Assembly (NCBI RefSeq): GCF_024436435.1
Contig: NZ_JAFMZP010000002.1
Location: 434,001 to 498,000 of the forward strand
Source of the DNA: Desertivirga xinjiangensis
GTDB lineage: Bacteria; Bacteroidota; Bacteroidia; Sphingobacteriales; Sphingobacteriaceae
Direction of reading: 5' to 3'
Length of the DNA: 64,000 bases
How positions within the stretch are numbered: position 1 is the stretch's first letter; every line of letters begins with the position of its first letter. The notes under the pieces were generated by a model. That model was not told the origin of the DNA. It saw nothing but the letters and a program-made list of their open reading frames with translations, and made no database searches. The translations under genes and the position numbers were made by a program. Of the stretch, positions 1 through 64,000 are shown in pieces.

Positions 1-1
1 C

Positions 2-787
2 CTGAACACCCTGATCCTTCCCGGAAGGTTCCGCTGGGAAGCTGCTGCCCTGTATTCGTACTCAAAGAACAAGGTGACTAAGTACTACAGCAAACCCAGC
101 TCCTTCAGCTTTTATGTTGGAGAGGGCACGGGCATCTCGCCCCTGGAAGGGCAGCCTGCCTATAACGTGGTGAGCTACCGCTGGGCAGGGCTGGATCCGG
201 CCACCGGCAATCCCATAGCCTTCCTGAACGGTCAGCCCAGCCAGGACTATACGGCCATCACCGGCAAAACCACCCTGGAGGACCTGGTTTTTCATGGCGA
301 TGCGGTGCCCCCGGTGTACGGCTCGCTGCGGCAGAGCTTCAGCTATGGCAATATCAGTTTGTCGTTCAACATCAGTGGAAGGTTTGCCTATTACTTCCGC
401 AGGAGCACGATCAACTATGCCAACCTGATGGTCTCCTGGGTGGGGCATCCCGACTATGATAAACGCTGGCAGCAGCCCGGCGATGAGCTGAATACCACGG
501 TTCCCTCGATGATCTATCCTGCCAATGCGCAGCGGGAAAGGGTGTACAGCCAGAGTGAAGTGACGGTAGAGCGGGGAGATCATATCCGGCTGCAGGATAT
601 TAACCTGGGGTATTCGTTTATCAGGACCGCTATTCCCCGCTTGCCTTTTAAGCAGCTGGATGTCTTTCTATATGCCAATAACCTGGGAATCCTCTGGCGG
701 AAGAACAAAGCGGGTCTCGATCCCGACTACGGAAACAATATCCCGGCGGCAAAGAGCCTTTCGGCGGGAATCAGGGCAAACTTTTAA
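2..787 (+). CDS. SusC/RagA-type TonB-dependent outer-membrane receptor, C-terminal part
   Basis: Open from the first bases of the window with no start codon, so only about the last 260 residues are present. The translation has alternating aromatic/polar strands typical of a TonB-dependent beta-barrel, and the family's closing pattern (LQDINLGYSF, then LFLYANNLGILWRKNKAGLDPDYG and a terminal aromatic strand ending in F). SusC proteins form the barrel through which a SusD-capped oligosaccharide or peptide enters the periplasm. A SusD-like gene starts 28 bases after the stop, supporting the pair. The stretch is visibly richer in G+C than most of the window. The substrate cannot be told from this fragment. 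Confidence 0.9.
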   Translation: MNTLILPGRFRWEAAALYSYSKNKVTKYYSKPSSFSFYVGEGTGISPLEGQPAYNVVSYRWAGLDPATGNPIAFLNGQPSQDYTAITGKTTLEDLVFHGDAVPPVYGSLRQSFSYGNISLSFNISGRFAYYFRRSTINYANLMVSWVGHPDYDKRWQQPGDELNTTVPSMIYPANAQRERVYSQSEVTVERGDHIRLQDINLGYSFIRTAIPRLPFKQLDVFLYANNLGILWRKNKAGLDPDYGNNIPAAKSLSAGIRANF

Positions 788-815
788 AGAAATGGAAAGA
801 CAAAAAGAAAAGATC

Positions 816-2180
816 ATGAAGAAGAAATATAGAGCAAGATTAATTGCGTTAACGATTTTAGCAGTTTCTCTGCTGCTGGCTTCCTGCGAGAAGTTCCTCG
901 ACCTGAAACCCAACAAGGCGCTTTCCGTTCCGGCTACGGCGGGAGACCTGCAGGCCCTGCTGGATAACGAAACGGCGATGAACACCAATTACCCGGCAGC
1001 GGGAGATATCGCCTCAGACGATCTGCGTTTGAACCAGGCCGACTGGGCCAAGCTGTTTTTTATCGACGACCGGAAAACCTATACCTGGGAAGGGGATGCT
1101 CAGGCTACCCAGGACTGGAGTAACGGTTATTACACCATCTTTAACGCTAATGCGGTGCTCGACCTGGTGGATAGGGCGGCTACCGGAGAGCAGCACAATA
1201 TCCTGAAAGGCTCGGCGCTGTTTTTCCGGGGACTGAGCCATTTCCAGCTAGCCCAGGTGTTTACGCTGCCTTATGATAAGGCTACCGCTTCCTCTATAGC
1301 GGGATTACCTTTAAGGCTGAGCTCAGACTTTAACGATAAGACGGTAAGATCGAGCCTGGAGCAAACTTACAACCAGATCAGGAACGACCTGGAGCAGGCG
1401 GCAGGCTTGCTGCCGCTAAGCAGCGCCTACAAGACCCGTCCGGCACGGGCAGCAGCTTTTGCGGTACTGGCCAGGCTGAACCTGGTGCTGGAGGACTATG
1501 CCGCGGCAGGCCGCTGGGCAGATTCCTGCCTGGCACTGCAAAGCAGCTTGCTGGATTACAACCTGCTGAGTGCTTCGGCTGCTAATCCTTTTACACTGTT
1601 TAACCAGGAAGTGATCTTTCATGCGATCAATAAGGGTAACTCGGGGGTATTTGTAGCGAATGTGGCCAGGGTTGACCGGGAGCTGTATGATGCCTATGAT
1701 GACGATGATCTGAGGAAGGGGCTGTTCTTTACGTTAGGGGCAGACCAGGGTGTGTTCTTTAAGGGAGATTATGCAGGGAAGAACAACGGAAGTTTGTTTG
1801 CCGGGATCACTACGAGTGAAATGTATTTGGTGAGAGCGGAATGTTACGCACGGGAGGGAAAGCGGGAGGAGGCGCTGGAATGGCTGAATAAGCTGCTGAT
1901 CAAAAGGCGGCGGGCAAGCAGCTTTGTGCCTTTTACGGCTGGTACAGCAGAGGAAGCACTGGGGCTGATCCTGCAGGAGCGGAGGAAGGAACTGGTGTTC
2001 AGAAGCGGGCTGCGCTGGATGGATCTGAGACGGTTGAACCGGGACGCCAGGTTTGCGGTGACGCTGAGGAGGCTGCTGAACGGGAAGGAGTATGTGCTTG
2101 GGCCGGGGGATAAGCGGTATGCGTTTTTGATCCCGGAAGTGGTAGTGACGGAGACTGGGGTGGGGCAGAATGAGCGATAG
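816..2180 (+). CDS. SusD/RagB-like nutrient-binding lipoprotein
   Basis: Start chosen at 816 because it puts a lipoprotein signal peptide at the N-terminus: a basic start MKKKYRARL, a hydrophobic core, then the lipobox LLASC with Cys near residue 22. The next residues, EKFLDLKPNK, are the usual SusD N-terminal pattern. An in-frame ATG at 792 is less likely. At about 454 residues it is a little shorter than classic SusD. The interior shows helical TPR-like segments (ALFFRGLSHFQLAQVF) and the late family signature LILQERRKELVFRSGLRWMD. SusD sits on the cell surface and caps the SusC barrel encoded just upstream. A terminator follows directly, so these two genes appear to end their operon. Confidence 0.93.
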   Translation: MKKKYRARLIALTILAVSLLLASCEKFLDLKPNKALSVPATAGDLQALLDNETAMNTNYPAAGDIASDDLRLNQADWAKLFFIDDRKTYTWEGDAQATQDWSNGYYTIFNANAVLDLVDRAATGEQHNILKGSALFFRGLSHFQLAQVFTLPYDKATASSIAGLPLRLSSDFNDKTVRSSLEQTYNQIRNDLEQAAGLLPLSSAYKTRPARAAAFAVLARLNLVLEDYAAAGRWADSCLALQSSLLDYNLLSASAANPFTLFNQEVIFHAINKGNSGVFVANVARVDRELYDAYDDDDLRKGLFFTLGADQGVFFKGDYAGKNNGSLFAGITTSEMYLVRAECYAREGKREEALEWLNKLLIKRRRASSFVPFTAGTAEEALGLILQERRKELVFRSGLRWMDLRRLNRDARFAVTLRRLLNGKEYVLGPGDKRYAFLIPEVVVTETGVGQNER

Positions 2181-2197
2181 GTAATTGTTATTTGACG

Positions 2198-2219
2198 GCG
2201 AGTCTGGAGACTCGCTTTT
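2198..2219 (+). terminator. Rho-independent terminator after susD
   Basis: GCGAGTC and GACTCGC pair perfectly around a TGGA loop (2198-2204, 2209-2215) and are followed by TTTTATT. It lies 18 bases past the susD stop. Confidence 0.75.
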
Positions 2220-2228
2220 ATTGCTCAA

Positions 2229-2250
2229 TCCGGAGTGTGGACACTCCGGA
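2229..2250. repeat. Perfect 9-bp palindromic hairpin
   Basis: TCCGGAGTG and CACTCCGGA flank the same TGGA loop as the terminator just upstream. No T tract follows. It may be a second part of the terminator or a REP-like palindrome. Confidence 0.5.
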
Positions 2251-2281
2251 CAGGCAGAGAGTAAATACTTAAATCAATTAT

Positions 2282-2548
2282 ATGGAAACTAACATATCAA
2301 GCTTCGAAAGGAATTCAGAAGTTTTTTTAGAATTAATGGAAAGGTTTTTTCAAACCTATCCTCCGGAAGAAGCCGAACGAATATTCTGGGAGTGGTGCTT
2401 CCTTTTCAATAGGGCTGATTTAGAGATACTGCCGGAAGAAAAGGTCAGGGAATTTACAGATTTCATTCAGCAGATGAAGGAACTGGAACTAGCTATTAAA
2501 AAACATGAGGAACAGCGGGGTGATACTGAAGACTGGCTAATAAGATAA
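2282..2548 (+). CDS. Small acidic hypothetical protein, 88 residues
   Basis: I do not recognise this protein. It starts with ATG after an A/T-rich leader and is rich in Glu, Phe and Trp (for example YPPEEAERIFWEWCFLF), suggesting a compact helical cytoplasmic protein with no signal peptide or membrane segment. It lies 32 bases upstream of another acidic helical gene in the same direction, so the two may be cotranscribed. Helical small proteins with this composition are often immunity or accessory proteins, but nothing here proves that. Confidence 0.6.
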   Translation: METNISSFERNSEVFLELMERFFQTYPPEEAERIFWEWCFLFNRADLEILPEEKVREFTDFIQQMKELELAIKKHEEQRGDTEDWLIR

Positions 2549-2579
2549 ACCAATTGAATAATTACAAAAGACCATAGAA

Positions 2580-3218
2580 ATGGAGACATCTGACAAAAAT
2601 AATGAGCATCAGAAAATCATAAATAATAAACATGAGGGAACATCAATTGATCCGAAGGAGATTCCCAATCCTGAGATCAAAGAAGCCCTTATCGTATTCC
2701 TGAAAAAGGTCCCGGTAATGCGCCTTAACCGAAATCTTAGAAAGGTAGTGCTTGGCTTTCTTCATCCCCAATTAAACGATATGGAGGTAAACACGTTAGA
2801 TTTCGTGGTTGATATCCATCACCTGATCGCTTTTCTTGAGGTTATACATGCTCATCCACAAGAATGGCATAAAACGAGTCATTACGAAAAGGAAAGCAGA
2901 GTCGAGTCATTTGAAACGAACGAAGAATATCAGAGAATCATAAATGAGGAAAAAGACGGAAAGCCAGTAGAACCGAATGAAATTTTCAACGCGGAGCTCG
3001 AGGAAGCTCTTATTACTTTTCTGAAGAAAGTTCCGGCAATGCGCTTTAACCTGCATCTTAGAAAGGAAGTGCTTGGCTATTTTCATCCTGAGCTAAAAGA
3101 TATGGAAGTTAAATCGATAGATTTCGTATTCGAGATTTATCACCTGATCTGTTTTCTGGAGGCTATACACGGTCATTCACAAGAATGGTATGCAATTGAG
3201 GAATTTTTTGGTGTGTAA
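2580..3218 (+). CDS. Hypothetical protein made of two tandem 87-residue repeats
   Basis: Residues 11-97 and 118-204 are two copies of the same unit, joined by a 20-residue linker rich in Glu and Ser. Shared blocks include FLKKVP.MR.N..LRK, HP.L.DMEV and HHLI/YHLI.FLE.IH.H.QEW. The repeat period is 321 bases. No signal peptide, membrane segment or known catalytic motif is visible. Each unit looks largely helical. The function is unknown; an internally duplicated binding module, for instance an immunity or adaptor protein, is one possibility. The copies have diverged at many positions but both keep frame and core residues, which argues for selection on both halves. Confidence 0.7.
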   Translation: METSDKNNEHQKIINNKHEGTSIDPKEIPNPEIKEALIVFLKKVPVMRLNRNLRKVVLGFLHPQLNDMEVNTLDFVVDIHHLIAFLEVIHAHPQEWHKTSHYEKESRVESFETNEEYQRIINEEKDGKPVEPNEIFNAELEEALITFLKKVPAMRFNLHLRKEVLGYFHPELKDMEVKSIDFVFEIYHLICFLEAIHGHSQEWYAIEEFFGV

Positions 3219-3287
3219 AGAATCGTAAGCGGGTCAATACTGCGCACATAATACTGGGTCGTCAGTTGATAGAAGCTAGCATTTAGT

Positions 3288-4646
3288 TCAATCGCCGCCA
3301 CATCCACCGCATCCGCTTGAAGCTCCTCCACAATCAGAACCACCGGAACTGCATGAGGAACCGGTTGAATCAGAAAAAGGACCGTTTGTTTTGGTCATAA
3401 CGATGATAACCGGGAGTAGGAGACTGTTTAGTACGGCATTGCCCTCTAAAAAGTAGCGCCAGCTCCAGTCGTCCGGAGTGTCTTTAAAATTCTGTTTAAA
3501 GAAGGCTGGTATGCTATGCCTGGCAATCAAGTTCGTGGTCCTGTTAAGGAAAGCAACCGATACTACTAATAGAATGAAAAGGATAATCACGAGGAAACCG
3601 ACCGGTTTATCCATGCTAATACCTGTACCGAGGCGGACGAATCCTGCGAGTAAGGTCATTGCTAGCAGAAAAAAGTTGAGATAAAATATCCGTGAAAAGA
3701 AATGGGATTTGACAAAGTATTTTTTGACGGCATCTAGGCTGTTCTCCATGGCCCTAAATACTGGTCTCGCTATTAAATGTTTCAGCAGGGGAGGATATCG
3801 ATTCGGCCCATAGGTATCGATTACCTCTGAGATAGAGTATTCGACTACCGTTTCTATCGCGGCGTCGGCTTGATTTTTTAATATGTTTTCGCTGAAGTCG
3901 AGTTTTTGCTTATCTATCATCAGACTCACCTGACCGTGCAGTACGTTTTCTATCTTGCCGGTTTGTAGATAAACAAGTTCGAGTGGATCGAGCTTGAAGA
4001 TGAAGGCATCGCTACTAGTACGGTTTAAAAGTTCGGCAAACTTTTTCCTGTTATAGAATTCGAGGAAAAGCAGGATTAAAGTGAAAAGTAAAACGTATCC
4101 AATCAAGAAACCGGGATTGCCAATTTGAACATAGCTATTTCTTAATAAATAAAACAGGGGTATATACGCCAGTAATACTAGGGGAATGGCCAAAAGCAGG
4201 AAAGCCCTGATTTTGTACCTTGCTTTGCCGAGGGCGAGTGGCTCGTAGATGTTAGAGTAGTTCCAGAAGGTTGGCGGCTGATCTCCGAAGATTTCCCCAT
4301 ACAGCTTTTGCGTGGTTTCTTTTGCGTGCCGGAATCTGTCGTACTCGGCCGGATGATGTGTTGAGGGAATATGCTCAATTCGCTTTCCCAGTACCTGGCA
4401 AAATTGATGGTAGGATTTCGTGTCCACCAGGTGTTGGTGCCAAACCACATCTACAATTTCGGAAGGGGATACCATGGAGTCGCTGATAGCGGCCAGGTAC
4501 ATAAATTTTTTATACTCCAGAATAGCTTCGCTGGCGAAATTGATCGTCCAGTTATTTTCCATTGCAAGCCGGGTGGAGAAACCATAAGAGCGTAAGGGCC
4601 GATCCAGATCAAAATCCCTGATGGCTGTCCATTGTGTTTGATTCAT
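3288..4646 (-). CDS. GRDP-like (glycine-rich domain) membrane protein with Cys/Gly tail
   Basis: The N-terminal 130 residues resemble the glycine-rich domain-containing protein-like family (GRDP, PF07173), with its His-rich stretch VDVVWHQHLVDTKSYHQFC. The rest contains about four to five hydrophobic segments (near residues 148-168, 178-198, 320-340, 348-367 and 400-413), so it is an inner-membrane protein. The last 23 residues are almost only Ser, Gly and Cys, ending in GCGGCGGD, a tail seen on related bacterial membrane proteins. The biochemical role of the bacterial members is not established. The gene stands alone and is divergent from the ArsR operon, with about 260 bases between them. 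Confidence 0.65.
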   Translation of the reverse strand: MNQTQWTAIRDFDLDRPLRSYGFSTRLAMENNWTINFASEAILEYKKFMYLAAISDSMVSPSEIVDVVWHQHLVDTKSYHQFCQVLGKRIEHIPSTHHPAEYDRFRHAKETTQKLYGEIFGDQPPTFWNYSNIYEPLALGKARYKIRAFLLLAIPLVLLAYIPLFYLLRNSYVQIGNPGFLIGYVLLFTLILLFLEFYNRKKFAELLNRTSSDAFIFKLDPLELVYLQTGKIENVLHGQVSLMIDKQKLDFSENILKNQADAAIETVVEYSISEVIDTYGPNRYPPLLKHLIARPVFRAMENSLDAVKKYFVKSHFFSRIFYLNFFLLAMTLLAGFVRLGTGISMDKPVGFLVIILFILLVVSVAFLNRTTNLIARHSIPAFFKQNFKDTPDDWSWRYFLEGNAVLNSLLLPVIIVMTKTNGPFSDSTGSSCSSGGSDCGGASSGCGGCGGD

Positions 4647-4828
4647 CTGCTGAAATAGTGGAATTAGCTCTTTATCATACCATGTTGTAGATGTAAATTT
4701 ACACTTGTCAATTTAAAAAGCTACTACTATTATATCCTACCGTCGACAAATATTTTATCGCCCTTGCTCATCCGCCATGTTCAGCCTTCTTGTTTTTAGA
4801 AGACATCTGCAATGCCCTTAAATACGCC

Positions 4829-4906
4829 TTGTAACAACGTTATGTGAAAATAAATTTGCGCAAGTAAAATCTTGCGCGTTTATTTGTGCAAGGTTTTACT
4901 TGCGCA
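4829..4906 (+). promoter_or_regulatory. Bacteroidetes promoter covered by two operator palindromes
   Basis: TAAATTTG at 4851-4858 fits the Bacteroidetes -7 box TAnnTTTG, and TTG at 4829-4831 sits 19 bases upstream as the -33 box. Two palindromes follow. The first is GCGCAAG-N6-CTTGCGC (4858-4877). The second is TGTGCAAG-N6-CTTGCGCA (4885-4906), with one mismatch. Their centres are 29 bases apart, close to three helical turns. The first overlaps the -7 box and the second ends two bases before the arsR start codon. This is the expected layout for autorepression by the ArsR-type protein encoded next. Confidence 0.7.
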
Positions 4907-4908
4907 TT

Positions 4909-5232
4909 ATGACACAGAGCAGAGATATTTTTCAAGCCATAGCAGACCCAACCCGCAGACAGATCATCGGCATGCTGGCCAAGGAGCCGTTGCATGTTAA
5001 CGCGATCGCCAAAGAGTTCAGCATTACCCGGCAGGCCGTCTCCTTACACGTTCAATTTCTTAACGACGTTGGCTTAATCGCCATAAAACAAAAAGGCAGG
5101 GAAAGATATTGCGAAGCACGCCTTGAAAAACTGATCGAAGTTACTGACTGGGTTGACCAATACCGGAAATACTGGGACAAGAAATTCGACTCTTTAGAAG
5201 AGTACCTCGGAAAGATCCAAAATAAAAAATAG
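4909..5232 (+). CDS. ArsR/SmtB-family winged-helix repressor
   Basis: About 107 residues beginning MTQSRDIFQAIADPTRRQI, the usual opening of ArsR-family regulators paired with SRPBCC genes. The winged helix spans roughly residues 8-85 (HVNAIAKEFSITRQAVSLHV is the recognition region). No Cys/His metal-binding motif is visible, which fits the metal-independent branch. The ATG at 4909 is preferred over the TTG at 4900, which lies inside the operator. It is the first gene of a tight three-gene operon, and tandem palindromes covering its promoter suggest negative autoregulation. The inducing signal is unknown. Confidence 0.9.
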   Translation: MTQSRDIFQAIADPTRRQIIGMLAKEPLHVNAIAKEFSITRQAVSLHVQFLNDVGLIAIKQKGRERYCEARLEKLIEVTDWVDQYRKYWDKKFDSLEEYLGKIQNKK

Positions 5233-5237
5233 AAATC

Positions 5238-5705
5238 ATGGAATCCTACAACACCTTTAAGCAGGAAGACAACCAGCTCATTCACACCAGGCTTCTTAAT
5301 GCACCAAGAACGTTGGTGTGGGAAGTATGGACAAATCCAGAACATATCAAAGCATGGTGGGGGCCAGATGGGTTCTCGCTCACCACAAGATCAATGACCG
5401 TGTCGCCGGGGCAAACCTGGGAGTTTGTGATGCACGGCTGGGGAAAGGATTGGGAAAATAAGATTGAGTATATAGAAGTTATTGAGCCCGCCCTCTTGTC
5501 CTACAAGCATACCGGTGAAAATAGTGAAGACTACAACTTTTTGGTCACCATCACATTTGAGGAGATGAACGGGAAAACATTACTAACAATGCGATCCACC
5601 TTCAAGTCTAAAGAGATCATCGAGGAACTGAACAGAAAAGTAAATGCAATTGAAGGCGGCAAGCAAACCTTGAACAGATTGGAAGCCTATCTAAAAACAT
5701 CATAA
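5238..5705 (+). CDS. SRPBCC/AHSA1-type START-like domain protein
   Basis: 155 residues with the AHSA1/SRPBCC opening (TRLLNAPRTLVWEVWTNPEH, then WWGPDGFSLTTRSM) and the FEVRPGG-like turn that forms the hydrophobic cavity. These proteins bind small hydrophobic ligands. They are very often encoded directly after an ArsR regulator, as here with five bases between the genes. The ligand is unknown. No signal peptide is visible, so it is cytoplasmic. Confidence 0.88.
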   Translation: MESYNTFKQEDNQLIHTRLLNAPRTLVWEVWTNPEHIKAWWGPDGFSLTTRSMTVSPGQTWEFVMHGWGKDWENKIEYIEVIEPALLSYKHTGENSEDYNFLVTITFEEMNGKTLLTMRSTFKSKEIIEELNRKVNAIEGGKQTLNRLEAYLKTS

Positions 5706-5716
5706 AGCAGTTATAC

Positions 5717-6346
5717 ATGAGCAAGATAATTTTTGACAGCGGAATTTCCCTGGACGGTTTTTTCGCGGGCGATCACAGAGGGCCCAACAACCCAATGGGA
5801 GGCGTATCTGGCAAGATTCATCCTTGGATGATTAAACAAAAGGCATTCTGGAACCACATTAATATGGCAGGGTATGGTGAAGAATATGGCGCAGACAGTA
5901 AACTGATCGATGACGTTTTCGAAAGGACAGGCGCTTACATTATGGGTAAAAGAATGTTCGAAGAAGGAGAAGTACATTGGAAAGAGGACATCTACAAGGC
6001 GGATGTGTATGTAATTACGCATGAAGAGCGAGAACCCTGGGTTCAAAAAGGATCAACTACTTTTTATTTTATAAACGACGGCATTGAAAGCGCCTTGGAA
6101 AAAGCAAAAGCTTCAGCCCAAGGAAAGGATATAAGGATACAAGGTGGTGCCGAAACTATCCAGCAGTATCTTAACGCAGGCCTTGTTGATGAGTTCTTCA
6201 TTCACATTGCGCCTGTCTTTTTAGGCAGCGGCATCCGCCTGTTTGACAATATTGATAGCGAACTTTACAATCTGCAAGTACTGGAAGTCATACCCTCCGA
6301 TCTCACCACGCACATCCGGTATGGCCTAACCAAAAATAGGATGTAA
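5717..6346 (+). CDS. Dihydrofolate reductase-like (RibD C-terminal domain) protein
   Basis: 209 residues with the RibD_C/DHFR-like fold pattern: an N-terminal ISLDGFFAG strand, the YIMGKRMFE helix, and the C-terminal IRIQGGAETIQQYLNAGLVDEF segment. The family includes NADPH-dependent reductases, but most stand-alone members have no assigned substrate. It is the third gene of the ArsR/SRPBCC operon, 11 bases after the second. A separate shorter member of the same family is encoded at 56867-57415. Confidence 0.88.
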   Translation: MSKIIFDSGISLDGFFAGDHRGPNNPMGGVSGKIHPWMIKQKAFWNHINMAGYGEEYGADSKLIDDVFERTGAYIMGKRMFEEGEVHWKEDIYKADVYVITHEEREPWVQKGSTTFYFINDGIESALEKAKASAQGKDIRIQGGAETIQQYLNAGLVDEFFIHIAPVFLGSGIRLFDNIDSELYNLQVLEVIPSDLTTHIRYGLTKNRM

Positions 6347-6412
6347 AACATAAAGAAGCAGGTTAATTTAAATCTTAACAATCTTCGAATACTGCTTTTA
6401 AGATTTGCCTTT

Positions 6413-6448
6413 TTTATACCCGGCATCGCTTGCGACGCCGGGTATAAA
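6413..6448. repeat. Long hairpin downstream of the ArsR operon
   Basis: TTTATACCCGGC (6413-6424) and GCCGGGTATAAA (6437-6448) are a perfect 12-bp inverted repeat. An inner TCGC/GCGA pair extends the stem around a TT loop. It lies 66 bases past the DHFR-like stop and may end that transcript, although no T tract follows it on the plus strand. Confidence 0.55.
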
Positions 6449-6615
6449 CTTGACTATAACATTTCCTGATTATTCGACAACCCTACCGGAACCCAACCAG
6501 AAAACACCCGAAAAGATTATCCCCTGGTACCGAAAGCCTTCGGAAGTTTCGGCCAAGTTGTTCGGAAAAAACTACCCTTGTCGGTATTCCAGATTAAGAA
6601 AGAACATCTGGCCAT

Positions 6616-6918
6616 TTGATCAGCCTTTTGCTGTTCATTTATTATCCGGTGATATCCAGGTACCTGGATGTCACCTCAGCGGCGATCGATCCCGGGGCTC
6701 TCAGCGCTATTATTATAGCGGTGGTGGCCTTACTGATCTTCAAAGCGCTTACCTGGTGGCTCATCAGGACGTTATGGCCGGCTCTGGCAGATTATTCAGA
6801 GTATAGTTTCGAAAATAACTTTAATTCATTATCACCATGTTACGGAGTAATCATTTATTTAAGCTTCTATCTGCTGTTATTATTCTCTTTTGTGTTTACG
6901 CTTTCAGCGCTGGTGTAA
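6616..6918 (+). pseudogene. Small membrane protein remnant of a mobile-element gene cassette
   Basis: The frame encodes about 100 residues with three strongly hydrophobic stretches (LLLFIYYPVI, ALSAIIIAVVALLIFKALTWW and VIIYLSFYLLLLFSFVFTL). It opens with TTG and an in-frame stop lies only 19 bases upstream, so the natural N-terminus appears lost. From memory of Bacteroidetes conjugative elements, small membrane proteins of this kind are encoded just before a peptidoglycan hydrolase, and a fragment of such a hydrolase overlaps here. The family call is inference. Confidence 0.4.
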
Positions 6919-7067
6919 ATGATCCAGATGGTAAAGTCTCGCCGGCAGTAACTGTAAGAAAAAAGCTTCAGGAGATTTATATTTCTCAGATCGGTGTGAG
7001 GGAGCTGACCGGAGCTGTGATCACAATCATTTTTTGTTTGGTTATTAGGGGGCGTATGTATCCCTAA
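6837..7067 (+). pseudogene. Truncated peptidoglycan hydrolase/amidase, N-terminal fragment
   Basis: An ATG at 6837 opens a signal-peptide-like segment ending FSAGVND. It is followed by VRKKLQEIYISQIGVRELTG, which matches the start of the CHAP/NlpC-like amidases found in Bacteroidetes mobile elements. After the VRELTG block the frame drifts into unrelated sequence and stops at 7067, so the catalytic domain is missing. It overlaps the preceding membrane-protein frame by 82 bases. I read both as a leftover of an excised or eroded mobile element. The family call is from memory of the motif only. Confidence 0.45.
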
Positions 7068-7140
7068 TTTGCATGAGGATAATTTACTTTTGTTCATATG
7101 TCTGACCGTTTTGGGTCAGCTTAGCTTGATTTTAAGATAA

Positions 7141-7728
7141 ATGGAAAATCAATCTGAATACCGGCAGCAGCTGATTAAAATGTTTCATTTGCTGGACTAC
7201 GCCGCCCATGAGTTTTATGACCTGGGCTTTACTATCGGTCTGGAAGAGGAATGGCAGGACTGGAAAGCAACCCTGGTGGATGGAGACCAGCTTCCTGTAG
7301 ATCTGGAAATTCTAAAAGCTTTGAATCATCCGGCCATACCTGGCGTTATCAGGATAATTGAGATCCTGGCCGATGCCCGGAATTCCATTGCAAACCTGAA
7401 TAATCTTTCGGACGAGGAGCTTAGTATTTCTGAAGACCCGGATTTTGATACAGAATCCAGGGAACAAGATTTAGAACGAAATCCATATTCTCGTTCCTAT
7501 ATCGAGTTTTTTATGTCAGAGCTTCATTCTGATTTGCTCAGCATTTATGAAGCACTTTGGGAACTTGCCTTTTCTGAAGAATTGCCCGATAAATCATATG
7601 ACTATTTTATGATGAGATATTACGAAGGAGGGCTGGAACTAGCATCCGATGATCAGAATGTTAAAGTGGTTTTGGAAGCGTTAAATGAGGTATTGCTGAT
7701 AAATGGTCAAACGGAGTATGAGAGGTGA
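7141..7728 (+). CDS. Acidic hypothetical protein, 195 residues
   Basis: I do not recognise this protein. It is strongly acidic, with no signal peptide, membrane segment or Cys/His motif, and is predicted helical throughout. A TAnnTTTG-like box (TACTTTTG, 7085-7092) and a small palindrome (CTGACC-N6-GGTCAG, 7102-7119) lie just upstream, so the gene probably has its own promoter and perhaps a regulator site. The function is unknown. Confidence 0.65.
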   Translation: MENQSEYRQQLIKMFHLLDYAAHEFYDLGFTIGLEEEWQDWKATLVDGDQLPVDLEILKALNHPAIPGVIRIIEILADARNSIANLNNLSDEELSISEDPDFDTESREQDLERNPYSRSYIEFFMSELHSDLLSIYEALWELAFSEELPDKSYDYFMMRYYEGGLELASDDQNVKVVLEALNEVLLINGQTEYER

Positions 7729-7891
7729 GGAATTAATCATGATTTGCCGGTTAGTTCCTTTACAGGACGATTGAGATAGTTTAGATGTAAGAGAACTGGC
7801 TAAATTAACACAACGTTGGGTATAACCAAAACTGCTTTACGGTATGGATCCAGTAGCTCGATACTAAAAATGTGGAATGCTTGAAGGAACG

Positions 7892-8584
7892 CTAAACTAC
7901 TCGAAACTGAAACAATGCTGAACTAGATGAATTTCCATGTTCATCTTTTGTGATTATTTTCCAATAATAGGTAGTTCCAGAAATAACTTTTATATTATTT
8001 AAAAACATATCTGGGACGTTGCTTTTATAGATCTCAGGAGAAATAGAAGTTCCAAAATATACATCATAATTGACTATGTCGTTATCAGGATCACTTCCTC
8101 TCCACCTTAATTGAATACTACCATTAAGCGCCGTTACATATTGACCAATGGGGGAATTTTGGTCCGCAGGAAAAGGTGTATAATAAATTTCACCGGGCCC
8201 AGGGTTGTAAAAATTCCATATATCACTTTGTGATTCTAATGGTGTTTTAACCGGTTTGGATATAACATACCATGAATATGGCGTATCACGCGAAAGTGTT
8301 AGCTCCAGCATTGGCACAGGAGTGTTATGTATTATCGATGTGCCAGTTGTCATGTTCTTAATAATTACATCATAGTTACTGGCATTATCGACCTGTTTCC
8401 ATGTGAATGAGATTATACTTTGTGTAGCAGATACGATTGTACTGGTTGTACAAGCTGAATTTTGGCTCGGAAACAGTAGAACCGGTTTATTGGAAATTTC
8501 CATATCGGGCTTATCTCCATCAGTTTTTTTCTTACATCCGCAAATTAACATTGTCACAAGTAATACCAATGTTCCTGTTCTCAT
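7892..8584 (-). CDS. Surface lipoprotein with fibronectin-III-like repeats
   Basis: Starts with a lipoprotein signal peptide (MRTGTLVLLVTMLICGC, Cys at about residue 17) followed by KKKTDGDKPD. The body has two beta-sandwich units with fibronectin-type patterns: SFTWKQVDNASNYDVIIKN, and QLRWRGSDPDNDIVNYDVYF followed by TYYWKIITKDEHGN. The start codon overlaps the stop of the giant FG-GAP gene by four bases (8581-8584), so translation is probably coupled and this lipoprotein is likely made together with the giant protein. An anchoring or partner role at the cell surface is inference. Confidence 0.75.
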   Translation of the reverse strand: MRTGTLVLLVTMLICGCKKKTDGDKPDMEISNKPVLLFPSQNSACTTSTIVSATQSIISFTWKQVDNASNYDVIIKNMTTGTSIIHNTPVPMLELTLSRDTPYSWYVISKPVKTPLESQSDIWNFYNPGPGEIYYTPFPADQNSPIGQYVTALNGSIQLRWRGSDPDNDIVNYDVYFGTSISPEIYKSNVPDMFLNNIKVISGTTYYWKIITKDEHGNSSSSALFQFRVV

Positions 8585-11500
8585 TTTTTTATTATTTTAA
8601 ATATACGTTGGGTATTATCAGTAGTTAATTTAAGCATGTAGACTCCAGGAATCGAGATGCTAGAAAGATCTAACTTTAAAGTATCGCCTGGGTGGTTAAA
8701 TTTTGAGGCATAAATACAGAATCCAACTGTGGAATACACATCAACCCTAACGTTACCTACAGTCTGGTAGCCTAAGTTTATATAAATTATATTTTCAAAT
8801 GGTGTCGGATATATGGTGATATCGCTAGATGAAATAACTGTCTTGTAAATAACGCCTTGGCAAGGTTTGTCAGTAGTAATTATAATATCATTTTTCCCAT
8901 CTGCAAGCTCGAGGTTAATTATGCTGTCTCGTGTTGTTTGGGATATACCATTTAACTGGATATTGTAAATAGTGCCACCTTCTAATGAAAATCTAATGTT
9001 TTTATTATCAGTGCTTAAGGTGGATATGCCGAGAGTTTTTGGCTCTGAAATAGTAAGGGTGTAGCACTGTTCATAGCTATCATTAGCAGCTACCCTAATG
9101 CAAAGCTTATAAGTGCCTGCTGCAAGGTTCTTAAATGTGGTGGCGTTATCAAATTGAACTGTATTTTTTGTCGTACCCGTAAGCGTAGCCATGTAATTTA
9201 GCTCTTGTGCTGCGGTGATGCTGATACTACCGTTATTTAAACCTCTGCATGTAGCAGTGGTAGTCGAGATAACAAAATTAGATACTGGTAAGCTTTTTAG
9301 TATGGTAATTACCCCTGGTAAGTACGAAAAGGTATAATTTGTTGAGGATGCTCCTTTAAATAAAATAGGATATGTGCCAGAAATGGAAGTGTTTGTTGCG
9401 CTGGTCTCTGCAGTAGGTTTTATGGTGATGCTTTCTTCGGTGTCTGAATTGACAAAACCGCTAGTAGTGTATGTAAAAATAGGAAGCTCTGATCCTGATA
9501 ATATGGTTTTGTCTTGTGCTTTAATGGTTAAACGAGCTGGTGTTACGATAAGTTGCCGCATTTTTTGATCAATATAAGCACCGGCCGACGTTGCTGTTAT
9601 GGTCGCTATACCCGCCCCGACAATACGAATTCTGTTTTCAACAATAATTGCAACCGCTGTATTGCTGCTGTTGAGTGTTACTGTGCTATTGGTAGGCGGT
9701 ATAATTTGAGGCTCTATATCCGCAGCTCCGTATACTACACTGGAGATTGGATTTAATACAATAGCTCTGTTTACATCGGCCGTAACTTTAAATGACTTTG
9801 ATACACTGTAACCAGCAGGATCTGTTGCGCTAATTGTTACAGTTGCTTGTTCTGTCGCATTTAATCTGGTCCCTTTACCAGGCAATTGTGAGATTTTGAA
9901 ATTTGTCGATTCGCAATTACTTGTCAATAACACATTTTTAGTATAATCAGGAATTTCGGCTGTGCCAGTTTCATCAAGTGCTAAATGCTGATCAGTAAAG
10001 GTATTTGTAATTTCCATGTCACTGGTTACTTTGATATTAACAAGTGCCGTAGCCGATGAGCTTATCGCGCCGAGATGGCCATCGCGATATCCTTTTTCGC
10101 CACCGGCAAAAGTTGTTACAAAGCCAGTTGCATCGATTTTTCTGATGCAATTGTTCCCCAAGTCGGCTACATAAACGTTTTTTTTCCCATCAACAGCTAT
10201 ACCGCTCGGGTTATTAAATCTTGCTATAGAGCCGGGGCCATCAATATATGCTCCGCCTGATGCTCTGCTTCCCGCAATGGTGGTAACTGTTCCGTCCGGA
10301 GTTATTTTAACAATAGAGGATCCACTGATAATGTAGATATCTCCATCTTGGTCAACCGTTATACCTAAAGGGTATAGGTAAGTGTCAGATTTCTTCGTTA
10401 ACAATGTAGATACTTGCCCGGATGGGGTAATTTTACGTATCGAACCATTGCCAGAATCTGCCACATAAACAATACCGTTATCATCAATTGCTACTCCACC
10501 CGGAGAACTAAAAGCAGCGTAATAACCTTGTCCGTCCTGACTGCCGTGACCATAGTAACCCGCAAAAACAGTTGAGACACCCGTCGGCGTTACTTTTGAT
10601 ATGGTTCCGCCACTCATGTCGGAAACATAGAGCGTGCCATCGGGCGCGGCCGCTATTCCCGTCGCAACACTTAATGCAGAAGCGATGTCAGAACCGGGAT
10701 ACGTGTGTCCGCTCGTGTATCTCCCGTTTCCCGCGAGGGTGGTAACATTATTTTGTGTATCTAGCTTACGCACAGAACCTGCAGTAAAGTATATATTGCC
10801 AAACGGATCGACTGCTAATTTCGAATAATTAGAAATTGCCAGGCCTGCCAAAGTGCCTTTGCCATCGGTATTGGTAGATGAACCGCTTCCGGCTAACGTT
10901 GTGACTTCACCAGATGCGCTTATCTTTCTTATTTTGGAGTTTCCCGCATCACAAATATACAGATTGCCATATACATCAAATGCTACAGAACTCGGTCTAT
11001 CAAACTTTACAGCTGCCGGATTGAGAGGGCTGGCTGAATCTTCAATCTTAATACTTACGTTTTGATTACCTATTGAGGAACAATTAAAGCTCGGGGTGCT
11101 TAAAGTAATTTTAGGATTTGTAATTGTTGAATTTATTGTTGCAAGATCGCTTAAAGTAAGGGTTTTGGCTTTGCCATCAATTAGCGTAACTTTAATAGTG
11201 TCGGCTAGGGGAGTTATAGACGTTCCTTCAGGAGTCGGTGAGCCATAAATAAACCCGCCTAAACTAACACTGCCTAGTGGAGTCTGTATTGATACAGAAC
11301 CGCTGTTTCCATTTGCAGGCACAGCGGTTATAATGGTTGGCGATACAACTTTAAAAGAAGTTGCCGGAACACCGCCAAAGCTTACCGCGGTTGTACCGTT
11401 AAAATCTGTTCCCTTAATAGTTACTACAGTTCCAGTTAGAGCGCTTTTCGGTGCAAAAGTGCTTATGGTAGGTTTGGAAGGGGTATGGGGATTATTCTGA

Positions 11501-14500
11501 TAGATAGATAATACGTAGCCCATAGAGGCAAGGATATCAGATTTGCCATCCCCATCAAGATCGCCAGTGGCTAGCGACGAAATGCTCCCGGTTATAATAT
11601 CTTCACTTGCGCTCAGTGAGTTGGAATTGAAAACACCCGGAGTACTGGTATTTCTAAATATGGAGAACCCAGTAGGTGTTGTGTAATTGTTACCCCTTGA
11701 CGCTAATATATCGGGCTTACCATCGCCGTCTATATCATTAATAATTACTTCTAATAGTTGTGATAACTTAAAGTCTACCTTGGGGGCAAAACTTATATCA
11801 GCATTAACTGAAGTGTTGCGTAGTATTGAAAAAGTACTATCTAATAGGTATGATATAATGATATCAAGCTTGCCGTCACCATCAATATCTCCCATTTTTT
11901 GGGAGATGCCGGTTAAGGTGTTGCCCGTATTTATATCGATATGGGGGGCAAATGATGTGGTTCCGATGATATTAGAAACCGATGTGTTTTTAAGTATAGA
12001 TATACTTCCGTCTGAGTTATTGGTAACAATATCCGGTTTTCCATCGTTATTAAAGTCAGCGACAGACAAATCTGTCGCGTAGGACTTGATTGGAAATTGT
12101 TTTTCAACACCGAAGGTGAACTGAACGTCGCGTGATATGTTTTGCGAAATTTTCACTGCCTTAAAATCGGCATCGGTTGAAATCATATCGGCTAAACCAT
12201 CGCCGTCTACATCGGCGACGGTTGATGGCTGATTACCGTATGATACGCCCGTAAATACGGGCAGATTAAATGAGAATGTGCCGGGTACCGAGGTGTTCTT
12301 TCGTACGCCAAAACTATTGCCAAATTCAAACGGCCCGCCTCCTTCAGCTAAAATGTCGGGTTTCCCGTCGCCGTCAACATCAATTATCTTGACATTACGA
12401 CCTACATCAAAACTAGCGGGTGGCGCAAATGATCCCGCACTAATAGGTGCTCCAGGGATAGAAATATTGCGGTGAATAAAAATCCTATGAGTATCCTGGT
12501 TACTTATTACCACCAGGTCAAGCTTTCCATCTCCATCTATATCTGCTATTACTGCTCGCTGATTGTAATTTTCGCTTCTTATATAAGCTGGAGCGTTAAA
12601 ATCATTTTCCGTAATGCTGTATTTGGAATTATAGGTAGTGTTAAAAGGCAACCATGAATTACTGATCCGTTTATTAGCATTATTTGCTACCAGTATTTGG
12701 CTATATGTACTGCTTGCCGGGACTGTTAACGTTAAACTATTAGGCGAGGGGGTGGTAACGACCTTGCTGATATTGCCTATGGTAACTGTGTTGCCCGATG
12801 GCAGTATGTTGAAGTTGTTGCCAGTTATGGTTATTTGAGAGCCAACTGCTCCTGTCAACGGACTAACTCCTGTGATTTGCGGTGAAGTTTGTACCAACGG
12901 CATAGGGTGATGGTAGACTGGCTGTATAGAATTATTGGACATCGCAGCTAAAATGTCCGGTAAATTATCTCCATCAATATCGGCGACAGCCAATGTGTGT
13001 GCTTGGTAAGGTATTTCGATATGCGCGGAGACATTAAACGCAATGTTGTTCGTATTTGTATTGTTTTTGAAAATTGATAATGTACTATGGTTGTGTTGTT
13101 TTTCGTCCGCCGTTAAAAGATCAGGCTTTCCATCGCCGTCTATATCTGCCACAGTCAGTGTGTAAGCTCTAGCTTGATTGCTATTTAACACTAAGGGACC
13201 AGCAAATGATGAACCGTTAATAACGCCTGCTGTAGACGTGTTTTTTAATATGATTAATTGATGCAGAATAATATCAAGTTTCCCGTCTTCATTAATATCT
13301 GCCAGATCAAATTCTCCGGAATGTTCAGACATCAGTACAGGCGGCTCAAAACTAAATTTTCCGTTTGCTGATGTGTTTCGAATTACTGTAATGCCATTTT
13401 TGTAAGGATAGTCGCGGTCGTAAGAGCTAATTACCAGGTCTGGTTTTCCATCTCCGTCGATATCGCCAGCCGCAAAAGCAGAAAGTGTCGGTAGATTCAG
13501 CTCCGTACTAGCTGCAAATGCGATCTTACCGACAGATGACACGTTGCGGTGTACATACAAAGATAAGCCATAACTCTGGGACGTAACGATATCGAGTTTT
13601 CCATCTGTATTTAAATCGACCAAGATCAGGCGGTTACCAAAAGTATGATAATACGAAGTGATATTTGTTCTTTTTTCGAATGCGATATTACCGGAAGTAG
13701 ATATGTTTCGCAAAACGGAAACTGTATTGATGGTTTCGTTAATAGTTATAATATCAGGCTTGCCATCACCGTCCAGATCGCCAATCTTAAAGTTTTCTAT
13801 AGCATCTCCGCCCTCAAAATCAATAGCCGCATAAAATTGCTCGGTTAGTGAGGTTACTTTTAACCCTTTGCTTCGCCATACAGATATTTTCTTTGCAGTA
13901 ATATCTGCGGTAACCATATCAGGATTGCCATCGCCGTCTATATCACTTAATTCTAGATTCATAAGTTTTTGTCCACGATAGTGGGTGTTTAGAGGTGATT
14001 CAAAATCTGATGTGCTTGTACTTGTGCTGGCGGTATAGGTTACATTAAATGGTTTTAAAGAATAGGCGGAACGGGTAGTCTCCGTATTTAATACACTAAT
14101 TGGCTTATATGTGGAACCCGGAGGTACCTGTACTACAATTTGATTGGCCGTAGCTGATATTACTTTCGCTTTAGCGGCACCAAAATGGACTATATTATAA
14201 TCAAGAGCATTTTTGTTAAAATTAGAACCATTAATTGTCACCGTGGTACCCACCGGACCGGCTAATGGAGTTATAGAACCTATAACCGGCGGATTGTTTG
14301 GATTTTTACGAAGTAGGGATACTGTATTAAAATTATTTGTTACGATGATGTCTTTTCGGCCGTCTCCATCGATATCTGCCAGAGCAACCGCCGAGGTGTT
14401 CTGCTCTATATTTATATCTAATTTAGGTGCGAACGATGAACTTGTGATAGGCCCACTAGTATAAATGTTTTTTATAACGGAAACACTTCCATCATTATAA

Positions 14501-15756
14501 TTGGGTACAGCCATATCTAATAGCCCATCGCCGTCGATGTCATCAAAAGCAATTTGATATGGCCCTTTTCCCGTTATAGTGCTAATTCGTGGTAAAAACG
14601 ACTCGCTGTCGATAATAGCGCCATTCGTAGCATTTGTTAAAATAGACAGGGTGTTGTCAGTCCTATCTACAGTTACTAATTCGAGTTTGTAGTCATTGTT
14701 AAGGTCGGCAGTTGCAATAACTGATGCACCATTGCCACATGGGAAATTAATGGGCGTTTCGAAAGACGAAGCATTCAAAGGGCCGGTATAAGTGCTTGCG
14801 TTATGTATTACAGAAACCATCCCGTACGTATTTATGCCTGCAATATCCAAGCGAGAATCACTGTCTAAATCGGCTAGCGTTATGTTTTTTAAAGGAACAC
14901 TAATGTTGTATGGGGCAGCAAATGATGCGTTGTCAAGCACTCCTTTTACTGAATTATTAAGCAAAACAGAGACTGTTGCTCCGTTGGCAGTAACAATGTC
15001 TGGCTTGCCGTCCCCATCGATATCTCCCACTGAAAGTGTTAAAGGGCCAGCGGCCGTTGCAAAGTCAATTTTTGACCCGAAAGAATCGACATTAATAGTT
15101 CCGCTTGTAGCTTTATTGGGGTATACCGATACAGTGTTCCCTAGTTTGTTGGCTACAATTAGCTCGGGTTTGCCATCGCCATCCATATCCTGTACGGCAA
15201 CAGCAATCGGGGTATTTCCAGTTGGAATATCAACTTTAGGTGAAAATGAGGTTTTGTTAACTACATTCTTAGTGGCTGTGTTACGAAAAATAGATACAGT
15301 GAAATTTATTAAGGTGTTTAGAACCACCATGTCTAGTTTTCCATCTCCATCTATATCACTCATACACACCTCCCGGGGAGAATAACCTGTGGTTAAATCT
15401 ACTTTCGGATCGAAGTCCGATGAAGTGATTGAGCTTTTACTGTCTGAAGTAGTAATAAATGGAATGGGAGAATAGCCAGTTAAACCCAATGTAGTGTTTA
15501 GCACTGAAATTGGCTTATATGTCGCTCCTATTGGAACAATGGTGGTTATTGAGGTACTTGTTGACGATATTACAGTAGCTTTTACACCTCCGAAAAATAC
15601 GTTATTGTTGGCCGCTACCGTATTAAAATACCGCCCCCAAATAGTTACGGTTGTGCCGGCGGGCCCGGATAACGGATTTACATTATTAATGTAAGGAGAC
15701 TGGGAAAATAGGGGGGTAGTAAACAATAAGAATATGTAGAGTAATAAACGCTTCAT
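8581..15756 (-). CDS. Giant T9SS-secreted FG-GAP/IPT/NHL repeat protein, 2391 residues
   Basis: Start placed at 15756, where a signal peptide begins (MKRLLLYIFLLFTTPLFSQ). Four IPT/TIG sandwiches begin near residues 20, 490, 960 and 1428 (for example SPLTGAVGSQITITGNNF). Long runs of FG-GAP/VCBS repeats between them carry the calcium-type loop D.DGDGKPD. Residues about 1580-1895 are NHL repeats (GNLYICDAGNSKIRKI), followed by BID-like and MBG-like modules (near 2070-2150). From about 2312 to the end there is a type-A T9SS sorting domain (IYPTPFENIIYINLG ... GVYMLKLTTD). This is an extracellular, probably adhesive or matrix protein exported by type IX secretion. The FG-GAP and NHL parts predict beta-propellers. 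A lipoprotein gene overlaps its stop by four bases. An in-frame start 66 bases upstream would place the signal peptide internally. Confidence 0.92.
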   Translation of the reverse strand: MKRLLLYIFLLFTTPLFSQSPYINNVNPLSGPAGTTVTIWGRYFNTVAANNNVFFGGVKATVISSTSTSITTIVPIGATYKPISVLNTTLGLTGYSPIPFITTSDSKSSITSSDFDPKVDLTTGYSPREVCMSDIDGDGKLDMVVLNTLINFTVSIFRNTATKNVVNKTSFSPKVDIPTGNTPIAVAVQDMDGDGKPELIVANKLGNTVSVYPNKATSGTINVDSFGSKIDFATAAGPLTLSVGDIDGDGKPDIVTANGATVSVLLNNSVKGVLDNASFAAPYNISVPLKNITLADLDSDSRLDIAGINTYGMVSVIHNASTYTGPLNASSFETPINFPCGNGASVIATADLNNDYKLELVTVDRTDNTLSILTNATNGAIIDSESFLPRISTITGKGPYQIAFDDIDGDGLLDMAVPNYNDGSVSVIKNIYTSGPITSSSFAPKLDINIEQNTSAVALADIDGDGRKDIIVTNNFNTVSLLRKNPNNPPVIGSITPLAGPVGTTVTINGSNFNKNALDYNIVHFGAAKAKVISATANQIVVQVPPGSTYKPISVLNTETTRSAYSLKPFNVTYTASTSTSTSDFESPLNTHYRGQKLMNLELSDIDGDGNPDMVTADITAKKISVWRSKGLKVTSLTEQFYAAIDFEGGDAIENFKIGDLDGDGKPDIITINETINTVSVLRNISTSGNIAFEKRTNITSYYHTFGNRLILVDLNTDGKLDIVTSQSYGLSLYVHRNVSSVGKIAFAASTELNLPTLSAFAAGDIDGDGKPDLVISSYDRDYPYKNGITVIRNTSANGKFSFEPPVLMSEHSGEFDLADINEDGKLDIILHQLIILKNTSTAGVINGSSFAGPLVLNSNQARAYTLTVADIDGDGKPDLLTADEKQHNHSTLSIFKNNTNTNNIAFNVSAHIEIPYQAHTLAVADIDGDNLPDILAAMSNNSIQPVYHHPMPLVQTSPQITGVSPLTGAVGSQITITGNNFNILPSGNTVTIGNISKVVTTPSPNSLTLTVPASSTYSQILVANNANKRISNSWLPFNTTYNSKYSITENDFNAPAYIRSENYNQRAVIADIDGDGKLDLVVISNQDTHRIFIHRNISIPGAPISAGSFAPPASFDVGRNVKIIDVDGDGKPDILAEGGGPFEFGNSFGVRKNTSVPGTFSFNLPVFTGVSYGNQPSTVADVDGDGLADMISTDADFKAVKISQNISRDVQFTFGVEKQFPIKSYATDLSVADFNNDGKPDIVTNNSDGSISILKNTSVSNIIGTTSFAPHIDINTGNTLTGISQKMGDIDGDGKLDIIISYLLDSTFSILRNTSVNADISFAPKVDFKLSQLLEVIINDIDGDGKPDILASRGNNYTTPTGFSIFRNTSTPGVFNSNSLSASEDIITGSISSLATGDLDGDGKSDILASMGYVLSIYQNNPHTPSKPTISTFAPKSALTGTVVTIKGTDFNGTTAVSFGGVPATSFKVVSPTIITAVPANGNSGSVSIQTPLGSVSLGGFIYGSPTPEGTSITPLADTIKVTLIDGKAKTLTLSDLATINSTITNPKITLSTPSFNCSSIGNQNVSIKIEDSASPLNPAAVKFDRPSSVAFDVYGNLYICDAGNSKIRKISASGEVTTLAGSGSSTNTDGKGTLAGLAISNYSKLAVDPFGNIYFTAGSVRKLDTQNNVTTLAGNGRYTSGHTYPGSDIASALSVATGIAAAPDGTLYVSDMSGGTISKVTPTGVSTVFAGYYGHGSQDGQGYYAAFSSPGGVAIDDNGIVYVADSGNGSIRKITPSGQVSTLLTKKSDTYLYPLGITVDQDGDIYIISGSSIVKITPDGTVTTIAGSRASGGAYIDGPGSIARFNNPSGIAVDGKKNVYVADLGNNCIRKIDATGFVTTFAGGEKGYRDGHLGAISSSATALVNIKVTSDMEITNTFTDQHLALDETGTAEIPDYTKNVLLTSNCESTNFKISQLPGKGTRLNATEQATVTISATDPAGYSVSKSFKVTADVNRAIVLNPISSVVYGAADIEPQIIPPTNSTVTLNSSNTAVAIIVENRIRIVGAGIATITATSAGAYIDQKMRQLIVTPARLTIKAQDKTILSGSELPIFTYTTSGFVNSDTEESITIKPTAETSATNTSISGTYPILFKGASSTNYTFSYLPGVITILKSLPVSNFVISTTTATCRGLNNGSISITAAQELNYMATLTGTTKNTVQFDNATTFKNLAAGTYKLCIRVAANDSYEQCYTLTISEPKTLGISTLSTDNKNIRFSLEGGTIYNIQLNGISQTTRDSIINLELADGKNDIIITTDKPCQGVIYKTVISSSDITIYPTPFENIIYINLGYQTVGNVRVDVYSTVGFCIYASKFNHPGDTLKLDLSSISIPGVYMLKLTTDNTQRIFKIIKK

Positions 15757-16247
15757 ATAAGGTTTGAGGTGTGTCTTTAAAAAAGTTAAGTGTAAAGATA
15801 TTATTTTGTGTACAAATCGCACAGCTTATAGCTCATGTAGCTGTCGAAATAAGTGCACTTTACTACAATTCTCTTCAATATTCTTTTCTAAAGCCTACCG
15901 AAATCCAATTTTTCTTTATCCAAAAAGGCAGGAATTTTTAGTCAAGTTCAAGTCTTCAAAGAAATTTCCGCATTTTCCAAGACTTTCGCCCTTCTTTATA
16001 ACCCTTCCGATATTGTGCTTGGGGCAAATTCAAGCTAATTTGCTCCATTCGCTAATGCCACCTAACTCTATGACTTCATTTTACGTCAACATACCAATCC
16101 TCGTTAATTTGATGAACTGTGTTATGTCTTGCTTTTATTATGCAACAACTGGTTGTCTATTCAGGTCGATATATGGGTAATGTTCTGCTTCCTTAGCTTC
16201 TTAAAGAATTCTTCACTACCATTCGCTTGCGAGTATTCCATTTCTTA
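15757..16247. other. 490-base interval without a convincing gene
   Basis: Holds the upstream region of the giant gene and the downstream region of phzF, both on the minus strand. On the minus strand short open stretches (for example one ending at 16175 that reads EYSQANGSEEFFKKLRKQN) look protein-like but are broken by stops. They may be gene debris; I cannot assign a family. Confidence 0.4.
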
Positions 16248-17102
16248 TTATATTTCTACGATTCGCTTACTAACTAATTGGGCGCTCCCGCCAGCGAATA
16301 AGGATGTAACCTTGCCATCAGCAATATCAAGGTCAACCTGGATCAGGCTTGGCGAAGACGGGTTCATAAAATGTCCCTGGTGAATTTGAAAGTGCTGCTT
16401 TTGATATTTAGATTGATACAAGTAGGCAGCGAGCTGCCCTGCAGCCATACCTGTTGCAGATTCTTCGGGAATACCGTAAGCCGGTGCAAACATACGCGTA
16501 GTGGAATCAGCTCCGGGTACATTGCAAAAGATGTAATAACCGATCAGTTTATGTTTTGCAGAAATGGTGGTGATCTGCAGCATGTCTGGTTTTAATGCAG
16601 ACAAAGCTTTATCGCTCGCAACTTCTAAAAGCACAAAGCGATTGCCATTATCTGATATCAGTGGCGTATACCCCGTATCGGCAATTTTTAAAGATGCAGC
16701 AACAGACATGGCGTCATCAGCATTTAGTTGGCTGAAGACAGGTGCCTTTTGCTCCATAAAAACCTCCTGACCTTTGAAGATGATTTCACGACGTCCGTCA
16801 ATCGTTTCCTTGTTTGATGTAGTTTTCTGCTCCGGTATCCTTCCGGTTTGCTTCAAATAAGCGAAGGCAGCAACCGTTGCATGGCCGCAATCGGCAATTT
16901 GCCTTACCGGTGTGAAAAAGTCAAACTTAAAGTCGGCAATAGCAGACCTGCTGATGAAGGCCGTTTCCGACAAGCCTGCTAACATTGCTATTTGTTGTTT
17001 TTGTTCAGAGGATAGGTCATCGGCATCCAGTACTACGGCTGCCGGATTTCCGCCTCTACCGCCAGTGGTAAAAGCGTTTAATATGTTTATGGCAATTTGC
17101 AT
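16248..17102 (-). CDS. PhzF-family isomerase
   Basis: 284 residues with the PhzF/diaminopimelate-epimerase-like fold signatures. These are FTTGGRGGNPAAVVLD near the N-terminus, LAGLSETAFI with the conserved catalytic Glu at residue 46, DCGHATVAAFAYL near residue 72, and EESATGMAAGQLAAYL in the second domain. PhzF of phenazine synthesis isomerises trans-2,3-dihydro-3-hydroxyanthranilate. Most family members outside phenazine clusters, including this one with no phz neighbours, have no known substrate. The length is normal for the family. Confidence 0.93.
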   Translation of the reverse strand: MQIAINILNAFTTGGRGGNPAAVVLDADDLSSEQKQQIAMLAGLSETAFISRSAIADFKFDFFTPVRQIADCGHATVAAFAYLKQTGRIPEQKTTSNKETIDGRREIIFKGQEVFMEQKAPVFSQLNADDAMSVAASLKIADTGYTPLISDNGNRFVLLEVASDKALSALKPDMLQITTISAKHKLIGYYIFCNVPGADSTTRMFAPAYGIPEESATGMAAGQLAAYLYQSKYQKQHFQIHQGHFMNPSSPSLIQVDLDIADGKVTSLFAGGSAQLVSKRIVEI

Positions 17103-17223
17103 GTTATTACATCACTTGAAATCAGCAACATTGCCTGTTCAAGTGATTTGAATAATAATTACGCTAAAGTAATATCTTATGCTACAGGCTGCGCTGAAAT
17201 TGCAGGATGTAAAGCAGGAAATC

Positions 17224-17265
17224 ATGTATGTGATTCTTTCCTTTCGCCTGATACTTTTTACATTG
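17224..17265. repeat. Dispersed element, copy 1
   Basis: A stretch containing TGTGATTCTTTCCTT, a CGCCTGATA core and a TTTTTACAT end. It recurs with small changes at 22186-22230 and 27821-27866, where it forms the downstream end of the TonB-plug gene copies. Here it stands without that gene, 30 bases from the stop of the next minus-strand gene. Confidence 0.6.
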
Positions 17266-17294
17266 TTTGTTCTTGCCAGAACGTTTTCTGAAGT

Positions 17295-18377
17295 CTAGTC
17301 TTCCACTTTCTGTAAATGATAGGTCTTTCTTAGGATCGTAACCTTGCTGCCAGCTTGCGGCTTGGCAGGTGTAAAGCTTACAAAGTCGCCATTAGCAGAC
17401 GTAACACCAGGAAGTTTAGAATAACTAATTGCATATTCGTCCAATCTTATGTTATCGAATGTTACTTTATCTCCTGAGTTAATTTTGTTCAGTAAGAAAA
17501 GCCGTCCCGAAATCGGTCCTTGAGCTTTGCAATAACAAAAGCTTATTTCCTTTGAAAACATTCCATCAGAGGTAGTTCCCCCTTGTGAATTGGAATTGAT
17601 GGAGAGTAGAACAGGTTTAGCTTGAGGAGAATACTGCGCTATAACATGTGAAACATCTTTTAGACTTTGGAGCGCGTTAGGTCCCAATTGTTGCCTCGCG
17701 ATTGCTAGTGATGAGTAGATTAATGCACTATTGTCAAATTGAATATCATAACCCATTAAGTTATCGACTTTGAAGTTGTTTTTTATCTTTTGAGTGTCTT
17801 CATCAGTTTCAATTTTGCTTATTTTGACTATTTTCTGTGCGATATATAAATTTTCGCCTTGCACGGTCGCCCTTTTCTTTCCACCCGCTTGCAAACCTGC
17901 GTTAAATACATTAACCCCGTTCGGCAGTTTTGCCCTTACCGATCCTTCTAATTCTTTAGAATAAATAATGTCAATTGAACTTACTTTTGCTGCTTCAAAA
18001 ATGACCTTTTCATTTTTAACAAGTGGCAACGAGTATAAATCCTTAACTGTTATTATCTTAATGTCTCCAAGTTCTACACTCAATTGACTGTTGGAAAATG
18101 CACCTAATCCTAGTATAGATTTAAGGGAAAGTTTTAACCCACCTAATGTTTCATTAGATAACGATTGTTGGCTTAGAGATTGGGATTCTATCAATTGTTC
18201 TGGGGGGAGTCCGGAAGTCGTTGCACCTATGCCGGCAACCCATTTTGCTCCAACAATTTGCCTGTTTGAGGGAACATTAATAAAAGTATAGCCTTTTAGA
18301 ATGCCTGTACTACCAATAGGCTGACTTATACAAACTTGGGTTACTATCGAGAAAAACAGAAGCAGAATTGATCTCAT
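17295..18377 (-). CDS. Secreted hypothetical protein, 360 residues
   Basis: Begins with a clear signal peptide (MRSILLLFFSIVTQVCISQP). The remainder is polar with Ser/Gln-rich segments and predicted beta structure. The C-terminal 80 residues (GRLFLLNKINSGDKVTFDNI ... GSKVTILRKTYHLQK) resemble gliding-motility/GldM-type or bacterial Ig-like C-terminal domains only weakly. No lipobox, T9SS sorting tail or catalytic motif is visible. It probably acts in the periplasm or outside the cell. I do not recognise the family. Confidence 0.65.
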   Translation of the reverse strand: MRSILLLFFSIVTQVCISQPIGSTGILKGYTFINVPSNRQIVGAKWVAGIGATTSGLPPEQLIESQSLSQQSLSNETLGGLKLSLKSILGLGAFSNSQLSVELGDIKIITVKDLYSLPLVKNEKVIFEAAKVSSIDIIYSKELEGSVRAKLPNGVNVFNAGLQAGGKKRATVQGENLYIAQKIVKISKIETDEDTQKIKNNFKVDNLMGYDIQFDNSALIYSSLAIARQQLGPNALQSLKDVSHVIAQYSPQAKPVLLSINSNSQGGTTSDGMFSKEISFCYCKAQGPISGRLFLLNKINSGDKVTFDNIRLDEYAISYSKLPGVTSANGDFVSFTPAKPQAGSKVTILRKTYHLQKVED

Positions 18378-18649
18378 ATGTTTTTTTCTCTAAAATAGAA
18401 ATTTTATCTTGATTGTAATTCTTTCGCAGGCTTAAAACTTTTTTGACAAGTTCCTCGGAAGGAATACCCCCAGATTTTCAATACCAGAATATTGCTTAGG
18501 TGTTCTTTTCTCAATCGGCCTTGCTTGTATTATTGTCAAATTATATAAACAGTTGTCTATTAAGCGAGTCGCATAGACCTAACCATTCGATGAAATTGTT
18601 AATCACCATCTTTCTCACCTTCCTGGAATTTCAGACCAGACAATCTCAC

Positions 18650-18683
18650 CATATTGCAGGGGCGTTCCATCCCCTGCAATATG
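18650..18683. repeat. Perfect 13-bp inverted repeat
   Basis: CATATTGCAGGGG and CCCCTGCAATATG flank an 8-base loop. On the plus strand it is followed by TACTTTG and a T6 run, giving a terminator-like form. It sits just past the stop of the minus-strand iclR fragment. No gene was seen in the rest of 18378-18694. Confidence 0.6.
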
Positions 18684-18694
18684 TACTTTGTTTT

Positions 18695-18862
18695 TTACTC
18701 CTGTTCTAAATTTTCATTGATCCGTTTTGCCGACTCTCTCATTGCAGAAATAATAACTTTCGGATCAAGCAGCTTATACCTGCTTTCCGGTAAAAATACA
18801 CTTAAACTCGCCAATACTAAACCATCTTTATAAAGTGGTACTGCAAGGCCGGATAAATTAAG
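18695..18862 (-). pseudogene. C-terminal fragment of an IclR-family regulator
   Basis: Read on the minus strand, this stretch encodes about 55 residues matching the end of the IclR effector-binding domain: LSGLAVPLYKDGLVLASLSV, then FLPESRYKL and a closing helix AMRESAKRINENLEQ before the TAA. A stop lies in frame directly upstream at 18863-18865, and no HTH or GAF-like N-terminal part is found, so only the tail of the gene survives. IclR regulators usually control sugar-acid or aromatic catabolism. The fragment marks the edge of the rearranged accessory island. Confidence 0.75.
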
Positions 18863-19110
18863 CTAGTATGTAGTTTTGAATTAGTATGTATTTTTTTCTA
18901 GAAAATTTAATCGCCCCATTTAAAACCAAATTTAGCGGATGCTTCCTCGTAAGTTTATCTTGTTACCTATTACCTATTCTTATAAAACAGGTAAAATGGC
19001 ACAAGTATCCTTTTTGCGGCCGGAGACACGAACCGGGGCGAAAGACTTGTGCAGGTAGCAGCCTTGGTTCCTGTCCTCGCGAAACATCCCAATTTCCAAG
19101 GCCCCAGTAA

Positions 19111-19345
19111 CAGCACAAAGCCTTATTGATTTTATGCCTTTACCAGTTTTCGAATATTGGCTTCTGTTATCTTCTTAAGACCGTTGATATTTTTCAGGAT
19201 TTCTGCTTTATCCCCCATTAATTCTCTGAGTGTGGTTTGGGAGGATGTAAGCATAGAGCCAGTAAATTTTCTATTATTTAAGCTTTGCCGTGTCGCCATA
19301 CCACCAAAAGCTAAAGTAGAAGTAGCCGAAGGGTTTTGATTGGTT
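19111..19345 (-). pseudogene. Truncated duplicate of the 3' end of the gene at 22583-23137
   Basis: About 235 bases nearly identical to 22570-22807, including the non-coding CAGCACAAAGCC start of the repeat. It encodes the last ~70 residues (ATRQSLNNRKFTGSMLTSSQ ... ILKNINGLKKITEAN) without signal peptide or N-terminal half. Sequence beyond 19345 is unrelated to the parent gene. The parent is a secreted hypothetical protein. Confidence 0.8.
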
Positions 19346-19499
19346 AAAATACCAACCATCCAGCAGGTGGCCAAGGTAACGGCAGGGTACTGAAAATGGG
19401 TGCGGATGTCCTGTCTTAAAATTTAAAAACTCCGCTTCCGTTTTGGTTGGAACAGCAAGTGATTGCTGATGTATTGAAAATGGCAATAATAGTGCTCTA

Positions 19500-20465
19500 A
19501 TGCTACGTATTAGCACTTTGCAAAGTCAAATTGGATTTGATGAACCCACAAAAGAGTGGCTGACCTCAAACCCTGAAATGGTTTCTGAAATAGAAAACTA
19601 TTTGGAACACTCTCCGGTGGATGACGAATTAAGATCCTCCATAAACTCCTTTATGGAATTTTCTAAAACTGGAAGCATTGACTGGGAGGATGCTGGTCTT
19701 ACACTAATCCTATCAAGTGTTATTCCAGTCACACACCGGCACCATATACCTGTAATAAAAAACCATATTAAGGCGATGGTTGCCATGGAATATGTCCACG
19801 ATCCGACCTTAACTAATAGCTTTTCTGATAAAATGAAAGCCTATTGGAGAGTTTCAAATGAATGGATTCATACTGGCCTTGATTTCGCAGGTTTGGTGCC
19901 GGTAGTAGGGGAGGTCTTTGATTTAACTAACGGTATTTTGTATGCGATCGATGGTGATAAGATAAACGCGGGATTATCTATAGCTGCTGCTCTTCCGGTA
20001 GCTGGCTGGCTTTCTTTAGGCGCTAAGTATACGATTAAAGCTGTAGATGCAACAGGTAATACAAAAACTGTTTTAAAATGGGTGGTGTCACAAAGTGGTC
20101 AGATCTCATTTGGAAGAAGAAGCCAATTACGTCAAGTTTTGAAACTGGCCAAGGGGGATGCGAGACAGGCGCATCATATAATTCCTTGGGAATATTCTAC
20201 ACATCCTGTAGTGCAAAAAGCAGCAGATTATGGTTTCCATATGAATGAGGCTTTAAATGGTATCCCTTTGTCTACATTGATACATAACGGAAGCCATACA
20301 GCATACAGCACAAAGGTTTTTGACGAGTTAGAAGAAATACGTACATTGTATGGATCTAATATCACACCTCCGCAGGCTGAGCAAGCGGTATTAGATTTAG
20401 TGAATAGAATTCGAAATGAGATGATTAATCATCCAACTGTTCATATCAATAATTTAAATTTTTAA
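19500..20465 (+). CDS. Polymorphic toxin C-terminal region with AHH nuclease domain
   Basis: 321 residues. Residues ~125-190 form a small pre-toxin module with Gly/Ala helices (DFAGLVPVVGEVFDL ... INAGLSIAAALPVAG). Residues ~210-300 are an AHH-type HNH/endonuclease VII-fold domain: QAHHIIPWEY with His225-His226, then GFHMNEALNGIPL and further His at 262 and 266. AHH domains are predicted DNases at the tips of contact-dependent or RHS-like toxins. The N-terminal delivery body is missing. The frame upstream of the ATG is closed by a stop at 19467, and that sequence still reads protein-like in another frame, so this is probably the surviving tip of a larger protein. The stop overlaps the next start by one base, so the toxin and the putative immunity gene are coupled. 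Confidence 0.82.
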   Translation: MLRISTLQSQIGFDEPTKEWLTSNPEMVSEIENYLEHSPVDDELRSSINSFMEFSKTGSIDWEDAGLTLILSSVIPVTHRHHIPVIKNHIKAMVAMEYVHDPTLTNSFSDKMKAYWRVSNEWIHTGLDFAGLVPVVGEVFDLTNGILYAIDGDKINAGLSIAAALPVAGWLSLGAKYTIKAVDATGNTKTVLKWVVSQSGQISFGRRSQLRQVLKLAKGDARQAHHIIPWEYSTHPVVQKAADYGFHMNEALNGIPLSTLIHNGSHTAYSTKVFDELEEIRTLYGSNITPPQAEQAVLDLVNRIRNEMINHPTVHINNLNF

Positions 20466-21121
20466 TGAAGTATTTCAGATTAAAAAGGTCGTCGAATGAT
20501 GCGCAAATTGGAACATTTCCGCAAGTCTCAGAAGGTGTGTTTTTTACTACTATAAATGACCCTGCTTTCTTAGAAAATATAGATCTTTTTAAGGAAATTC
20601 AAGGGAATGTGAGCGTTCCAGCTGCAAAACTTGCCAAGAAGGCAAAAAAAACTGACTTGGTTTCTGTTAGTAGCATGGGATTTTCAGGACGTTTATTTGT
20701 CAGTAACAAATTGAAAAATATTCTGGGAAAATACGCTGCAGATAAAGTTCAGTTTTTGGAGTCGTACCTACTTGACAAAACGGGCGAAAAGGAGACATAT
20801 TGGATTGTTCAACCGTTAACATCAGATCAGAGTTATCTTGATTTTGAGAATTCAGATATCTGGCTAAAATCGATACGAGAAGGAAAGATTTCAAAAGTCC
20901 CGTTGACATCGCTGGAAGATTTTAATATTCAATCTCAAAAAATCGATCTTCCTAAACATCTACAAATAGAGAAACCTGCGATTAGAGAAGAAATTTTAGA
21001 TGATTTTTTTATCTTACAAAAAGTGTCTGCAGGAACAGGATATTATGTGTCTGAGAAATTAAAATCGGAAATTGAAAATCAGAATTGTACAGGAATTGAT
21101 TTTGAATTACTCCACAGTTAG
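20465..21121 (+). CDS. Imm11/DUF1629-like immunity protein
   Basis: 218 residues. Two blocks resemble the Imm11 (DUF1629) family: GRLFVSNKLKNILGKY near residue 79, and GYYVSEKLKSEIENQNCTG followed by IDFE at the C-terminus. Imm11-like proteins are encoded next to polymorphic toxins and are thought to neutralise them by binding. Start and stop overlap as TAATG with the AHH toxin gene, which strongly supports a toxin-immunity pair. Two more, damaged copies of this gene are found at 25301-25955 and 26182-26364. The family assignment rests on motif and context. Confidence 0.72.
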   Translation: MKYFRLKRSSNDAQIGTFPQVSEGVFFTTINDPAFLENIDLFKEIQGNVSVPAAKLAKKAKKTDLVSVSSMGFSGRLFVSNKLKNILGKYAADKVQFLESYLLDKTGEKETYWIVQPLTSDQSYLDFENSDIWLKSIREGKISKVPLTSLEDFNIQSQKIDLPKHLQIEKPAIREEILDDFFILQKVSAGTGYYVSEKLKSEIENQNCTGIDFELLHS

Positions 21122-21178
21122 ATCTTCAACACGCAATGCTTGAAAAACGTTTCTTGCTAGTGAATTTCAAATACAAAG

Positions 21179-21207
21179 GCTGTCTCATTACACGTGAGAC
21201 AGCTTTG
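21179..21207 (+). terminator. Terminator of the toxin/immunity pair
   Basis: GCTGTCTCA and TGAGACAGC pair perfectly around TTACACG (21179-21187, 21195-21203) and are followed by TTTG. It lies 57 bases after the immunity stop. No gene was seen between here and 21490. Confidence 0.65.
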
Positions 21208-21489
21208 TAATGCCTATGAATCGCGGTGATTTAAGCCGTTCGAAAATGTGGTGCAAAATAAGATAAAAAGTCTCACTCCATGACTGGGCATTTTGTTATC
21301 CGATTTATTGATGTAGATGGAATGCTTTTAGGGGTATATTAAAAGATTATCAAAGGTCGAATTGCGGGTTTGATCATAAGAGAACATCGAATTAACAACC
21401 ATGGTAAAAAGCTTGCATGATAGGCAACTCCGAGTGAGTGGTCAGCCATATGAGCTGTCGCATTAGCTGCGCAAGGTACCGATGGGCTT

Positions 21490-21828
21490 TTATTCCCCTA
21501 ATAGCTTTTCGACCTCGTCCTGTAGCAACGGAAGATGTCGTACCAGGATGCCCCAAATTACTTCATCTGAAACCGAGTCATACCCATGAATAATTCTGTT
21601 TCGCACATCTACGAGTTTTCTAGCATTCGAAATTTGGATAGAGTTGCTTTTCTTTAAAATCCGGTTCATTGCCTCACCGATGATTTCTATATTCCTTTCC
21701 ACAGCACGCTTGGTTCGTAGGTCACTTTGGTAATATTGAAACTCTTTTGGAGTGTTCACAAAGAAGCCTTCTATTTCATTGATTGCATTCAATATATCAT
21801 ACAGCCAGGCTTTAACTTCTACGTCCAT
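21490..21828 (-). CDS. hepT: HepT-type HEPN ribonuclease toxin
   Basis: 112 residues of the HepT (DUF86) family. The active-site motif RX4HXY is intact as VRNRIIHGY (Arg76, His81, Tyr83), and the preceding helix has IIGEAMNRIL. HepT toxins cleave tRNA or mRNA as dimers. The Tyr of the motif is the residue modified by the partner MntA, which adds AMP units to silence the toxin. The mntA-like gene lies directly upstream and overlaps this gene by 17 bases, the standard MNT/HEPN order. The module looks complete and functional. Confidence 0.92.
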   Translation of the reverse strand: MDVEVKAWLYDILNAINEIEGFFVNTPKEFQYYQSDLRTKRAVERNIEIIGEAMNRILKKSNSIQISNARKLVDVRNRIIHGYDSVSDEVIWGILVRHLPLLQDEVEKLLGE

Positions 21829-22120
21829 AAATCAATTGTCGTTGCTGAATTATAGTGTCCCTGAAATAAGGATTTTTTATCGCCTTTTCTTCTAACAGGT
21901 CTATTGGTCGTTTTAAAGCATCTTGCAAAGCAAATTTCAGGTCAAAGTAGTTATCGGCGTATTCCAGGACATCTAATGGCTCAAAATCAACAACTAAGTC
22001 AATGTCGCTTTCACTATTGAATTTGTCGGTTAACACTGAACCAAAGGCGTACAAGCTCTTTACCCTATGCCGCTTACAGAGTTGGGATATAATTGACGAA
22101 TGTCTCTCTATCTGGTTCAT
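21812..22120 (-). CDS. mntA: MntA-type minimal nucleotidyltransferase antitoxin
   Basis: 102 residues with the polymerase-beta-type signature GSX10DXD intact (Gly27-Ser28, Asp39, Asp41 in FGSVLTDKFNSESDIDLVV). These enzymes transfer AMP from ATP onto the tyrosine of the HepT toxin motif and so act as antitoxins. The 17-base overlap with hepT and its place as first gene fit the known modules. The length is normal for the minimal nucleotidyltransferase family. Confidence 0.92.
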   Translation of the reverse strand: MNQIERHSSIISQLCKRHRVKSLYAFGSVLTDKFNSESDIDLVVDFEPLDVLEYADNYFDLKFALQDALKRPIDLLEEKAIKNPYFRDTIIQQRQLIYGRRS

Positions 22121-22185
22121 ATTACAAAGCTACGAAAATGAAAAGAATTTGGTCGGGCTAATCATCGATGTGTTTCCAAGCTTGG

Positions 22186-22539
22186 TGTGATTCTTTCCTT
22201 TTGCCCGCCTGATATTTTTTACATATTAAGCTTGTTCATGTCCAAAGTTGTAGCAGATGGCGTATAACCCCTTACTTTAAATACCTGCTTGTTAGCAGGA
22301 AGGTAATTAACTTCGCCGCCGCTTAGTGTTCCTTACATCGGAAAAGGCCATCAGTACATTGTCTTCAAATAGCCAGTTATTGATGGAAAACGTGCCATCT
22401 GTGATACGGGAACTTTCTGTTCGTCCCAATCGCCCGTTCTGTGAGTAGCATAGCTTGTATATTGCCAATGTCCTTTGCATCCTGTATTTTGCCTCTCACT
22501 TCGAAGAAGCGTTGTTGCAAACGTGCCAGCAACGTGTAG
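22186..22539 (-). pseudogene. TonB-plug gene copy A, internally deleted remnant
   Basis: The left part (22186-22325) matches the 3' end and downstream flank of the intact gene at 27856-29019. The right part (22326-22539) matches its middle (about 28499-28730). Roughly 540 bases between them are missing, and the join falls at a GCCGC string present at both edges in the related copies. It also lacks the 5' third and has small indels. No protein can be made from it. Confidence 0.85.
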
Positions 22540-22582
22540 TTAGCCGGGCAAATATAAACTTAGGGGGATGCAGCACAAAGCC

Positions 22583-23137
22583 TTATTGATTATATGCCTT
22601 TACCAGTTTTTTCATATTGGCTTCTGTTATCTTTTTAAGGCCATTGATATTTTTCAGAATTTCTGCTTTATTCCCCATTAATTCTCTGAGGGTGGTTTGA
22701 GAGGATGTAAGCATAGAGCCTGTAAATTTCCTATTATTTAAGCTTTGCCGTGTCGCCATACCACCAAAAGCTAAAGTTGAAGTAGCCGAAGGGTTTTGAT
22801 TGGTTAAAAATATTTCGCGGTGTTCGTCGTCACCTTTCAGTAGGTAGTACTTTTTCTTGTTTTGCCAATCCCTGTAATTCTGACTGGAAACCCTTGTACC
22901 GTAACTCACTCTTATCAGGGTCACATTACCCCGCACGAGGTAATCTTTCATGGCAAATAAACCTCCTTCAAATTCATTAAAGCCTTCGTCGAGCGATGCT
23001 ATATCTTTTATGGCCCCGCTGCTATGTACTGAGTGTTTGGCTCGTGCCTGATTCGTCTTGTGTTCGGTTTTCGTGTCCTGGGCGTGTGCATAAGAAATTG
23101 TGAAAAATGCCAATAGGCAAATAAGGTTTAAATTCAT
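22583..23137 (-). CDS. Secreted hypothetical protein, 184 residues
   Basis: Start set at 23137, where a signal peptide begins (MNLNLICLLAFFTISYAHAQ). The mature part is basic and polar, with DEGFNEFEGGLFAMKDYLV and a C-terminal helical half (STLAFGGMATRQSLNNRKF ... ILKNINGLKKITEANMKKL). No lipobox or catalytic motif is seen. The last ~70 residues are duplicated at 19111-19345 with nearly identical sequence. I do not recognise the family. It lies next to the remnant of plug-gene copy A and reads in the same direction. Confidence 0.65.
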   Translation of the reverse strand: MNLNLICLLAFFTISYAHAQDTKTEHKTNQARAKHSVHSSGAIKDIASLDEGFNEFEGGLFAMKDYLVRGNVTLIRVSYGTRVSSQNYRDWQNKKKYYLLKGDDEHREIFLTNQNPSATSTLAFGGMATRQSLNNRKFTGSMLTSSQTTLRELMGNKAEILKNINGLKKITEANMKKLVKAYNQ

Positions 23138-23352
23138 CGTTTGATTTTTGCTTAAAAATAGGAGATACATTGATCAATTTATAAAAAAATGTTCTACCGC
23201 TATTTGGCGCAAATGTGCAGCGTTAGTTTAGAGACTTCGGGATGGGGCAGTTTGTTGAGAAGAGTGACTCGAAAAAGATGATCGCGAAACTAAAAGAGTC
23301 ATCTCCCGCCGACTTTCACTTTACATTATAATTAAATTTATAATTTTATCAG

Positions 23353-23919
23353 ATGCAAGAGACCGATAATTCCTCCTTAACATTCCAATATACACTATCG
23401 TATTCCGATTTTTTAGCTTTCCAGCTTTACACTGCTTCAAACTCCCGCCGCTCGAAAAGAAATCGTAGGAGGAGTTGGTTGATCATGATTGTGCTTTCCC
23501 TTTTTCTTTGTTACACGGCCTGGTCAACCGGACACCAAAGTCATCTTTACTTTCTTGTTCCCCTGGCCCTGGTGGTTATTTTATTTTTCCCGACCTACCA
23601 AAAGTGGTATTATAAAAGGCATTATATGAGGCATATAAAGGAATATTACAGCAACAAGGTTAATCAGCTGGGGATTCTAAGATTGGATAAAGAGTTTATA
23701 TTAGAAACAAGTGCAGTGGGAGAGAGCAAAATTTATTTAACGGAAATAAAGGAACTGCATGAAACGGGTCAGCACTTTTTTGTTAAGATAAGTACTGGAG
23801 AATCATTAGTTCTACCAAAAACGCAGGTAGATACCCAGCTTTTAAAAGAGCAACTGTTTAAGTTATTGCCGGAGCATAAGGTAATAGTAAAGGAGGATCT
23901 GCAATGGAAATGGTTTTAA
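23353..23919 (+). CDS. YcxB-like inner-membrane protein
   Basis: 188 residues. The N-terminus has the FQYTLSYSDFLAFQLYTAS pattern, then two adjacent transmembrane helices at about residues 43-78, then a basic stretch and a C-terminal YcxB-like domain (ILRLDKEFILETSAVGESKI ... TGESLVLPKTQV). YcxB-like proteins are of unknown function. They often occur near polymorphic toxin genes and are candidates for membrane immunity proteins. Here the gene stands alone inside the toxin/antitoxin-rich island, which is only suggestive. Confidence 0.65.
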   Translation: MQETDNSSLTFQYTLSYSDFLAFQLYTASNSRRSKRNRRRSWLIMIVLSLFLCYTAWSTGHQSHLYFLVPLALVVILFFPTYQKWYYKRHYMRHIKEYYSNKVNQLGILRLDKEFILETSAVGESKIYLTEIKELHETGQHFFVKISTGESLVLPKTQVDTQLLKEQLFKLLPEHKVIVKEDLQWKWF

Positions 23920-24029
23920 TTAAGGCTACCTGGTGGGAACATCCGACAAACCTAGCTTACGGCAATACTCGCCGTTCGACTAATTAATTATCATTAGGAA
24001 CATTTAAACAGAATGAACAAGCTTAGGGT

Positions 24030-24776
24030 ATGAAATTAAGTCTATTTTTATTCTTCCTTGTACTAGGCAACAGTTGCCAGGCTCAATACTATTACAGGGC
24101 GTTCGGTGGACTGAAGAATTGCAGGACAGTACAGGATATTCATGCGACCGTTCGTGTGTTACAAAGAGACGTAACAGATGCAAGAATTAGCAGGCCGATG
24201 GGATTCGGATACCATTATACGTACTATGAGTTTTCCCTGAGACCTGGCAACCGTTTTCAGAACTTCAGATTGTACCTGGTTTCTAAAGATGATACGCTCA
24301 AATTGGCAAAATTGGAAGGGATGCATTGGAGGGGTCATGTATCCGAAAAGGACTATTTAGTAAAAGACACAAAGAGCATCGTCGAGTTTCTGGACCAGCA
24401 CTATGAAGTCTATAAGGGTAGCCTGAGTATTAAGCGATTCGAAAAGGAGATAACCAATCAGCTCACCTACACTTTTGGTTGTGGTCTTGACGGAACTAAT
24501 TACACTAAAGAAGCTCTCTTGATGAACAAGTATGTAGCTGCGGGTAACAAAAAGAAGCTTTATAGTTGGTTGAGTTCTACTAATACGGAGCTGCAGGCTT
24601 ATGCTGCTACTGGCTTAATACAATTGAGAAAGCGAGGATTTGAGCTAGGACAGGAGCAGCAAAGAGCGTTAGGTCATTTGACTAAGCTGAATCCACCGGT
24701 TCTAACTTGTGCTGGTTGCTTGTATGGATTGACAAGAACCATTACGGAAGTTGTTGGGATGGATGGAAACGAGTAG
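24030..24776 (+). CDS. Secreted hypothetical protein, 248 residues
   Basis: Signal peptide MKLSLFLFFLVLGNSCQAQ; a Cys in the hydrophobic end could be a lipobox but the QAQ cleavage site fits better. The C-terminal part (residues ~165-215) reads like a HEAT-type repeat (NTELQAYAATGLIQLRKRG). Four Cys residues in the mature protein could form disulfides. The function is unknown. It is followed by the truncated toxin tip. Confidence 0.65.
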   Translation: MKLSLFLFFLVLGNSCQAQYYYRAFGGLKNCRTVQDIHATVRVLQRDVTDARISRPMGFGYHYTYYEFSLRPGNRFQNFRLYLVSKDDTLKLAKLEGMHWRGHVSEKDYLVKDTKSIVEFLDQHYEVYKGSLSIKRFEKEITNQLTYTFGCGLDGTNYTKEALLMNKYVAAGNKKKLYSWLSSTNTELQAYAATGLIQLRKRGFELGQEQQRALGHLTKLNPPVLTCAGCLYGLTRTITEVVGMDGNE

Positions 24777-24945
24777 GAGCGGGAAATAAGATAGAACTGC
24801 CGGGAATATGATAGAAGCCCGTTATTCATTTTTCTTTGATATAGCCCCTGTATCATATCAAGGTATTATCATGTCACATTTTGTCAGATTTCCTCAATGA
24901 AGATTTTCAATTTTCAAAATATTCATACTCCTTGGTGTAAACGCT

Positions 24946-25260
24946 ATTAACAGAGCTCAACTACGGCAGGTTTTAAAATTGGTGACGGGTGATCCGAGAC
25001 AGGCTCATCATATAATTCCCTGGGAGTTCATCGACAATACTGTGGTCCAAAAAGCGGCAAATCACGGGTTTCATATGAATGAAGCTTTAAATGGTATTCC
25101 TTTGCCAAAATCTGTCCATGTTGAGGGCATGGTGCATAATGCCTACAACACTACTATCCAAAATAAACTTTCTGCTATTACTACCTTTCACGGAGCTAAT
25201 CTCACTCCAAAAATTGCCAAAACTGAGTTTAAAAATTTAATTTCGAAAATTAGGACTTAG
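24946..25260 (+). pseudogene. Displaced AHH toxin tip lacking its N-terminus
   Basis: About 104 residues homologous to residues ~207-310 of the toxin at 19500-20465: QLRQVLKLVTGDPRQAHHII, then GFHMNEALNGIPLPKSVHVE. The catalytic AHH block is intact, but an in-frame stop at 24898-24900 and the lack of ATG mean no pre-toxin or delivery part remains (GTG at 24979 is the only nearby start). This is the layout of an orphan toxin cassette, which can recombine onto a full-length toxin. A damaged immunity gene follows 40 bases downstream. Confidence 0.75.
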
Positions 25261-25300
25261 GTCGTAAATCATCCTGGCGAAAACATAAATAATTTTTGTA

Positions 25301-25955
25301 ATGAATATTTATAGGTTAGAATACGAACATACACAGGAGATAATAGGAGGTACTTTTCCTCAATCGCAAAAAATAGTGGAGGACCCGGTTAATTGGCAGT
25401 CATCAAACCACATAATGTCCGTTTGGGGCCAATTTCCTTTGAATATACATATACCTGACTCAATTCTTCATTCAAGGGCAAAGTTGACTGACCTGGTATC
25501 TTCTTCTCTCATAAGACATCCAATTATTAGTGGAAGGCTTAAGTTGATCGTTGAGAAGTACCGGACCGATGGTTTAGAATTTGCCGTTACCGGATTGTTA
25601 ACTGGAAAGAAGAGAGTTCAATATTGGATAATGAATGGGTATGATATGGACTACGAAAAATATTGATTATGCAAGATCTTCTATTGTCAAAGCGGGTATA
25701 GGAATGACTAAGATTGATCAGCTAAATATACAATCGGCCAGTGATCCTAAAGAAGCTATCAGGGCAATGAAACCCCCAGAAGGAGTTTGGATTGAGAAAC
25801 TGGTTCTTAGAGATGATGTAAAAGATGATATATTTTTTCTGGACAGAGTTGACGGGAGTAACTATTATATTTCAGAACGATTGAAGGATGAAATAATTGG
25901 TGCTGGTTGCACTGGTATCGTCTTTGTAAATTATACCGAAAAATATCCCGGATAG
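25301..25955 (+). pseudogene. Immunity gene with a one-base frameshift (Imm11-like, second copy)
   Basis: Two overlapping frames (25301-25666 and 25635-25955) together give about 217 residues, the length of the intact immunity protein at 20465-21121. The frame breaks in a run of five A near 25656. Removing one A joins DYEN to IDYARSS, which aligns with DFENSDIWLKS of the intact paralogue. The C-terminus keeps the NYYISERLKDEIIGAGCTGI block. It is the partner of the orphan AHH tip just upstream. Confidence 0.78.
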
Positions 25956-26059
25956 TGTAAATCAATCTAAAAAACAAGGTTAAGCTTTTGTAAAGGAATG
26001 TTGGCTTCGTTTGAACAAAGGTTTGCATGTCTTTACGGAAAGCAGTTGAACACAATTAT

Positions 26060-26085
26060 AAGGTCTCAGGAGTGTCTGAGATCTT
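26060..26085 (+). terminator. Hairpin after the second immunity gene
   Basis: AAGGTCTCAG and CTGAGATCTT pair with one G-T wobble around GAGTGT, and outer A/T bases lengthen the stem. It resembles the terminator at 21179-21207 in position and core sequence (GTCTCA/TGAGA). Confidence 0.5.
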
Positions 26086-26181
26086 GTAATTTGGCTTACG
26101 TCGATTATGATAGAAAGTGATGAAAAATCTAAATTACTTTAGATGTAATCCAAATGGTCATATCAATAATTTAGACTTATA

Positions 26182-26364
26182 ATGCAGTATTTCAGAATAA
26201 AACGCTCCTCGAATAATTGCACAAATTGGAACATTTCCCCAAGTCTCAGAAGGCATTTCTTTACTAACATAAATGACCCTGCTTTCTTGGGAAACATTGA
26301 TCTTTTTACCGCACTTGGTGGTAAGGAGAATAATCTAGATGAGCAGCTTGAATCAAAAGAGTGA
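26182..26364 (+). pseudogene. Truncated third immunity copy
   Basis: Sixty residues similar to the start of the protein at 20465-21121 (MQYFRIKRSSN ... TNINDPAFLGNIDLF). Relative to the intact gene it has one inserted base near 26216 and a compensating loss near 26263, so residues 12-25 are out of frame and then the frame is regained. It stops after 60 codons. The 20 bases before its ATG also match the end of the toxin gene, so the duplicated segment once included the toxin-immunity junction. Confidence 0.8.
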
Positions 26365-26488
26365 CAGTTTTCATTTTATTGAACTTTCTGTATTATTGAT
26401 ACGGATTTAAAAGTCTGCTTTTAATAAAGATGCCAGGCTTACCGGCAACGGCAGACGAATAAACAATATTAATTCAGGAAAAGATATA

Positions 26489-26962
26489 ATGTTCATTAAG
26501 TACTTAGGATCAAGCGTATTCATAATAATTTTAGGCGTAATTTTATATATTAGAGGTGGAGCCAATAAACAAGAGTTGAACAAAGCTAGTGGTGCTATAA
26601 GGTATATTAATAAAACCTACCAGGATCTGCCAAACAGGGACTTTGGAAAATATCGCTATCTTCAAATTGAGGGGTTCCCGGAAACAATCGAGCTGTTTAT
26701 TGGAAAAGAAAGTGGTGATTTTAAACCCGATCTGGAGAAAATTGATGAATTGAAAGTTGGTGAAGAGGTAACGGTCTATTATTCGGATGGCATCAATAGC
26801 GAGAACGATGGTATTCAAAGATTGGTTCAATATATTGATAGGGGCCGTGAACCGGTCTTTAAAAAAGGCAGCTGGGACAAAACGCTTGGCTTTATTGTGG
26901 CTGCATCAGGAGGCCTGATACTAGTTGGGTTATTTGTCCTGAGAAAATTCGGAAAGATCTAG
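26489..26962 (+). CDS. DUF3592-like two-helix membrane protein
   Basis: 157 residues with an N-terminal membrane helix (SSVFIIILGVILYIRGG), a beta-rich extracytoplasmic middle (ELKVGEEVTVYYSDG) and a C-terminal helix (LGFIVAASGGLILVGLFVL). This is the DUF3592 layout. Proteins of this kind occur as candidate immunity proteins in toxin arrays; the position right after damaged immunity genes fits but does not prove that role. Confidence 0.65.
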   Translation: MFIKYLGSSVFIIILGVILYIRGGANKQELNKASGAIRYINKTYQDLPNRDFGKYRYLQIEGFPETIELFIGKESGDFKPDLEKIDELKVGEEVTVYYSDGINSENDGIQRLVQYIDRGREPVFKKGSWDKTLGFIVAASGGLILVGLFVLRKFGKI

Positions 26963-27069
26963 TTTCAGAAACGCTTGAGTAGGTAATCACAGCCTTGATG
27001 TAAGGAGAGGCATTCTGAAAGCCATACTTTCGAGTCATGCCGTTCTTTTCACTTTTAGTAAACAATAGG

Positions 27070-27483
27070 ATGCTTTACTATAACATATATACTCATATTG
27101 CTGATAAACAATTTTTTGAGATACAAGAAAAGCTTATCGCCCTTGAAAAGTTAATGCTTGACAGGCTGACAGAATTAGAGTGGAACTTACTAAACCGGTC
27201 AAGGAAAATGACGCTTTAATAGTAGACTTTTATCGTGACGATGGGATCTTTATGGGAAATCTCGGATTCAATTATATTGATAAACCAGGGGGGGCACCTT
27301 TTCTTTTTATGTAGCTAAAAGTTATGATGTATTCCAAAACAGATATTTTGTAAAACAAAATATCTCGGAAGGTACAAGTTTAGCTTATTACGAACAAAAT
27401 ATTGATTTGATGCTCGATAAATCAATTCGTTTGTATGATCAGTGGGATAAAAACTATATTTTTATCAATACTATAGATGATTA
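27070..27483 (+). pseudogene. Frameshifted hypothetical gene with a G7 tract
   Basis: Pieces of what looks like one protein lie in three frames. MLYYNIYTHIADKQFFEIQE is at 27070-27219. VELTKPVKENDALIVDFYRD is at 27180-27330. GTFSFYVAKSYDVFQNRYFV to INTIDD is at about 27295-27483. The second break falls in a run of seven G (27288-27294). The rebuilt protein of ~135 residues would be a soluble, acidic, immunity-like protein. The stop overlaps the next ATG (27477), so the two formed an operon. Decay, phase variation at G7 or a sequencing error are all possible. Confidence 0.55.
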
Positions 27484-27710
27484 GAAAGAAACTAACTGTG
27501 TTTAGTAATTCAATGTTGTTTGTTTTGAATCCGGTGTCAGAAATCGTCTTATCTACTGACTCAAATGGAAGTGAGCGTTATTTTAATATACAAGACTTAA
27601 TTGCTGGAAAGTGGGGCTATAGGGGGATGCAGGATATTGAATTTGCCTATAATCGAAAATGGTTTCAGCCGAATGAGATTAATGCTCTGGAAAAGTTAGA
27701 TTGTCAATGA
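27477..27710 (+). CDS. Small hypothetical protein, 77 residues
   Basis: Begins inside the last codons of the preceding broken gene (ATGATTAG overlap) and ends before a clear terminator. The sequence has mixed beta/helix character (SNSMLFVLNPVSEIVLST, KWGYRGMQDIEFAYNRKWF). I do not recognise it. The coupling suggests it worked together with the upstream gene. Confidence 0.5.
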   Translation: MIRKKLTVFSNSMLFVLNPVSEIVLSTDSNGSERYFNIQDLIAGKWGYRGMQDIEFAYNRKWFQPNEINALEKLDCQ

Positions 27711-27778
27711 TGATGTCCAAATGACGCTAGGCTATTCTAAATTAGCAACTATTGGATGCTGTTGTGGCTGCAGGCAGT

Positions 27779-27800
27779 AAGGCCTTTCTATAGGCCTTTA
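27779..27800 (+). terminator. Terminator after the 77-residue gene
   Basis: AAGGCCT and AGGCCTT (27779-27785, 27792-27798) around a six-base loop, then TTA. It lies between convergent genes. Confidence 0.6.
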
Positions 27801-27855
27801 CAACATTTATACAAATCTTGTATGTGATTCTTTCCTTTTGCTCGCCTGATATTTT

Positions 27856-29019
27856 TTACATATTAAGCTTATCCATGTCCAAAGTTGTAGCAGATGGCGT
27901 GTAACCTCTTACTTTAAATACCTGCCTGTTAGCAGGAAGGTAATTAACTTCGCCGCCGCGCCGGGTATAAATTGCCAGACCGCCTCCACTTCCGGGAGCG
28001 CCCAAGAAGGGTGGGGGATATGCTTTTACGATTGCTATATCACTTACCGGTATATTGGCGACATCCTGTGCGGATACCCTCATTTCATTTATGAAAAACG
28101 TTACAGGTGAACCCCGCCACCTTGCAGTCCCCCCATAAAAGCCTCCCGGTGCTATTTGCAGACCTGCAATCCTGCCTTGCAGAAAAGTGAAAATATCTGA
28201 AAACCCTAATGCATGAGGGTCATCCATAATACTGATCAGTCGTTCGTTGCCCGACTGAAATAATCCGCTAACATATTCTTCATCAAACTGCTGGGCAGGA
28301 CTTTTGGTGGTACCCGTTACTACTACTGCCTGCAGTTCAATCCCCGGGCCTGCAAAACTAGCTTCCGCGGCTTTGACGGGCTGGTCCAGGCTTAATCGCA
28401 TAGCTGATGAAGGCTTGCCGAGATAAAATACCTTGCCCGCCACCGCTAAGGGTTTATAAGTGGAATCGAGTAGAGTACTGATACGGATGTTGAGCGGCTG
28501 CTTAGTGTTTCCTGCATCGGAAAAGGCCATCAGTGCATTGTCTTCAAATAGCCAGTTATTGATGGAAAAAGTGCCGTTCTGTGATACGGGAACTTCCTGG
28601 TCGGCCCAATCGCCCGTTTTTGTGAGTAGCATAGCTTGTATACTGCCAATGTTCTTTGCATCCTGTATTTTACCTCTCACTTCGAAGAAGCGTTGTTGCA
28701 AACCTGCCAGCAACGTGTATTTGCCTCTTGCCAGCGAATCAGGTAGATACAACGCACCGGAGGCCTGTCCGTTGATCATGGGCCAGCGGAGCTGCGTACG
28801 CAGTCCTTGTTCGTTTTCAATGGTCAGCTCCAGCGTCGCCAGGGACTGATTTATTATCCGACCGCTACTATCTTTGTAATCCACCTTTACAATTAACGAA
28901 TCACCAGGTTGTAATATGTTCTTATTCAGTTGTATATCCAGCCTGTGCTTGTTTTGTTGTGCCTGTACGGTGCTCGTCATCAGCAGGCAGGCAAAAAGGG
29001 ATAAAACCACGCTTTTCAT
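27856..29019 (-). CDS. Secreted protein with macroglobulin-like and TonB-plug domains (intact copy B)
   Basis: 387 residues. Signal peptide MKSVVLSLFACLLMTSTVQA. Residues ~25-110 form an MG2-like beta-sandwich (LQPGDSLIVKVDYKDSSGRI). Residues ~240-360 match the TonB-dependent-receptor plug (LQAVVVTGTTKS, IFTFLQGRIAGLQIAPGG, TFFINEMRVSAQDVANIPVS, GGGLAIYTRRGG). No beta-barrel follows, so it cannot be a channel by itself. Similar barrel-less plug proteins are common in Bacteroidetes, with uncertain roles. Two damaged copies are nearby (22186-22539 and 31066-32141). This is the only copy with a full reading frame. Confidence 0.8.
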   Translation of the reverse strand: MKSVVLSLFACLLMTSTVQAQQNKHRLDIQLNKNILQPGDSLIVKVDYKDSSGRIINQSLATLELTIENEQGLRTQLRWPMINGQASGALYLPDSLARGKYTLLAGLQQRFFEVRGKIQDAKNIGSIQAMLLTKTGDWADQEVPVSQNGTFSINNWLFEDNALMAFSDAGNTKQPLNIRISTLLDSTYKPLAVAGKVFYLGKPSSAMRLSLDQPVKAAEASFAGPGIELQAVVVTGTTKSPAQQFDEEYVSGLFQSGNERLISIMDDPHALGFSDIFTFLQGRIAGLQIAPGGFYGGTARWRGSPVTFFINEMRVSAQDVANIPVSDIAIVKAYPPPFLGAPGSGGGLAIYTRRGGEVNYLPANRQVFKVRGYTPSATTLDMDKLNM

Positions 29020-29205
29020 ATAAATAAATTGAACAAAATTGAAGCCAGCAATTGCTGACGAGACAGAAAAGAAAAAATAAAATGCAAGGGGAGCGATTTC
29101 GAAACGGTTAAGTATCAGAACACTACCTTTGTTACATTGATGAACGGGAAAAGTGAATGGAAATTTTAAGAATTACAGAAAAAACCTTTCGGATCTTATC
29201 ATTTC
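27943..29205. repeat. Large direct repeat, copy B
   Basis: About 1.26 kb nearly identical to 31066-32327, covering most of the plug gene and its upstream flank. The homology resumes at 30044-30423 versus 32485-32880, so the whole block (plug gene, VapBC-type module, hypothetical gene) was once duplicated. Confidence 0.85.
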
Positions 29206-29245
29206 AGGCCTGGAACGAAGCGAAGGAGAACTTAAGTCTTAAATG

Positions 29246-29644
29246 TTACTCAACCCAATTTTCAATTTGAATATCATTAAGTCGTTCAAAATCTGAGACA
29301 TTTCTTGTAACGAGTACTAAATTGTTGGATATGGCTGTAGCACCAATTAATAAATCAAAATCATCGAGTATATTTCCAGTTTTTCTCAATCTTGCTTTCT
29401 CAGAAGCATAAACATCTAGAGAATTAAAAATGGGTACTACGGTAAATCTTTGCTGAAGCTCAAAGATCTTTAACATGTTTTTTTCTGGAGTATTACTATT
29501 TGCTGCACCGTATTTCAATTCTGCTATAGTTATTTCGGAAAGAAAACACTTATTAATGCCAACAGCCTCTATACGGTCTGCTAAGCCAAATTGGCCCTTA
29601 AAAAGGTAAATGCAAATATTTGTATCAAGTAAATATTGCTTCAA
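29246..29644 (-). CDS. vapC: VapC-type PIN-domain ribonuclease toxin
   Basis: 132 residues with all PIN acidic positions: Asp7 in LLDTNI, Glu42 in ITIAELKYG, Asp97 in DDFDLLIGATA and Asp118 in TRNVSDFE. VapC toxins are Mg-dependent RNases that cut tRNA or rRNA. The start codon is TTG at 29644 and overlaps the TGA stop of the antitoxin gene, so expression depends on translation of the antitoxin. The module sits inside one copy of a large duplicated block. In the other copy only the first ~30 codons of this gene remain (32399-32489). Confidence 0.92.
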   Translation of the reverse strand: MKQYLLDTNICIYLFKGQFGLADRIEAVGINKCFLSEITIAELKYGAANSNTPEKNMLKIFELQQRFTVVPIFNSLDVYASEKARLRKTGNILDDFDLLIGATAISNNLVLVTRNVSDFERLNDIQIENWVE

Positions 29645-29886
29645 AACGATTCAATAGAGCGTGTAAAAGAACGTGCCTGTTTTAAATCTGAAATAATCTC
29701 ATCTGCCGATTTCTCATTTATGAAATCACCTTCTAAGGCTTTAAGAGAGAGGTTTTTAGTCTTTTTTGAAGTCTTCAATGAGGCAGATAATCCCGATATT
29801 AAATCAAGTTTACTATTAGGGCTTAATGTTTTAAGAAGTTCAAGATAACTATCTACTAATCTTTTATTAATATCAACCGTTTGCAT
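29641..29886 (-). CDS. VapB-like antitoxin
   Basis: Start set at 29886 (MQTVDINKRLVDSYLELLKT), giving 81 residues; the longer frame to 29931 has no support. The N-terminal part is helical, and the C-terminal half (KALEGDFINEKSADEIISDL) is the acidic, probably disordered region that would wrap the PIN toxin. Order antitoxin-toxin with a four-base overlap is standard for VapBC. No clear AbrB or RHH DNA-binding motif is visible, so how it regulates transcription is unknown. Confidence 0.8.
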   Translation of the reverse strand: MQTVDINKRLVDSYLELLKTLSPNSKLDLISGLSASLKTSKKTKNLSLKALEGDFINEKSADEIISDLKQARSFTRSIESF

Positions 29887-30057
29887 AATCTTCCTTTCTA
29901 TCTTAGCAAAAATACAATAATTCGTATACAATAACCATGCAGGGATTTATTCAAATGTCGTTTTGTTTAACTCTCAATTTACATTTGAATTTTTGGATTA
30001 CTTTGACTTCCGTTTTAAGAAGGCACAAACCTGCAGTTATATTATTCTATAGACTCT

Positions 30058-30423
30058 TCAATTTGTGACATCCTTATCCTCAATAAGCCTCAAAACAACC
30101 TCATACGGCGTTTTCTTCTCCCATTTTGCTATTAACCATGCAATAAAGCTCAGGCTAAAGATGTCGCTGTTTCCTGCTAATTTTAGTAGTTCTAAAACCT
30201 CGTTCCTGTACGCAGGCTCGAACTGCAGATCAGGTTTGAGCAGGTGCTTCTCAACCAATTTCAGAAACACTAATACACGGTCTTCCGATGTTTTCAGTAA
30301 ATACTTCTTATACCTTCGCCGAAGCTGTTCAGCCGGGACATGGCAAGCTCAATATTGGAAAATTGTGCCTGAGTCAAAATTTCCATGACATTCTTTCGGA
30401 TGGTCCATAACATGCCCATCCTC
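30058..30423 (-). pseudogene. Truncated, frameshifted copy of the gene at 32522-33001
   Basis: Nearly identical to the 3' two thirds of the intact paralogue (FLKLVEKHLLKPDLQFEPAY ... IAWLIAKWEKKTPYEVVLRL). One G is lost near 30322, breaking the frame, and homology ends at 30423, where unrelated sequence begins. Only 70 codons are open. Confidence 0.8.
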
Positions 30424-30459
30424 TTTGTCGTGTCCTCAAAATATTTTGTAATTGGCTAA

Positions 30460-30819
30460 TCAGTACTCTTTAATCAACACTTTTGCAGGAATATGCAAAA
30501 TTTCATTGAGTTTACGAATCATGGCCAGACTCAATTTTCTTTTTCCGGAAAGTATTTCAGACTTCCGGGAACGATAACCCAGGATGTCACCCAGTTCTTT
30601 TTCGGAAATCCCCATCTGATCAAGTCTAAACTTAATAGCTTCTAATGGATTTGGAGAAGGTATAGGAAAATGTATCAATTCATATTCTTTGATCAAAATA
30701 CTCAAAATCTCTAACTCATCTGAAGCAGTAGACCCTTCTTTTATGTCAGCTTGCATCAACTCATAAACACGGGCCAAAGCGTTATTATATTGTTCTTCTG
30801 TTTTAATTGGCTTTAACAT
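30460..30819 (-). CDS. higA: HigA-type antitoxin with C-terminal HTH
   Basis: 119 residues. An N-terminal helical part (TEEQYNNALARVYELMQADI) is followed by an XRE-type helix-turn-helix at residues ~70-119 (ISEKELGDILGYRSRKSEIL, then GKRKLSLAMIRKLNEIL). This is the layout of Bacteroidetes HigA antitoxins encoded after HigB. Its ATG overlaps the 3' end of the higB remnant (30803-30820), as in functional modules, but that toxin is destroyed. The gene is therefore an orphan antitoxin that could still act as a DNA-binding protein. Confidence 0.85.
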   Translation of the reverse strand: MLKPIKTEEQYNNALARVYELMQADIKEGSTASDELEILSILIKEYELIHFPIPSPNPLEAIKFRLDQMGISEKELGDILGYRSRKSEILSGKRKLSLAMIRKLNEILHIPAKVLIKEY

Positions 30820-31065
30820 AACCTATTGTTTTTGCATCTATTTGATCATACTGTTCGTGCGTACCGAACCAAACGACAAATACGATTTTTAGTCTATACT
30901 CAATGTCAACAATTAAGCGATAAAATTACCATGAATATAGAAGACAACTCTCTTGTTCGTAAGAATGGACGCGTTTCGATACTGCGCCTTTAGTTCGTTC
31001 GGGCTGTGCCAGAATGCTGCCGAAGTTTCTTCATACCAACTCAATAAAGCTTGTTCAGCCTGTGG
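30803..31065 (-). pseudogene. higB: Broken HigB toxin: 5' end replaced and frameshifted
   Basis: Read on the minus strand, the HigB core is recognisable: QAEQALLSWYEETSAAFWHS, ILTNKRVVFYIHGN, then in another frame YRLIVDIEYRLKIVFVVWFG and THEQYDQIDAKTIGYVKAN with its stop at 30803-30805 overlapping higA. One base is missing at about 30922, where HGN should continue into DYRL. The first ~20 codons are replaced at 31065/31066 by the plug gene, which happens to join in frame (GGEVN to PQAEQ). HigB toxins are ribosome-dependent mRNA endonucleases; this one cannot be active. Confidence 0.85.
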
Positions 31066-32141
31066 ATTAACTTCGCCGCCGCGCCGGGTATAAATTGCCA
31101 GACCGCCTCCACTTCCGGGAGCGCCCATGAAGGGTGGGGGATATGCTTTTACGATTGCTATATCACTTACCGGTATATTGGCGACATCCTGTGCGGACAC
31201 CCTCATTTCATTTATAAAAAACGTCATAGGTGAACCCCGCCACCTGGCAGTCCCACCATTAAAGCCTCCAGGTGCTATTTGCAGACCTGCAATTCTACCC
31301 TGCAGAAAGTGAAAATATCTGAAAAGCCTAATGCATGAGGGTCATCCATAATACTGATCAGTCGTTCGTTGCCCGACTGAAATAATCCGCTAACATATTC
31401 TTCATCAAACTGCTGGGCAGGACTTTTGGTGGTACCCGTTACTACTACTGCCTGCAGTTCAATACCCTGGCCTGCAAAACTAGCTTCCGGGGCTTTGACG
31501 GGCTGGTCCAGGCTTAACCGCATAGCTGATGAAGGCTTGCCGAGATAAAATACCTTGCCCGCCACCGCTAAGGGTTTATAAGTGGAATCGAGTAGAGTAC
31601 TGATACGGATGTTGAGCGGCCGCTTAGTGTTTCCTGCATCGGAAAAGGCCATCAGTGCATTGTCTTCAAATAGCCAGTTATTGATGGAAAACGTGCCGTT
31701 CTGTGATACGGGAACTTCCTGGTCGGCCCAATCGCCCGTTTTGGTGAGTAGCATAGCTTGTATACTACCAATGTTCTTTGCATCCTGTATTTTGCCTCTC
31801 ACTTCGAAGAAGCGTTGTTGCAAACCTGCCAGCAACGTGTATTTGCCTCTTGCCAGCGAATCAGGTAGATACAAGGCACCAGAGGCCTGTCCGTTGATCA
31901 TGGGCCAGCGGAGCTGCGTACGCAGTCCTTGTTCGTTTTCAATAATCAACTCCAGTGTTGCCAGTGACTGATTTATTATCCGACCGCTACTATCTTTATA
32001 ATCCACCTTTACTATTAACGAATCGCCAGGCTGTAATACGTTCTTATTCAGTTGTATATCCAGCCTGTGCTTGTTTTGTTGTGCCTGTATCGTGCTCTTC
32101 ATCAGCAGGAAGGTCAAAAGGGATAAAATCACGCTTTTCAT
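31066..32141 (-). pseudogene. TonB-plug gene copy C, frameshifted and 3'-truncated
   Basis: About 95% identical by eye to the intact gene at 27856-29019 (estimate, not computed). The first 280 codons are open from 32141 (signal peptide MKSVILSLLTFLLMKSTIQA). Then one A is missing from a short run at about 31307, so the frame stops at 31275. The rest of the plug domain continues in another frame and is cut at 31066, where the HigB remnant begins. It was evidently intact before the fusion. Confidence 0.85.
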
Positions 32142-32398
32142 ATAAATACATTGAACAAAATTGAAGCCAGCAAGCGCTGACGAGACAGAAAATAAAAAAT
32201 AAAATCCAAGGGGAGCGATTTCGAAACAGCTAAGTATCAGAACACTACCTTTGTAACATTAATGAACGGGAAAAGGGAATGAAAATTTTAAGATTACAGA
32301 AAATCCTTTCAGATCTTATCATTTTATTATAAGACCTGATAGAGTAAGGAGTACAGTCGATAACGCTTACTAGCCGGTCTTCATTTTCTGTTTTTATC

Positions 32399-32489
32399 AA
32401 TGCCAACAGCCTCTATACGGTCTGCTAAGCTAAATTGGCCCCTTAAAAAGGTAAATGCAAATATTCGTATCAAGTAAATATTGCTTCAA
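32399..32489 (-). pseudogene. Remnant of the vapC 5' end
   Basis: Ninety bases matching 29553-29643, the first ~30 codons of vapC (KQYLLDTNICIYLF region, with small changes and one extra base). The rest of vapC and all of its antitoxin gene are absent from this copy of the duplicated block. Confidence 0.8.
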
Positions 32490-32521
32490 TTCTTCTATCG
32501 ACTCTTTAATTCGTGACATCC

Positions 32522-33001
32522 TTATCCAATCACTCTCAAAACAACTTCATACGGTGTTTTCTTCTCCCATTTTGCTATTAACCATGCAATAAAGCTCAGG
32601 CTAAAGATGTCGTTGTTTCCTGTTAATTTTAGTAGTTCTAGAACCTCATTCCTGTACGCAGGATCGAACTGCAGATCAGGTTTGAGCAGGTGCTTTTCAA
32701 CCAATTTCAGAAACACTAATACACGGTCTTCCGATGTTTTCAGTAAATACTTCTTATACCTGCGCCGGAAGCTGTTCAGCCGGGACATGGCAAGCTCAAT
32801 ATTAGAGAACTGTGCCTGGATTAAAATTTCCATGACATTCTTTCGGATGGTCCATAACATGCCCATCCTCTTTTCATACCAGGCATCACTGCAGGTCAGC
32901 AGGCTTAACTCTTTCAAACTTCGCTTGTCATTTCGCAGCGCCAGAAACATAGTCAGGGCCTCCTGGTTTGCCTTACTTGCAGGTGAGCTGGGATATTGCA
33001 T
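32522..33001 (-). CDS. Conserved-type hypothetical protein, helical
   Basis: 159 residues, helical and basic (MSRLNSFRRRYKKYLLKTSE, FSLSFIAWLIAKWEKKTPYE). A second, broken copy is at 30058-30423. Its first ~16 codons (MQYPSSPASK) are antisense to a yiaA-like fragment on the plus strand, so the natural 5' end of this gene was probably lost at a junction near 32945 and the present start is accidental. The C-terminal block resembles a family of Bacteroidetes hypothetical proteins; no function is known. Confidence 0.55.
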   Translation of the reverse strand: MQYPSSPASKANQEALTMFLALRNDKRSLKELSLLTCSDAWYEKRMGMLWTIRKNVMEILIQAQFSNIELAMSRLNSFRRRYKKYLLKTSEDRVLVFLKLVEKHLLKPDLQFDPAYRNEVLELLKLTGNNDIFSLSFIAWLIAKWEKKTPYEVVLRVIG

Positions 33002-33326
33002 CGCCTTGTGGAATGCCGGTATGCTGTTGAACGAAAAAGGATATTATTTTACGATTTTATTATTTGGCTTGTTCGCCGTGATCTCGGTACAAAAAAGCGT
33101 GCGCGGCAGGGCAGAAGGAATTGCCGTTACAGATCTTTATTATGGTATAAGTTGGTTTGTCACTATCGCCGCCATGGTACTCCTGACTGTGGGCCTCTGG
33201 AATGCAGACCTCGCCCGAAGTGAAAAAGGATTTTACGCAATGGCATTCTGTCTGAATATGTTTTCGGCCATTGCAGTACAGAAGAATACCCGCGACGCTA
33301 AAATGTTAGAGGATAAAGAACTGTAA
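32955..33326 (+). pseudogene. 5'-truncated YiaA-like inner-membrane protein
   Basis: The plus-strand frame encodes the YiaA/YiaB two-helix family from residue ~10 onward: ASWFALLAGELGYCIALWNA, YFTILLFGLFAVISVQKSVR, YGISWFVTIAAMVLLTVGLW, and a last helix before IAVQKNTRD. Four membrane helices are kept and the stop is natural. No start codon or N-terminus fits before the junction near 32950, where the frame runs into the antisense of the neighbouring gene. It is probably untranslated unless an internal start is used (ATG at 33020). Confidence 0.75.
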
Positions 33327-33394
33327 CGTAGCGGTTGCAACCCCCGCAGTTACTTGCCGGTCAAGGCTGCAGGGTATTAGTTGAGTTCACGACA

Positions 33395-33673
33395 ATGGAA
33401 TTCATTAGTATCATCCTTATCCTGCTGGTGATCGTGCTGATCATCAATCAGAAATCCGCAATACTTAATAAAATCGGCGTACTGGAATCCCAGATCGATA
33501 AGCTTCAGAGGCAGTTGGGAAAGCTTCAGGAAGAAGACCGAGGAGCAGTTCAAGGGCCAAAAAGCGGAGGAAACGGCCGTAAATCTTTTAGTTGTACCTG
33601 TGCCTGTACCGGTAGTGTTTTTAAGACTTGGATCTTACACTCGATAGTTCGGCTTTGGTTGTTGCGGCATTAG
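33395..33673 (+). pseudogene. N-terminal fragment of a DUF2339-like membrane protein
   Basis: MEFISIILILLVIVLIINQK starts a membrane helix followed by a coiled coil (GVLESQIDKLQRQLGKLQ), the opening of DUF2339 proteins. After about residue 46 the original frame shifts: KTEEQFKGQKAEETAVNLLV and a PVPVPVV stretch continue in another frame before a stop. The large multi-helix body is missing. It lies right after the yiaA fragment, and both probably come from one older chromosomal segment. Confidence 0.6.
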
Positions 33674-33804
33674 TTGTGCGTTGTTAACATAACGTTAAAA
33701 TTTATCGCTTGGTACGTTAAAAAAAATATACTTTAAAAGCTGTTTTTTTACCGATTCCGTCGTTTATTTTTGGAAAAAGAACAACATTTTTCAGGAGAAT
33801 AAGC

Positions 33805-34548
33805 ATGGAATTTAACCCCCACAACCTAGTTATTCAACTTTGCATGCAGGGAATGGCCCTGGAAGACAAAGGGCAACCGGTAGAAGCAGCCGGTCTTTTC
33901 CTTCGGGCCTGGAACGAAGCGAAAAACGACTTTGAAAAGTTTATTGCCGCTTGGTATGTGGCCAGGGTTCAGCCAGATGTTTCTGACAGGGCGAAGTGGT
34001 ACGAAACCACATTAGAATTAATCCTGGAGGTTAATAATGACGCTGTTAAGGGGGCGTTTCCTGCGCTGTATTCCAATTTGGCAAAAAGTTACGAGGAGCT
34101 CGGCGACTTCGATAGCGCAAAAAAGTATCACCATTTAGCCTCAGCACCGGCGAGCCAACCCTCCGACAAAGGTCCCTTTTATCATGGGACCAGAGCAGAC
34201 CTCCAGGTGGGTGATCTGCTGACCGCCGGTCGCAATTCAAACTACCAAACGGAACTCACGATGAACCATATTTATTTTACCGCCCTCGTTAACGGAGCAG
34301 GTCTGGCCGCTGCCTTAGCAAAGGGCGAAGGGGCGGAGCGAGTTTATACAGTTGAGCCCACAGGCGATTTTGAGGATGATCCCAATGTGACCAACAAAAA
34401 ATTTCCGGGCAATCCAACCCGTTCTTATCGAACCCGGGAACCTTTGAAGGTCATTGGTGAGGCAACGGAATGGTCAAGGCTAACGCCTGAGCAATTACAA
34501 CAATGGCGGAAAAAACTCGCTGATAACCAGGGAGAGATTATTAATTAG
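33805..34548 (+). CDS. arr: Rifampin ADP-ribosyltransferase (Arr) with TPR-like N-terminal domain
   Basis: 247 residues; start preceded by AGGAG. The N-terminal ~110 residues are helical and TPR-like (QGMALEDKGQPVEAAGLFLR, YSNLAKSYEELGDFDSAKKY). The C-terminal ~125 residues are the Arr domain, with its catalytic triad visible as His127 (FYHGT), Tyr157 (HIYFT) and Asp191/192 (FEDDPNVTNKKFPGNPT). Arr transfers ADP-ribose from NAD to the 23-hydroxyl of rifamycins, giving resistance. Classic Arr enzymes are the C-terminal part alone. The fused N-terminal domain occurs in many Bacteroidetes homologues and its role is unclear. Resistance itself is predicted, not shown. Confidence 0.9.
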   Translation: MEFNPHNLVIQLCMQGMALEDKGQPVEAAGLFLRAWNEAKNDFEKFIAAWYVARVQPDVSDRAKWYETTLELILEVNNDAVKGAFPALYSNLAKSYEELGDFDSAKKYHHLASAPASQPSDKGPFYHGTRADLQVGDLLTAGRNSNYQTELTMNHIYFTALVNGAGLAAALAKGEGAERVYTVEPTGDFEDDPNVTNKKFPGNPTRSYRTREPLKVIGEATEWSRLTPEQLQQWRKKLADNQGEIIN

Positions 34549-34570
34549 AGTTTCTGTCAAAATATTTTAC

Positions 34571-34603
34571 TTTACGTATCATTGTTTAAAAATATTAGAT
34601 TTG
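34571..34603 (+). promoter_or_regulatory. Candidate promoter of the sigma factor gene
   Basis: TAGATTTG at 34596-34603 matches the Bacteroidetes -7 box. A weaker TTTAC at 34571-34575 is at the right spacing for the -33 element. It would give a leader of about 100 bases before the sigma gene. Confidence 0.45.
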
Positions 34604-34712
34604 TTTTTCAGCGATATCTGACGCAATAACCATTTATACTGTAAGATGCAGACTAACACTCGGAAGGGGATTAATATGGCTTTCTGCTTATTGATTTTAA
34701 ACATTATCCTGT

Positions 34713-35303
34713 ATGGTTCTAAAACCGCTATATAGTGATTTTGAGCTGTTGCAAAAGATAGCAGCAGGAGATGAACATGCCTTCAAATTATTCTATTATA
34801 AGTATAATAAGACCGTTTACCTTTATGCATACCGCATCCTTGACTCTGACTTACATGCCGAGGAATTGATGCAGGAAGTTATGCTAAAGATCTGGATGTT
34901 GGGGGATGAATTACTGGGAGTGAATCATCTGGAAGATTACTTGAGGACTATGTGTCGCAATCGTTGTTACAACAAACTACGGCAATTGAGAAGAGAGGCT
35001 TCTAAAAACAGGGCTGCTACAGACGACTGGAAAGATGAAAGCAATGTGACCGAAGAGACGATATTGTTAAATGAAGCAAAAGGCCTTCTTGAAGAGGCTA
35101 TCGCAAAGTTACCTGCCCAACAGCGTAAAGTTTATAATTTGTGCCAGGTTCAGGGCCTTAAATATGAAGAGGCTGCCAGGCAGCTTGATATTTCTGTTCT
35201 AACCGTTCAATCTTATATGAAAATAGCTTTGCGCTCCATTAGGGCAAATATGCGTAATCATACTGGCGCGGTGGTAATACTGCTTACGTTAATTTATAGA
35301 TAA
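34713..35303 (+). CDS. ECF sigma factor (FecI-like)
   Basis: 196 residues. Region 2 is seen at residues ~28-90 (FKLFYYKYNKTVYLYAYRIL, AEELMQEVMLKIWM) and region 4 at ~125-180 (LEEAIAKLPAQQRKVYNLCQ, YEEAARQLDISVLTVQSYMK). Such sigma factors are activated when an STN-domain receptor signals through a FecR protein. The anti-sigma gene and an STN-SusC gene follow directly, so this is the regulator of the ribose-type locus. The C-terminus ends in a hydrophobic tail (AVVILLTLIY). The last ~50 bases and downstream flank are duplicated behind the stop. Confidence 0.93.
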   Translation: MVLKPLYSDFELLQKIAAGDEHAFKLFYYKYNKTVYLYAYRILDSDLHAEELMQEVMLKIWMLGDELLGVNHLEDYLRTMCRNRCYNKLRQLRREASKNRAATDDWKDESNVTEETILLNEAKGLLEEAIAKLPAQQRKVYNLCQVQGLKYEEAARQLDISVLTVQSYMKIALRSIRANMRNHTGAVVILLTLIYR

Positions 35304-35392
35304 ATTATAAAAAAAATTTATATTTCTTAATCATACCGGAGCGGTGGTGATACTGCTTGCTTTAATTTATAAATAACCTTATAAAATTTTTT
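35255..35392 (+). repeat. Tandem duplication of the sigma gene 3' end
   Basis: 35255-35319 and 35328-35392 are two copies, offset by 73 bases and still alike (AATCATAC.GG.GCGGTGGT, then ACTGCTT). The second copy could encode NHTGAVVILLALIYK but is out of frame with the gene. The copies have diverged, so the event is not recent. Confidence 0.75.
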
Positions 35393-35439
35393 TTATCTTC
35401 CATACCCCCGGCCATTGCTCGAGCGGTGTCTTTACGTTA

Positions 35440-36639
35440 ATGGAAGATCATAGAATCATAATTCTATTCAATAAGATTCAGCAAAAAGCAGCTACTGCCG
35501 AAGAACAACAGGAGTTTGATGAGCTTTTACAGGATAAGCTGGCGGAGCAGGCTTTGAAAACGTATTGGGATCAGCAGTGGAGGGAAGTCCTTGCTGAGGA
35601 TAAATCCTCATGGCAAATCCCGAAAGAACAGGAGATCCTGAACCGTATTCTATCCCATAGAAATAGTAAGTCGAAAAAATCGCTTAATTACAGATTTATG
35701 GCCGCTGCTGCCAGTATATTAATCGTAATGGCGGCTGGCTTGTTTTTCCTCAATCAGGAACGTACGGCATCACCGAAGCAGTCTAAGATTGTTAATATTG
35801 TTCCGGGAAGAAATACGGCCACACTTACCCTGGCTAATGGTAAAAAGATAAAACTATCTGATGCTGCCAACGGCGAACTGGCGAATGAGGCCGGAGTGAA
35901 AATTACAAAGTCTGAGGATGGGGAAATTACTTATGAAATTGTAGGAGGCAATCCTGATAATGATTCTGGCTCAGGTTCGGATAACTGGAATACACTTTCG
36001 ACGACAAATGGAGAAACGTACCGGGTCCGTTTGCCTGATCATAGTGAGATCTGGCTTAATGCCGCTTCGTCAATCAAATATCCGGTAAACTTTGCAAAGC
36101 AGGCAACACGAAAGGTGGAACTGACCGGAGAAGCCTATTTTGAGGTCGCAAAAGATAAAAGTCGTCCTTTTATTGTACACACGAAAGATCAGGTAGTTCA
36201 TGTTCTGGGAACACATTTTAACGTAAACGCTTATGAAAACGAACACTACATAAAAACAACTTTGGTGGAAGGAAGTGTTCGTGTACAACGCGTAAATACC
36301 GGAAAATCGACCATAGAAACCGAGCCCCAAATATTAAAACCTGGAGAACAGTCGCTTTTGTCTGAACAGGGGATTAAAGTAAGGCAAGCTGATATAGAAG
36401 AGTCGGTTGCCTGGAAAATGGGATTCTTTAAATTCAGAGATGAAAACATACAGAGCATTATGCGCAAGGTCTCGCGCTGGTATAATGTGGAGGTGGTATA
36501 CGTTGGAGAAATCCCGACCAGCGGTATAGAGGGATCTGTGTCCCGTTATGACGATATCAATCAGCTGCTGGATCTGTTAGAATCTACGGGCCTGGTTAAA
36601 TTTAAGATCAGGAATAACAAGATCATAGTGAGCAAATAA
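35440..36639 (+). CDS. FecR-family anti-sigma factor
   Basis: 399 residues. The cytoplasmic N-terminal part (~1-85) would bind the sigma factor, one membrane helix spans ~87-105 (MAAAASILIVMAAGLFFL), and the periplasmic part holds the FecR domain (~185-285; LPDHSEIWLNAASSIKYPVN, VELTGEAYFEVAKD, VLGTHFNVNAY). The C-terminal DUF4974 domain (~330-399; MRKVSRWYNVEVVY) contacts the STN domain of the receptor. The stop overlaps the first TAACCAA box of the susC leader. Its role is to hold the sigma factor until the receptor senses substrate. Confidence 0.93.
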   Translation: MEDHRIIILFNKIQQKAATAEEQQEFDELLQDKLAEQALKTYWDQQWREVLAEDKSSWQIPKEQEILNRILSHRNSKSKKSLNYRFMAAAASILIVMAAGLFFLNQERTASPKQSKIVNIVPGRNTATLTLANGKKIKLSDAANGELANEAGVKITKSEDGEITYEIVGGNPDNDSGSGSDNWNTLSTTNGETYRVRLPDHSEIWLNAASSIKYPVNFAKQATRKVELTGEAYFEVAKDKSRPFIVHTKDQVVHVLGTHFNVNAYENEHYIKTTLVEGSVRVQRVNTGKSTIETEPQILKPGEQSLLSEQGIKVRQADIEESVAWKMGFFKFRDENIQSIMRKVSRWYNVEVVYVGEIPTSGIEGSVSRYDDINQLLDLLESTGLVKFKIRNNKIIVSK

Positions 36640-36655
36640 CCAAGTATTTAACCAA
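36637..36655 (+). promoter_or_regulatory. Paired TAACCAA boxes, leader copy 1
   Basis: TAACCAA at 36637-36643 and 36649-36655, 12 bases apart. The first box uses the TAA stop codon of fecR. It is a candidate site for the cognate ECF sigma factor or another regulator. Confidence 0.5.
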
Positions 36656-36667
36656 AATAATAAATCT

Positions 36668-36688
36668 ATGAAAATTAGACCAACCTAA
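36668..36688 (+). CDS. Leader mini-ORF MKIRPT, copy 1
   Basis: ATG AAA ATT AGA CCA ACC TAA. It encodes the same six residues as copy 2 at 36983-37003, but with a different Ile codon and stop codon. It lies 31 bases before a hairpin. Translation is not proven. Confidence 0.45.
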   Translation: MKIRPT

Positions 36689-36718
36689 AATGGGTAAAGG
36701 AAGTCCGGAGTAATAAAA

Positions 36719-36748
36719 AACGTGAAAGTGTCTCACCACTTCCACGTT
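36719..36748 (+). promoter_or_regulatory. Leader hairpin, copy 1
   Basis: AACGTGAAAGTG and CACTTCCACGTT form a 12-position stem with one A-C mismatch and a TCTCAC loop. No T tract follows, so it is not a simple terminator. Confidence 0.6.
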
Positions 36749-36950
36749 ACATGCATGGGCTATTCAATACCTGGACCATGTCCGGATAAATAATCGAAAA
36801 GAAATCTTGAATAAACCCAAACAATCAAAAGTATGAATTTTAATGCTTTTATCAAGGCTCCGTGCCGTGTTACCTGATCTGACAATAGCGCAGGATAGTA
36901 ATGTGATATTGAATGTGTTATTTAAGCAGTTAGCTAGTATTAGCTAGAAT

Positions 36951-36968
36951 TAACCAAATATTAACCAA
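36951..36968 (+). promoter_or_regulatory. Paired TAACCAA boxes, leader copy 2
   Basis: TAACCAA at 36951-36957 and 36962-36968, 11 bases apart and 32 bases before the mini-ORF, as in copy 1. It would drive the functional susC gene. Confidence 0.5.
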
Positions 36969-36982
36969 GTAACAAACAAGAT

Positions 36983-37003
36983 ATGAAAATAAGACCAACC
37001 TGA
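36983..37003 (+). CDS. Leader mini-ORF MKIRPT, copy 2
   Basis: ATG AAA ATA AGA CCA ACC TGA. The peptide is identical to copy 1, and the only differences are synonymous (ATA for ATT) or stop for stop (TGA for TAA). This is what selection on a translated leader would leave, although two differences are few. Confidence 0.45.
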   Translation: MKIRPT

Positions 37004-37032
37004 ATTCTTGTTAGGGAAGCTTAGAGCGAAAA

Positions 37033-37062
37033 AACCTGAAAGTGTCTCACCACTTTTAGGTT
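37033..37062 (+). promoter_or_regulatory. Leader hairpin, copy 2
   Basis: AACCTGAAAGTG and CACTTTTAGGTT pair fully (one G-U) around the same TCTCAC loop. Relative to copy 1, the fourth pair has changed from G-C to C-G, a compensatory change supporting the RNA stem. The susC start lies 82 bases downstream. Confidence 0.62.
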
Positions 37063-37143
37063 GACGCCTGGGCTATTCAATATCTGGACCAAACGGATAA
37101 ATAATCGAAAAGAAATCTTGAATAAACCCAAACAACCGAAAGT

Positions 37144-40100
37144 ATGAATTTTAATGCTTTTATCGGGACTGCTATGTCTATAGCTTTCCGGTATAGAAAA
37201 ACACTATTAGTTATCAGAATAACTGTTATCATATTACTCATGGGCTTGATGCAGGTAAGCGCGTCAAGCTTCGCTCAGAAAATAAATCTTTCGTCGAAGA
37301 ATGCAGATTTGCAGGAGGTGATAGAGCAGCTGAGAAAACAAAGCGGCTACAATTTTTTGTATATCAAAGATATAATCAGCAGGGCGAAACCTGTTACTGT
37401 ACAATTCAAGGATCTTAGCATTGAAGAGGCACTGAATAAGATATTTACCGCACAGCCCTTGATCTATCAAATTAAGGATAAAACGGTAATCATCAAACCT
37501 AGGCCGGATAAGCCTGCAGCCGAGGTCCAGAAAATTCCTGTCACCGGAACGGTCCGAGATGAAAACGGAGAAACACTCATTGGGGTGTCTGTATTGATAA
37601 AGGGCACTAAAACGGCCACTGTTACCAATTCCGAAGGGGTTTATACCATTCAGGCCGAGCCTGGATCAGTATTGGTTTTCAGTTATATCGGTTACCAGAC
37701 ACAGGAGGTTACGGTAGGAACGAATCTTAGTATTGATGTGTCGCTGAAGGCTGTGGCGGGTGGCCTGGATGAGGTGGTTGTCGTTGCCTACGGTACGAGG
37801 AAAAAGGAAACGGTTACGGGGGCAATTGCTTCTATTAAGACCACGGAAATTAAACAGAGTCCTGCAGCAAACCTGGCGGTTACGCTAGCTGGAAGGTTGC
37901 CGGGTTTAACGGCTATTCAGCGCAGCGGTCAGCCAGGAAGGGACATTACACAGCTGTTTATCCGGGGACAGGGAACCGTAAATGCACAAAGTCCGATAGT
38001 CCTGGTGGACGGTATAGAACGTGACTTGACTTATATTGATCCTAACGAGGTGGAATCGGTGACAATTTTAAAGGATGCCTCATCTACGGCTATTTTCGGA
38101 GTGAGAGGAGCCAATGGTGTCATTTTGGTGACCACCAAAAGAGGAACCTCTGAAACACCGGAGATCAATTTCGTAACCGAGATCGGCGCGCAGGACTTTC
38201 CTCGTTTTATCAGCCCTGTTAATGCCTATGATTTCGCAACCTTAAAAAACCTGGCGCTTACTAACGACGGATTACCTGCAGAATATTCTGCCCAATCGCT
38301 GGATTATTATAAAAGTCAGGAAGACCCTTTGCGTTTCGCCAATACTGACTGGCGCAACCTGCTGGTGAAAGACTATTCTTTTCAGCAACGGTATAACCTG
38401 AATGTTTCGGGCGCTAGTAAATCGACCAAGTACTTTGTAAATGCCGGTTACTTAAGTCAGGGCGGGCAGTTCAATACTGAAGAAGATCTGAGCTATGATC
38501 CTGCTTTTAAGCTTAACCGGTATAATTTCAGATCAAATATTGATATCCGCCTCAATAAGAACTTAAAGGCATTTTTGAACGTAGCGGGTTACCTGGAGCA
38601 GCGTAATAGTCCCTATGCTTTGGGTGGCGACAACCCAACAGACTGGATCATCTACTTTATGAACCGGATGCCTGCAGTGGTACCGGGACCGCTCACTCCC
38701 GATGGCCAGGTGATTACTTATTCAGACATTGACCACCCTGCCTACGGACTGATTAACCGCTCGGGTTATACACAGCAGAAACGAAGTAATGTATTAGCAA
38801 CCTATGGGATGGAGCAAAATCTTGACTTTATCTCCAAAGGTTTGTCAGCGAGGGCTGTCGTTTCCTTCGACGCCCGAACTATCAATAATCTGGAGGCCAC
38901 AAGGAAGTATGAAAAATATGTACAGATCATAAATCCTAATTTAAAGGGGGCAGATGGGCGCGACAGTGTGTACTACAGGCCGTTTAACAGTGATCAGAAT
39001 ACACCTTTAGCCATTGGGGGAGGCCGCAATTTTGAGACTTTGTCGAATTTTCAGGGCTTTATAAATTATGCAAGAAATCTTGGGAAACATGACTTCTCAG
39101 GCATGTTGCTTTATCAGCAACAAAACAATGTGATCAATAACGAGCTGCCATTCAAGTTAATGGGGCTGGCTTCCAGGTTCACTTATGGTTACGGCTCACG
39201 GTACTTCCTGGAATTTAATGCAGGATACAACGGCTCCGAACAGTTTGCTGAGGGGCAGAGGTTTGGTTTTTTTCCGGCAGTTTCTGCCAGCTGGGTTATC
39301 TCTAATGAATCCTTCTTACAAAATAATACTGTCGTCAATTTGCTGAAACTGAGAGGTTCGGTAGGTAAAGTAGGTAATGATCGCATCGGCAGCAGACGAT
39401 TTTTATACCTGGACGATATACAGGTTGTCGGCGGTGGCTTTTCCGGGAGCCTCGGCAATGCGCAAACCATTAATTATAACCTGTTGAAAAATTCGCAGTT
39501 ACAATGGGAGGTCGCAAAAAAATACAACCTGGGATTGGAAATAGGTTTATTCAACCAGTTTAATCTGGTAGCAGATGTGTTTTATGAAGAAAGAGACAAC
39601 ATCCTGCGTAACAGGGGGACAATTCCCGATCTCAACGGGCTTCCCATCTCTGTATTACCACCAGTAAACATTGGTGTGGTTGAAAACAAAGGGTTTGAAG
39701 TTGAGCTGAACTATAAGAAGTCTTTCAACAGGGATCTTTCGATGCTTGCCCGTGTTAATGTAAATTATGCAACCAACAGGCAGATTTATGCCGACGAACC
39801 ACTGTTGCCGGTAGATTATGCATACCGTTACAGGGAAACAGGTTACCGGATAGGTCAGATGTTCGGATATGTGGTTGATGGGTATTTTACTGATCAGAAT
39901 GATATTGCAAATTCTCCCGTGCAAATTGTAGGCGGGCATGAATCAAGACCTGGAGATTTCAAATATAGAGATCTGAACAACGATAACCTGGTTAATGAAC
40001 GAGATATAGCTCCAATTGGTTATTCAACAGTTCCGGAGTACCAGTATGGGGCGGCATTTAACGTAACTTATAAAAACCTGGATTTCAGTGTGTTGTTTCA

Positions 40101-40503
40101 GGGGATATCAAATGTTTCTAACTACTATAGTGACCAGGGCGTTTTTGGTGATAAGAATTATATAGCCAGGCACCTGGAAAGCTGGACGGAAGAACGTGCA
40201 GCAGGCGGGATGCCCATTAACTATCCTCGACTATCTACGCAGTCAAATCCCAACGAAAGGCCAAATTCCTTTTTTATACTCGACGCAAGTTATCTGAGAT
40301 TGAAAAATATGGAAATCGGCTATACCCTGCCTTCCAAATGGACCAGCGTGATTGGGACAAAGCGTTTGCGGATTTATGCTAACGGTTTGAACCTCTTTAC
40401 ATGGGATAAATTACCTACTACGGAGTTCGATCCGGAGTTGACGAACAGCCGGGATTATCCTATCACAAGGCTATACAATTTAGGTGTAAACTTTACTTTT
40501 TAA
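37144..40503 (+). CDS. STN-domain SusC/RagA-type TonB-dependent receptor
   Basis: 1119 residues. A long signal region ends SASSFAQ near 42. The STN signalling domain follows at ~45-118 (LQEVIEQLRKQSGYNFLYIK), then a carboxypeptidase-D-like sandwich (~132-205; VTGTVRDENGETLIGVSVLI), the TonB-plug domain (~212-330; LDEVVVVAYGTRKKETVTGA, GANGVILVTTKRG) and the beta-barrel to the C-terminal F. The STN domain passes a substrate signal to the FecR protein encoded upstream. It should import the locus substrate together with the SusD-like protein that follows 10 bases later. The close homologue in the B. theta ribose system would be RusC, by context. Confidence 0.95.
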   Translation: MNFNAFIGTAMSIAFRYRKTLLVIRITVIILLMGLMQVSASSFAQKINLSSKNADLQEVIEQLRKQSGYNFLYIKDIISRAKPVTVQFKDLSIEEALNKIFTAQPLIYQIKDKTVIIKPRPDKPAAEVQKIPVTGTVRDENGETLIGVSVLIKGTKTATVTNSEGVYTIQAEPGSVLVFSYIGYQTQEVTVGTNLSIDVSLKAVAGGLDEVVVVAYGTRKKETVTGAIASIKTTEIKQSPAANLAVTLAGRLPGLTAIQRSGQPGRDITQLFIRGQGTVNAQSPIVLVDGIERDLTYIDPNEVESVTILKDASSTAIFGVRGANGVILVTTKRGTSETPEINFVTEIGAQDFPRFISPVNAYDFATLKNLALTNDGLPAEYSAQSLDYYKSQEDPLRFANTDWRNLLVKDYSFQQRYNLNVSGASKSTKYFVNAGYLSQGGQFNTEEDLSYDPAFKLNRYNFRSNIDIRLNKNLKAFLNVAGYLEQRNSPYALGGDNPTDWIIYFMNRMPAVVPGPLTPDGQVITYSDIDHPAYGLINRSGYTQQKRSNVLATYGMEQNLDFISKGLSARAVVSFDARTINNLEATRKYEKYVQIINPNLKGADGRDSVYYRPFNSDQNTPLAIGGGRNFETLSNFQGFINYARNLGKHDFSGMLLYQQQNNVINNELPFKLMGLASRFTYGYGSRYFLEFNAGYNGSEQFAEGQRFGFFPAVSASWVISNESFLQNNTVVNLLKLRGSVGKVGNDRIGSRRFLYLDDIQVVGGGFSGSLGNAQTINYNLLKNSQLQWEVAKKYNLGLEIGLFNQFNLVADVFYEERDNILRNRGTIPDLNGLPISVLPPVNIGVVENKGFEVELNYKKSFNRDLSMLARVNVNYATNRQIYADEPLLPVDYAYRYRETGYRIGQMFGYVVDGYFTDQNDIANSPVQIVGGHESRPGDFKYRDLNNDNLVNERDIAPIGYSTVPEYQYGAAFNVTYKNLDFSVLFQGISNVSNYYSDQGVFGDKNYIARHLESWTEERAAGGMPINYPRLSTQSNPNERPNSFFILDASYLRLKNMEIGYTLPSKWTSVIGTKRLRIYANGLNLFTWDKLPTTEFDPELTNSRDYPITRLYNLGVNFTF

Positions 40504-40513
40504 TCTGTTTAAG

Positions 40514-42247
40514 ATGAAAAATATTTTAAGAATTTTCCTCTTGCTTTCTTTAGTGGCAACAGGTTGCACGAAAGATTATCTGAACATCACACCGGATGGC
40601 AGAACCACACTTGATGATATATTTAAGGATGAAAAACGAACAGAGGCTTACCTGAACCGGGTTTACGGACACATACCGAGCTTTTTTTGGAAGTATGGCT
40701 TTTTTGATTTCCTGGCACCTTATTCGGATGAAGCTTACGCTTACAGTGGTGCTGTAATGGCATGGTCGGCAGGCAGTCTGAATGCCAGTGGAAATCCTTT
40801 GCACATTCACCAGGAAAGAGGTAAGGGTTCTTATCATTTTGGAACTTTTTGGGCGGGTATCAGGGATGCCAACGTGTTCCTGCAAAATATCGAAACTGCC
40901 AATATCCCAAGTGCAGCCAACAGGGAACGTTTTCGCGGAGAAGCACAAATGTTACGGGCTTTTTATTTCTGGGAACTCATTAAGGAATATGGTCCGATGC
41001 CTGTGGTGACAGAACCTTTCGCTAATGATTTTGACTATACTACCCTCAAACGTCCGGCTTTCCAGGATTGCGTTAATTTTATTGCAAAGGAGTGTGACGA
41101 GGTTATTGCGAACAGCAGTATGCCCATGCGGATAAGCACTGAAGCAGAGCGCGGAAGATTTACTAAGGCTGTGGCTTATGCCGTAAAATCTCAGGCTTTG
41201 TTGTACAATGCAAGCCCCTTATGGAATACTGGTAACGACAAAAGTAAATGGGAAGCAGCGTCCCTGGCGGCACAGGAGGCCATAAATGCATTAACTAGCC
41301 AAGGATATACATTGGTTGACAATTATGGTGATTACTTTTTGAGCAAAACAGATATCAGCAGCTCGCCAAGGGATAAGGAGACCATTTACGAAATATTTGA
41401 GCCACAAACAGATCCTGTGTTCAGTATCATTAACAGCATACCAAGCAAGCCCGGAATGTTTAAAGTGGGGGCAACTCCAAGTCAGGAACTGGTGGATAGT
41501 TATGATATGCAGGCAACAGGAGAACCGGTAATTACCGGATACCAGGACGCCGATCATACCCAGCCAATCTATAATCCTGGATCGGGATACAATCCCTTGG
41601 AACCTTACCAGGGACGCGATCCAAGATTCTACGCAACCGTTTGGCATAATGGAGCTGTATATGATAACATCGCCGGAAGTACCCATATCATGGAAACCTA
41701 CGTTGGCGGGGCAGATCAGCTGTTAAAGGCGCCGATAGGTTGGGCATTTACCAGGACAGGTTATTATTTACGTAAGTTCATCGATCCTCGCTTACAATCG
41801 GGGCAACCGGAGGATGCACGCTGGAAAAAATATCGCCTGGCGGAACTATACCTTAACTTGGCGGAGGCGGAAAACGAGGCACATGGGCCCACCTCCATTG
41901 CTCATAATGCGGTGAATAAAGTACGGTTCAGAGCAAATATGCCTGACTTTCCGGATGATCTGTCGGAAAAGGATTTTCGCGATCGTATCCGCAAAGAACG
42001 CAGGGTAGAACTCGCTTTTGAAGAACACAGGTTCTGGGATGTCCGAAGATGGAAAATATTGGATGAGACGGACAAACTGGTAACTGGTATGGAAATTACA
42101 AAGCAGCCAAACAACAGCTTCTCCTATGCTCGCTTTGTAACAGAGCGGAGAAGTGCCTGGAGTGATAAGTTCCTGATTATGCCTATACCGATCAGGGAAA
42201 CTGCTATTATTCCGGATTTTGACCTCAATCAAAATCCGGGTTGGTAA
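40514..42247 (+). CDS. SusD/RagB-like lipoprotein of the ribose-type locus
   Basis: 577 residues with a lipoprotein signal (MKNILRIFLLLSLVATGC, Cys at about 18). The usual SusD features are present: DYLNITPDGRTTLDDIF, AQMLRAFYFWELIKEYGPMP (TPR-like), and the late IRKERRVELAFEEHRFWDVR block. It is surface-exposed and binds the substrate over the SusC barrel. It follows susC by 10 bases and precedes the glycosidase-like lipoprotein gene, the order seen in many utilisation loci. Confidence 0.94.
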   Translation: MKNILRIFLLLSLVATGCTKDYLNITPDGRTTLDDIFKDEKRTEAYLNRVYGHIPSFFWKYGFFDFLAPYSDEAYAYSGAVMAWSAGSLNASGNPLHIHQERGKGSYHFGTFWAGIRDANVFLQNIETANIPSAANRERFRGEAQMLRAFYFWELIKEYGPMPVVTEPFANDFDYTTLKRPAFQDCVNFIAKECDEVIANSSMPMRISTEAERGRFTKAVAYAVKSQALLYNASPLWNTGNDKSKWEAASLAAQEAINALTSQGYTLVDNYGDYFLSKTDISSSPRDKETIYEIFEPQTDPVFSIINSIPSKPGMFKVGATPSQELVDSYDMQATGEPVITGYQDADHTQPIYNPGSGYNPLEPYQGRDPRFYATVWHNGAVYDNIAGSTHIMETYVGGADQLLKAPIGWAFTRTGYYLRKFIDPRLQSGQPEDARWKKYRLAELYLNLAEAENEAHGPTSIAHNAVNKVRFRANMPDFPDDLSEKDFRDRIRKERRVELAFEEHRFWDVRRWKILDETDKLVTGMEITKQPNNSFSYARFVTERRSAWSDKFLIMPIPIRETAIIPDFDLNQNPGW

Positions 42248-42285
42248 ACATCATCTGACAGAATGCAAACCTAATTTAGAAAGCT

Positions 42286-44520
42286 ATGCTAGCCCTAAAA
42301 ATATATCTCAACTTAACACTCTTAGTTGCCACTGTTTTTGCCTGTAAAAAACCTGAAGCGGAAAAGAATGACGGAAGAGCGATTGATATTCCCAATAACA
42401 GCACAACATCCCTGACCGCTGCACAGGAACGTTATATTGTTTTTTTTCTAACAAATACCAGTGTTGATCAGGCGGACAGCGAAAACACGGGTAAAGATGC
42501 CAATTCGGCCTTTACGTTTGTAGGGGAACTGCCGCAGATCTTTGGAGCAGTGAACCCGCAGTCTCCTTATAAGTATGCGTTTGGTTTACCCGGGCCGATG
42601 CTGCTTACCCAATCTGTTCAGCAAATGCAGTACCAGGTTAACAAAGCCTTCGATATTGCGGAAAAATACAATGTTCCGGTTTATTTCCAGTTGGATGATA
42701 TTAACAATTATACCACTGAGTTCGGCGGGGGCGCAACGCCAAAGTTTTATAATGATCCCTCGTGGTGTGAATGGGTATCGTTCCCCTCAGGCGCTGAGAC
42801 CTGGGGCGGGCAATCTAATGGACGCCTGCCTTATTTTTGGTTTAACTGGGGCGCCTGGATGCATGCCCAGGCGTTCCCTAACCTACAATCTCCCGGCTTC
42901 AGAGCATTTGTAAAAAATCAGCTGGAAAACGGCGTGTTGTCTGTGCTGAATACCCGCTACAACCAATTAAAGGCAGCCGGGAAAGGATACTTGTTTGCGG
43001 GAATGGCTATTGGTTGGGAAACGCACATTCCAGACTACTCGGCTGATAATACGCTGTATAATGTGAATCCCTCGTCTTTACCGATAAATGCAGTATTAGG
43101 TGACCAGATGCAGAGCTGGGAAGCGAATAAATTTGGATATGCCGCCCTGCACACCTTAGGGCTTACCTCTTACAACAAGGACCACTTGTACCAGGTTATC
43201 CATGATTATTCAGAATTTTTAGCAAAAACTGCTTACGACTCTGGTATTCCAAGGGAAAAGATCTTCTCTCATATTGTTGGTGTAAAATCAAGCCAACCGG
43301 GATTGTCAACTACCTTCGCTCCACCGATCTGGACTGCTGTCAACGATTATTCAATACCCGGTTTCACGCTGTCGCCGGTAAGTTGCCCCTATAACCTGAA
43401 TACTTTAAAAGCGGAGATCAATCTGGCGGATCCTCAGCAGACTAACTTTGCCAATGCCGAAGGATACAGCATAGGGGCGGACGGTTCTTTCGCACAAGCG
43501 GACGCCTATTTTGGTGACATGTTTGGTCATGGGGCCTCTATGGTTGCCGTATTTGGCTGGGGAAGAGAGCCCGCCAGTTCTGCATTTGCAGTGTCTCATA
43601 GTGTAACAAGCCCCTTTGTTCAGGCCGCTAAAAAATGGCTGAGCAACGAGGTAAAAGTCTGGTCATTTACGGCAGGTGCCGAAGGCTGGACGCCAGGCAA
43701 TGATATCACTGGTTTTGGATGGAACAATGCAGGCAAAATACGTGGTACACTGACGGGAAATGACGCTTTTTTACTTTCTGCAAACTCAGTTGGATACAAT
43801 ATGGGTGCAGAAAAGCTGATCCGGATTGGTATGACAAACGCTTCAGCCAACACGGTAGGGCAGGTTTATTTTACAACCACAGCAAGTCCCGGCTGGTCTG
43901 AGGATAAGAGGAAGGATTTTACGATACTTCCAAACAGCTCGCTTTCCAATTATACGGTAAACATGGCTGATATTCCAACATGGCAGGGAACGCTTAAACA
44001 GTTGAGAATAGATCCCTCTAATGCGGTTCCCGGCAGCACGACTGCAGGTAACTTTAGCATGGACTATATCCATGTCGGTAGCCAGGGCTGGAACTTTATG
44101 TCTGATCCGGAAGGTTGGACAGCCGGACAACAGGTCAATAGTTTTGGCTGGTCTGCCTCCCCGGGAAATTCTATTGCGGGAAAGATTACAGGGGCTGATG
44201 CGTTTATGCTGTCTGACAATAACCTGAATGTTGGGCTTTCTAACTGTCGGTATGTGGTGCTTCGGATCAAGAATTCCTCGCCTCAGACCATTGGTCAAAT
44301 TTATTTCACAACAAGCACTGATCTGGCATGGAATAATGCAAAACAGGTGTCTTTCGCCCTGAACCCGTATTCTGATTTTACCACCTATACTATTGACATG
44401 AGTACCGTTCCCGGATGGACGGGTACATTAAAGCAATTACGTATCGATCCTTCCAATGCTACCCCTGGAACGCCCGTTAACGGATATTTCCAGATTCAGT
44501 ATGTAAAGTTAGTCGGGTAG
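42286..44520 (+). CDS. Glycosidase-like lipoprotein with two C-terminal beta-sandwich repeats
   Basis: 744 residues. The N-terminus has a lipoprotein signal (VATVFAC, Cys near residue 20). Residues ~45-450 look like a (beta/alpha)8 hydrolase: IAEKYNVPVYFQLDDINNYT, YFWFNWGAWMHAQAFPNL, LFAGMAIGWETHIPDYS (a Glu placed like a clan-A acid/base) and GHGASMVAVFGWGREPA. Residues ~458-601 and ~602-744 are two copies of a ~143-residue sandwich (GTLKQLRIDPSNA.PG in both), probably carbohydrate-binding. I cannot place the catalytic part in a GH family. In the B. theta ribose locus an unclassified glycoside hydrolase occupies a comparable position; equivalence here is inference. Confidence 0.75.
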   Translation: MLALKIYLNLTLLVATVFACKKPEAEKNDGRAIDIPNNSTTSLTAAQERYIVFFLTNTSVDQADSENTGKDANSAFTFVGELPQIFGAVNPQSPYKYAFGLPGPMLLTQSVQQMQYQVNKAFDIAEKYNVPVYFQLDDINNYTTEFGGGATPKFYNDPSWCEWVSFPSGAETWGGQSNGRLPYFWFNWGAWMHAQAFPNLQSPGFRAFVKNQLENGVLSVLNTRYNQLKAAGKGYLFAGMAIGWETHIPDYSADNTLYNVNPSSLPINAVLGDQMQSWEANKFGYAALHTLGLTSYNKDHLYQVIHDYSEFLAKTAYDSGIPREKIFSHIVGVKSSQPGLSTTFAPPIWTAVNDYSIPGFTLSPVSCPYNLNTLKAEINLADPQQTNFANAEGYSIGADGSFAQADAYFGDMFGHGASMVAVFGWGREPASSAFAVSHSVTSPFVQAAKKWLSNEVKVWSFTAGAEGWTPGNDITGFGWNNAGKIRGTLTGNDAFLLSANSVGYNMGAEKLIRIGMTNASANTVGQVYFTTTASPGWSEDKRKDFTILPNSSLSNYTVNMADIPTWQGTLKQLRIDPSNAVPGSTTAGNFSMDYIHVGSQGWNFMSDPEGWTAGQQVNSFGWSASPGNSIAGKITGADAFMLSDNNLNVGLSNCRYVVLRIKNSSPQTIGQIYFTTSTDLAWNNAKQVSFALNPYSDFTTYTIDMSTVPGWTGTLKQLRIDPSNATPGTPVNGYFQIQYVKLVG

Positions 44521-44547
44521 TTAGTTAAGATCTTGAGAAGGCTTTTT

Positions 44548-45585
44548 ATGGAGATTTTAAATTTTAAGTCAGTAAATATAATCTGCTTGCTTCTTGCGCT
44601 GGGGATGGCCAATGCCATCCCTGCCTCTGCGCAAAAAGAAAGTCATGTTCCGGTGATCTTTGAGACAGATATGGGGAATGATGTCGACGATGGACTGGCG
44701 CTGGCGATGCTTTTCAGGTATGCGGACGATGGTGTAATCAATTTGCTGGGTATCAGTAACAATAAGCAAAGTTTGAGTTCCCTGCAATTTATAGATTTAA
44801 TGCGGCGCAAGTATGGTTACCCGCAGTTGCCCATAGCAACCGTGCAGAATGGTGTGCAGGGGGAAAATGAAGCTAAAAGTTTTGCAAGGAAGGTAATGGA
44901 TTATAAGGAAGATGGCCGTCTGGTATATTCCAGTAGGGTAAAAAACTATAAGCATGTAGAAAGTGCTGTTCATTTTTATCGCCGTATGCTTGCCAATGCA
45001 AAAGATACCTCTGTCGTGATTATTTCGGTAGGATTCTCATCAAACCTCGCCGCTGTTCTTGAATCTAAGCCAGATCGGTATTCGATATTAAATGGGCGTG
45101 AATTGATAGCACGAAAGGTGAAGTTTCTGAGTACCATGGCTGGGAATTTTAGCAGTTCGAAACAAAAGGAATTTAACATAATCAGTGATCTGCCGGCTTC
45201 CAGGAAGGTATTCAGAGACTGGCCAGGGCCTATTTACATTAGTCCTTTTGAGGTAGGCGCAAGTATACATTTCCCTGCTACCGTTATTGAGGCTAATCTG
45301 GGCTATAAGGGGCACCATCCCCTGGTAACTGCTTATAAGGAGTATATTCCCATGCCCTATAATAGGGAAACCTGGGACCTCAGTTCTGTTTTGTTTGCTG
45401 TAGAGCCGGAAGTGCATTATTTTCAAGTAAGTAAACCGGGCAAATTGGTGGTTGATGAGGACGGCTATACTCAGTTTAATGAGGACATTAATGGCAGGCA
45501 CTATTTTTTACATACTCCAAGCAGACCTGAAGGAGCTAAAATCAAAGACCGTTATGTAGAATTAATCAGGGCTGTGACGCCTTGA
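44548..45585 (+). CDS. Exported nucleoside hydrolase
   Basis: 345 residues from the ATG at 44548; an upstream TTG is not needed. A signal peptide ends near residue 29 (ANAIPASAQ). The inosine-uridine-type nucleoside hydrolase motif is intact as ETDMGNDVDDGLALAML, the Asp cluster that binds Ca and the ribose hydroxyls. The enzyme splits nucleosides into base and ribose, and the signal peptide places it in the periplasm or at the surface. With ribokinase and a permease downstream, it would feed free ribose into the cell. Confidence 0.9.
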   Translation: MEILNFKSVNIICLLLALGMANAIPASAQKESHVPVIFETDMGNDVDDGLALAMLFRYADDGVINLLGISNNKQSLSSLQFIDLMRRKYGYPQLPIATVQNGVQGENEAKSFARKVMDYKEDGRLVYSSRVKNYKHVESAVHFYRRMLANAKDTSVVIISVGFSSNLAAVLESKPDRYSILNGRELIARKVKFLSTMAGNFSSSKQKEFNIISDLPASRKVFRDWPGPIYISPFEVGASIHFPATVIEANLGYKGHHPLVTAYKEYIPMPYNRETWDLSSVLFAVEPEVHYFQVSKPGKLVVDEDGYTQFNEDINGRHYFLHTPSRPEGAKIKDRYVELIRAVTP

Positions 45586-45638
45586 CATCCTGAAGATTTG
45601 CCTTGTGGGCAGGCTTTTATAAACAACCTGATATTTAA

Positions 45639-48600
45639 ATGAATAACATAAAAAATTATATGCGTACAGCATTGGCTTTATGGGCTTTGATGACCGGCTT
45701 TGTCGATGTTAAAGCACAGTTTAAAGCAGAAAGTTCAGTGCTTTCACAGGGCTTTTTAAGTCCGCCAGACTCTGTGAGACCTTATGTGTACTGGTATTGG
45801 ATCAATGATCATATTTCTCCTTCCGGCATTATAAAGGATCTGGATGCCATGAAAAAAGTAGGCATCGGCGGGGCTTTTATCGGCAATATTGGACTTAGTA
45901 AAGAGGAAGGTACTTCTTTTGGAGATATTAAACTGTTTTCTGAGGGATGGTGGAAGGCGACCGGGACTGCTATGGAAACGGCAGCAAAGAATGGAATTAC
46001 TTTAGGCATGTTTAACAGCCCGGGATGGAGCCAAAGTGGTGGTCCGTGGGTAGAGCCTGCGTCTTCTATGCGTTACGTAACAAGCAGCAGTTTACTGGTA
46101 AAAGGCGGGCAGCAGGTTCTTATGAACGTAATGCCCCGAACTACTGATACCACTTATCTATATACGCTAGCGATGCCTGCTCCCGAACATAGTAGTTTTC
46201 AATTGAGCACTTATGCTCCGGATTTCTCGACAGACGCAGCTGCTAGCAAGCTGTCTAATCTGGCGGACGCCAATCTTTCAACAGTTTGTATCCTTAAGCC
46301 AGTTGATAAGAGCTGTACTATTCATGTGAGGCTTTCTAAGTCTTTAACGGTCAGGAGCCTGATTTTGTATCCGGCAGAAGTTCCCTTCTCTGCCGACGCA
46401 GAGCTGCAGGTATTACGTAACGGGAGAATGGAGACGATTCGAACATTTAACATAAACAGGATTAACCCCAGTAAACAGGTAGGTTTTGTCCCTTATGCAC
46501 CTGTATCGATTGCTTTTGATGCGGTTAGTTCGAAGGAATTCCGGATTGTGTTACGCCACATTGAAGGAACCCCTGGCTTTAAAGAGATTAATTTGTCTCC
46601 GGCAGTATACCTGGAGCGTTACATGGAAAAGCAACTTGCAAAAATGTATGCAACACCTTTACCGCTGTGGAGTGAGTATCAGTGGCAGACACAAAGTGAA
46701 ATCCCAGATTCACGACTGGTGATCGACCCGAAAAAGGTAGTTAATTTAAAGTCGTTTGTAAATCCGCAGGGCGTGCTGAAGTGGAATGTGCCTCCAGGAA
46801 AATGGCTCATTCTAAATTATGGTCTGAGCACCACTGGGGTAACAAACAGTCCGGCCTCAGCTGAGGGCAGGGGTTTGGAAGTGGATAAGATGGATCATAA
46901 GAAGTTGAACTCCCATTTTGATTCCTTCATTGGAAAAGTGCTTGAACGGATACCCGCGGAGAAACGAACAACTTTCAAGTATTTGGTAGCAGATAGTTAC
47001 GAAATGGGCTCGCAAAACTGGACTGACAGTTTGCAGTATACTTTTGAACGGGTTTATGGTTACGACCCCTTACCCTGGCTGCCGGTGCTGGCCGGCAATA
47101 TTGTAGGAAGTGCCGGTCAGTCGGACAGGTTTTTATGGGATCTCAGAAGACTGGTTGCCGACCTGGTTGCTACGGAATATGTGGGAGGTTTGAAGAGGCT
47201 TGGTAACAAGCAAGGGCTTAAACTTTGGTTGGAGAATTATGGACACTGGGGCTTTCCTTCGGAATTTTTGAAATACGGCGGTGCATCAGACGAGGTAGCC
47301 GGTGAATTTTGGAATGAAGGTGAGCTCGGCAATATCGAAAACAAATCTGCCTCATCGGCTGCACATATCTATGGAAAGCGCAGGGTGTGGTCAGAATCAT
47401 TCACTGCGGGGGGCGGGGCGTACACAAGGTATCCAGCTTTACTAAAACGAAGAGGTGACTGGTCGTTCACGGAAGGGGTGAACCAAACCTTACTGCACCT
47501 GTATGTTCACCAGCCGGATGAGTCGGATTACCCTGGTTTAAATACATGGTTTAGTACAGAGTTTAATAGGAAAAATACGTGGTTTTATCAGGGTAAGGCG
47601 TTTATTGACTACCTGAGAAGATGTAATTATATGCTTCAGCAAGGTACACCTGTGAATGACGTCGCTTATTTCATTGGAGAAGATGCGCCCAAAATGACCG
47701 GGATAAGAAGTCCTGAATTGGCGGAAGGCTACTCGTATGATTATATAAATGCAGAAGTAATTTTAAATAGACTGAGTGTTAAGGACGGCAGACTTTTGCT
47801 GCCGGATGGAGTACAGTACAGGATACTGGTTCTTCCTCCTCTCAAAACCATGCGGCCTGCCTTGCTGGAAAAAATTGAGTCACTCGTACGCGAAGGTGCC
47901 GTGATCTTGGGCAGCGCTCCGGAAAGTTCTCCTAGTTTACAGGATTATCCTCAGGCCGACAAACGTGTCAGAGCACTTGCGGCGGCTTTATGGGGAGGGG
48001 CGATTATGAAGAAAGGCGTAAGAAAATATGGTAACGGCTTAGTGATGGAGGGTATTTCCATGCAGGATGCTTTGGATTATATCAACCTGGCCCCGGATCT
48101 GAAAACGAATGTGGGCAACAAGGTATTGTATACACACCGGACCACGAATGAGAAGGAGCTGTATTTTGTTACCAATCAGTCTGGAAGCCCAATTGAATTT
48201 TCAGCTGTATTCAGAGTGACAAATGCATCACCTTATTGGTGGGATCCGGTTACTGGAGTCATAAGGGATCTGCCAGGCTTTAAAAATGATGAAGGTAAAA
48301 CATCCATTCCCTTTAAACTTGATACGGATCAAAGCGGTTTTGTTGTTTTTAATAAAGGCGTATTGAAGACCGATGGTAGTAGACGAGAAAACTTTAAAGC
48401 TGCTGATCACTTGCTTACATTAACCGCACCGTGGGAGGTAAACTTTGTCAATTCCCCATTACCCGGAGGTCCGGAAAAACCTGTTGTGTTCAATCAGCTG
48501 ATTAGCTGGTCTGACCATCCCGATGAGCGTATTAAGGGATTTTCAGGCTCTGCAGTATATAGGACAAGCTTTTACCTGGAGAATACGTATCCCAACGAAA

Positions 48601-48899
48601 CCATACTTCTCAATACAGGTCGAATAAACGGAATGGCTAAGATCAAAGTTAACGGGCAGGAAACCGGAACAGTATGGACTGCACCCTGGCAGCTTGATGT
48701 TTCAAAGGCTATAAAAAAGGGGAGCAATATTGTAGAAGTAGAGGTAGTAAATACATGGACAAACCGCTTGTTGAAAGACAGCAAACTTAATGCGAAAGAG
48801 AGGCTCAGCCATACTGAGATAACAAATTTTTCTACAGATAGTAATTACGAGGTGTCAGGTTTAACGGGCCCGGTAACTCTGATGAAGATTCGCTATTAA
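45639..48899 (+). CDS. GH106-like glycoside hydrolase (alpha-L-rhamnosidase related)
   Basis: 1086 residues with signal peptide (to about residue 26). The opening VRPYVYWYWINDHISPSGII, DLDAMKKVGIGGAFIGNIG, LGMFNSPGWSQSGGPWV and later KRRVWSESFTAGGGAYTRYP are hallmarks of the GH106/alpha-L-rhamnosidase-related family. The C-terminus is a jelly-roll (YRTSFYLENTYPNETILLNT ... VNGQETGTVWTAPWQLDV). Family members remove rhamnose or related sugars from glycans. Inside a ribose-type locus it may act on a ribosylated or rhamnosylated glycoside, but the substrate cannot be read from the sequence. Confidence 0.88.
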   Translation: MNNIKNYMRTALALWALMTGFVDVKAQFKAESSVLSQGFLSPPDSVRPYVYWYWINDHISPSGIIKDLDAMKKVGIGGAFIGNIGLSKEEGTSFGDIKLFSEGWWKATGTAMETAAKNGITLGMFNSPGWSQSGGPWVEPASSMRYVTSSSLLVKGGQQVLMNVMPRTTDTTYLYTLAMPAPEHSSFQLSTYAPDFSTDAAASKLSNLADANLSTVCILKPVDKSCTIHVRLSKSLTVRSLILYPAEVPFSADAELQVLRNGRMETIRTFNINRINPSKQVGFVPYAPVSIAFDAVSSKEFRIVLRHIEGTPGFKEINLSPAVYLERYMEKQLAKMYATPLPLWSEYQWQTQSEIPDSRLVIDPKKVVNLKSFVNPQGVLKWNVPPGKWLILNYGLSTTGVTNSPASAEGRGLEVDKMDHKKLNSHFDSFIGKVLERIPAEKRTTFKYLVADSYEMGSQNWTDSLQYTFERVYGYDPLPWLPVLAGNIVGSAGQSDRFLWDLRRLVADLVATEYVGGLKRLGNKQGLKLWLENYGHWGFPSEFLKYGGASDEVAGEFWNEGELGNIENKSASSAAHIYGKRRVWSESFTAGGGAYTRYPALLKRRGDWSFTEGVNQTLLHLYVHQPDESDYPGLNTWFSTEFNRKNTWFYQGKAFIDYLRRCNYMLQQGTPVNDVAYFIGEDAPKMTGIRSPELAEGYSYDYINAEVILNRLSVKDGRLLLPDGVQYRILVLPPLKTMRPALLEKIESLVREGAVILGSAPESSPSLQDYPQADKRVRALAAALWGGAIMKKGVRKYGNGLVMEGISMQDALDYINLAPDLKTNVGNKVLYTHRTTNEKELYFVTNQSGSPIEFSAVFRVTNASPYWWDPVTGVIRDLPGFKNDEGKTSIPFKLDTDQSGFVVFNKGVLKTDGSRRENFKAADHLLTLTAPWEVNFVNSPLPGGPEKPVVFNQLISWSDHPDERIKGFSGSAVYRTSFYLENTYPNETILLNTGRINGMAKIKVNGQETGTVWTAPWQLDVSKAIKKGSNIVEVEVVNTWTNRLLKDSKLNAKERLSHTEITNFSTDSNYEVSGLTGPVTLMKIRY

Positions 48900-48949
48900 T
48901 AATTTAAACATCGAACAGAATATTTAACCATTGCTAAACCTGCAATTAA

Positions 48950-49885
48950 ATGATAAAGAACAGTAATAAAATTTTAGTGGTTGGTAGTTCCAACACGGAT
49001 ATGGTTGTTAAAACAGAGCATCTGCCTGCGGCGGGTGAAACGACTCTTGGCGGCGTTTTTTTTATGAACCCGGGCGGAAAAGGGGCCAATCAGGCCGTTG
49101 CAGCTGCGAGGCTAGGCGGGGATGTCACTTTAATATGTAAAACAGGAAAGGACATCTTTGGCGAGCAGTCGGTAAAGATCTTTGAAAATGAGGGAATTAA
49201 TACCGCTCATCTCTTATCCGATCCTGATCATCCTTCTGGTGTCGCGTTAATTACGGTGGATCAAAATGCGGAAAATTGTATCGTTGTTGCGTCGGGAGCG
49301 AACGCTACACTGAGCGTAGATGATCTCAAAAAATCGGAGGAGTTAATCGGGCAGGCGAGGATAGTGCTGATGCAATTGGAAATACCGCTGGAAACCGTAG
49401 CTCATGTAGCAGAGGTAGCTGCGTCAAATGGCGTAGAAGTTATTTTGAACCCTGCGCCCGCGGCTAAGTTGACGGAGACATTATTAGGTAATGTGTCGAT
49501 TATAACACCCAATAGAACAGAGGCTGAAATGTTATCTGGTGTTGTCATAAAGGATATACATGGTGCAAAAGAAGCTGCCATGGTTATCCAGGGCAGGGGA
49601 GTGAAAACTGTGATCATTACTTTGGGAAAGGAAGGAGCTTTGCTATTACAAGAGAATGAATTTACTCATGTAGCAGCATCCAAAGTAGATGCTGTGGATA
49701 CTACTGCTGCGGGTGACGTTTTTAACGGAGCTCTTGCGGTTGCCCTGGCTGAAGACAGAAGTCTTCAGGACGCAGTGAACTTCGCCTGTCAAGCCTCTGC
49801 CATTTCGGTAACCAGGCTAGGGGCTCAATCATCAGCCCCACTCAGAACCGAAATCGCAGAAAGCCTGATTTCAAAACAGAGTTAA
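48950..49885 (+). CDS. rbsK: Ribokinase
   Basis: 311 residues of the PfkB/ribokinase family. The N-terminal NPGGKGANQAVAAARLGGDV block is the ribokinase substrate signature. DTTAAGDVFNGALAVALAED carries the catalytic Asp and anion hole, here AAGD instead of the more usual GAGD. No signal peptide is present, so it is cytoplasmic. It phosphorylates ribose to ribose-5-phosphate with ATP, the step after uptake. It lies between the hydrolase genes and the permease, which strongly supports ribose as the sugar handled by this locus. Confidence 0.93.
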   Translation: MIKNSNKILVVGSSNTDMVVKTEHLPAAGETTLGGVFFMNPGGKGANQAVAAARLGGDVTLICKTGKDIFGEQSVKIFENEGINTAHLLSDPDHPSGVALITVDQNAENCIVVASGANATLSVDDLKKSEELIGQARIVLMQLEIPLETVAHVAEVAASNGVEVILNPAPAAKLTETLLGNVSIITPNRTEAEMLSGVVIKDIHGAKEAAMVIQGRGVKTVIITLGKEGALLLQENEFTHVAASKVDAVDTTAAGDVFNGALAVALAEDRSLQDAVNFACQASAISVTRLGAQSSAPLRTEIAESLISKQS

Positions 49886-49922
49886 TACTAACCATTATTA
49901 CGAACCAAATTGAACGAAAGAT

Positions 49923-50927
49923 ATGTTTATCATTGAAAGTTATTCTCTTGCAGTAATATTCTGCATAATCACTATGTTATGCTGGGGCTCATGGGCTAAC
50001 ACACAGAAAATGGCTGGCAAAACCTGGCGTTTTGAATTGTTCTATTGGGATTACGTTATCGGGATCTTACTTTTTTCAATAGTTTCTGCATTTACTATGG
50101 GTAGTGTTGGCAACCAGGGACGTGATTTTCTGACAGATATAAAACAGGCGGAGGGTGCAAATATCTTAAGCGCGATTTTGGGCGGTGTAATTTTTAACGC
50201 TGCGAATATTTTATTGTCTGCCGCAATCGCCATAGCAGGGATGTCTGTTGCCTTTCCTTTAGCTATAGGATTGGCCCTGGTTTTAGGAGTCCTGATCAAC
50301 TATAACGGAGCACAAATAGGAGATCCTTTTATGTTATTCTCAGGTGTGGCATTAATTGTTGTGGCCATAGTGCTAAATGCAATAGCTTATAAAAGGAAAA
50401 GCATAGGGCTGCAAGAAAAGGTATCAGCTAAAGGTATCGCAATCTGCATAACTGCAGGTGTACTCATGGCTTTCTTTTATCGTTTTATTGCAGCATCTAT
50501 GGACCTGGAAAACTTTGTTTCGCCAGCAGCCGGAAAGATGACCCCTTATACTGCTGTATTTATTTTCTCGACAGGTATCTTGTTAAGCAATTTTGTTTTC
50601 AATACGATCCTTATAAGAAGGCCTATTGTTGGTGAACGAACGAGTTATAAGGCCTATTTCAATGGAGGTTTGGGCACTCATCTTACCGGTGTATTAGGTG
50701 GTCTGATCTGGGGCTTGGGAAATTCACTGAATTTGATCGCCGCTGGAAAGGCGGGGCCAGCTATTTCGTATGGATTAGGTCAGGGTGCCACGCTGGTAGC
50801 AGCCTTGTGGGGCGTTTTTATCTGGAAAGAATTCCGAGATTCGCAGACACGTACGCATGGCTTGTTAATTGCAATGTTCTTTTTCTTTATCGCAGGGCTC
50901 AGTCTACTCATCTTTGCAGGTGCATAA
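49923..50927 (+). CDS. GRP-family sugar permease (RusT-like)
   Basis: 334 residues with ten hydrophobic segments, the duplicated five-helix architecture of the drug/metabolite superfamily. The opening MLCWGSWANTQKMAGKTWRF, GVIFNAANILLSAAIAIAGM and AFPLAIGLALVLGVLINY fit the glucose/ribose (GRP) and ureide-permease group. It would carry free ribose across the inner membrane. A permease of this class is part of the B. theta ribose-utilisation (rus) locus, so the equivalence is well supported by neighbours (ribokinase 37 bases upstream). It is the last gene of the colinear cluster; the next gene is convergent. Confidence 0.88.
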   Translation: MFIIESYSLAVIFCIITMLCWGSWANTQKMAGKTWRFELFYWDYVIGILLFSIVSAFTMGSVGNQGRDFLTDIKQAEGANILSAILGGVIFNAANILLSAAIAIAGMSVAFPLAIGLALVLGVLINYNGAQIGDPFMLFSGVALIVVAIVLNAIAYKRKSIGLQEKVSAKGIAICITAGVLMAFFYRFIAASMDLENFVSPAAGKMTPYTAVFIFSTGILLSNFVFNTILIRRPIVGERTSYKAYFNGGLGTHLTGVLGGLIWGLGNSLNLIAAGKAGPAISYGLGQGATLVAALWGVFIWKEFRDSQTRTHGLLIAMFFFFIAGLSLLIFAGA

Positions 50928-50948
50928 TTTAACTTGGGCTGTCTGGCT

Positions 50949-51476
50949 TTATTGGTAGATAATTATAGTTTTTGCCACATTTTGATTCAGGATAGGGTTG
51001 ACTATATCTGCAATTACTCTATCTCCGGCATCAATTCTACCATCCTGGTTAGTGTCTAAAAATTTTGGTGACCCTACAGAGGGAACAGGTGTTTGGAAGG
51101 GAGCAGAGTTTATTTCTGTTTGCGTTTGGAAGATGCCGATAATTAATAAACCATTGATCGTGTTTTTGGCATTACCTTTTTGCGCAGTCAATAAATACTG
51201 GTTTTTGAACTCAACCGGAATTGAAGCTACTCCTGCCTGATTTGTAGTTGCAGTATATTGGGGTGTTTTGTTTGTCACATCAGTTTGCGTTGCATAGAGG
51301 TTAATGGTTACACCACTTGAGTTACTTAATGCGGTGTTTGATGGACTCCAGCTGTTGCCATCTTTAACCGTGATTTCAAGTGTGGTGGCTGGCGATTCAG
51401 GATCATCTTTCTTGTTGCAGGAAGACAATTGAGTAAGGGCCGCGACTCCAACCAAGATAGTAAATAGCGTTTTCAT
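50949..51476 (-). CDS. Lipoprotein with a dockerin/EF-hand-like loop
   Basis: 175 residues. Lipoprotein signal MKTLFTILVGVAALTQLSSC with Cys at residue 20. The middle is a beta-sandwich (GVTINLYATQTDVTNK), and near residue 145 there is one calcium-loop-like segment, DTNQDGRIDAGD. The function is unknown. It converges with the permease gene, 21 bases apart. Confidence 0.75.
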   Translation of the reverse strand: MKTLFTILVGVAALTQLSSCNKKDDPESPATTLEITVKDGNSWSPSNTALSNSSGVTINLYATQTDVTNKTPQYTATTNQAGVASIPVEFKNQYLLTAQKGNAKNTINGLLIIGIFQTQTEINSAPFQTPVPSVGSPKFLDTNQDGRIDAGDRVIADIVNPILNQNVAKTIIIYQ

Positions 51477-51615
51477 AGTTTTTTAACTAAGTTATTAAAG
51501 TGCTTTTGAAAAATTGTTTACAATCTCGTTTACAAAAAACGGGGGTCGGTGACTCTTTAATTGGTCCTTGTTAGTATTATTCACTCCGGTCTTGATAATA
51601 AGGATTCCTGTCAAT

Positions 51616-51651
51616 CCTAACCTGTTGTCACTTGTGTGAAAACAGGTTAGG
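51616..51651. repeat. Perfect 11-bp inverted repeat with inner stem
   Basis: CCTAACCTGTT and AACAGGTTAGG are exact complements, and the loop contains a second TCAC/GTGA pair, giving about 15 pairs in all. No T tract is present on either side. It lies between the lipoprotein start and the epimerase pseudogene. Confidence 0.6.
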
Positions 51652-51742
51652 TAGGAGGGTGTTCCGCGATTTCTAACCACTTAATCATTTAGACTGACCA
51701 GCGGTTGAATGCTCGTTAAAGCTCAACAGGCTGTACCCGTAG

Positions 51743-52552
51743 TTACAAATTGTCAAGATCGCTTGCTACATAGTAGCTTGGCACCAAGGGCCGGAAGCCA
51801 GTTTTGCTGCGCAGTTTGGAAATATACTGCACGCCCTTGAAAGGATCGTTCGGCGGGCCTTCTGTTTCGTCAAAAGTTTCTGCCGCTTTTCCGACAGAAT
51901 TAGCGAGTTCATACAATGTGATCGGGGAATCGTCGGCCACGTTAAAGATCTCTCCGCCCAACCCCTCGGTTGTGAGCAGCAGTATCAGTGCCTGGGCGAC
52001 ATCGAGGTGATGCACCATATGCATACGCGAGCCTGAGTGCATATTCAACGCTTTAATATATGGAATAACTTCGGCGATGTGCGGGTCTTTGTCACCATAA
52101 ACGAGCCAAGGCGCAATATACGGACGTCGAATCCCTGTTTTGCTGCATGTTGATCAATTCCATTTCTGCAGCAATCTTGCTGGAAGAGTAGGCACGGGGA
52201 TCGTTGATATCTACTTGTTCATCTTCTCTTGCAGGGCGGTGGTATCCTGAACCGTATACATTGGAGGTGCTAGTAAAAACGAAGCGTTTGACGCCGGCTT
52301 CGTATGCAGCCTGCGCTAATGCTGTACTCCCTTCGCGGTTGGTTTTGACAATACCTTCGTTATCGGTAAAAGTACGGAACAGTGCGGCAAGGTGGATCAC
52401 GGCATCCATACCGGTTACGGGTGGCAAGGTGGCCGGTTCACGCAGATCACCGGTAATGGCTCTTGCGCGGGAATGGCGTGAACTTTAAAGCCCTTTAGTC
52501 TTAGGTCGGCCAGGTTTAGTCCCGGTATTTCCGTGCTCTCTTGGTTTACCAT
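51743..52552 (-). pseudogene. NAD-dependent epimerase/dehydratase with several frameshifts
   Basis: Fragments in three frames add up to one short-chain epimerase: LNLADLRLKGFKVHA, then (after a shift near 52478) RARAITGDLREPATLPPVTG and MDAVIHLAALFRTF with the active-site region SNVYGSG and YSSSKIAAE. Then (shifts near 52150 and 52107) [32 protein letters not shown] and the C-terminal [15 protein letters not shown]. The N-terminal glycine-rich NAD motif is also missing. At least three single-base changes exclude function. Confidence 0.85.
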
Positions 52553-52721
52553 TTCGGCAAAGTTAAGAAAATCAATTCTGACAGAAGTGAAAGTATGAAC
52601 GAAGATTTGAAGCAGTGAGAAGGCTTTCAAGCGTTCCCTGTTGGGGAAACAACCAGGAGAAAGTAAGAGAAAGGGCGAGTTGATGATCGTCAAGTCGCCC
52701 TTTCGAAGTTTAAAGGAAGAA

Positions 52722-53777
52722 CTACTTGGCTTTTACGGCCACTGGTTCGCTGTAAGTGGTAGTCCCGTCGTGATCTACCTGCGCCAATCTTAAGTAAATG
52801 GTATTGACACTAGTAGATTTATCGCCTTGTTGGTCAATCCAGTTGAGGTCTTTTTCTTTCGCGCAAGAGCCAGCAATTATGGTCATCACTGCCAGTAAAG
52901 CCGCCAAGCGGTAACGTCTTCTGGAGAAAGGAAGCAGGAGGAACCCTAATAACGTAAAGCCGGCAAGGCTCATATTTGCTATGTTAATCTCTACCTCGTA
53001 AGATGCTCCGGAGGCACCGTTGATTGCAGCATCCTGGCGCACAAGGTCTTTCCATGACTTTCCGTCTTTTGAACTTTGCAAGATAAAGTGACTATTGTTG
53101 CTTTCCGATGCAGTTTTCCACTTTGCATTTAAAATGCCTGAGTTAGAAAGGCTCGCGGAAAAATTGGTCAGCGAAACAGGTAATACATTGCTATCCTTAA
53201 CCCAGGTAAATGCGTCTAGTCCAAGATACCTGTAATTACCACCCCCAGTAATCTGCAATTGGTCGATTATGATATTCGAGTAGTTTTGTCCATTAAGGTT
53301 GGTTAGATCAATCAATGTATAACCATTTGTTGTTCCAAGGCTCGTCGCAAAGCCTGTGGTTTTAGTTTGGGTGAACTTGGTGACACCACTTAGCTTACCT
53401 GTAACGGTCAATGTGCCAGTTACGTTGAGATTCAAATTTGCCGCAGACGCATAAACCCAAAATCTGGGTACTTTAAAAAGGTTGGAGGTCGTCTTGATGC
53501 TGAACGAAGGGTTTTCAGGTTGATTGGCTGTGCCAGTATTGTCTATGAAGCGATTGTCGTTTGCTATACCATTCCAGCCCGCGCCTGGATAATTGGCCTG
53601 AATGTCAAATAATCCATTGTGAGATAGAATGTTAAAAATTACGCCATTGTCCGTAAAACTTGTGGAACCGTGGGACTCTGTCTCGAACGGTTCGGTACTC
53701 GTCTGTGATTTCGCTGCGAAAGTAGCTGTCAGTAACAGTGTAAATAGTGCTAAGGTCTTGTTAAATTGTTTTTTCAT
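52722..53777 (-). CDS. Secreted sandwich protein with an internal membrane/lipobox segment
   Basis: 351 residues. Signal peptide MKKQFNKTLALFTLLLTATFAAKSQ. Residues ~30-195 form a beta-sandwich (FNILSHNGLFDIQANYPGAG, NYRYLGLDAFTWV). Next comes the PVSLTNFSASL..NSGILNAKW segment common before C-terminal sorting regions in Bacteroidetes. Near residue 270 an unexpected stretch begins: helix SLAGFTLLGFLLLPF, Arg-rich SRRRYR, helix LAALLAVMTIIAGSC with a lipobox-like end. After it the sandwich resumes (YLRLAQVDHDGTTTYSEPVA). The arrangement resembles a PEP-CTERM-type tripartite signal placed inside a domain. The function is unknown. Confidence 0.65.
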   Translation of the reverse strand: MKKQFNKTLALFTLLLTATFAAKSQTSTEPFETESHGSTSFTDNGVIFNILSHNGLFDIQANYPGAGWNGIANDNRFIDNTGTANQPENPSFSIKTTSNLFKVPRFWVYASAANLNLNVTGTLTVTGKLSGVTKFTQTKTTGFATSLGTTNGYTLIDLTNLNGQNYSNIIIDQLQITGGGNYRYLGLDAFTWVKDSNVLPVSLTNFSASLSNSGILNAKWKTASESNNSHFILQSSKDGKSWKDLVRQDAAINGASGASYEVEINIANMSLAGFTLLGFLLLPFSRRRYRLAALLAVMTIIAGSCAKEKDLNWIDQQGDKSTSVNTIYLRLAQVDHDGTTTYSEPVAVKAK

Positions 53778-53901
53778 CTTTTACAAATTGTTGTTCTTTT
53801 GTGTAAAATTATACGGTATTTCAATAAAAATGTTCTTTGACTTTTCATATTCGGTAAAAAAATGCCTTAGTTGCTTTAAAGGAAATAGATACATTTTTAG
53901 A

Positions 53902-54519
53902 TTATGCAATATACTGCTGTAAAGCAATGGTACCTGCAGGAGACTCCAGTTCAAGGTTTAACCAATTCAATGCTCTTTTGGACAGGTATTCCTTTTTAGA
54001 GACTGATTCAGGCAGGTGTATGCTATAATATATCAGGAAGCTTTTTAGTCTGTTATTGACCCGGGTCACGTCCTTAACTTTTGCTTCCCTAAAGCGAAAT
54101 AAGCTCCGCAATTCTTGTTGCTCCTGCGTTAAAACGTGAATTCCATGCAGGTTGCCTCTTTCAAGGTGTTCGGCAATGGAACGACTGTCGTGCAGGTCTG
54201 TTTTATTCTTCTTCTGTTTATCCGTAGAAGGTATATCAGCGGCATGTACCAGGATATTGTCTATTCCCTGTTTACATAATTCTTCATGAATGCCTGTGCC
54301 GCAAAAGCCAGCTTCATACGCTGAATGATAACGGCCTCCCGGAAAATTCCTTTGTAGATAGTTGTTTAGCGATTCCCCTCCTGGCGGTTGAGTAAAACGA
54401 GCTACCTCAATACCAAGGCTACGGATGGTTACAGCCCACGATTTTTTGTGGACGTCCAGTCCAACATAAAAATTCTGACCCTTAAAGTCAATGAAATTTT
54501 GCAAATTTGTACTAGGCAT
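53902..54519 (-). mobile_element. IS110-family transposase, 3'-truncated
   Basis: The 205-residue frame is the N-terminal DEDD (RuvC-like) domain of IS110-family transposases: FYVGLDVHKKSWAVTIR with the first Asp, YEAGFCGTGIHEEL with the Glu, and KNKTDLHDSRSIAEHLERG with the later Asp pair. Intact proteins continue with a second domain holding the catalytic Ser. Here the frame ends shortly after LQQYIA and that domain is missing, so the element is dead. The upstream end, where IS110 elements carry the bridge-RNA gene, appears to be kept (see 54516-54627). Confidence 0.88.
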
Positions 54520-54627
54520 AAGTGCAGTTATTAATTTGTTAAAACCTTGCGGAACATAAAGTTACCGCTTTGCAAAATTAATTTCGGCCCTCCTTCTGGA
54601 GGATGACCGCATACACTGCGCTTATGC
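54516..54627 (-). ncRNA. Candidate bridge-RNA end of the IS110 remnant
   Basis: A 12-bp inverted repeat (GCATAAGTGCAG 54516-54527, CTGCGCTTATGC 54616-54627; one mismatch) encloses about 88 bases with two further hairpins: CCTCC-TTCT-GGAGG at 54589-54602, and GCGGAAC...GTTACCGC near 54572-54591. IS110-group elements encode their guide (bridge) RNA in the non-coding end upstream of the transposase. Position and structure fit, but no loop-to-target match was tested. Confidence 0.35.
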
Positions 54628-54826
54628 TTTTCTTACATAATTACTCCTTTTTAATCCTTGAAGCTCCTCCGGAACTCCTAAGGACAGACAAAAGCTTAAA
54701 TAACGACATTGGGCAGGAAGGGACGGCAGTAGACGTAAGAGGAACAGAATCAATAATAGGTAATTTGCTTACAAGCTTCAGGGGTTTGCATACATGCGTT
54801 CCATTTGGCTTACTGATCTTTGAATC

Positions 54827-55831
54827 ATGGAAATAAAACAAATAGCATTGGGCAGCCAGGGCTTGGTTGTACCAGTGATCGGCCTGGGCTGTATGGGCAT
54901 GACAGGTTTTGAAGAAGGGAATATGTATGGTCCTGCGGATGAGCAGGAAGCCGTCGCAACCATCAATCGTTCGCTGGAGTTGGGCGGCAATTTTTTGGAT
55001 ACTGCCGATCTGTATGGGCCGCTGAAAAATGAGCAGTTGATCGCTAAAGCAATCAGTGGTAAACGTGATCAGTTTATTTTGGCCACTAAGTTTGGCTGGG
55101 AGATCGATGACAACAATAAAGTAACCTGGGCCATTAATGGTAAAAGGGACTATGTAAAGAAGTCTATAGAGCGTTCGCTAAAGAATCTCAATACCGATTA
55201 CATCGATCTGTATTATTTGCACCGTCTGGATAAAAATACGCCGGTCGAGGAAACGATTGGAGCGATGGCGGAGCTGGTTAAGGAAGGTAAAGTAGGTTAT
55301 ATCGGTTTGTCCGAAGTTTCGTCTGAAACGGTTAAGCGGGCGCATGCCGTGCATCCAATTACTGCTGTACAAAGCGAGTACTCTTTGTTTGAGCGGACCG
55401 TGGAAGAACGCGGGGTTTTGACGACCTTAAAGGAACTGGGTATTGGGTTTGTAGCTTACTCACCCTTGGGCCGTGGTTTTTTATCGGGACAGATCAAAAG
55501 CATCGATGACCTGCCGGAGAATGATTTCCGCAGAGCAATCCCGCGTTTCCAGGGAGAAATGTTTAATAAGAATATTGAATTGGTTAAGGCAATTGAAGCC
55601 ATGGCCGAAGCAAAGAACGTCACTTCTTCGCAGCTGGCTTTGGCCTGGATCATGAGCAAGGGGATTGTACCGATCCCGGGGACGAAACGCAGAAAGTACC
55701 TGGAGCAAAACCTTGCCGCGACTACCATCGAGTTGACGCAAGCAGATCTTTCACAACTGGAGAGCATTGTGCCTTTGGGTACTGACACGGGCGCACCTTA
55801 TGATGAGTTCAGTATGGGCTTAATTGATTAA
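54827..55831 (+). CDS. Aldo/keto reductase
   Basis: 334 residues of the AKR superfamily (AKR13/YakC-like). The catalytic tetrad residues are visible: Asp and Tyr in NFLDTADLYGP, Lys in ILATKFGW and His in YYLHRLD. The C-terminal NADPH-binding part has GIVPIPGTKRRKYLEQN. It reduces aldehydes or ketones with NADPH; the substrate is unknown. An AraC-type regulator follows after nine bases, likely controlling this gene. Confidence 0.94.
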   Translation: MEIKQIALGSQGLVVPVIGLGCMGMTGFEEGNMYGPADEQEAVATINRSLELGGNFLDTADLYGPLKNEQLIAKAISGKRDQFILATKFGWEIDDNNKVTWAINGKRDYVKKSIERSLKNLNTDYIDLYYLHRLDKNTPVEETIGAMAELVKEGKVGYIGLSEVSSETVKRAHAVHPITAVQSEYSLFERTVEERGVLTTLKELGIGFVAYSPLGRGFLSGQIKSIDDLPENDFRRAIPRFQGEMFNKNIELVKAIEAMAEAKNVTSSQLALAWIMSKGIVPIPGTKRRKYLEQNLAATTIELTQADLSQLESIVPLGTDTGAPYDEFSMGLID

Positions 55832-55839
55832 TTTTGAGT

Positions 55840-56736
55840 ATGCACTCCATTAATTCAATTAACTCTATCTCGGAATTTCACCGCTTGCTGTCATTGCCAG
55901 AGCCTCGCCACCCGCTGGTGAGCGTGATCAATCTGGCGGAAAGTGTTTTTCTGGAAGACGAGGTCTGGAAAGGTTTTGTTAACCGCTTTTATTGCGTGGC
56001 GCTCAAACGCGAAGCCAAAGGCAAGATCAGGTACGGACAGCAGCATTATGATTACGATAAAGGAGTATTAAGTTTTACCGCGCCTAACCAGGTGCAGCAA
56101 CTGGACCTGCAAAATATGGAATGCGGGTCCGGTTATCTCCTGATCTTTCACCCGGACTTCCTGTTACAGCATGCTCTGGCGACCAGCATTCATCACTACG
56201 GTTTTTTCGATTATGCCGTTAATGAAGCGCTGCACCTGTCGGCCGAGGAAGAAGATGACCTGATCACCATCCTCCATAAAATTGATAAGGAGTGCCAGCA
56301 TATCGATAAGCATACCCAGGAGATCATTCTGACGCAAATTGAGAGCCTGCTAAAATACTCCAACCGCTTTTATGAGCGGCAGTTTTTAACCCGCAAAAAT
56401 AATAGTTTAGATCTCCTCACCAGGTTCGAGCAGTTGATCGATGATTACTTTAAAAGTGAGGTACGGGGCTTGCTCACGGTACAATATATTGCCGGGCAGA
56501 TGAACCTGTCGCCGAACTACCTGAGTGACCTGCTTCGGGTTCATACCGGGCAGAACACACAGCAGCATATTCATGAAAAACTAATTGCGAAAGCCAAAGA
56601 AAAGCTCTCCACAACAAGTCTTTCGGTCAGCGAGATCGCCTATGCCCTGGGCTTTGAGCACGCGCAATCCTTCAGCACGCTCTTCAAAAAAAAGACGAAT
56701 TTATCGCCGCTGGAATTTCGACAGGCGTTTAACTGA
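55840..56736 (+). CDS. AraC-family transcriptional regulator
   Basis: 298 residues from the ATG at 55840; a TTG six bases upstream is also in frame. The N-terminal ~170 residues are a cupin-like sensing domain. The C-terminal double helix-turn-helix begins near residue 210 (VQYIAGQMNLSPNYLSDLLR, VSEIAYALGFEHAQSFSTLF). It lies nine bases after the aldo/keto reductase gene, an arrangement common in Bacteroidetes and consistent with local regulation. Confidence 0.93.
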   Translation: MHSINSINSISEFHRLLSLPEPRHPLVSVINLAESVFLEDEVWKGFVNRFYCVALKREAKGKIRYGQQHYDYDKGVLSFTAPNQVQQLDLQNMECGSGYLLIFHPDFLLQHALATSIHHYGFFDYAVNEALHLSAEEEDDLITILHKIDKECQHIDKHTQEIILTQIESLLKYSNRFYERQFLTRKNNSLDLLTRFEQLIDDYFKSEVRGLLTVQYIAGQMNLSPNYLSDLLRVHTGQNTQQHIHEKLIAKAKEKLSTTSLSVSEIAYALGFEHAQSFSTLFKKKTNLSPLEFRQAFN

Positions 56737-56866
56737 TTACCAGGGACAAACAGATATAGGCCTGTCTGCATAGCAGTAAACCAAGCATGTCGATTTATGT
56801 TAAAACCTGACCTGGGTAAAAGATGTGGAGCAAGAGAATGTCGAAATTAATGCTTTCGCTGATAAA

Positions 56867-57415
56867 TTAGTTTACCGGTTCATAGTAAAGAGTCACAGCA
56901 CCGCCGCTAAAGGTTTTGGTCTTTATGAGTTTGAGAAGAATTTTTTCGCTGATGTTTTTAAATAGGGGCAAACCACTTCCTGCGATAACAGGATGAACAC
57001 AAATTTGATATTCGTCTATTAACTTAAGTTTCGTCAAAGCTACAATCAAGCCCGGACTGCAAACAAAGACGTCATTACCCGATTGTTGTTTGAGGTCCAG
57101 AACTTCTTTCTCAAGGTCTTGACTTGCTAATTTCGCACTTTTCCAATCCACACTTTTCATTGTGCGGGAAAAAACAATCTTTGGAGCGTTGTCCATTGCG
57201 ACTGCAAAATCGTCCATGGCCTTATCGCCTGTAGGCTTTTCCAGCACGGTTCGCCAAAATTCCATTAGCTGGTAAGTTATCCTGCCATACAAGAGGGCAT
57301 CAGCACTTCTCACCAGGTCAGCGTAATGCTGATGTATTTCTTCGTCAGGGACAATTGAGGTATGGTTACAAAACCCATCAAGGGTCATATTGATTGCTGC
57401 AATGATCTTTCTCAT
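56867..57415 (-). CDS. Dihydrofolate reductase-like (RibD_C) protein
   Basis: 182 residues: MRKIIAAINMTLDGFCNH, then ADALLYGRITYQLMEFW and IVFSRTMKSVDWKSAKLA, then FVCSPGLIVALTKLKLIDEY and the end GSGLPLF. This is the YwjB/RibD_C-like stand-alone family with a DHFR fold and no assigned substrate. It stands alone, convergent with the AraC gene. In place of the usual GGG/SGG motif near the C-terminal half it has CSPG. Confidence 0.88.
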   Translation of the reverse strand: MRKIIAAINMTLDGFCNHTSIVPDEEIHQHYADLVRSADALLYGRITYQLMEFWRTVLEKPTGDKAMDDFAVAMDNAPKIVFSRTMKSVDWKSAKLASQDLEKEVLDLKQQSGNDVFVCSPGLIVALTKLKLIDEYQICVHPVIAGSGLPLFKNISEKILLKLIKTKTFSGGAVTLYYEPVN

Positions 57416-57465
57416 ACTGTTTTGTTCAAGTTAATCATCATTTTCAAGTTCATGTATATCGGTTC

Positions 57466-58731
57466 TCACAACTGGTAACTAAACTGATAGCACCAATTGT
57501 GCAAAGGGTAGACCTTATTAAGTATTTTCATTTTCAACTCATTTCCCTGCGAGTCTCTTAGATTTCCTCTTGGACCATGTTTATAACCGTTTTTCCCACG
57601 CAGACCATTGACGGCATACCTCACTTTACAGCCTGCGGGGGATCTCTTACAAAAAAGCTTTATTGTATTATCCTTCAGGAGTACATTTCGAAGGATGTTG
57701 ACGTTTTTAGGGGATACTACACTAAATCCATAGTTAGCAGCTTTCAATACAGCCACAGTATCCAGGACAAGTGGTGAATGGGGTACGGCAAAATCAATTA
57801 AAACAGTGTCGCCGGAAATAGTGGTATTTCGGGGAAACAACCCCCCGATTGGCTTCGACTCAAGCATCCTGACGACTGAGAGCCCGGCCATGTAACCGAG
57901 TCTTTTTTGTGATATTCCATCAAGGTGCACACGTTCATCGACGAAGCTGTAGGGATAGGTGGGGCCACTTCCAAAAAATAAAGAATCTTCCTGTATCAAC
58001 TCTAATTGCCCCTGCGGTACGAAAACTTCCTTAGCATTAAAAGTCGCCTCGTTGAAGCTTTTAGACAATGTGAGGCAATTGGTCTGGTAGGAGATGCAGG
58101 CAACGTCCTGGGGCTGTCCGGTAATTGCTTTAATGTCTTCAGACAGGTTCAGCTGGAACATTTTCAGGTCTTTCTTATAGTTGGTCGACTTTTTCCACAC
58201 AATATCATTTTCTCCCTGCATCCAGCAAAAAGCAGGAACGATAAATTTCCAGCCTTTTTCCCTGGCTTTATTATGCGCCTTTTTTATTTCATCAAGAAAT
58301 TTCACATATGGCTTGCTTCCCCTGCCAAGATCGACAATACTTGTTGCGCCCTGCCCGCCGGGAAATGTACAGATCATTATACTATCGAGAGCTCCTTTTT
58401 TCTGCAAATAGGCAGCTACAACTTCTGACATCCCATATATCGAGAGCTCAAAAGCGCGCCTTTTATCACCCAGAATCTTTTTCATCCGTTGTTTAAAATG
58501 GGTGTCAGACAGATATCCAAACTCTCCATCAAGGTTCTCGGTTACTACATGATTTAAGGTCTTTTTCGATAAAGAATCAAAATCCGTAACCCTGACAGCC
58601 TCTTCACCTAATGCCAGACTTTGCCCGTAAACCGGTATTGCCAGCACCGTACGCTGTTGTTCGCCGGACTTTTTGTTACAGCCTAGACAAATTAAAAGTA
58701 ATAAGAGGATTAGAGGAAAGCTTAATTTCAT
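57466..58731 (-). CDS. SGNH/sialate O-acetylesterase-like lipoprotein
   Basis: 421 residues from 58731, where a lipoprotein signal begins (MKLSFPLILLLLLICLGC, Cys at 18). The catalytic Ser block is VYGQSLALG near residue 38. The second block, AFCWMQGENDI, is typical of carbohydrate esterases of the SASA/DUF303 kind. The His block is DERVHLDGISQKRLGYM. It should be a surface or periplasmic esterase removing acyl groups from glycans. An upstream in-frame start at 58800 would bury the signal peptide. Confidence 0.8.
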   Translation of the reverse strand: MKLSFPLILLLLLICLGCNKKSGEQQRTVLAIPVYGQSLALGEEAVRVTDFDSLSKKTLNHVVTENLDGEFGYLSDTHFKQRMKKILGDKRRAFELSIYGMSEVVAAYLQKKGALDSIMICTFPGGQGATSIVDLGRGSKPYVKFLDEIKKAHNKAREKGWKFIVPAFCWMQGENDIVWKKSTNYKKDLKMFQLNLSEDIKAITGQPQDVACISYQTNCLTLSKSFNEATFNAKEVFVPQGQLELIQEDSLFFGSGPTYPYSFVDERVHLDGISQKRLGYMAGLSVVRMLESKPIGGLFPRNTTISGDTVLIDFAVPHSPLVLDTVAVLKAANYGFSVVSPKNVNILRNVLLKDNTIKLFCKRSPAGCKVRYAVNGLRGKNGYKHGPRGNLRDSQGNELKMKILNKVYPLHNWCYQFSYQL

Positions 58732-58873
58732 TTCCTTACCGGTATTCTTTTCCACCGAAAACATAGGTGAAAAGACAAACAAAGAGCTACTTTCCTTCAT
58801 TCATTTATGACGGCTGAATATAAGCAATTTTCGTGCTATCAGAAACATAGGGGAATTTTTCGGGGCTTTACAT

Positions 58874-58894
58874 CTCCGGCTCAAGACGCCGGAG
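58874..58894. repeat. Hairpin between the esterase and kinase genes
   Basis: CTCCGGC and GCCGGAG pair perfectly around a seven-base loop. There is no T tract on the minus strand, so termination of the kinase transcript is only possible. Confidence 0.4.
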
Positions 58895-58975
58895 TTCTTA
58901 GAAAAAATACAAATAATATGCCGAAGCATTCTCCATTGAGTTTCAAATAATAGCAGGATGTATTCTTTTTATACT

Positions 58976-60862
58976 CTAAGAAAAAGGATTAATTGGAATC
59001 GTAAACCAAAACGAACTTCCTTTTCCATCATCACTATTTACTCCTATTTTACCGCCATGTTTTTTAATGATCTCTGCGCAGATGTATAGTCCTAACCCTA
59101 GACCTGAATATTGCATTCCACTGCTGTCTGCCCTGTAATATCTGTCGAAAAGGTACGGGATCTTGTCCTTCGAGACACCAGGACCATTATCTGTGACAGA
59201 GATTTTTACTGATTGCTCTTCTTTAGCCAGGTCAACGAAAATTTCTTTTGATCGAGCCGCATATTTTATTGCGTTATTAATAAAATTTAACAATACCTGC
59301 TCAATTCGATCGGGATCTGCATATACTTCCAGTTCTTTGTCCCCCCGAAGTATTATTGAATATTCACCTGCCTCACGAATATGATGGCAACAATTGTTCA
59401 CAAGTTCGCCCGGTCTAAACCATGCCCTGCGAAGATGAATCTGTCCTTGGTTTGATTTGCTGGCATTTAACAGGTCATCTATGAGTGCAGTTACCTTTGC
59501 GATGCTAATATTGCTTTGTTCAACTAATTTAACCGTTGTGTTATCGGGCAACCGACCTTTCATTCTACCAAGTAATTGGAGGGAAGCCTTTAAGCTGGTT
59601 ATTGGTGTTTTTAGTTCGTGGCTGGCAATACTTATAAAATCATCCTTTTGCTGTTGCAGCATTTTAAGTTCATGAATATCTGTGGAAGTGCCTATCCAGA
59701 AATCGACTTTTCCATTTCTTTTTAAGATAGGTCTGATGCGAGTTAAATGCCACCTGAAATTTCCATCAGCCTGCTTATAACGGGTTTCTATGTCTTCCTC
59801 AATTCCGGTTTCCCTTATTTTTTGACAGATTTCCAGTGCAGATTGCAAGTCATCTCGATGGAGCACCTGCTGCCATCCATATCCACTGGATTGCTTGAAA
59901 TCGAGCCCCGTGTATGAATACCACTGCTTATTGAAAAAGGTGGCTAATCCTTCATCCGTAATTGTCCATGAAATTTGAGGCATAGCCTCCAGAATAGCAT
60001 TGAATTTATCAACGTCTTCTTCTGCACGTTTTCGTGCTTTAACCTGTTCAGTTACCTCATAGGCAAAAACCAGAATGCCATCAATTACGCCATCTCCGTT
60101 ATACCTGGGTTTATAAATAAAATTCCAATAAATATCTTCAGGCTCACTGCCTTCATGTCTTGCCAGTACGGTTAATACCTCTTTCCCCTCGAATGTCTCT
60201 CCCTTAAGATAAACCTTGGAAAGGATATCCATAAGAGGGTGCCCGTCCATCTCCGGTAAGGCTTCCAGAATAGATTTTCCAAGAAGAGAACGGCCCGGAA
60301 ATATAATTTGATAGGTAGGATTAACAAGTTCAAAAACGAAATCAGCACCCTTAACAATACAAATCGCTCCGGGTGCCTCCATAAAAAGAGAGTGCAATTC
60401 TTTCGTTTTCAATTCTGCCACTTCAGTTGCAATCCGCTCTTTTCTTGCCAGCTCAAATGCATCGGTAATGTCAACTGTTGTGTGGATAATATACTTTATA
60501 TTTCCATCGGCATCTATTACCGGGTTATTGAATGCCCTCCAGTACCTGGTCTCAAAGGAATTTGTTCCTCTGACCGGGATATCATATCGCTGCGTAGGCA
60601 GAGATGTTTCAGATTTTTTTAGTACACATTCGATCAGGCTGTTTTTTAAAGCCTGAACACTTCCCGTTTCCAAATCATCGGGATTTTCTGGAAAAGCTTC
60701 AAAGAGGCCTAGGCCAACAATATCCCCAGGGTTAGTGCCGGTTACTTTTAAATATGCGGGATTACCATATATAATGGTAAAAGACGGCGTATCTGGCTTG
60801 AGAACTATAGTAGGAGGCGCCGAGAGCAGTGATTGCTGAATTTCGTTTGAGATACGGTACAT
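58976..60862 (-). CDS. PAS-domain sensor histidine kinase
   Basis: 628 residues, no membrane segments. Three PAS domains lie at about 10-130, 155-270 and 285-400. The HisKA helix with the phospho-accepting His is near 413 (FISIASHELKTPITSLKASL). The ATPase domain has the N box NFINNAIKYA near 530, then DNGPGVSKDKIPYLFDRYYR and GLGLGLYICAEIIKKHGG. A cytoplasmic kinase sensing small ligands, redox or light through PAS. No response regulator is adjacent; a cheB fragment lies on the other side of its start, hinting that a CheB/CheR-type signalling gene was once here. Confidence 0.93.
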   Translation of the reverse strand: MYRISNEIQQSLLSAPPTIVLKPDTPSFTIIYGNPAYLKVTGTNPGDIVGLGLFEAFPENPDDLETGSVQALKNSLIECVLKKSETSLPTQRYDIPVRGTNSFETRYWRAFNNPVIDADGNIKYIIHTTVDITDAFELARKERIATEVAELKTKELHSLFMEAPGAICIVKGADFVFELVNPTYQIIFPGRSLLGKSILEALPEMDGHPLMDILSKVYLKGETFEGKEVLTVLARHEGSEPEDIYWNFIYKPRYNGDGVIDGILVFAYEVTEQVKARKRAEEDVDKFNAILEAMPQISWTITDEGLATFFNKQWYSYTGLDFKQSSGYGWQQVLHRDDLQSALEICQKIRETGIEEDIETRYKQADGNFRWHLTRIRPILKRNGKVDFWIGTSTDIHELKMLQQQKDDFISIASHELKTPITSLKASLQLLGRMKGRLPDNTTVKLVEQSNISIAKVTALIDDLLNASKSNQGQIHLRRAWFRPGELVNNCCHHIREAGEYSIILRGDKELEVYADPDRIEQVLLNFINNAIKYAARSKEIFVDLAKEEQSVKISVTDNGPGVSKDKIPYLFDRYYRADSSGMQYSGLGLGLYICAEIIKKHGGKIGVNSDDGKGSSFWFTIPINPFS

Positions 60863-60999
60863 GTAAGATAGTTATTGGACAAGCTAGCAATTATAATGCA
60901 AAGAGATACTGAAAAGATAAGAAACATCATTCTTATTTCTTTATCCCTTAAAAAACTCGAGGCTGTTGTACAAAGTGTCGTAGAGAAGAAACCATTCAC

Positions 61000-61031
61000 T
61001 TTGGCGAATTGTAACAGATGTTATATATTTG
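61000..61031 (+). promoter_or_regulatory. Bacteroidetes-type promoter
   Basis: TTTG at 61000-61003 and TATATTTG at 61024-61031 match the -33 and -7 boxes with 20 bases between them. A start site near 61037 would serve the small gene at 61083. Confidence 0.6.
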
Positions 61032-61082
61032 AGAACACTTATGGAAAGGATAAAAGACATTCAACTTGTTCAGGAAGGAGAC

Positions 61083-61241
61083 ATGATGCATTATAGCGAC
61101 AACCTTTCTGTTGTTTCCTCTGTGGATATCGAAAATAACAAAGTATACATAAAGGTAGACAATGGAGATATCGTCGGAATGAAAATCGAAGATTTTTCCC
61201 GTTGTACGTTCTTTAGAAATCGACCACAACGTTATTATTAG
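61083..61241 (+). CDS. Small hypothetical protein, 52 residues
   Basis: The start at 61083 is chosen for the strong AGGAAGGAG motif just before it and the promoter upstream; an earlier in-frame ATG at 61041 would lie almost at the transcription start. The protein is a short beta-type chain (VVSSVDIENNKVYIKVDNGD) with a basic end (FFRNRPQRYY). I do not recognise it. Confidence 0.5.
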   Translation: MMHYSDNLSVVSSVDIENNKVYIKVDNGDIVGMKIEDFSRCTFFRNRPQRYY

Positions 61242-61273
61242 CAAGGGTTAGTACTTTTCTCCCTAATCAACGA

Positions 61274-61357
61274 ATGAGTTTCACCCCGCCCTCTTATAAA
61301 GTAGGCATTGGCGCTTCTGCAGGAGGTATTAAGCCACTCAAATCAGAAATCGCATGA
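61274..61357 (+). pseudogene. N-terminal fragment of a CheB-type methylesterase
   Basis: Twenty-seven codons read MSFTPPSYKVGIGASAGGIK and then PLKSEIA before a stop. The GIGASAGG segment is the nucleophile-elbow start of CheB methylesterases, usually found in CheB-CheR-PAS fusion proteins. Everything after it is lost. No other gene is seen in 61242-61483. Confidence 0.6.
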
Positions 61358-61483
61358 AAGTTAGAGACAGCATAACGGATCCTTCGAGGTAGAAGGTGTG
61401 ATAAGCGAATAGATTCTATCGGCGCCTTTAAAGCGACTAAAAAAGTCATGCTAAGATATCTTTTTATAGTCTACTTATAGTTT

Positions 61484-61507
61484 AAAAAAACCGGCCGGAT
61501 CGGCCGG
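61484..61507 (-). terminator. Rho-independent terminator after the YceI gene
   Basis: On the minus strand CCGGCCG-ATC-CGGCCGG is followed by seven T (61490-61484). It lies eight bases after the stop of the YceI-like gene. Confidence 0.85.
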
Positions 61508-61515
61508 CTACGTGT

Positions 61516-62127
61516 TTAGTCACGGATGGAAGTAATGTTCAGCGTTATTTCAACCTCAGGTAACAGATACAGGGACTCCTCCGGATCGTTATAACTGTTC
61601 ATTCCCCAATTCAACCTGTTTATTTTGAAATAGGCATCTGTATGCACTGTGGTTCCCTCGCTGGTAATTTTTGCCGGGAAACTTATTTGATGGGTTTGAC
61701 CAATCATGGAGAAATCCCCCGTCACTACATAATTTGCACCTTCAACTGCCGAACTTGTTCCTCTCAAGTATGGTGATACTGAAGTAATATGAAATTTAGC
61801 ATCAGGATGCAGTGCAAGGTTAAAAAAATCAGGGCTTTTCAAATGGGCAAGCAGGTCTTCTCTCGGGCCCTCAGGCAAGTCATAGTTTTTAATGCTGCTT
61901 ATAGGAATATTAAATTCGCCCCCGCTGATCACTCCTTTACTGTTCATCTTCAGTTCTCCCTCTACGTCAAATGAACCTTCATGAAAGTGATCGGTTGCAC
62001 TTCCTTTCCATTCAACCTTAGAAGCGTCCGCCTTAACAATGTAGGTGCTTGTTCTTTCCTCATCTTTCTGACAAGACACCAATAGTGTAAGCGCAAGTAC
62101 CGGCGCAGATAAGTATTTCATTTTCAT
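61516..62127 (-). CDS. YceI-family lipoprotein
   Basis: 203 residues from the ATG at 62127. Lipoprotein signal MKMKYLSAPVLALTLLVSC with Cys at 19. The YceI lipocalin-like barrel follows: SKVEWKGSATDHFHEGSFDV, ISGGEFNIPISSI, YVVTGDFSMIGQTHQISFPA and FKINRLNWGM. YceI proteins bind polyisoprenoid or amide lipids in the periplasm. The gene is second in an apparent operon, 19 bases after the cupin gene, and ends at a strong terminator. Confidence 0.92.
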   Translation of the reverse strand: MKMKYLSAPVLALTLLVSCQKDEERTSTYIVKADASKVEWKGSATDHFHEGSFDVEGELKMNSKGVISGGEFNIPISSIKNYDLPEGPREDLLAHLKSPDFFNLALHPDAKFHITSVSPYLRGTSSAVEGANYVVTGDFSMIGQTHQISFPAKITSEGTTVHTDAYFKINRLNWGMNSYNDPEESLYLLPEVEITLNITSIRD

Positions 62128-62146
62128 AATAGTAGTTTTTCCGATC

Positions 62147-62623
62147 TTATAAGAATGTGACGCCATAAGCCTCTGACAGCCGCGATGTAAGCTGGGCAAC
62201 AAGCTCTAAGGGCGGAGGTCCCATAGGAGGGAAAACCTGCAGCTCGCCGGTTGCGGGGGTACTAAACTCGATAAAGTAATTCCACAAGGCGCCCGGTGTT
62301 ATTACGGTGATAAAAGTAGCCTGCTTGCTCATTATCTTGAATGTATGAGGAACCTTTCGCGGAGCAAATACTGCATCTCCTGGCTTTGCTGTTCGTTGTT
62401 CCCCATCTATGTTAAAAGCCATTTCACCTTCCAACACATAAAACGTCTCATCTTCGTTTTCATGTAAGTGAAGGGGTGGTTCTGCACCCTCCGGTAAAAC
62501 CATTTCAATTACGGCCATTTCACCCGAGCTTTCTTCCGGTGAAATAAGGGTTTTGAAATAGCCTCCCTGATAATTCCTGTAAATACTGTTTGCTTCTAAA
62601 GCTGTCTCAATGCTCTCTTTCAT
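62147..62623 (-). CDS. Cupin-domain protein
   Basis: 158 residues from the ATG at 62623; upstream codons of the open frame have no support. The first cupin motif is PPLHLHENEDETFYVLEGEM, with His, His and Glu metal ligands. The second is PGDAVFAPRKVPHTF, with the later His. It probably binds a divalent metal; the family covers dioxygenases, isomerases and binding proteins, so the reaction is open. It precedes the YceI gene and follows an AraC-type regulator gene in the same direction. Confidence 0.9.
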   Translation of the reverse strand: MKESIETALEANSIYRNYQGGYFKTLISPEESSGEMAVIEMVLPEGAEPPLHLHENEDETFYVLEGEMAFNIDGEQRTAKPGDAVFAPRKVPHTFKIMSKQATFITVITPGALWNYFIEFSTPATGELQVFPPMGPPPLELVAQLTSRLSEAYGVTFL

Positions 62624-62718
62624 AAATATTTCTGCTGTATTTTTCCTGCAAAAATGGCTTGCCGGAGGGACAATGTTTTGTAAAAAACCGACATGCTCAG
62701 ATGTGAGGCAAGCTACAA

Positions 62719-63573
62719 TCATCCATAGAGGTTAGTGAAGCATTTACCATGAGTGACATAGAACTCACCTGTTGCGTTCTTTTTAAGACGCGAAGCGCGG
62801 AGGCCGGTGAGACGGGTAAAATCCCTGGAGAAATGAGCCGGGTCAAAGTATCCCAATTCATAGGCAAGGTTTGAGAGCGACTGATCCGGGTTCTTGTTAA
62901 GACGAGTAAAGGCAGCATTCAGACGAATAAAGCGGCCGAGCTCTTTTGGCGAGAGCCCTACTTTTGCCCGAAAGATACGTTCCAGTTGTCGCCCGGTAAT
63001 TCCAAGCTGCTGCTCAAGGTGGGCAAGACGGTAACTGCCGGTACTTTGGTAAAGCTGCGACAAGGTATGTTCTACATAAGCTTCCTGAGCCGTCTCTGGC
63101 AATAGTTTCTGGCTGAAAAATTTGTTGAGTACCTCTACCCGCGACAGATCATCCCTGGCTTCAAACAGGCTTTCGAGTACTTCATTGGCCTGGTTTCCCC
63201 AGATATTTTCCAAAGCGATGCATGGCAGATCAGTAAATTCATCCATCTGGTAAGCCATTATACGCTGGATACCGGCAGGTTTAAACTGCACCTTTGTCAG
63301 ACGCGTATGACCATGGAATTTTAACCAGATAGGGTTTCTCAGTTGTCCGACAATAAAGGAGCGCGGGGTGGTCTTCATCTCTTCCTCAGCATTTTTCAGA
63401 CTGTATTCATGTAGGTCTCCGTAAAGGAATAACATAGAAATTTGTCCGAAAGGAATAAGTCTCCAAACATCAGACATGAAAGAATTCGTTTTCCAGTCTA
63501 TATCAACGATCATGTAATGATCGATGTATTGAGCCAGAGAAGCTTGGGGCAGGTAGACTTCGGTTGTGTTCAC
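62719..63573 (-). CDS. AraC-family regulator with DUF6597-type N-terminal domain
   Basis: 284 residues. The N-terminal ~130 residues (LAQYIDHYMIVDIDWKT, GQISMLFLYGDLHEYS) match the DUF6597 domain found in AraC-type regulators. The C-terminal HTH pair starts near 180 (LEQQLGITGRQLERIFRAKV, LSNLAYELGYFDPAHFSRDF, TRLTGLRASRLKK). It is directly upstream of the cupin and YceI genes (95 bases), so it may control them. Confidence 0.9.
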   Translation of the reverse strand: MNTTEVYLPQASLAQYIDHYMIVDIDWKTNSFMSDVWRLIPFGQISMLFLYGDLHEYSLKNAEEEMKTTPRSFIVGQLRNPIWLKFHGHTRLTKVQFKPAGIQRIMAYQMDEFTDLPCIALENIWGNQANEVLESLFEARDDLSRVEVLNKFFSQKLLPETAQEAYVEHTLSQLYQSTGSYRLAHLEQQLGITGRQLERIFRAKVGLSPKELGRFIRLNAAFTRLNKNPDQSLSNLAYELGYFDPAHFSRDFTRLTGLRASRLKKNATGEFYVTHGKCFTNLYG

Positions 63574-63796
63574 GTATTGAGATTTTGATCAGGAATTAAG
63601 ATGGATAATTATGGGATGCGAATTTAGATCACTGCAAATAGCAATCAAGTTCTGTCGACAAAGGGCAGGATTTGTCGATAGAAGACAAGGTTCAAAGCTG
63701 GTTAGCAAGGGTTGAGAAACGCTTAGAAAAAGATATCAAAAAAATATTAGATAGATATCCGAAAGGATGTACTTTAACCGGGTTGCCGTGGCAGGC

Positions 63797-64000
63797 TCAG
63801 GATTGTAGGAAACGTTTATAGCAATCCTGTTTGTAATTTCGGCCAATCGGTAGTTCTTTTCCCGCTATCTTAACATAGTTTGGGTGAAAGGATTCTATAT
63901 TATCCAGCGAAACAATAAAAGACCTGTGAATACGGATGAAGTCTTTGCTTGGAAGCAGTTTTTCAACCACGCTAATTTTGTATTTAGTCGTCAGCACCCG
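63797..64000 (-). CDS. LytTR DNA-binding domain, C-terminal part of a response regulator
   Basis: The frame is open to the window edge, so only the last ~68 residues are seen. KLLPSKDFIRIHRSFIVSLD, then the YVKIAGKELPIGRNYKQDCY end, is the standard LytTR domain C-terminus. In Bacteroidetes such domains usually follow a receiver domain in a LytR/AlgR-type regulator. The 220 bases between its stop and the AraC gene show no gene. Confidence 0.88.
   Translation of the reverse strand, partial: RVLTTKYKISVVEKLLPSKDFIRIHRSFIVSLDNIESFHPNYVKIAGKELPIGRNYKQDCYKRFLQS

Follow-up and report, generated by a model that had tools for sequence, protein, structure and literature searches.

The intergenic region between fecR and the STN-type susC gene in the window, a 64,000-nucleotide stretch of the Desertivirga xinjiangensis genome, carries an RNA leader that, judged by comparison between genomes, belongs to a large family of cis-regulatory leaders found at this position. 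The leader probably sets the amount of SusC porin made, SusC porins being the glycan uptake gates of Bacteroidota. A preliminary description of this DNA had proposed a functional leader with a conserved short open reading frame (mini-ORF) and a covarying stem, and each of these points is supported. The absence of conservation elsewhere, which it had named as a finding that would speak against the idea, did not materialise: a covariance model search detected the leader in 274 of 399 genomes of the Pedobacter family of soil bacteria.

The genomic context of the family is uniform. BLAST with the second leader copy of the window mostly returned the susC start motif alone, and the sequence upstream of those matches revealed the leader family. 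We hand-picked 100 leaders from 60 genomes among the best ~150 places of the covariance model search; weaker members are under-represented in this sample because it was drawn from the best-scoring places. According to Pfam, the upstream ORF contained FecR and FecR_C in all 100 and the downstream ORF contained STN, marking it as SusC, in all 94 testable leaders (five of the remaining six have no ATG at the modelled start, and in one the frame closes after 45 codons). One of the 100, L188, coincides with the seed sequence L039, and the non-redundant set comprises 75. The window fits this type of FecR-controlled susC locus, with FecR directly upstream and the STN receptor directly downstream. The exact mini-ORF sequence and the TCTCAC loop, suggested earlier as search motifs, mark a small subfamily: the ATGAAAATNAGACCNAC pattern had matches in 9 of 399 genomes, and for the most part these matches were not identified as leaders. 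Within its own genome, the two copies of the window were the only mismatch-free matches to the P1 loop and to the mini-ORF pattern.

What makes the window locus stand out is that the leader is present twice (Table 1). On re-checking the sequence, each described element was found in place in both copies: the mini-ORF encodes MKIRPT twice, with a synonymous Ile codon and a different stop, and the stem of hairpin P1 keeps its TCTCAC loop while its fourth pair changes from G-C to C-G and an A.C mismatch becomes A-U. A further change in P1, from G-C to G-U in one pair, had been missed. The copies have diverged (82% identity over the leader) and share direct-repeat blocks of 26-71 nt with 79-97% identity, spaced by 311-315 nt. 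Copy 2 lies directly 5' of susC and copy 1 terminates in a remnant of a susC start, which corrects the earlier account. A fecR or susC origin of the linker at 36878-36951 was rejected, as its similarity to these window genes did not rise above shuffles; nor did its similarity to the related leaders L236, L270 and L062. The tandem duplication is no general trait: the nearest leaders are single, one in genome G316 (mini-ORF peptide MKIKPT) and two in Pedobacter sp. ok626 (L236 and L270, both MKIRPT). The doubling looks like a peculiarity of the window locus, the leader itself does not. Since the predicted folds of both copies are more stable than shuffles (z -2.75 for copy 1, z -4.13 for copy 2) and the leader recurs across the family, it is more than a product of chance.

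Table 1. Features of the fecR-susC locus, in window coordinates.
Feature	Position	Strand	Basis
ECF sigma factor gene (context)	34713..35303	+	Pfam Sigma70_r2, Sigma70_r4_2
fecR anti-sigma gene	35440..36639	+	Pfam FecR 9.7e-20, FecR_C 2.7e-18
Copy 1 mini-ORF MKIRPT*, Ile codon ATT, stop TAA	36668..36688	+	sequence; family evidence
Copy 1 e1 (AGTCC), able to pair with GGGCT 3' of hairpin	36702..36706	+	sequence
Copy 1 hairpin P1, TCTCAC loop	36719..36748	+	R1 97 bits; covariation
Copy 1 e2 (TGGGCTATTCAA), 5' strand of P2	36756..36767	+	expected 11.1 P2 pairs
Copy 1 hairpin P3	36770..36786	+	predicted fold; family covariation at P3 position
Copy 1 e3 (TTGAATAAACCCA), 3' strand of P2	36807..36819	+	predicted fold; same sequence in copy 2
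susC-start remnant, 14 codons, MNFNAFIKAPCRVT*	36833..36877	+	71-nt repeat, 97% identity to susC start
Inter-copy linker	36878..36951	+	no similarity above shuffles
Copy 2 mini-ORF MKIRPT*, Ile codon ATA, stop TGA	36983..37003	+	sequence; family evidence
Copy 2 e1 (AGCTTAGAGCG), 5' strand of P0	37018..37028	+	expected 9.7 P0 pairs
Copy 2 hairpin P1, TCTCAC loop	37033..37062	+	R1 92.1 bits
Copy 2 e2 (CGCCTGGGCTATTCAA), 3' strand of P0 and 5' strand of P2	37065..37080	+	predicted fold; family tests
Copy 2 hairpin P3	37081..37098	+	predicted fold
Copy 2 e3 (TTGAATAAACCCA), end 13 nt 5' of susC ATG	37118..37130	+	predicted fold
P4, weak hairpin enclosing susC start codon	37138..37161	+	predicted fold; family covariation
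P5, hairpin within first susC codons	37162..37192	+	predicted fold; family covariation
susC, TonB-dependent receptor with STN domain, ATG 37144	37144..40503	+	Pfam STN, CarbopepD_reg_2, Plug

Across the family, the mini-ORF has 3-11 codons and its stop lies ~29 nt 5' of hairpin P1. Reading frame and stop position indicate that it is under selection as an ORF, as the preliminary description had supposed. In 55 leaders chosen by ATG-N10-TAC alone, a choice that used the UAC motif and neither stops nor Leu, an in-frame stop precedes the hairpin in all 55, compared to 23 and 31 in the other two frames; it falls 20-40 nt 5' of the hairpin in 47, compared to 3 and 8. The ORF criterion, for which an ATG whose fifth codon encodes Leu or Ile was preferred among several candidates, held for 64 of 73 leaders versus 14.4 in shuffles (sd 3.4, largest 26); L131 and L141, where fecR ends 23 and 1 nt 5' of the model start, were excluded from the ORF tests. 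Upstream of the mini-ORF ATG, positions -13 to -11, -4 and -3 are rich in A, and a study of Flavobacterium johnsoniae describes initiation as favoured by A at -3, -6, -12 and -13 (PMC6847099).

Within the mini-ORF, UAC at +14 to +16 is conserved as sequence, and it is kept 3' of an in-frame stop in six leaders, two of which (L163 and L176) seem nearly identical. Codons 5-6 are constrained at the RNA level, and therefore the mini-ORF may matter as RNA. Among gaps found via FecR, a short ATG ORF is present in 40 of 48, with.TAC.A at codons 5-6 in only 12. In a pairwise scan of leader segments, pairing of the motif with other leader parts gave no strong signal; hp0-40 with the ATG segment came nearest, at z -3.16. 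The survival of UAC behind a stop, together with GUG...CAC at the P1 loop, which is likewise conserved as sequence, would suit a leader contacted at its conserved loop, at UAC and at e3 by a trans-acting sRNA or an RNA-binding protein, as with FopS and RbpB in Bacteroides; the mini-ORF would then be secondary. We consider this unlikely, as such a site alone accounts neither for the in-frame stop of the mini-ORF nor for the complementarity of e1 with e2 and of e2 with e3 described below.

The paired TAACCAA boxes noted upstream of the mini-ORF are present in both window copies, with starts at -31 and -19 relative to the ATG of the copy 1 mini-ORF, where the fecR stop codon overlaps the first box, and at -32 and -21 relative to that of copy 2. 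The pairing is not a family trait: of 64 leaders, 16 have at least one box, against a mean of 1.5 and a maximum of 5 in mononucleotide shuffles, and none has two, so that the pair was rejected as a conserved element. Could the boxes and the UAC motif instead be DNA signals, part of an ECF promoter or of an antisense promoter? Cis-antisense control is known from Bacteroides PULs, and both the enrichment of TAACCAA 5' of the mini-ORF and the fixed place of UAC would be compatible with DNA signals. However, compensatory pairing and reading-frame constraint are features of RNA and translation, and the TAACCA-to-ATG spacing is loose, which leaves DNA signals a highly improbable explanation.

The covariation claimed for the P1 stem extends to the family, where 11 of 11 pairs are altered on both sides, as are 6 of 9 in P2. 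In this alignment, which was fitted to the covariance model, double-change cells number 256, versus 76 when shuffled and at most 37 when slid. Further covariation is seen at the P3 position (z -10.95), P4 (z -4.73) and P5 (z -9.21). P2 ranks only eighth of 406 segment pairs in the same scan, whose positive z values reach 3.5, and this speaks against the attenuation reading given below. The second strand competing for the segment 3' of the hairpin, the long-range pairing towards the susC start, the hairpins P4/P5 and the UAC motif within the mini-ORF are elements that the earlier description had missed. P1 also recurs outside complete leaders: in the window's own genome, many fecR-susC gaps contain, by eye, a P1-like hairpin even without mini-ORF or P2, which counts against the attenuation reading; of 30 FecR loci inspected, 10 matched R1 with E 0.01 or better. 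These hairpins would fit a processing or differential-stability element, in which P1 and its closing helix bound a scarce sigma-fecR message against an abundant susCD message. Such an element, however, could do without a mini-ORF whose stop is positioned and without a helix that extends to the susC start, and we regard it as quite unlikely.

The strand e1 lies between the mini-ORF stop and P1, e2 just 3' of P1, and the e3 core ends 11-15 nt 5' of the susC ATG in the 100 relatives. P0 and P2 are predicted, mutually exclusive helices that share strand e2: it can pair with e1, forming P0 and closing P1, or with e3, forming P2, but cannot complete both at once. In a comparison of own versus foreign duplex energies across 75 leaders, e1:e2 reached z -5.17 and e2:e3 z -3.09, whereas 16 control pairs fell between -1.55 and +2.25; both preferences for the own partner persisted at stricter thinning (n=39 and n=18). 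P0 is absent from the covariance model, which does include P2; for leaders found with the model, the e2:e3 test is therefore biased. An unbiased repeat on 39 loci found via FecR, without the model, gave z -2.75 for e1:e2 and -3.64 for e2:e3, even if the automatic hairpin choice took another hairpin in some of these loci. Pairing of e1 with e3 was rejected in both sets (z 0.06 and 0.17). Comparison between relatives shows all of P1, P0, P2, P3, P4 and P5, together with the mini-ORF as an ORF.

Exclusive helices with a common strand are the usual expression platform of a riboswitch, and a ligand could in principle govern the susC start via P0/P2. Yet Rfam 15 returned no match in the window at the gathering threshold, a relaxed threshold yielded one minus-strand mir-4657 match there (22.1 bits, threshold 73), and 13 leader loci gave a single tRNA only. 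A large conserved unpaired core outside the GUG/CAC loop closure was not noticed in passing either, and a ligand-binding riboswitch seems to us very unlikely.

We prefer uORF-coupled translational attenuation of susC, acting on top of ECF sigma/FecR control, a reading that we judge narrowly probable and that takes up the 'translated attenuator' suggested in the preliminary description. Translation of the mini-ORF would decide between the two helices. With a ribosome at the mini-ORF stop, e1 would be hidden and e2 released for e3; with P2 formed, the region 5' of the susC start would be folded and susC initiation would decrease. If the mini-ORF is idle or quickly cleared, e2 would be held in P0 and the susC start would be open. 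The direction of the effect and the cause of ribosome slowing are guesses. In predicted folds of 64 leaders, covering the mRNA to 14 nt past the stop reduced P0 from 7.0 to 3.3 pairs and increased P2 from 0.9 to 2.5 (up in 33 leaders, down in 7). Against the reading, cover to only 10 nt past the stop barely shifted P0 (7.0 to 6.3), and predicted accessibility of the susC start region under cover did not change significantly (21 of the 64 leaders decreased and 14 increased, p 0.28). For the window's own copy 2, with e1 beginning 14 nt after the stop, cover to +14 leaves P0 at 9.7 pairs; copy 1 is predicted to adopt the P2 form regardless of cover, its e1 pairing being nearly unused (P0 = 0.07 pairs).

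A bolder version of the attenuation model, which we put forward as tentative and rather doubtful, is that the start-stop mini-ORF with UAC at +14 to +16, kept even 3' of a stop codon, would be a phylum-specific control unit that parks ribosomes and thereby gates P0/P2. FecR-controlled sugar uptake would then have the output of its costliest outer-membrane proteins set by the state of the translation machinery and by no amino acid or ligand. If attenuation holds true, translation-level control would be added to many FecR-susC loci, given a leader in 274 of 399 sampled genomes; annotation would gain a new RNA family, and the leader would offer insight into structure-based initiation control in bacteria without Shine-Dalgarno use.

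Finally, we would like to place the leader into the context of known systems. The preliminary description knew of no such element for susC genes, and we likewise found no description of such a leader in open-licence papers. In ermC-type translational attenuators, a leader ORF controls the downstream gene. Both systems combine a short translated ORF with helices that exclude each other, and in both one helix lies near the downstream start. The susC leader differs in standing before nutrient-uptake porins without a known inducer or stalling peptide, in a P2 whose pairing lies upstream of the start and involves no Shine-Dalgarno sequence, and in an ORF that holds an RNA-level motif. In Bacteroides thetaiotaomicron, the FopS sRNA and RbpB control susC translation, like the leader a post-transcriptional control at the susC translation start; FopS is described as a trans-acting sRNA, in an account that brings up no mini-ORF, whereas the partners in the susC leader are in cis (PMC11697453). 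The 54-nt roc mRNA leader of the same species, whose mechanism is given as unknown, is similar in exerting sugar-responsive, promoter-independent control of the gene behind it; unlike for the susC leader, its report describes it without mini-ORF or competing helices (PMC10294740). Gene order, with the succession of sigma, fecR, leader and STN susC, is shared with FecR/ECF sigma systems that have STN receptors. Their control of SusC porins is regarded as transcriptional, and the susC leader would add a later layer to it.

In the window, direct inspection of the sequence confirmed the two leader copies between fecR and susC that the preliminary description had reported, each with its mini-ORF and its TCTCAC-loop hairpin, as well as the swapped pairs and the TAACCAA boxes. 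The copies are only 82% identical, which rules out that one sequence was doubled in assembly. The closest relatives, a leader in genome G316 (84%) and two from Pedobacter sp. ok626, a genus that we checked to belong to Sphingobacteriaceae, are each single-copy. From copies 1 and 2 to these relatives, the mini-ORF reads MKIRPT, MKIRPT, MKIKPT, MKIRPT and MKIRPT, the copies differing by third-base changes in Ile and Pro codons, by a single Arg/Lys exchange and by a stop swap.

Features of the window's susC locus, in locus order, and strands of the leader
Feature	Window position	Description
Rifampin ADP-ribosyltransferase domain protein	33805-34548	Arr-ms, 5.9e-48; adjoins the PUL
ECF sigma gene		
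fecR		
Leader copy 1		
susC-start remnant		14 codons
Linker	36878-36951	74 nt, without recognisable origin; frame 2 runs for 30 codons before its TAG
Leader copy 2		
STN-type susC		
N-terminal extension of SusC	37144-37210	~20 residues ahead of a second Met
Hairpin P5	37162-37192	susC codons ~8-16
susD		
Alpha-L-rhamnosidase gene		GH106; after susD
Strand e1		between mini-ORF stop and hairpin; consensus about AGGGnnnCUCAAAA
Strand e2		after hairpin; consensus about UUUGAGUUAACCCUU
Strand e3		before susC; consensus about UUAACCCAAAC

A BLAST search with copy 2 chiefly matched the susC start motif, and upstream of these matches the same plan recurred: fecR stop, mini-ORF, hairpin, long-range complement and susC. 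From 20 such leaders we built a covariance model, R1, encoding the TCTCAC-loop hairpin (P1) and the long-range helix near the susC start (P2). At E ≤0.01, R1 matched 274 of 399 sampled family genomes in 16 of 25 genera, with a maximum of at least nine places per genome. In the class sample it matched 12 of 295 genomes at E 0.001, six of them spread over five other families; most matches inspected by eye had the hairpin and the start region but no obvious mini-ORF. Among loci picked by FecR similarity alone, 22 of 80 matched (E 0.01), always directly 3' of fecR on the same strand, and many of the rest showed, by eye, a mini-ORF, a hairpin and a different version of the long-range pairing. The window's own genome has 39 FecR_C hits, some being STN parts of susC genes; R1 matched 10 of the 30 loci inspected (E 0.01), with low scores and generally no mini-ORF except at the window's own. 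Many fecR-susC gaps of this genome (L193-L222) hold a P1-like hairpin only, perhaps the ancestral minimal form of the leader.

The gene context is uniform among 100 leaders from 60 genomes, taken from the best-scoring R1 places. FecR and FecR_C domains lie upstream in 100/100, and the downstream frame encodes STN and CarbopepD_reg_2 in 94/94 and Plug in 80/94 (partial sequences); six leaders, five without an ATG and one with a closed frame, were left out of the downstream test. These SusC proteins carry their N-terminal extension ahead of a second Met, which falls within the conserved stretch KLLLIMKLT. The first susC ATG is absent in 5/100, and the start position may therefore vary among loci.

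The mini-ORF was analyzed in 75 non-redundant leaders, 73 of them usable. An ATG ORF of 2-12 codons whose end is 12-40 nt 5' of the hairpin occurs in 64 of the 73, against 14.4 (sd 3.4, maximum 26) in dinucleotide shuffles of the same spacers; common peptides are MKRKLQKH, MKKNLQPKS, MREHLQYRR and MKRALRTR, and some are just MEK or MKK. For a frame test, leaders were chosen by ATG-N10-TAC, stop codons playing no part in the choice. This spacing occurs in 55/73, every other ATG-TAC spacing from 0 to 25 in at most seven. A stop precedes the hairpin in 55/55 in the ATG frame, compared with 23/55 in +1 and 31/55 in +2, and lies 20-40 nt from it in 47/55 versus 3 and 8. Start, frame and stop position of the mini-ORF are thus under selection. 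Yet codons 5 and 6 are additionally constrained as RNA: of 41 Leu codons at position 5, 40 have A as their last base (31.5% in neighbouring genes) and 19 are CTA (6.5%), and of 17 Arg codons at position 6, 14 are CGA (6.7%). Six leaders (L147, L157, L163, L164, L172, L176) retain UAC at +14 to +16 despite an earlier stop; the window's own mini-ORF is without this motif. As a single anecdote favouring stop position as what matters, L131 has no space for a mini-ORF, and there it is the stop of fecR that is found 23 nt 5' of the model start. By eye, a short GG-CTAACCA-CC arrangement, possibly a small hairpin or part of a promoter, recurs between fecR and mini-ORF (L018, L025, L094, L145, L151 and others).

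Covariation was found in 11/11 pairs of P1 and 6/9 of P2. We then compared the duplex energy of each strand with its own partner and with partners from other leaders, negative z meaning that the own partner fits better. Across 75 leaders, e1:e2 (P0, the helix closing P1) gave -5.17 and e2:e3 (P2) -3.09, whereas e1 fitted its own e3 no better than foreign e3 (0.06); 16 control strand pairs ranged from -1.55 to +2.25. For e1:e2, e2:e3 and e1:e3, stricter thinning gave -3.46, -3.05 and 0.75 (n=39) and -3.32, -2.35 and -0.08 (n=18), and 39 thinned loci picked independently of the model gave -2.75, -3.64 and 0.17. Thus e2 is common to two helices, P0 and P2, both comparatively supported. An unrestricted scan over 406 pairs of leader segments (mean z 0.12, sd 1.56) ranked P3, the hairpin after e2, first (-10.95), then P5 (-9.21), P0 (-5.28), P4, the hairpin with the start codon (-4.73), and P2 (-3.77). 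Since the largest positive z was 3.49, P2 is unconvincing from the scan alone. P5 covaries strongly (z -9.2; L093-L192) although coding, and lies immediately past the footprint of the initiating ribosome.

In predicted folds of 64 free leaders, P0 averaged 7.0 pairs and P2 0.9. Keeping the mRNA open to +14 nt beyond the mini-ORF stop lowered P0 to 3.3 and raised P2 to 2.5, with P2 up in 33/64 and down in 7/64 (p 1.3e-5); opening to +10 had a small effect (6.3 and 1.1). In these leaders occlusion did not significantly alter how accessible the region around the susC start is predicted to be (p 0.28). Of the window's own copies, the second is predicted to favour P0 (9.7 pairs) and the first P2 (11.1), and occlusion to +14 flips neither. 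We therefore interpret the leader as a mini-ORF-coupled two-state element. A ribosome at the mini-ORF stop would favour P2 and thereby lower susC expression, the direction being the weaker part of the proposal. Bacteroidota do not use Shine-Dalgarno pairing to initiate translation; A at -3, -6, -12 and -13 and an absence of structure favour initiation (PMC6847099). P2 is located at this region and immediately 5' of it.

In Bacteroides, susC is known to be controlled at translation, via FopS sRNAs and RbpB (PMC11697453), and a sugar response carried by a leader is known for roc (PMC10294740). No Rfam 15 family matches the leader, and our literature search found no description of one like it. 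Translational attenuators with a leader ORF, of the ermC type, form a known class; our leader would work alike, and by this analogy we file it as resembling a translational attenuator, short of a proven member.
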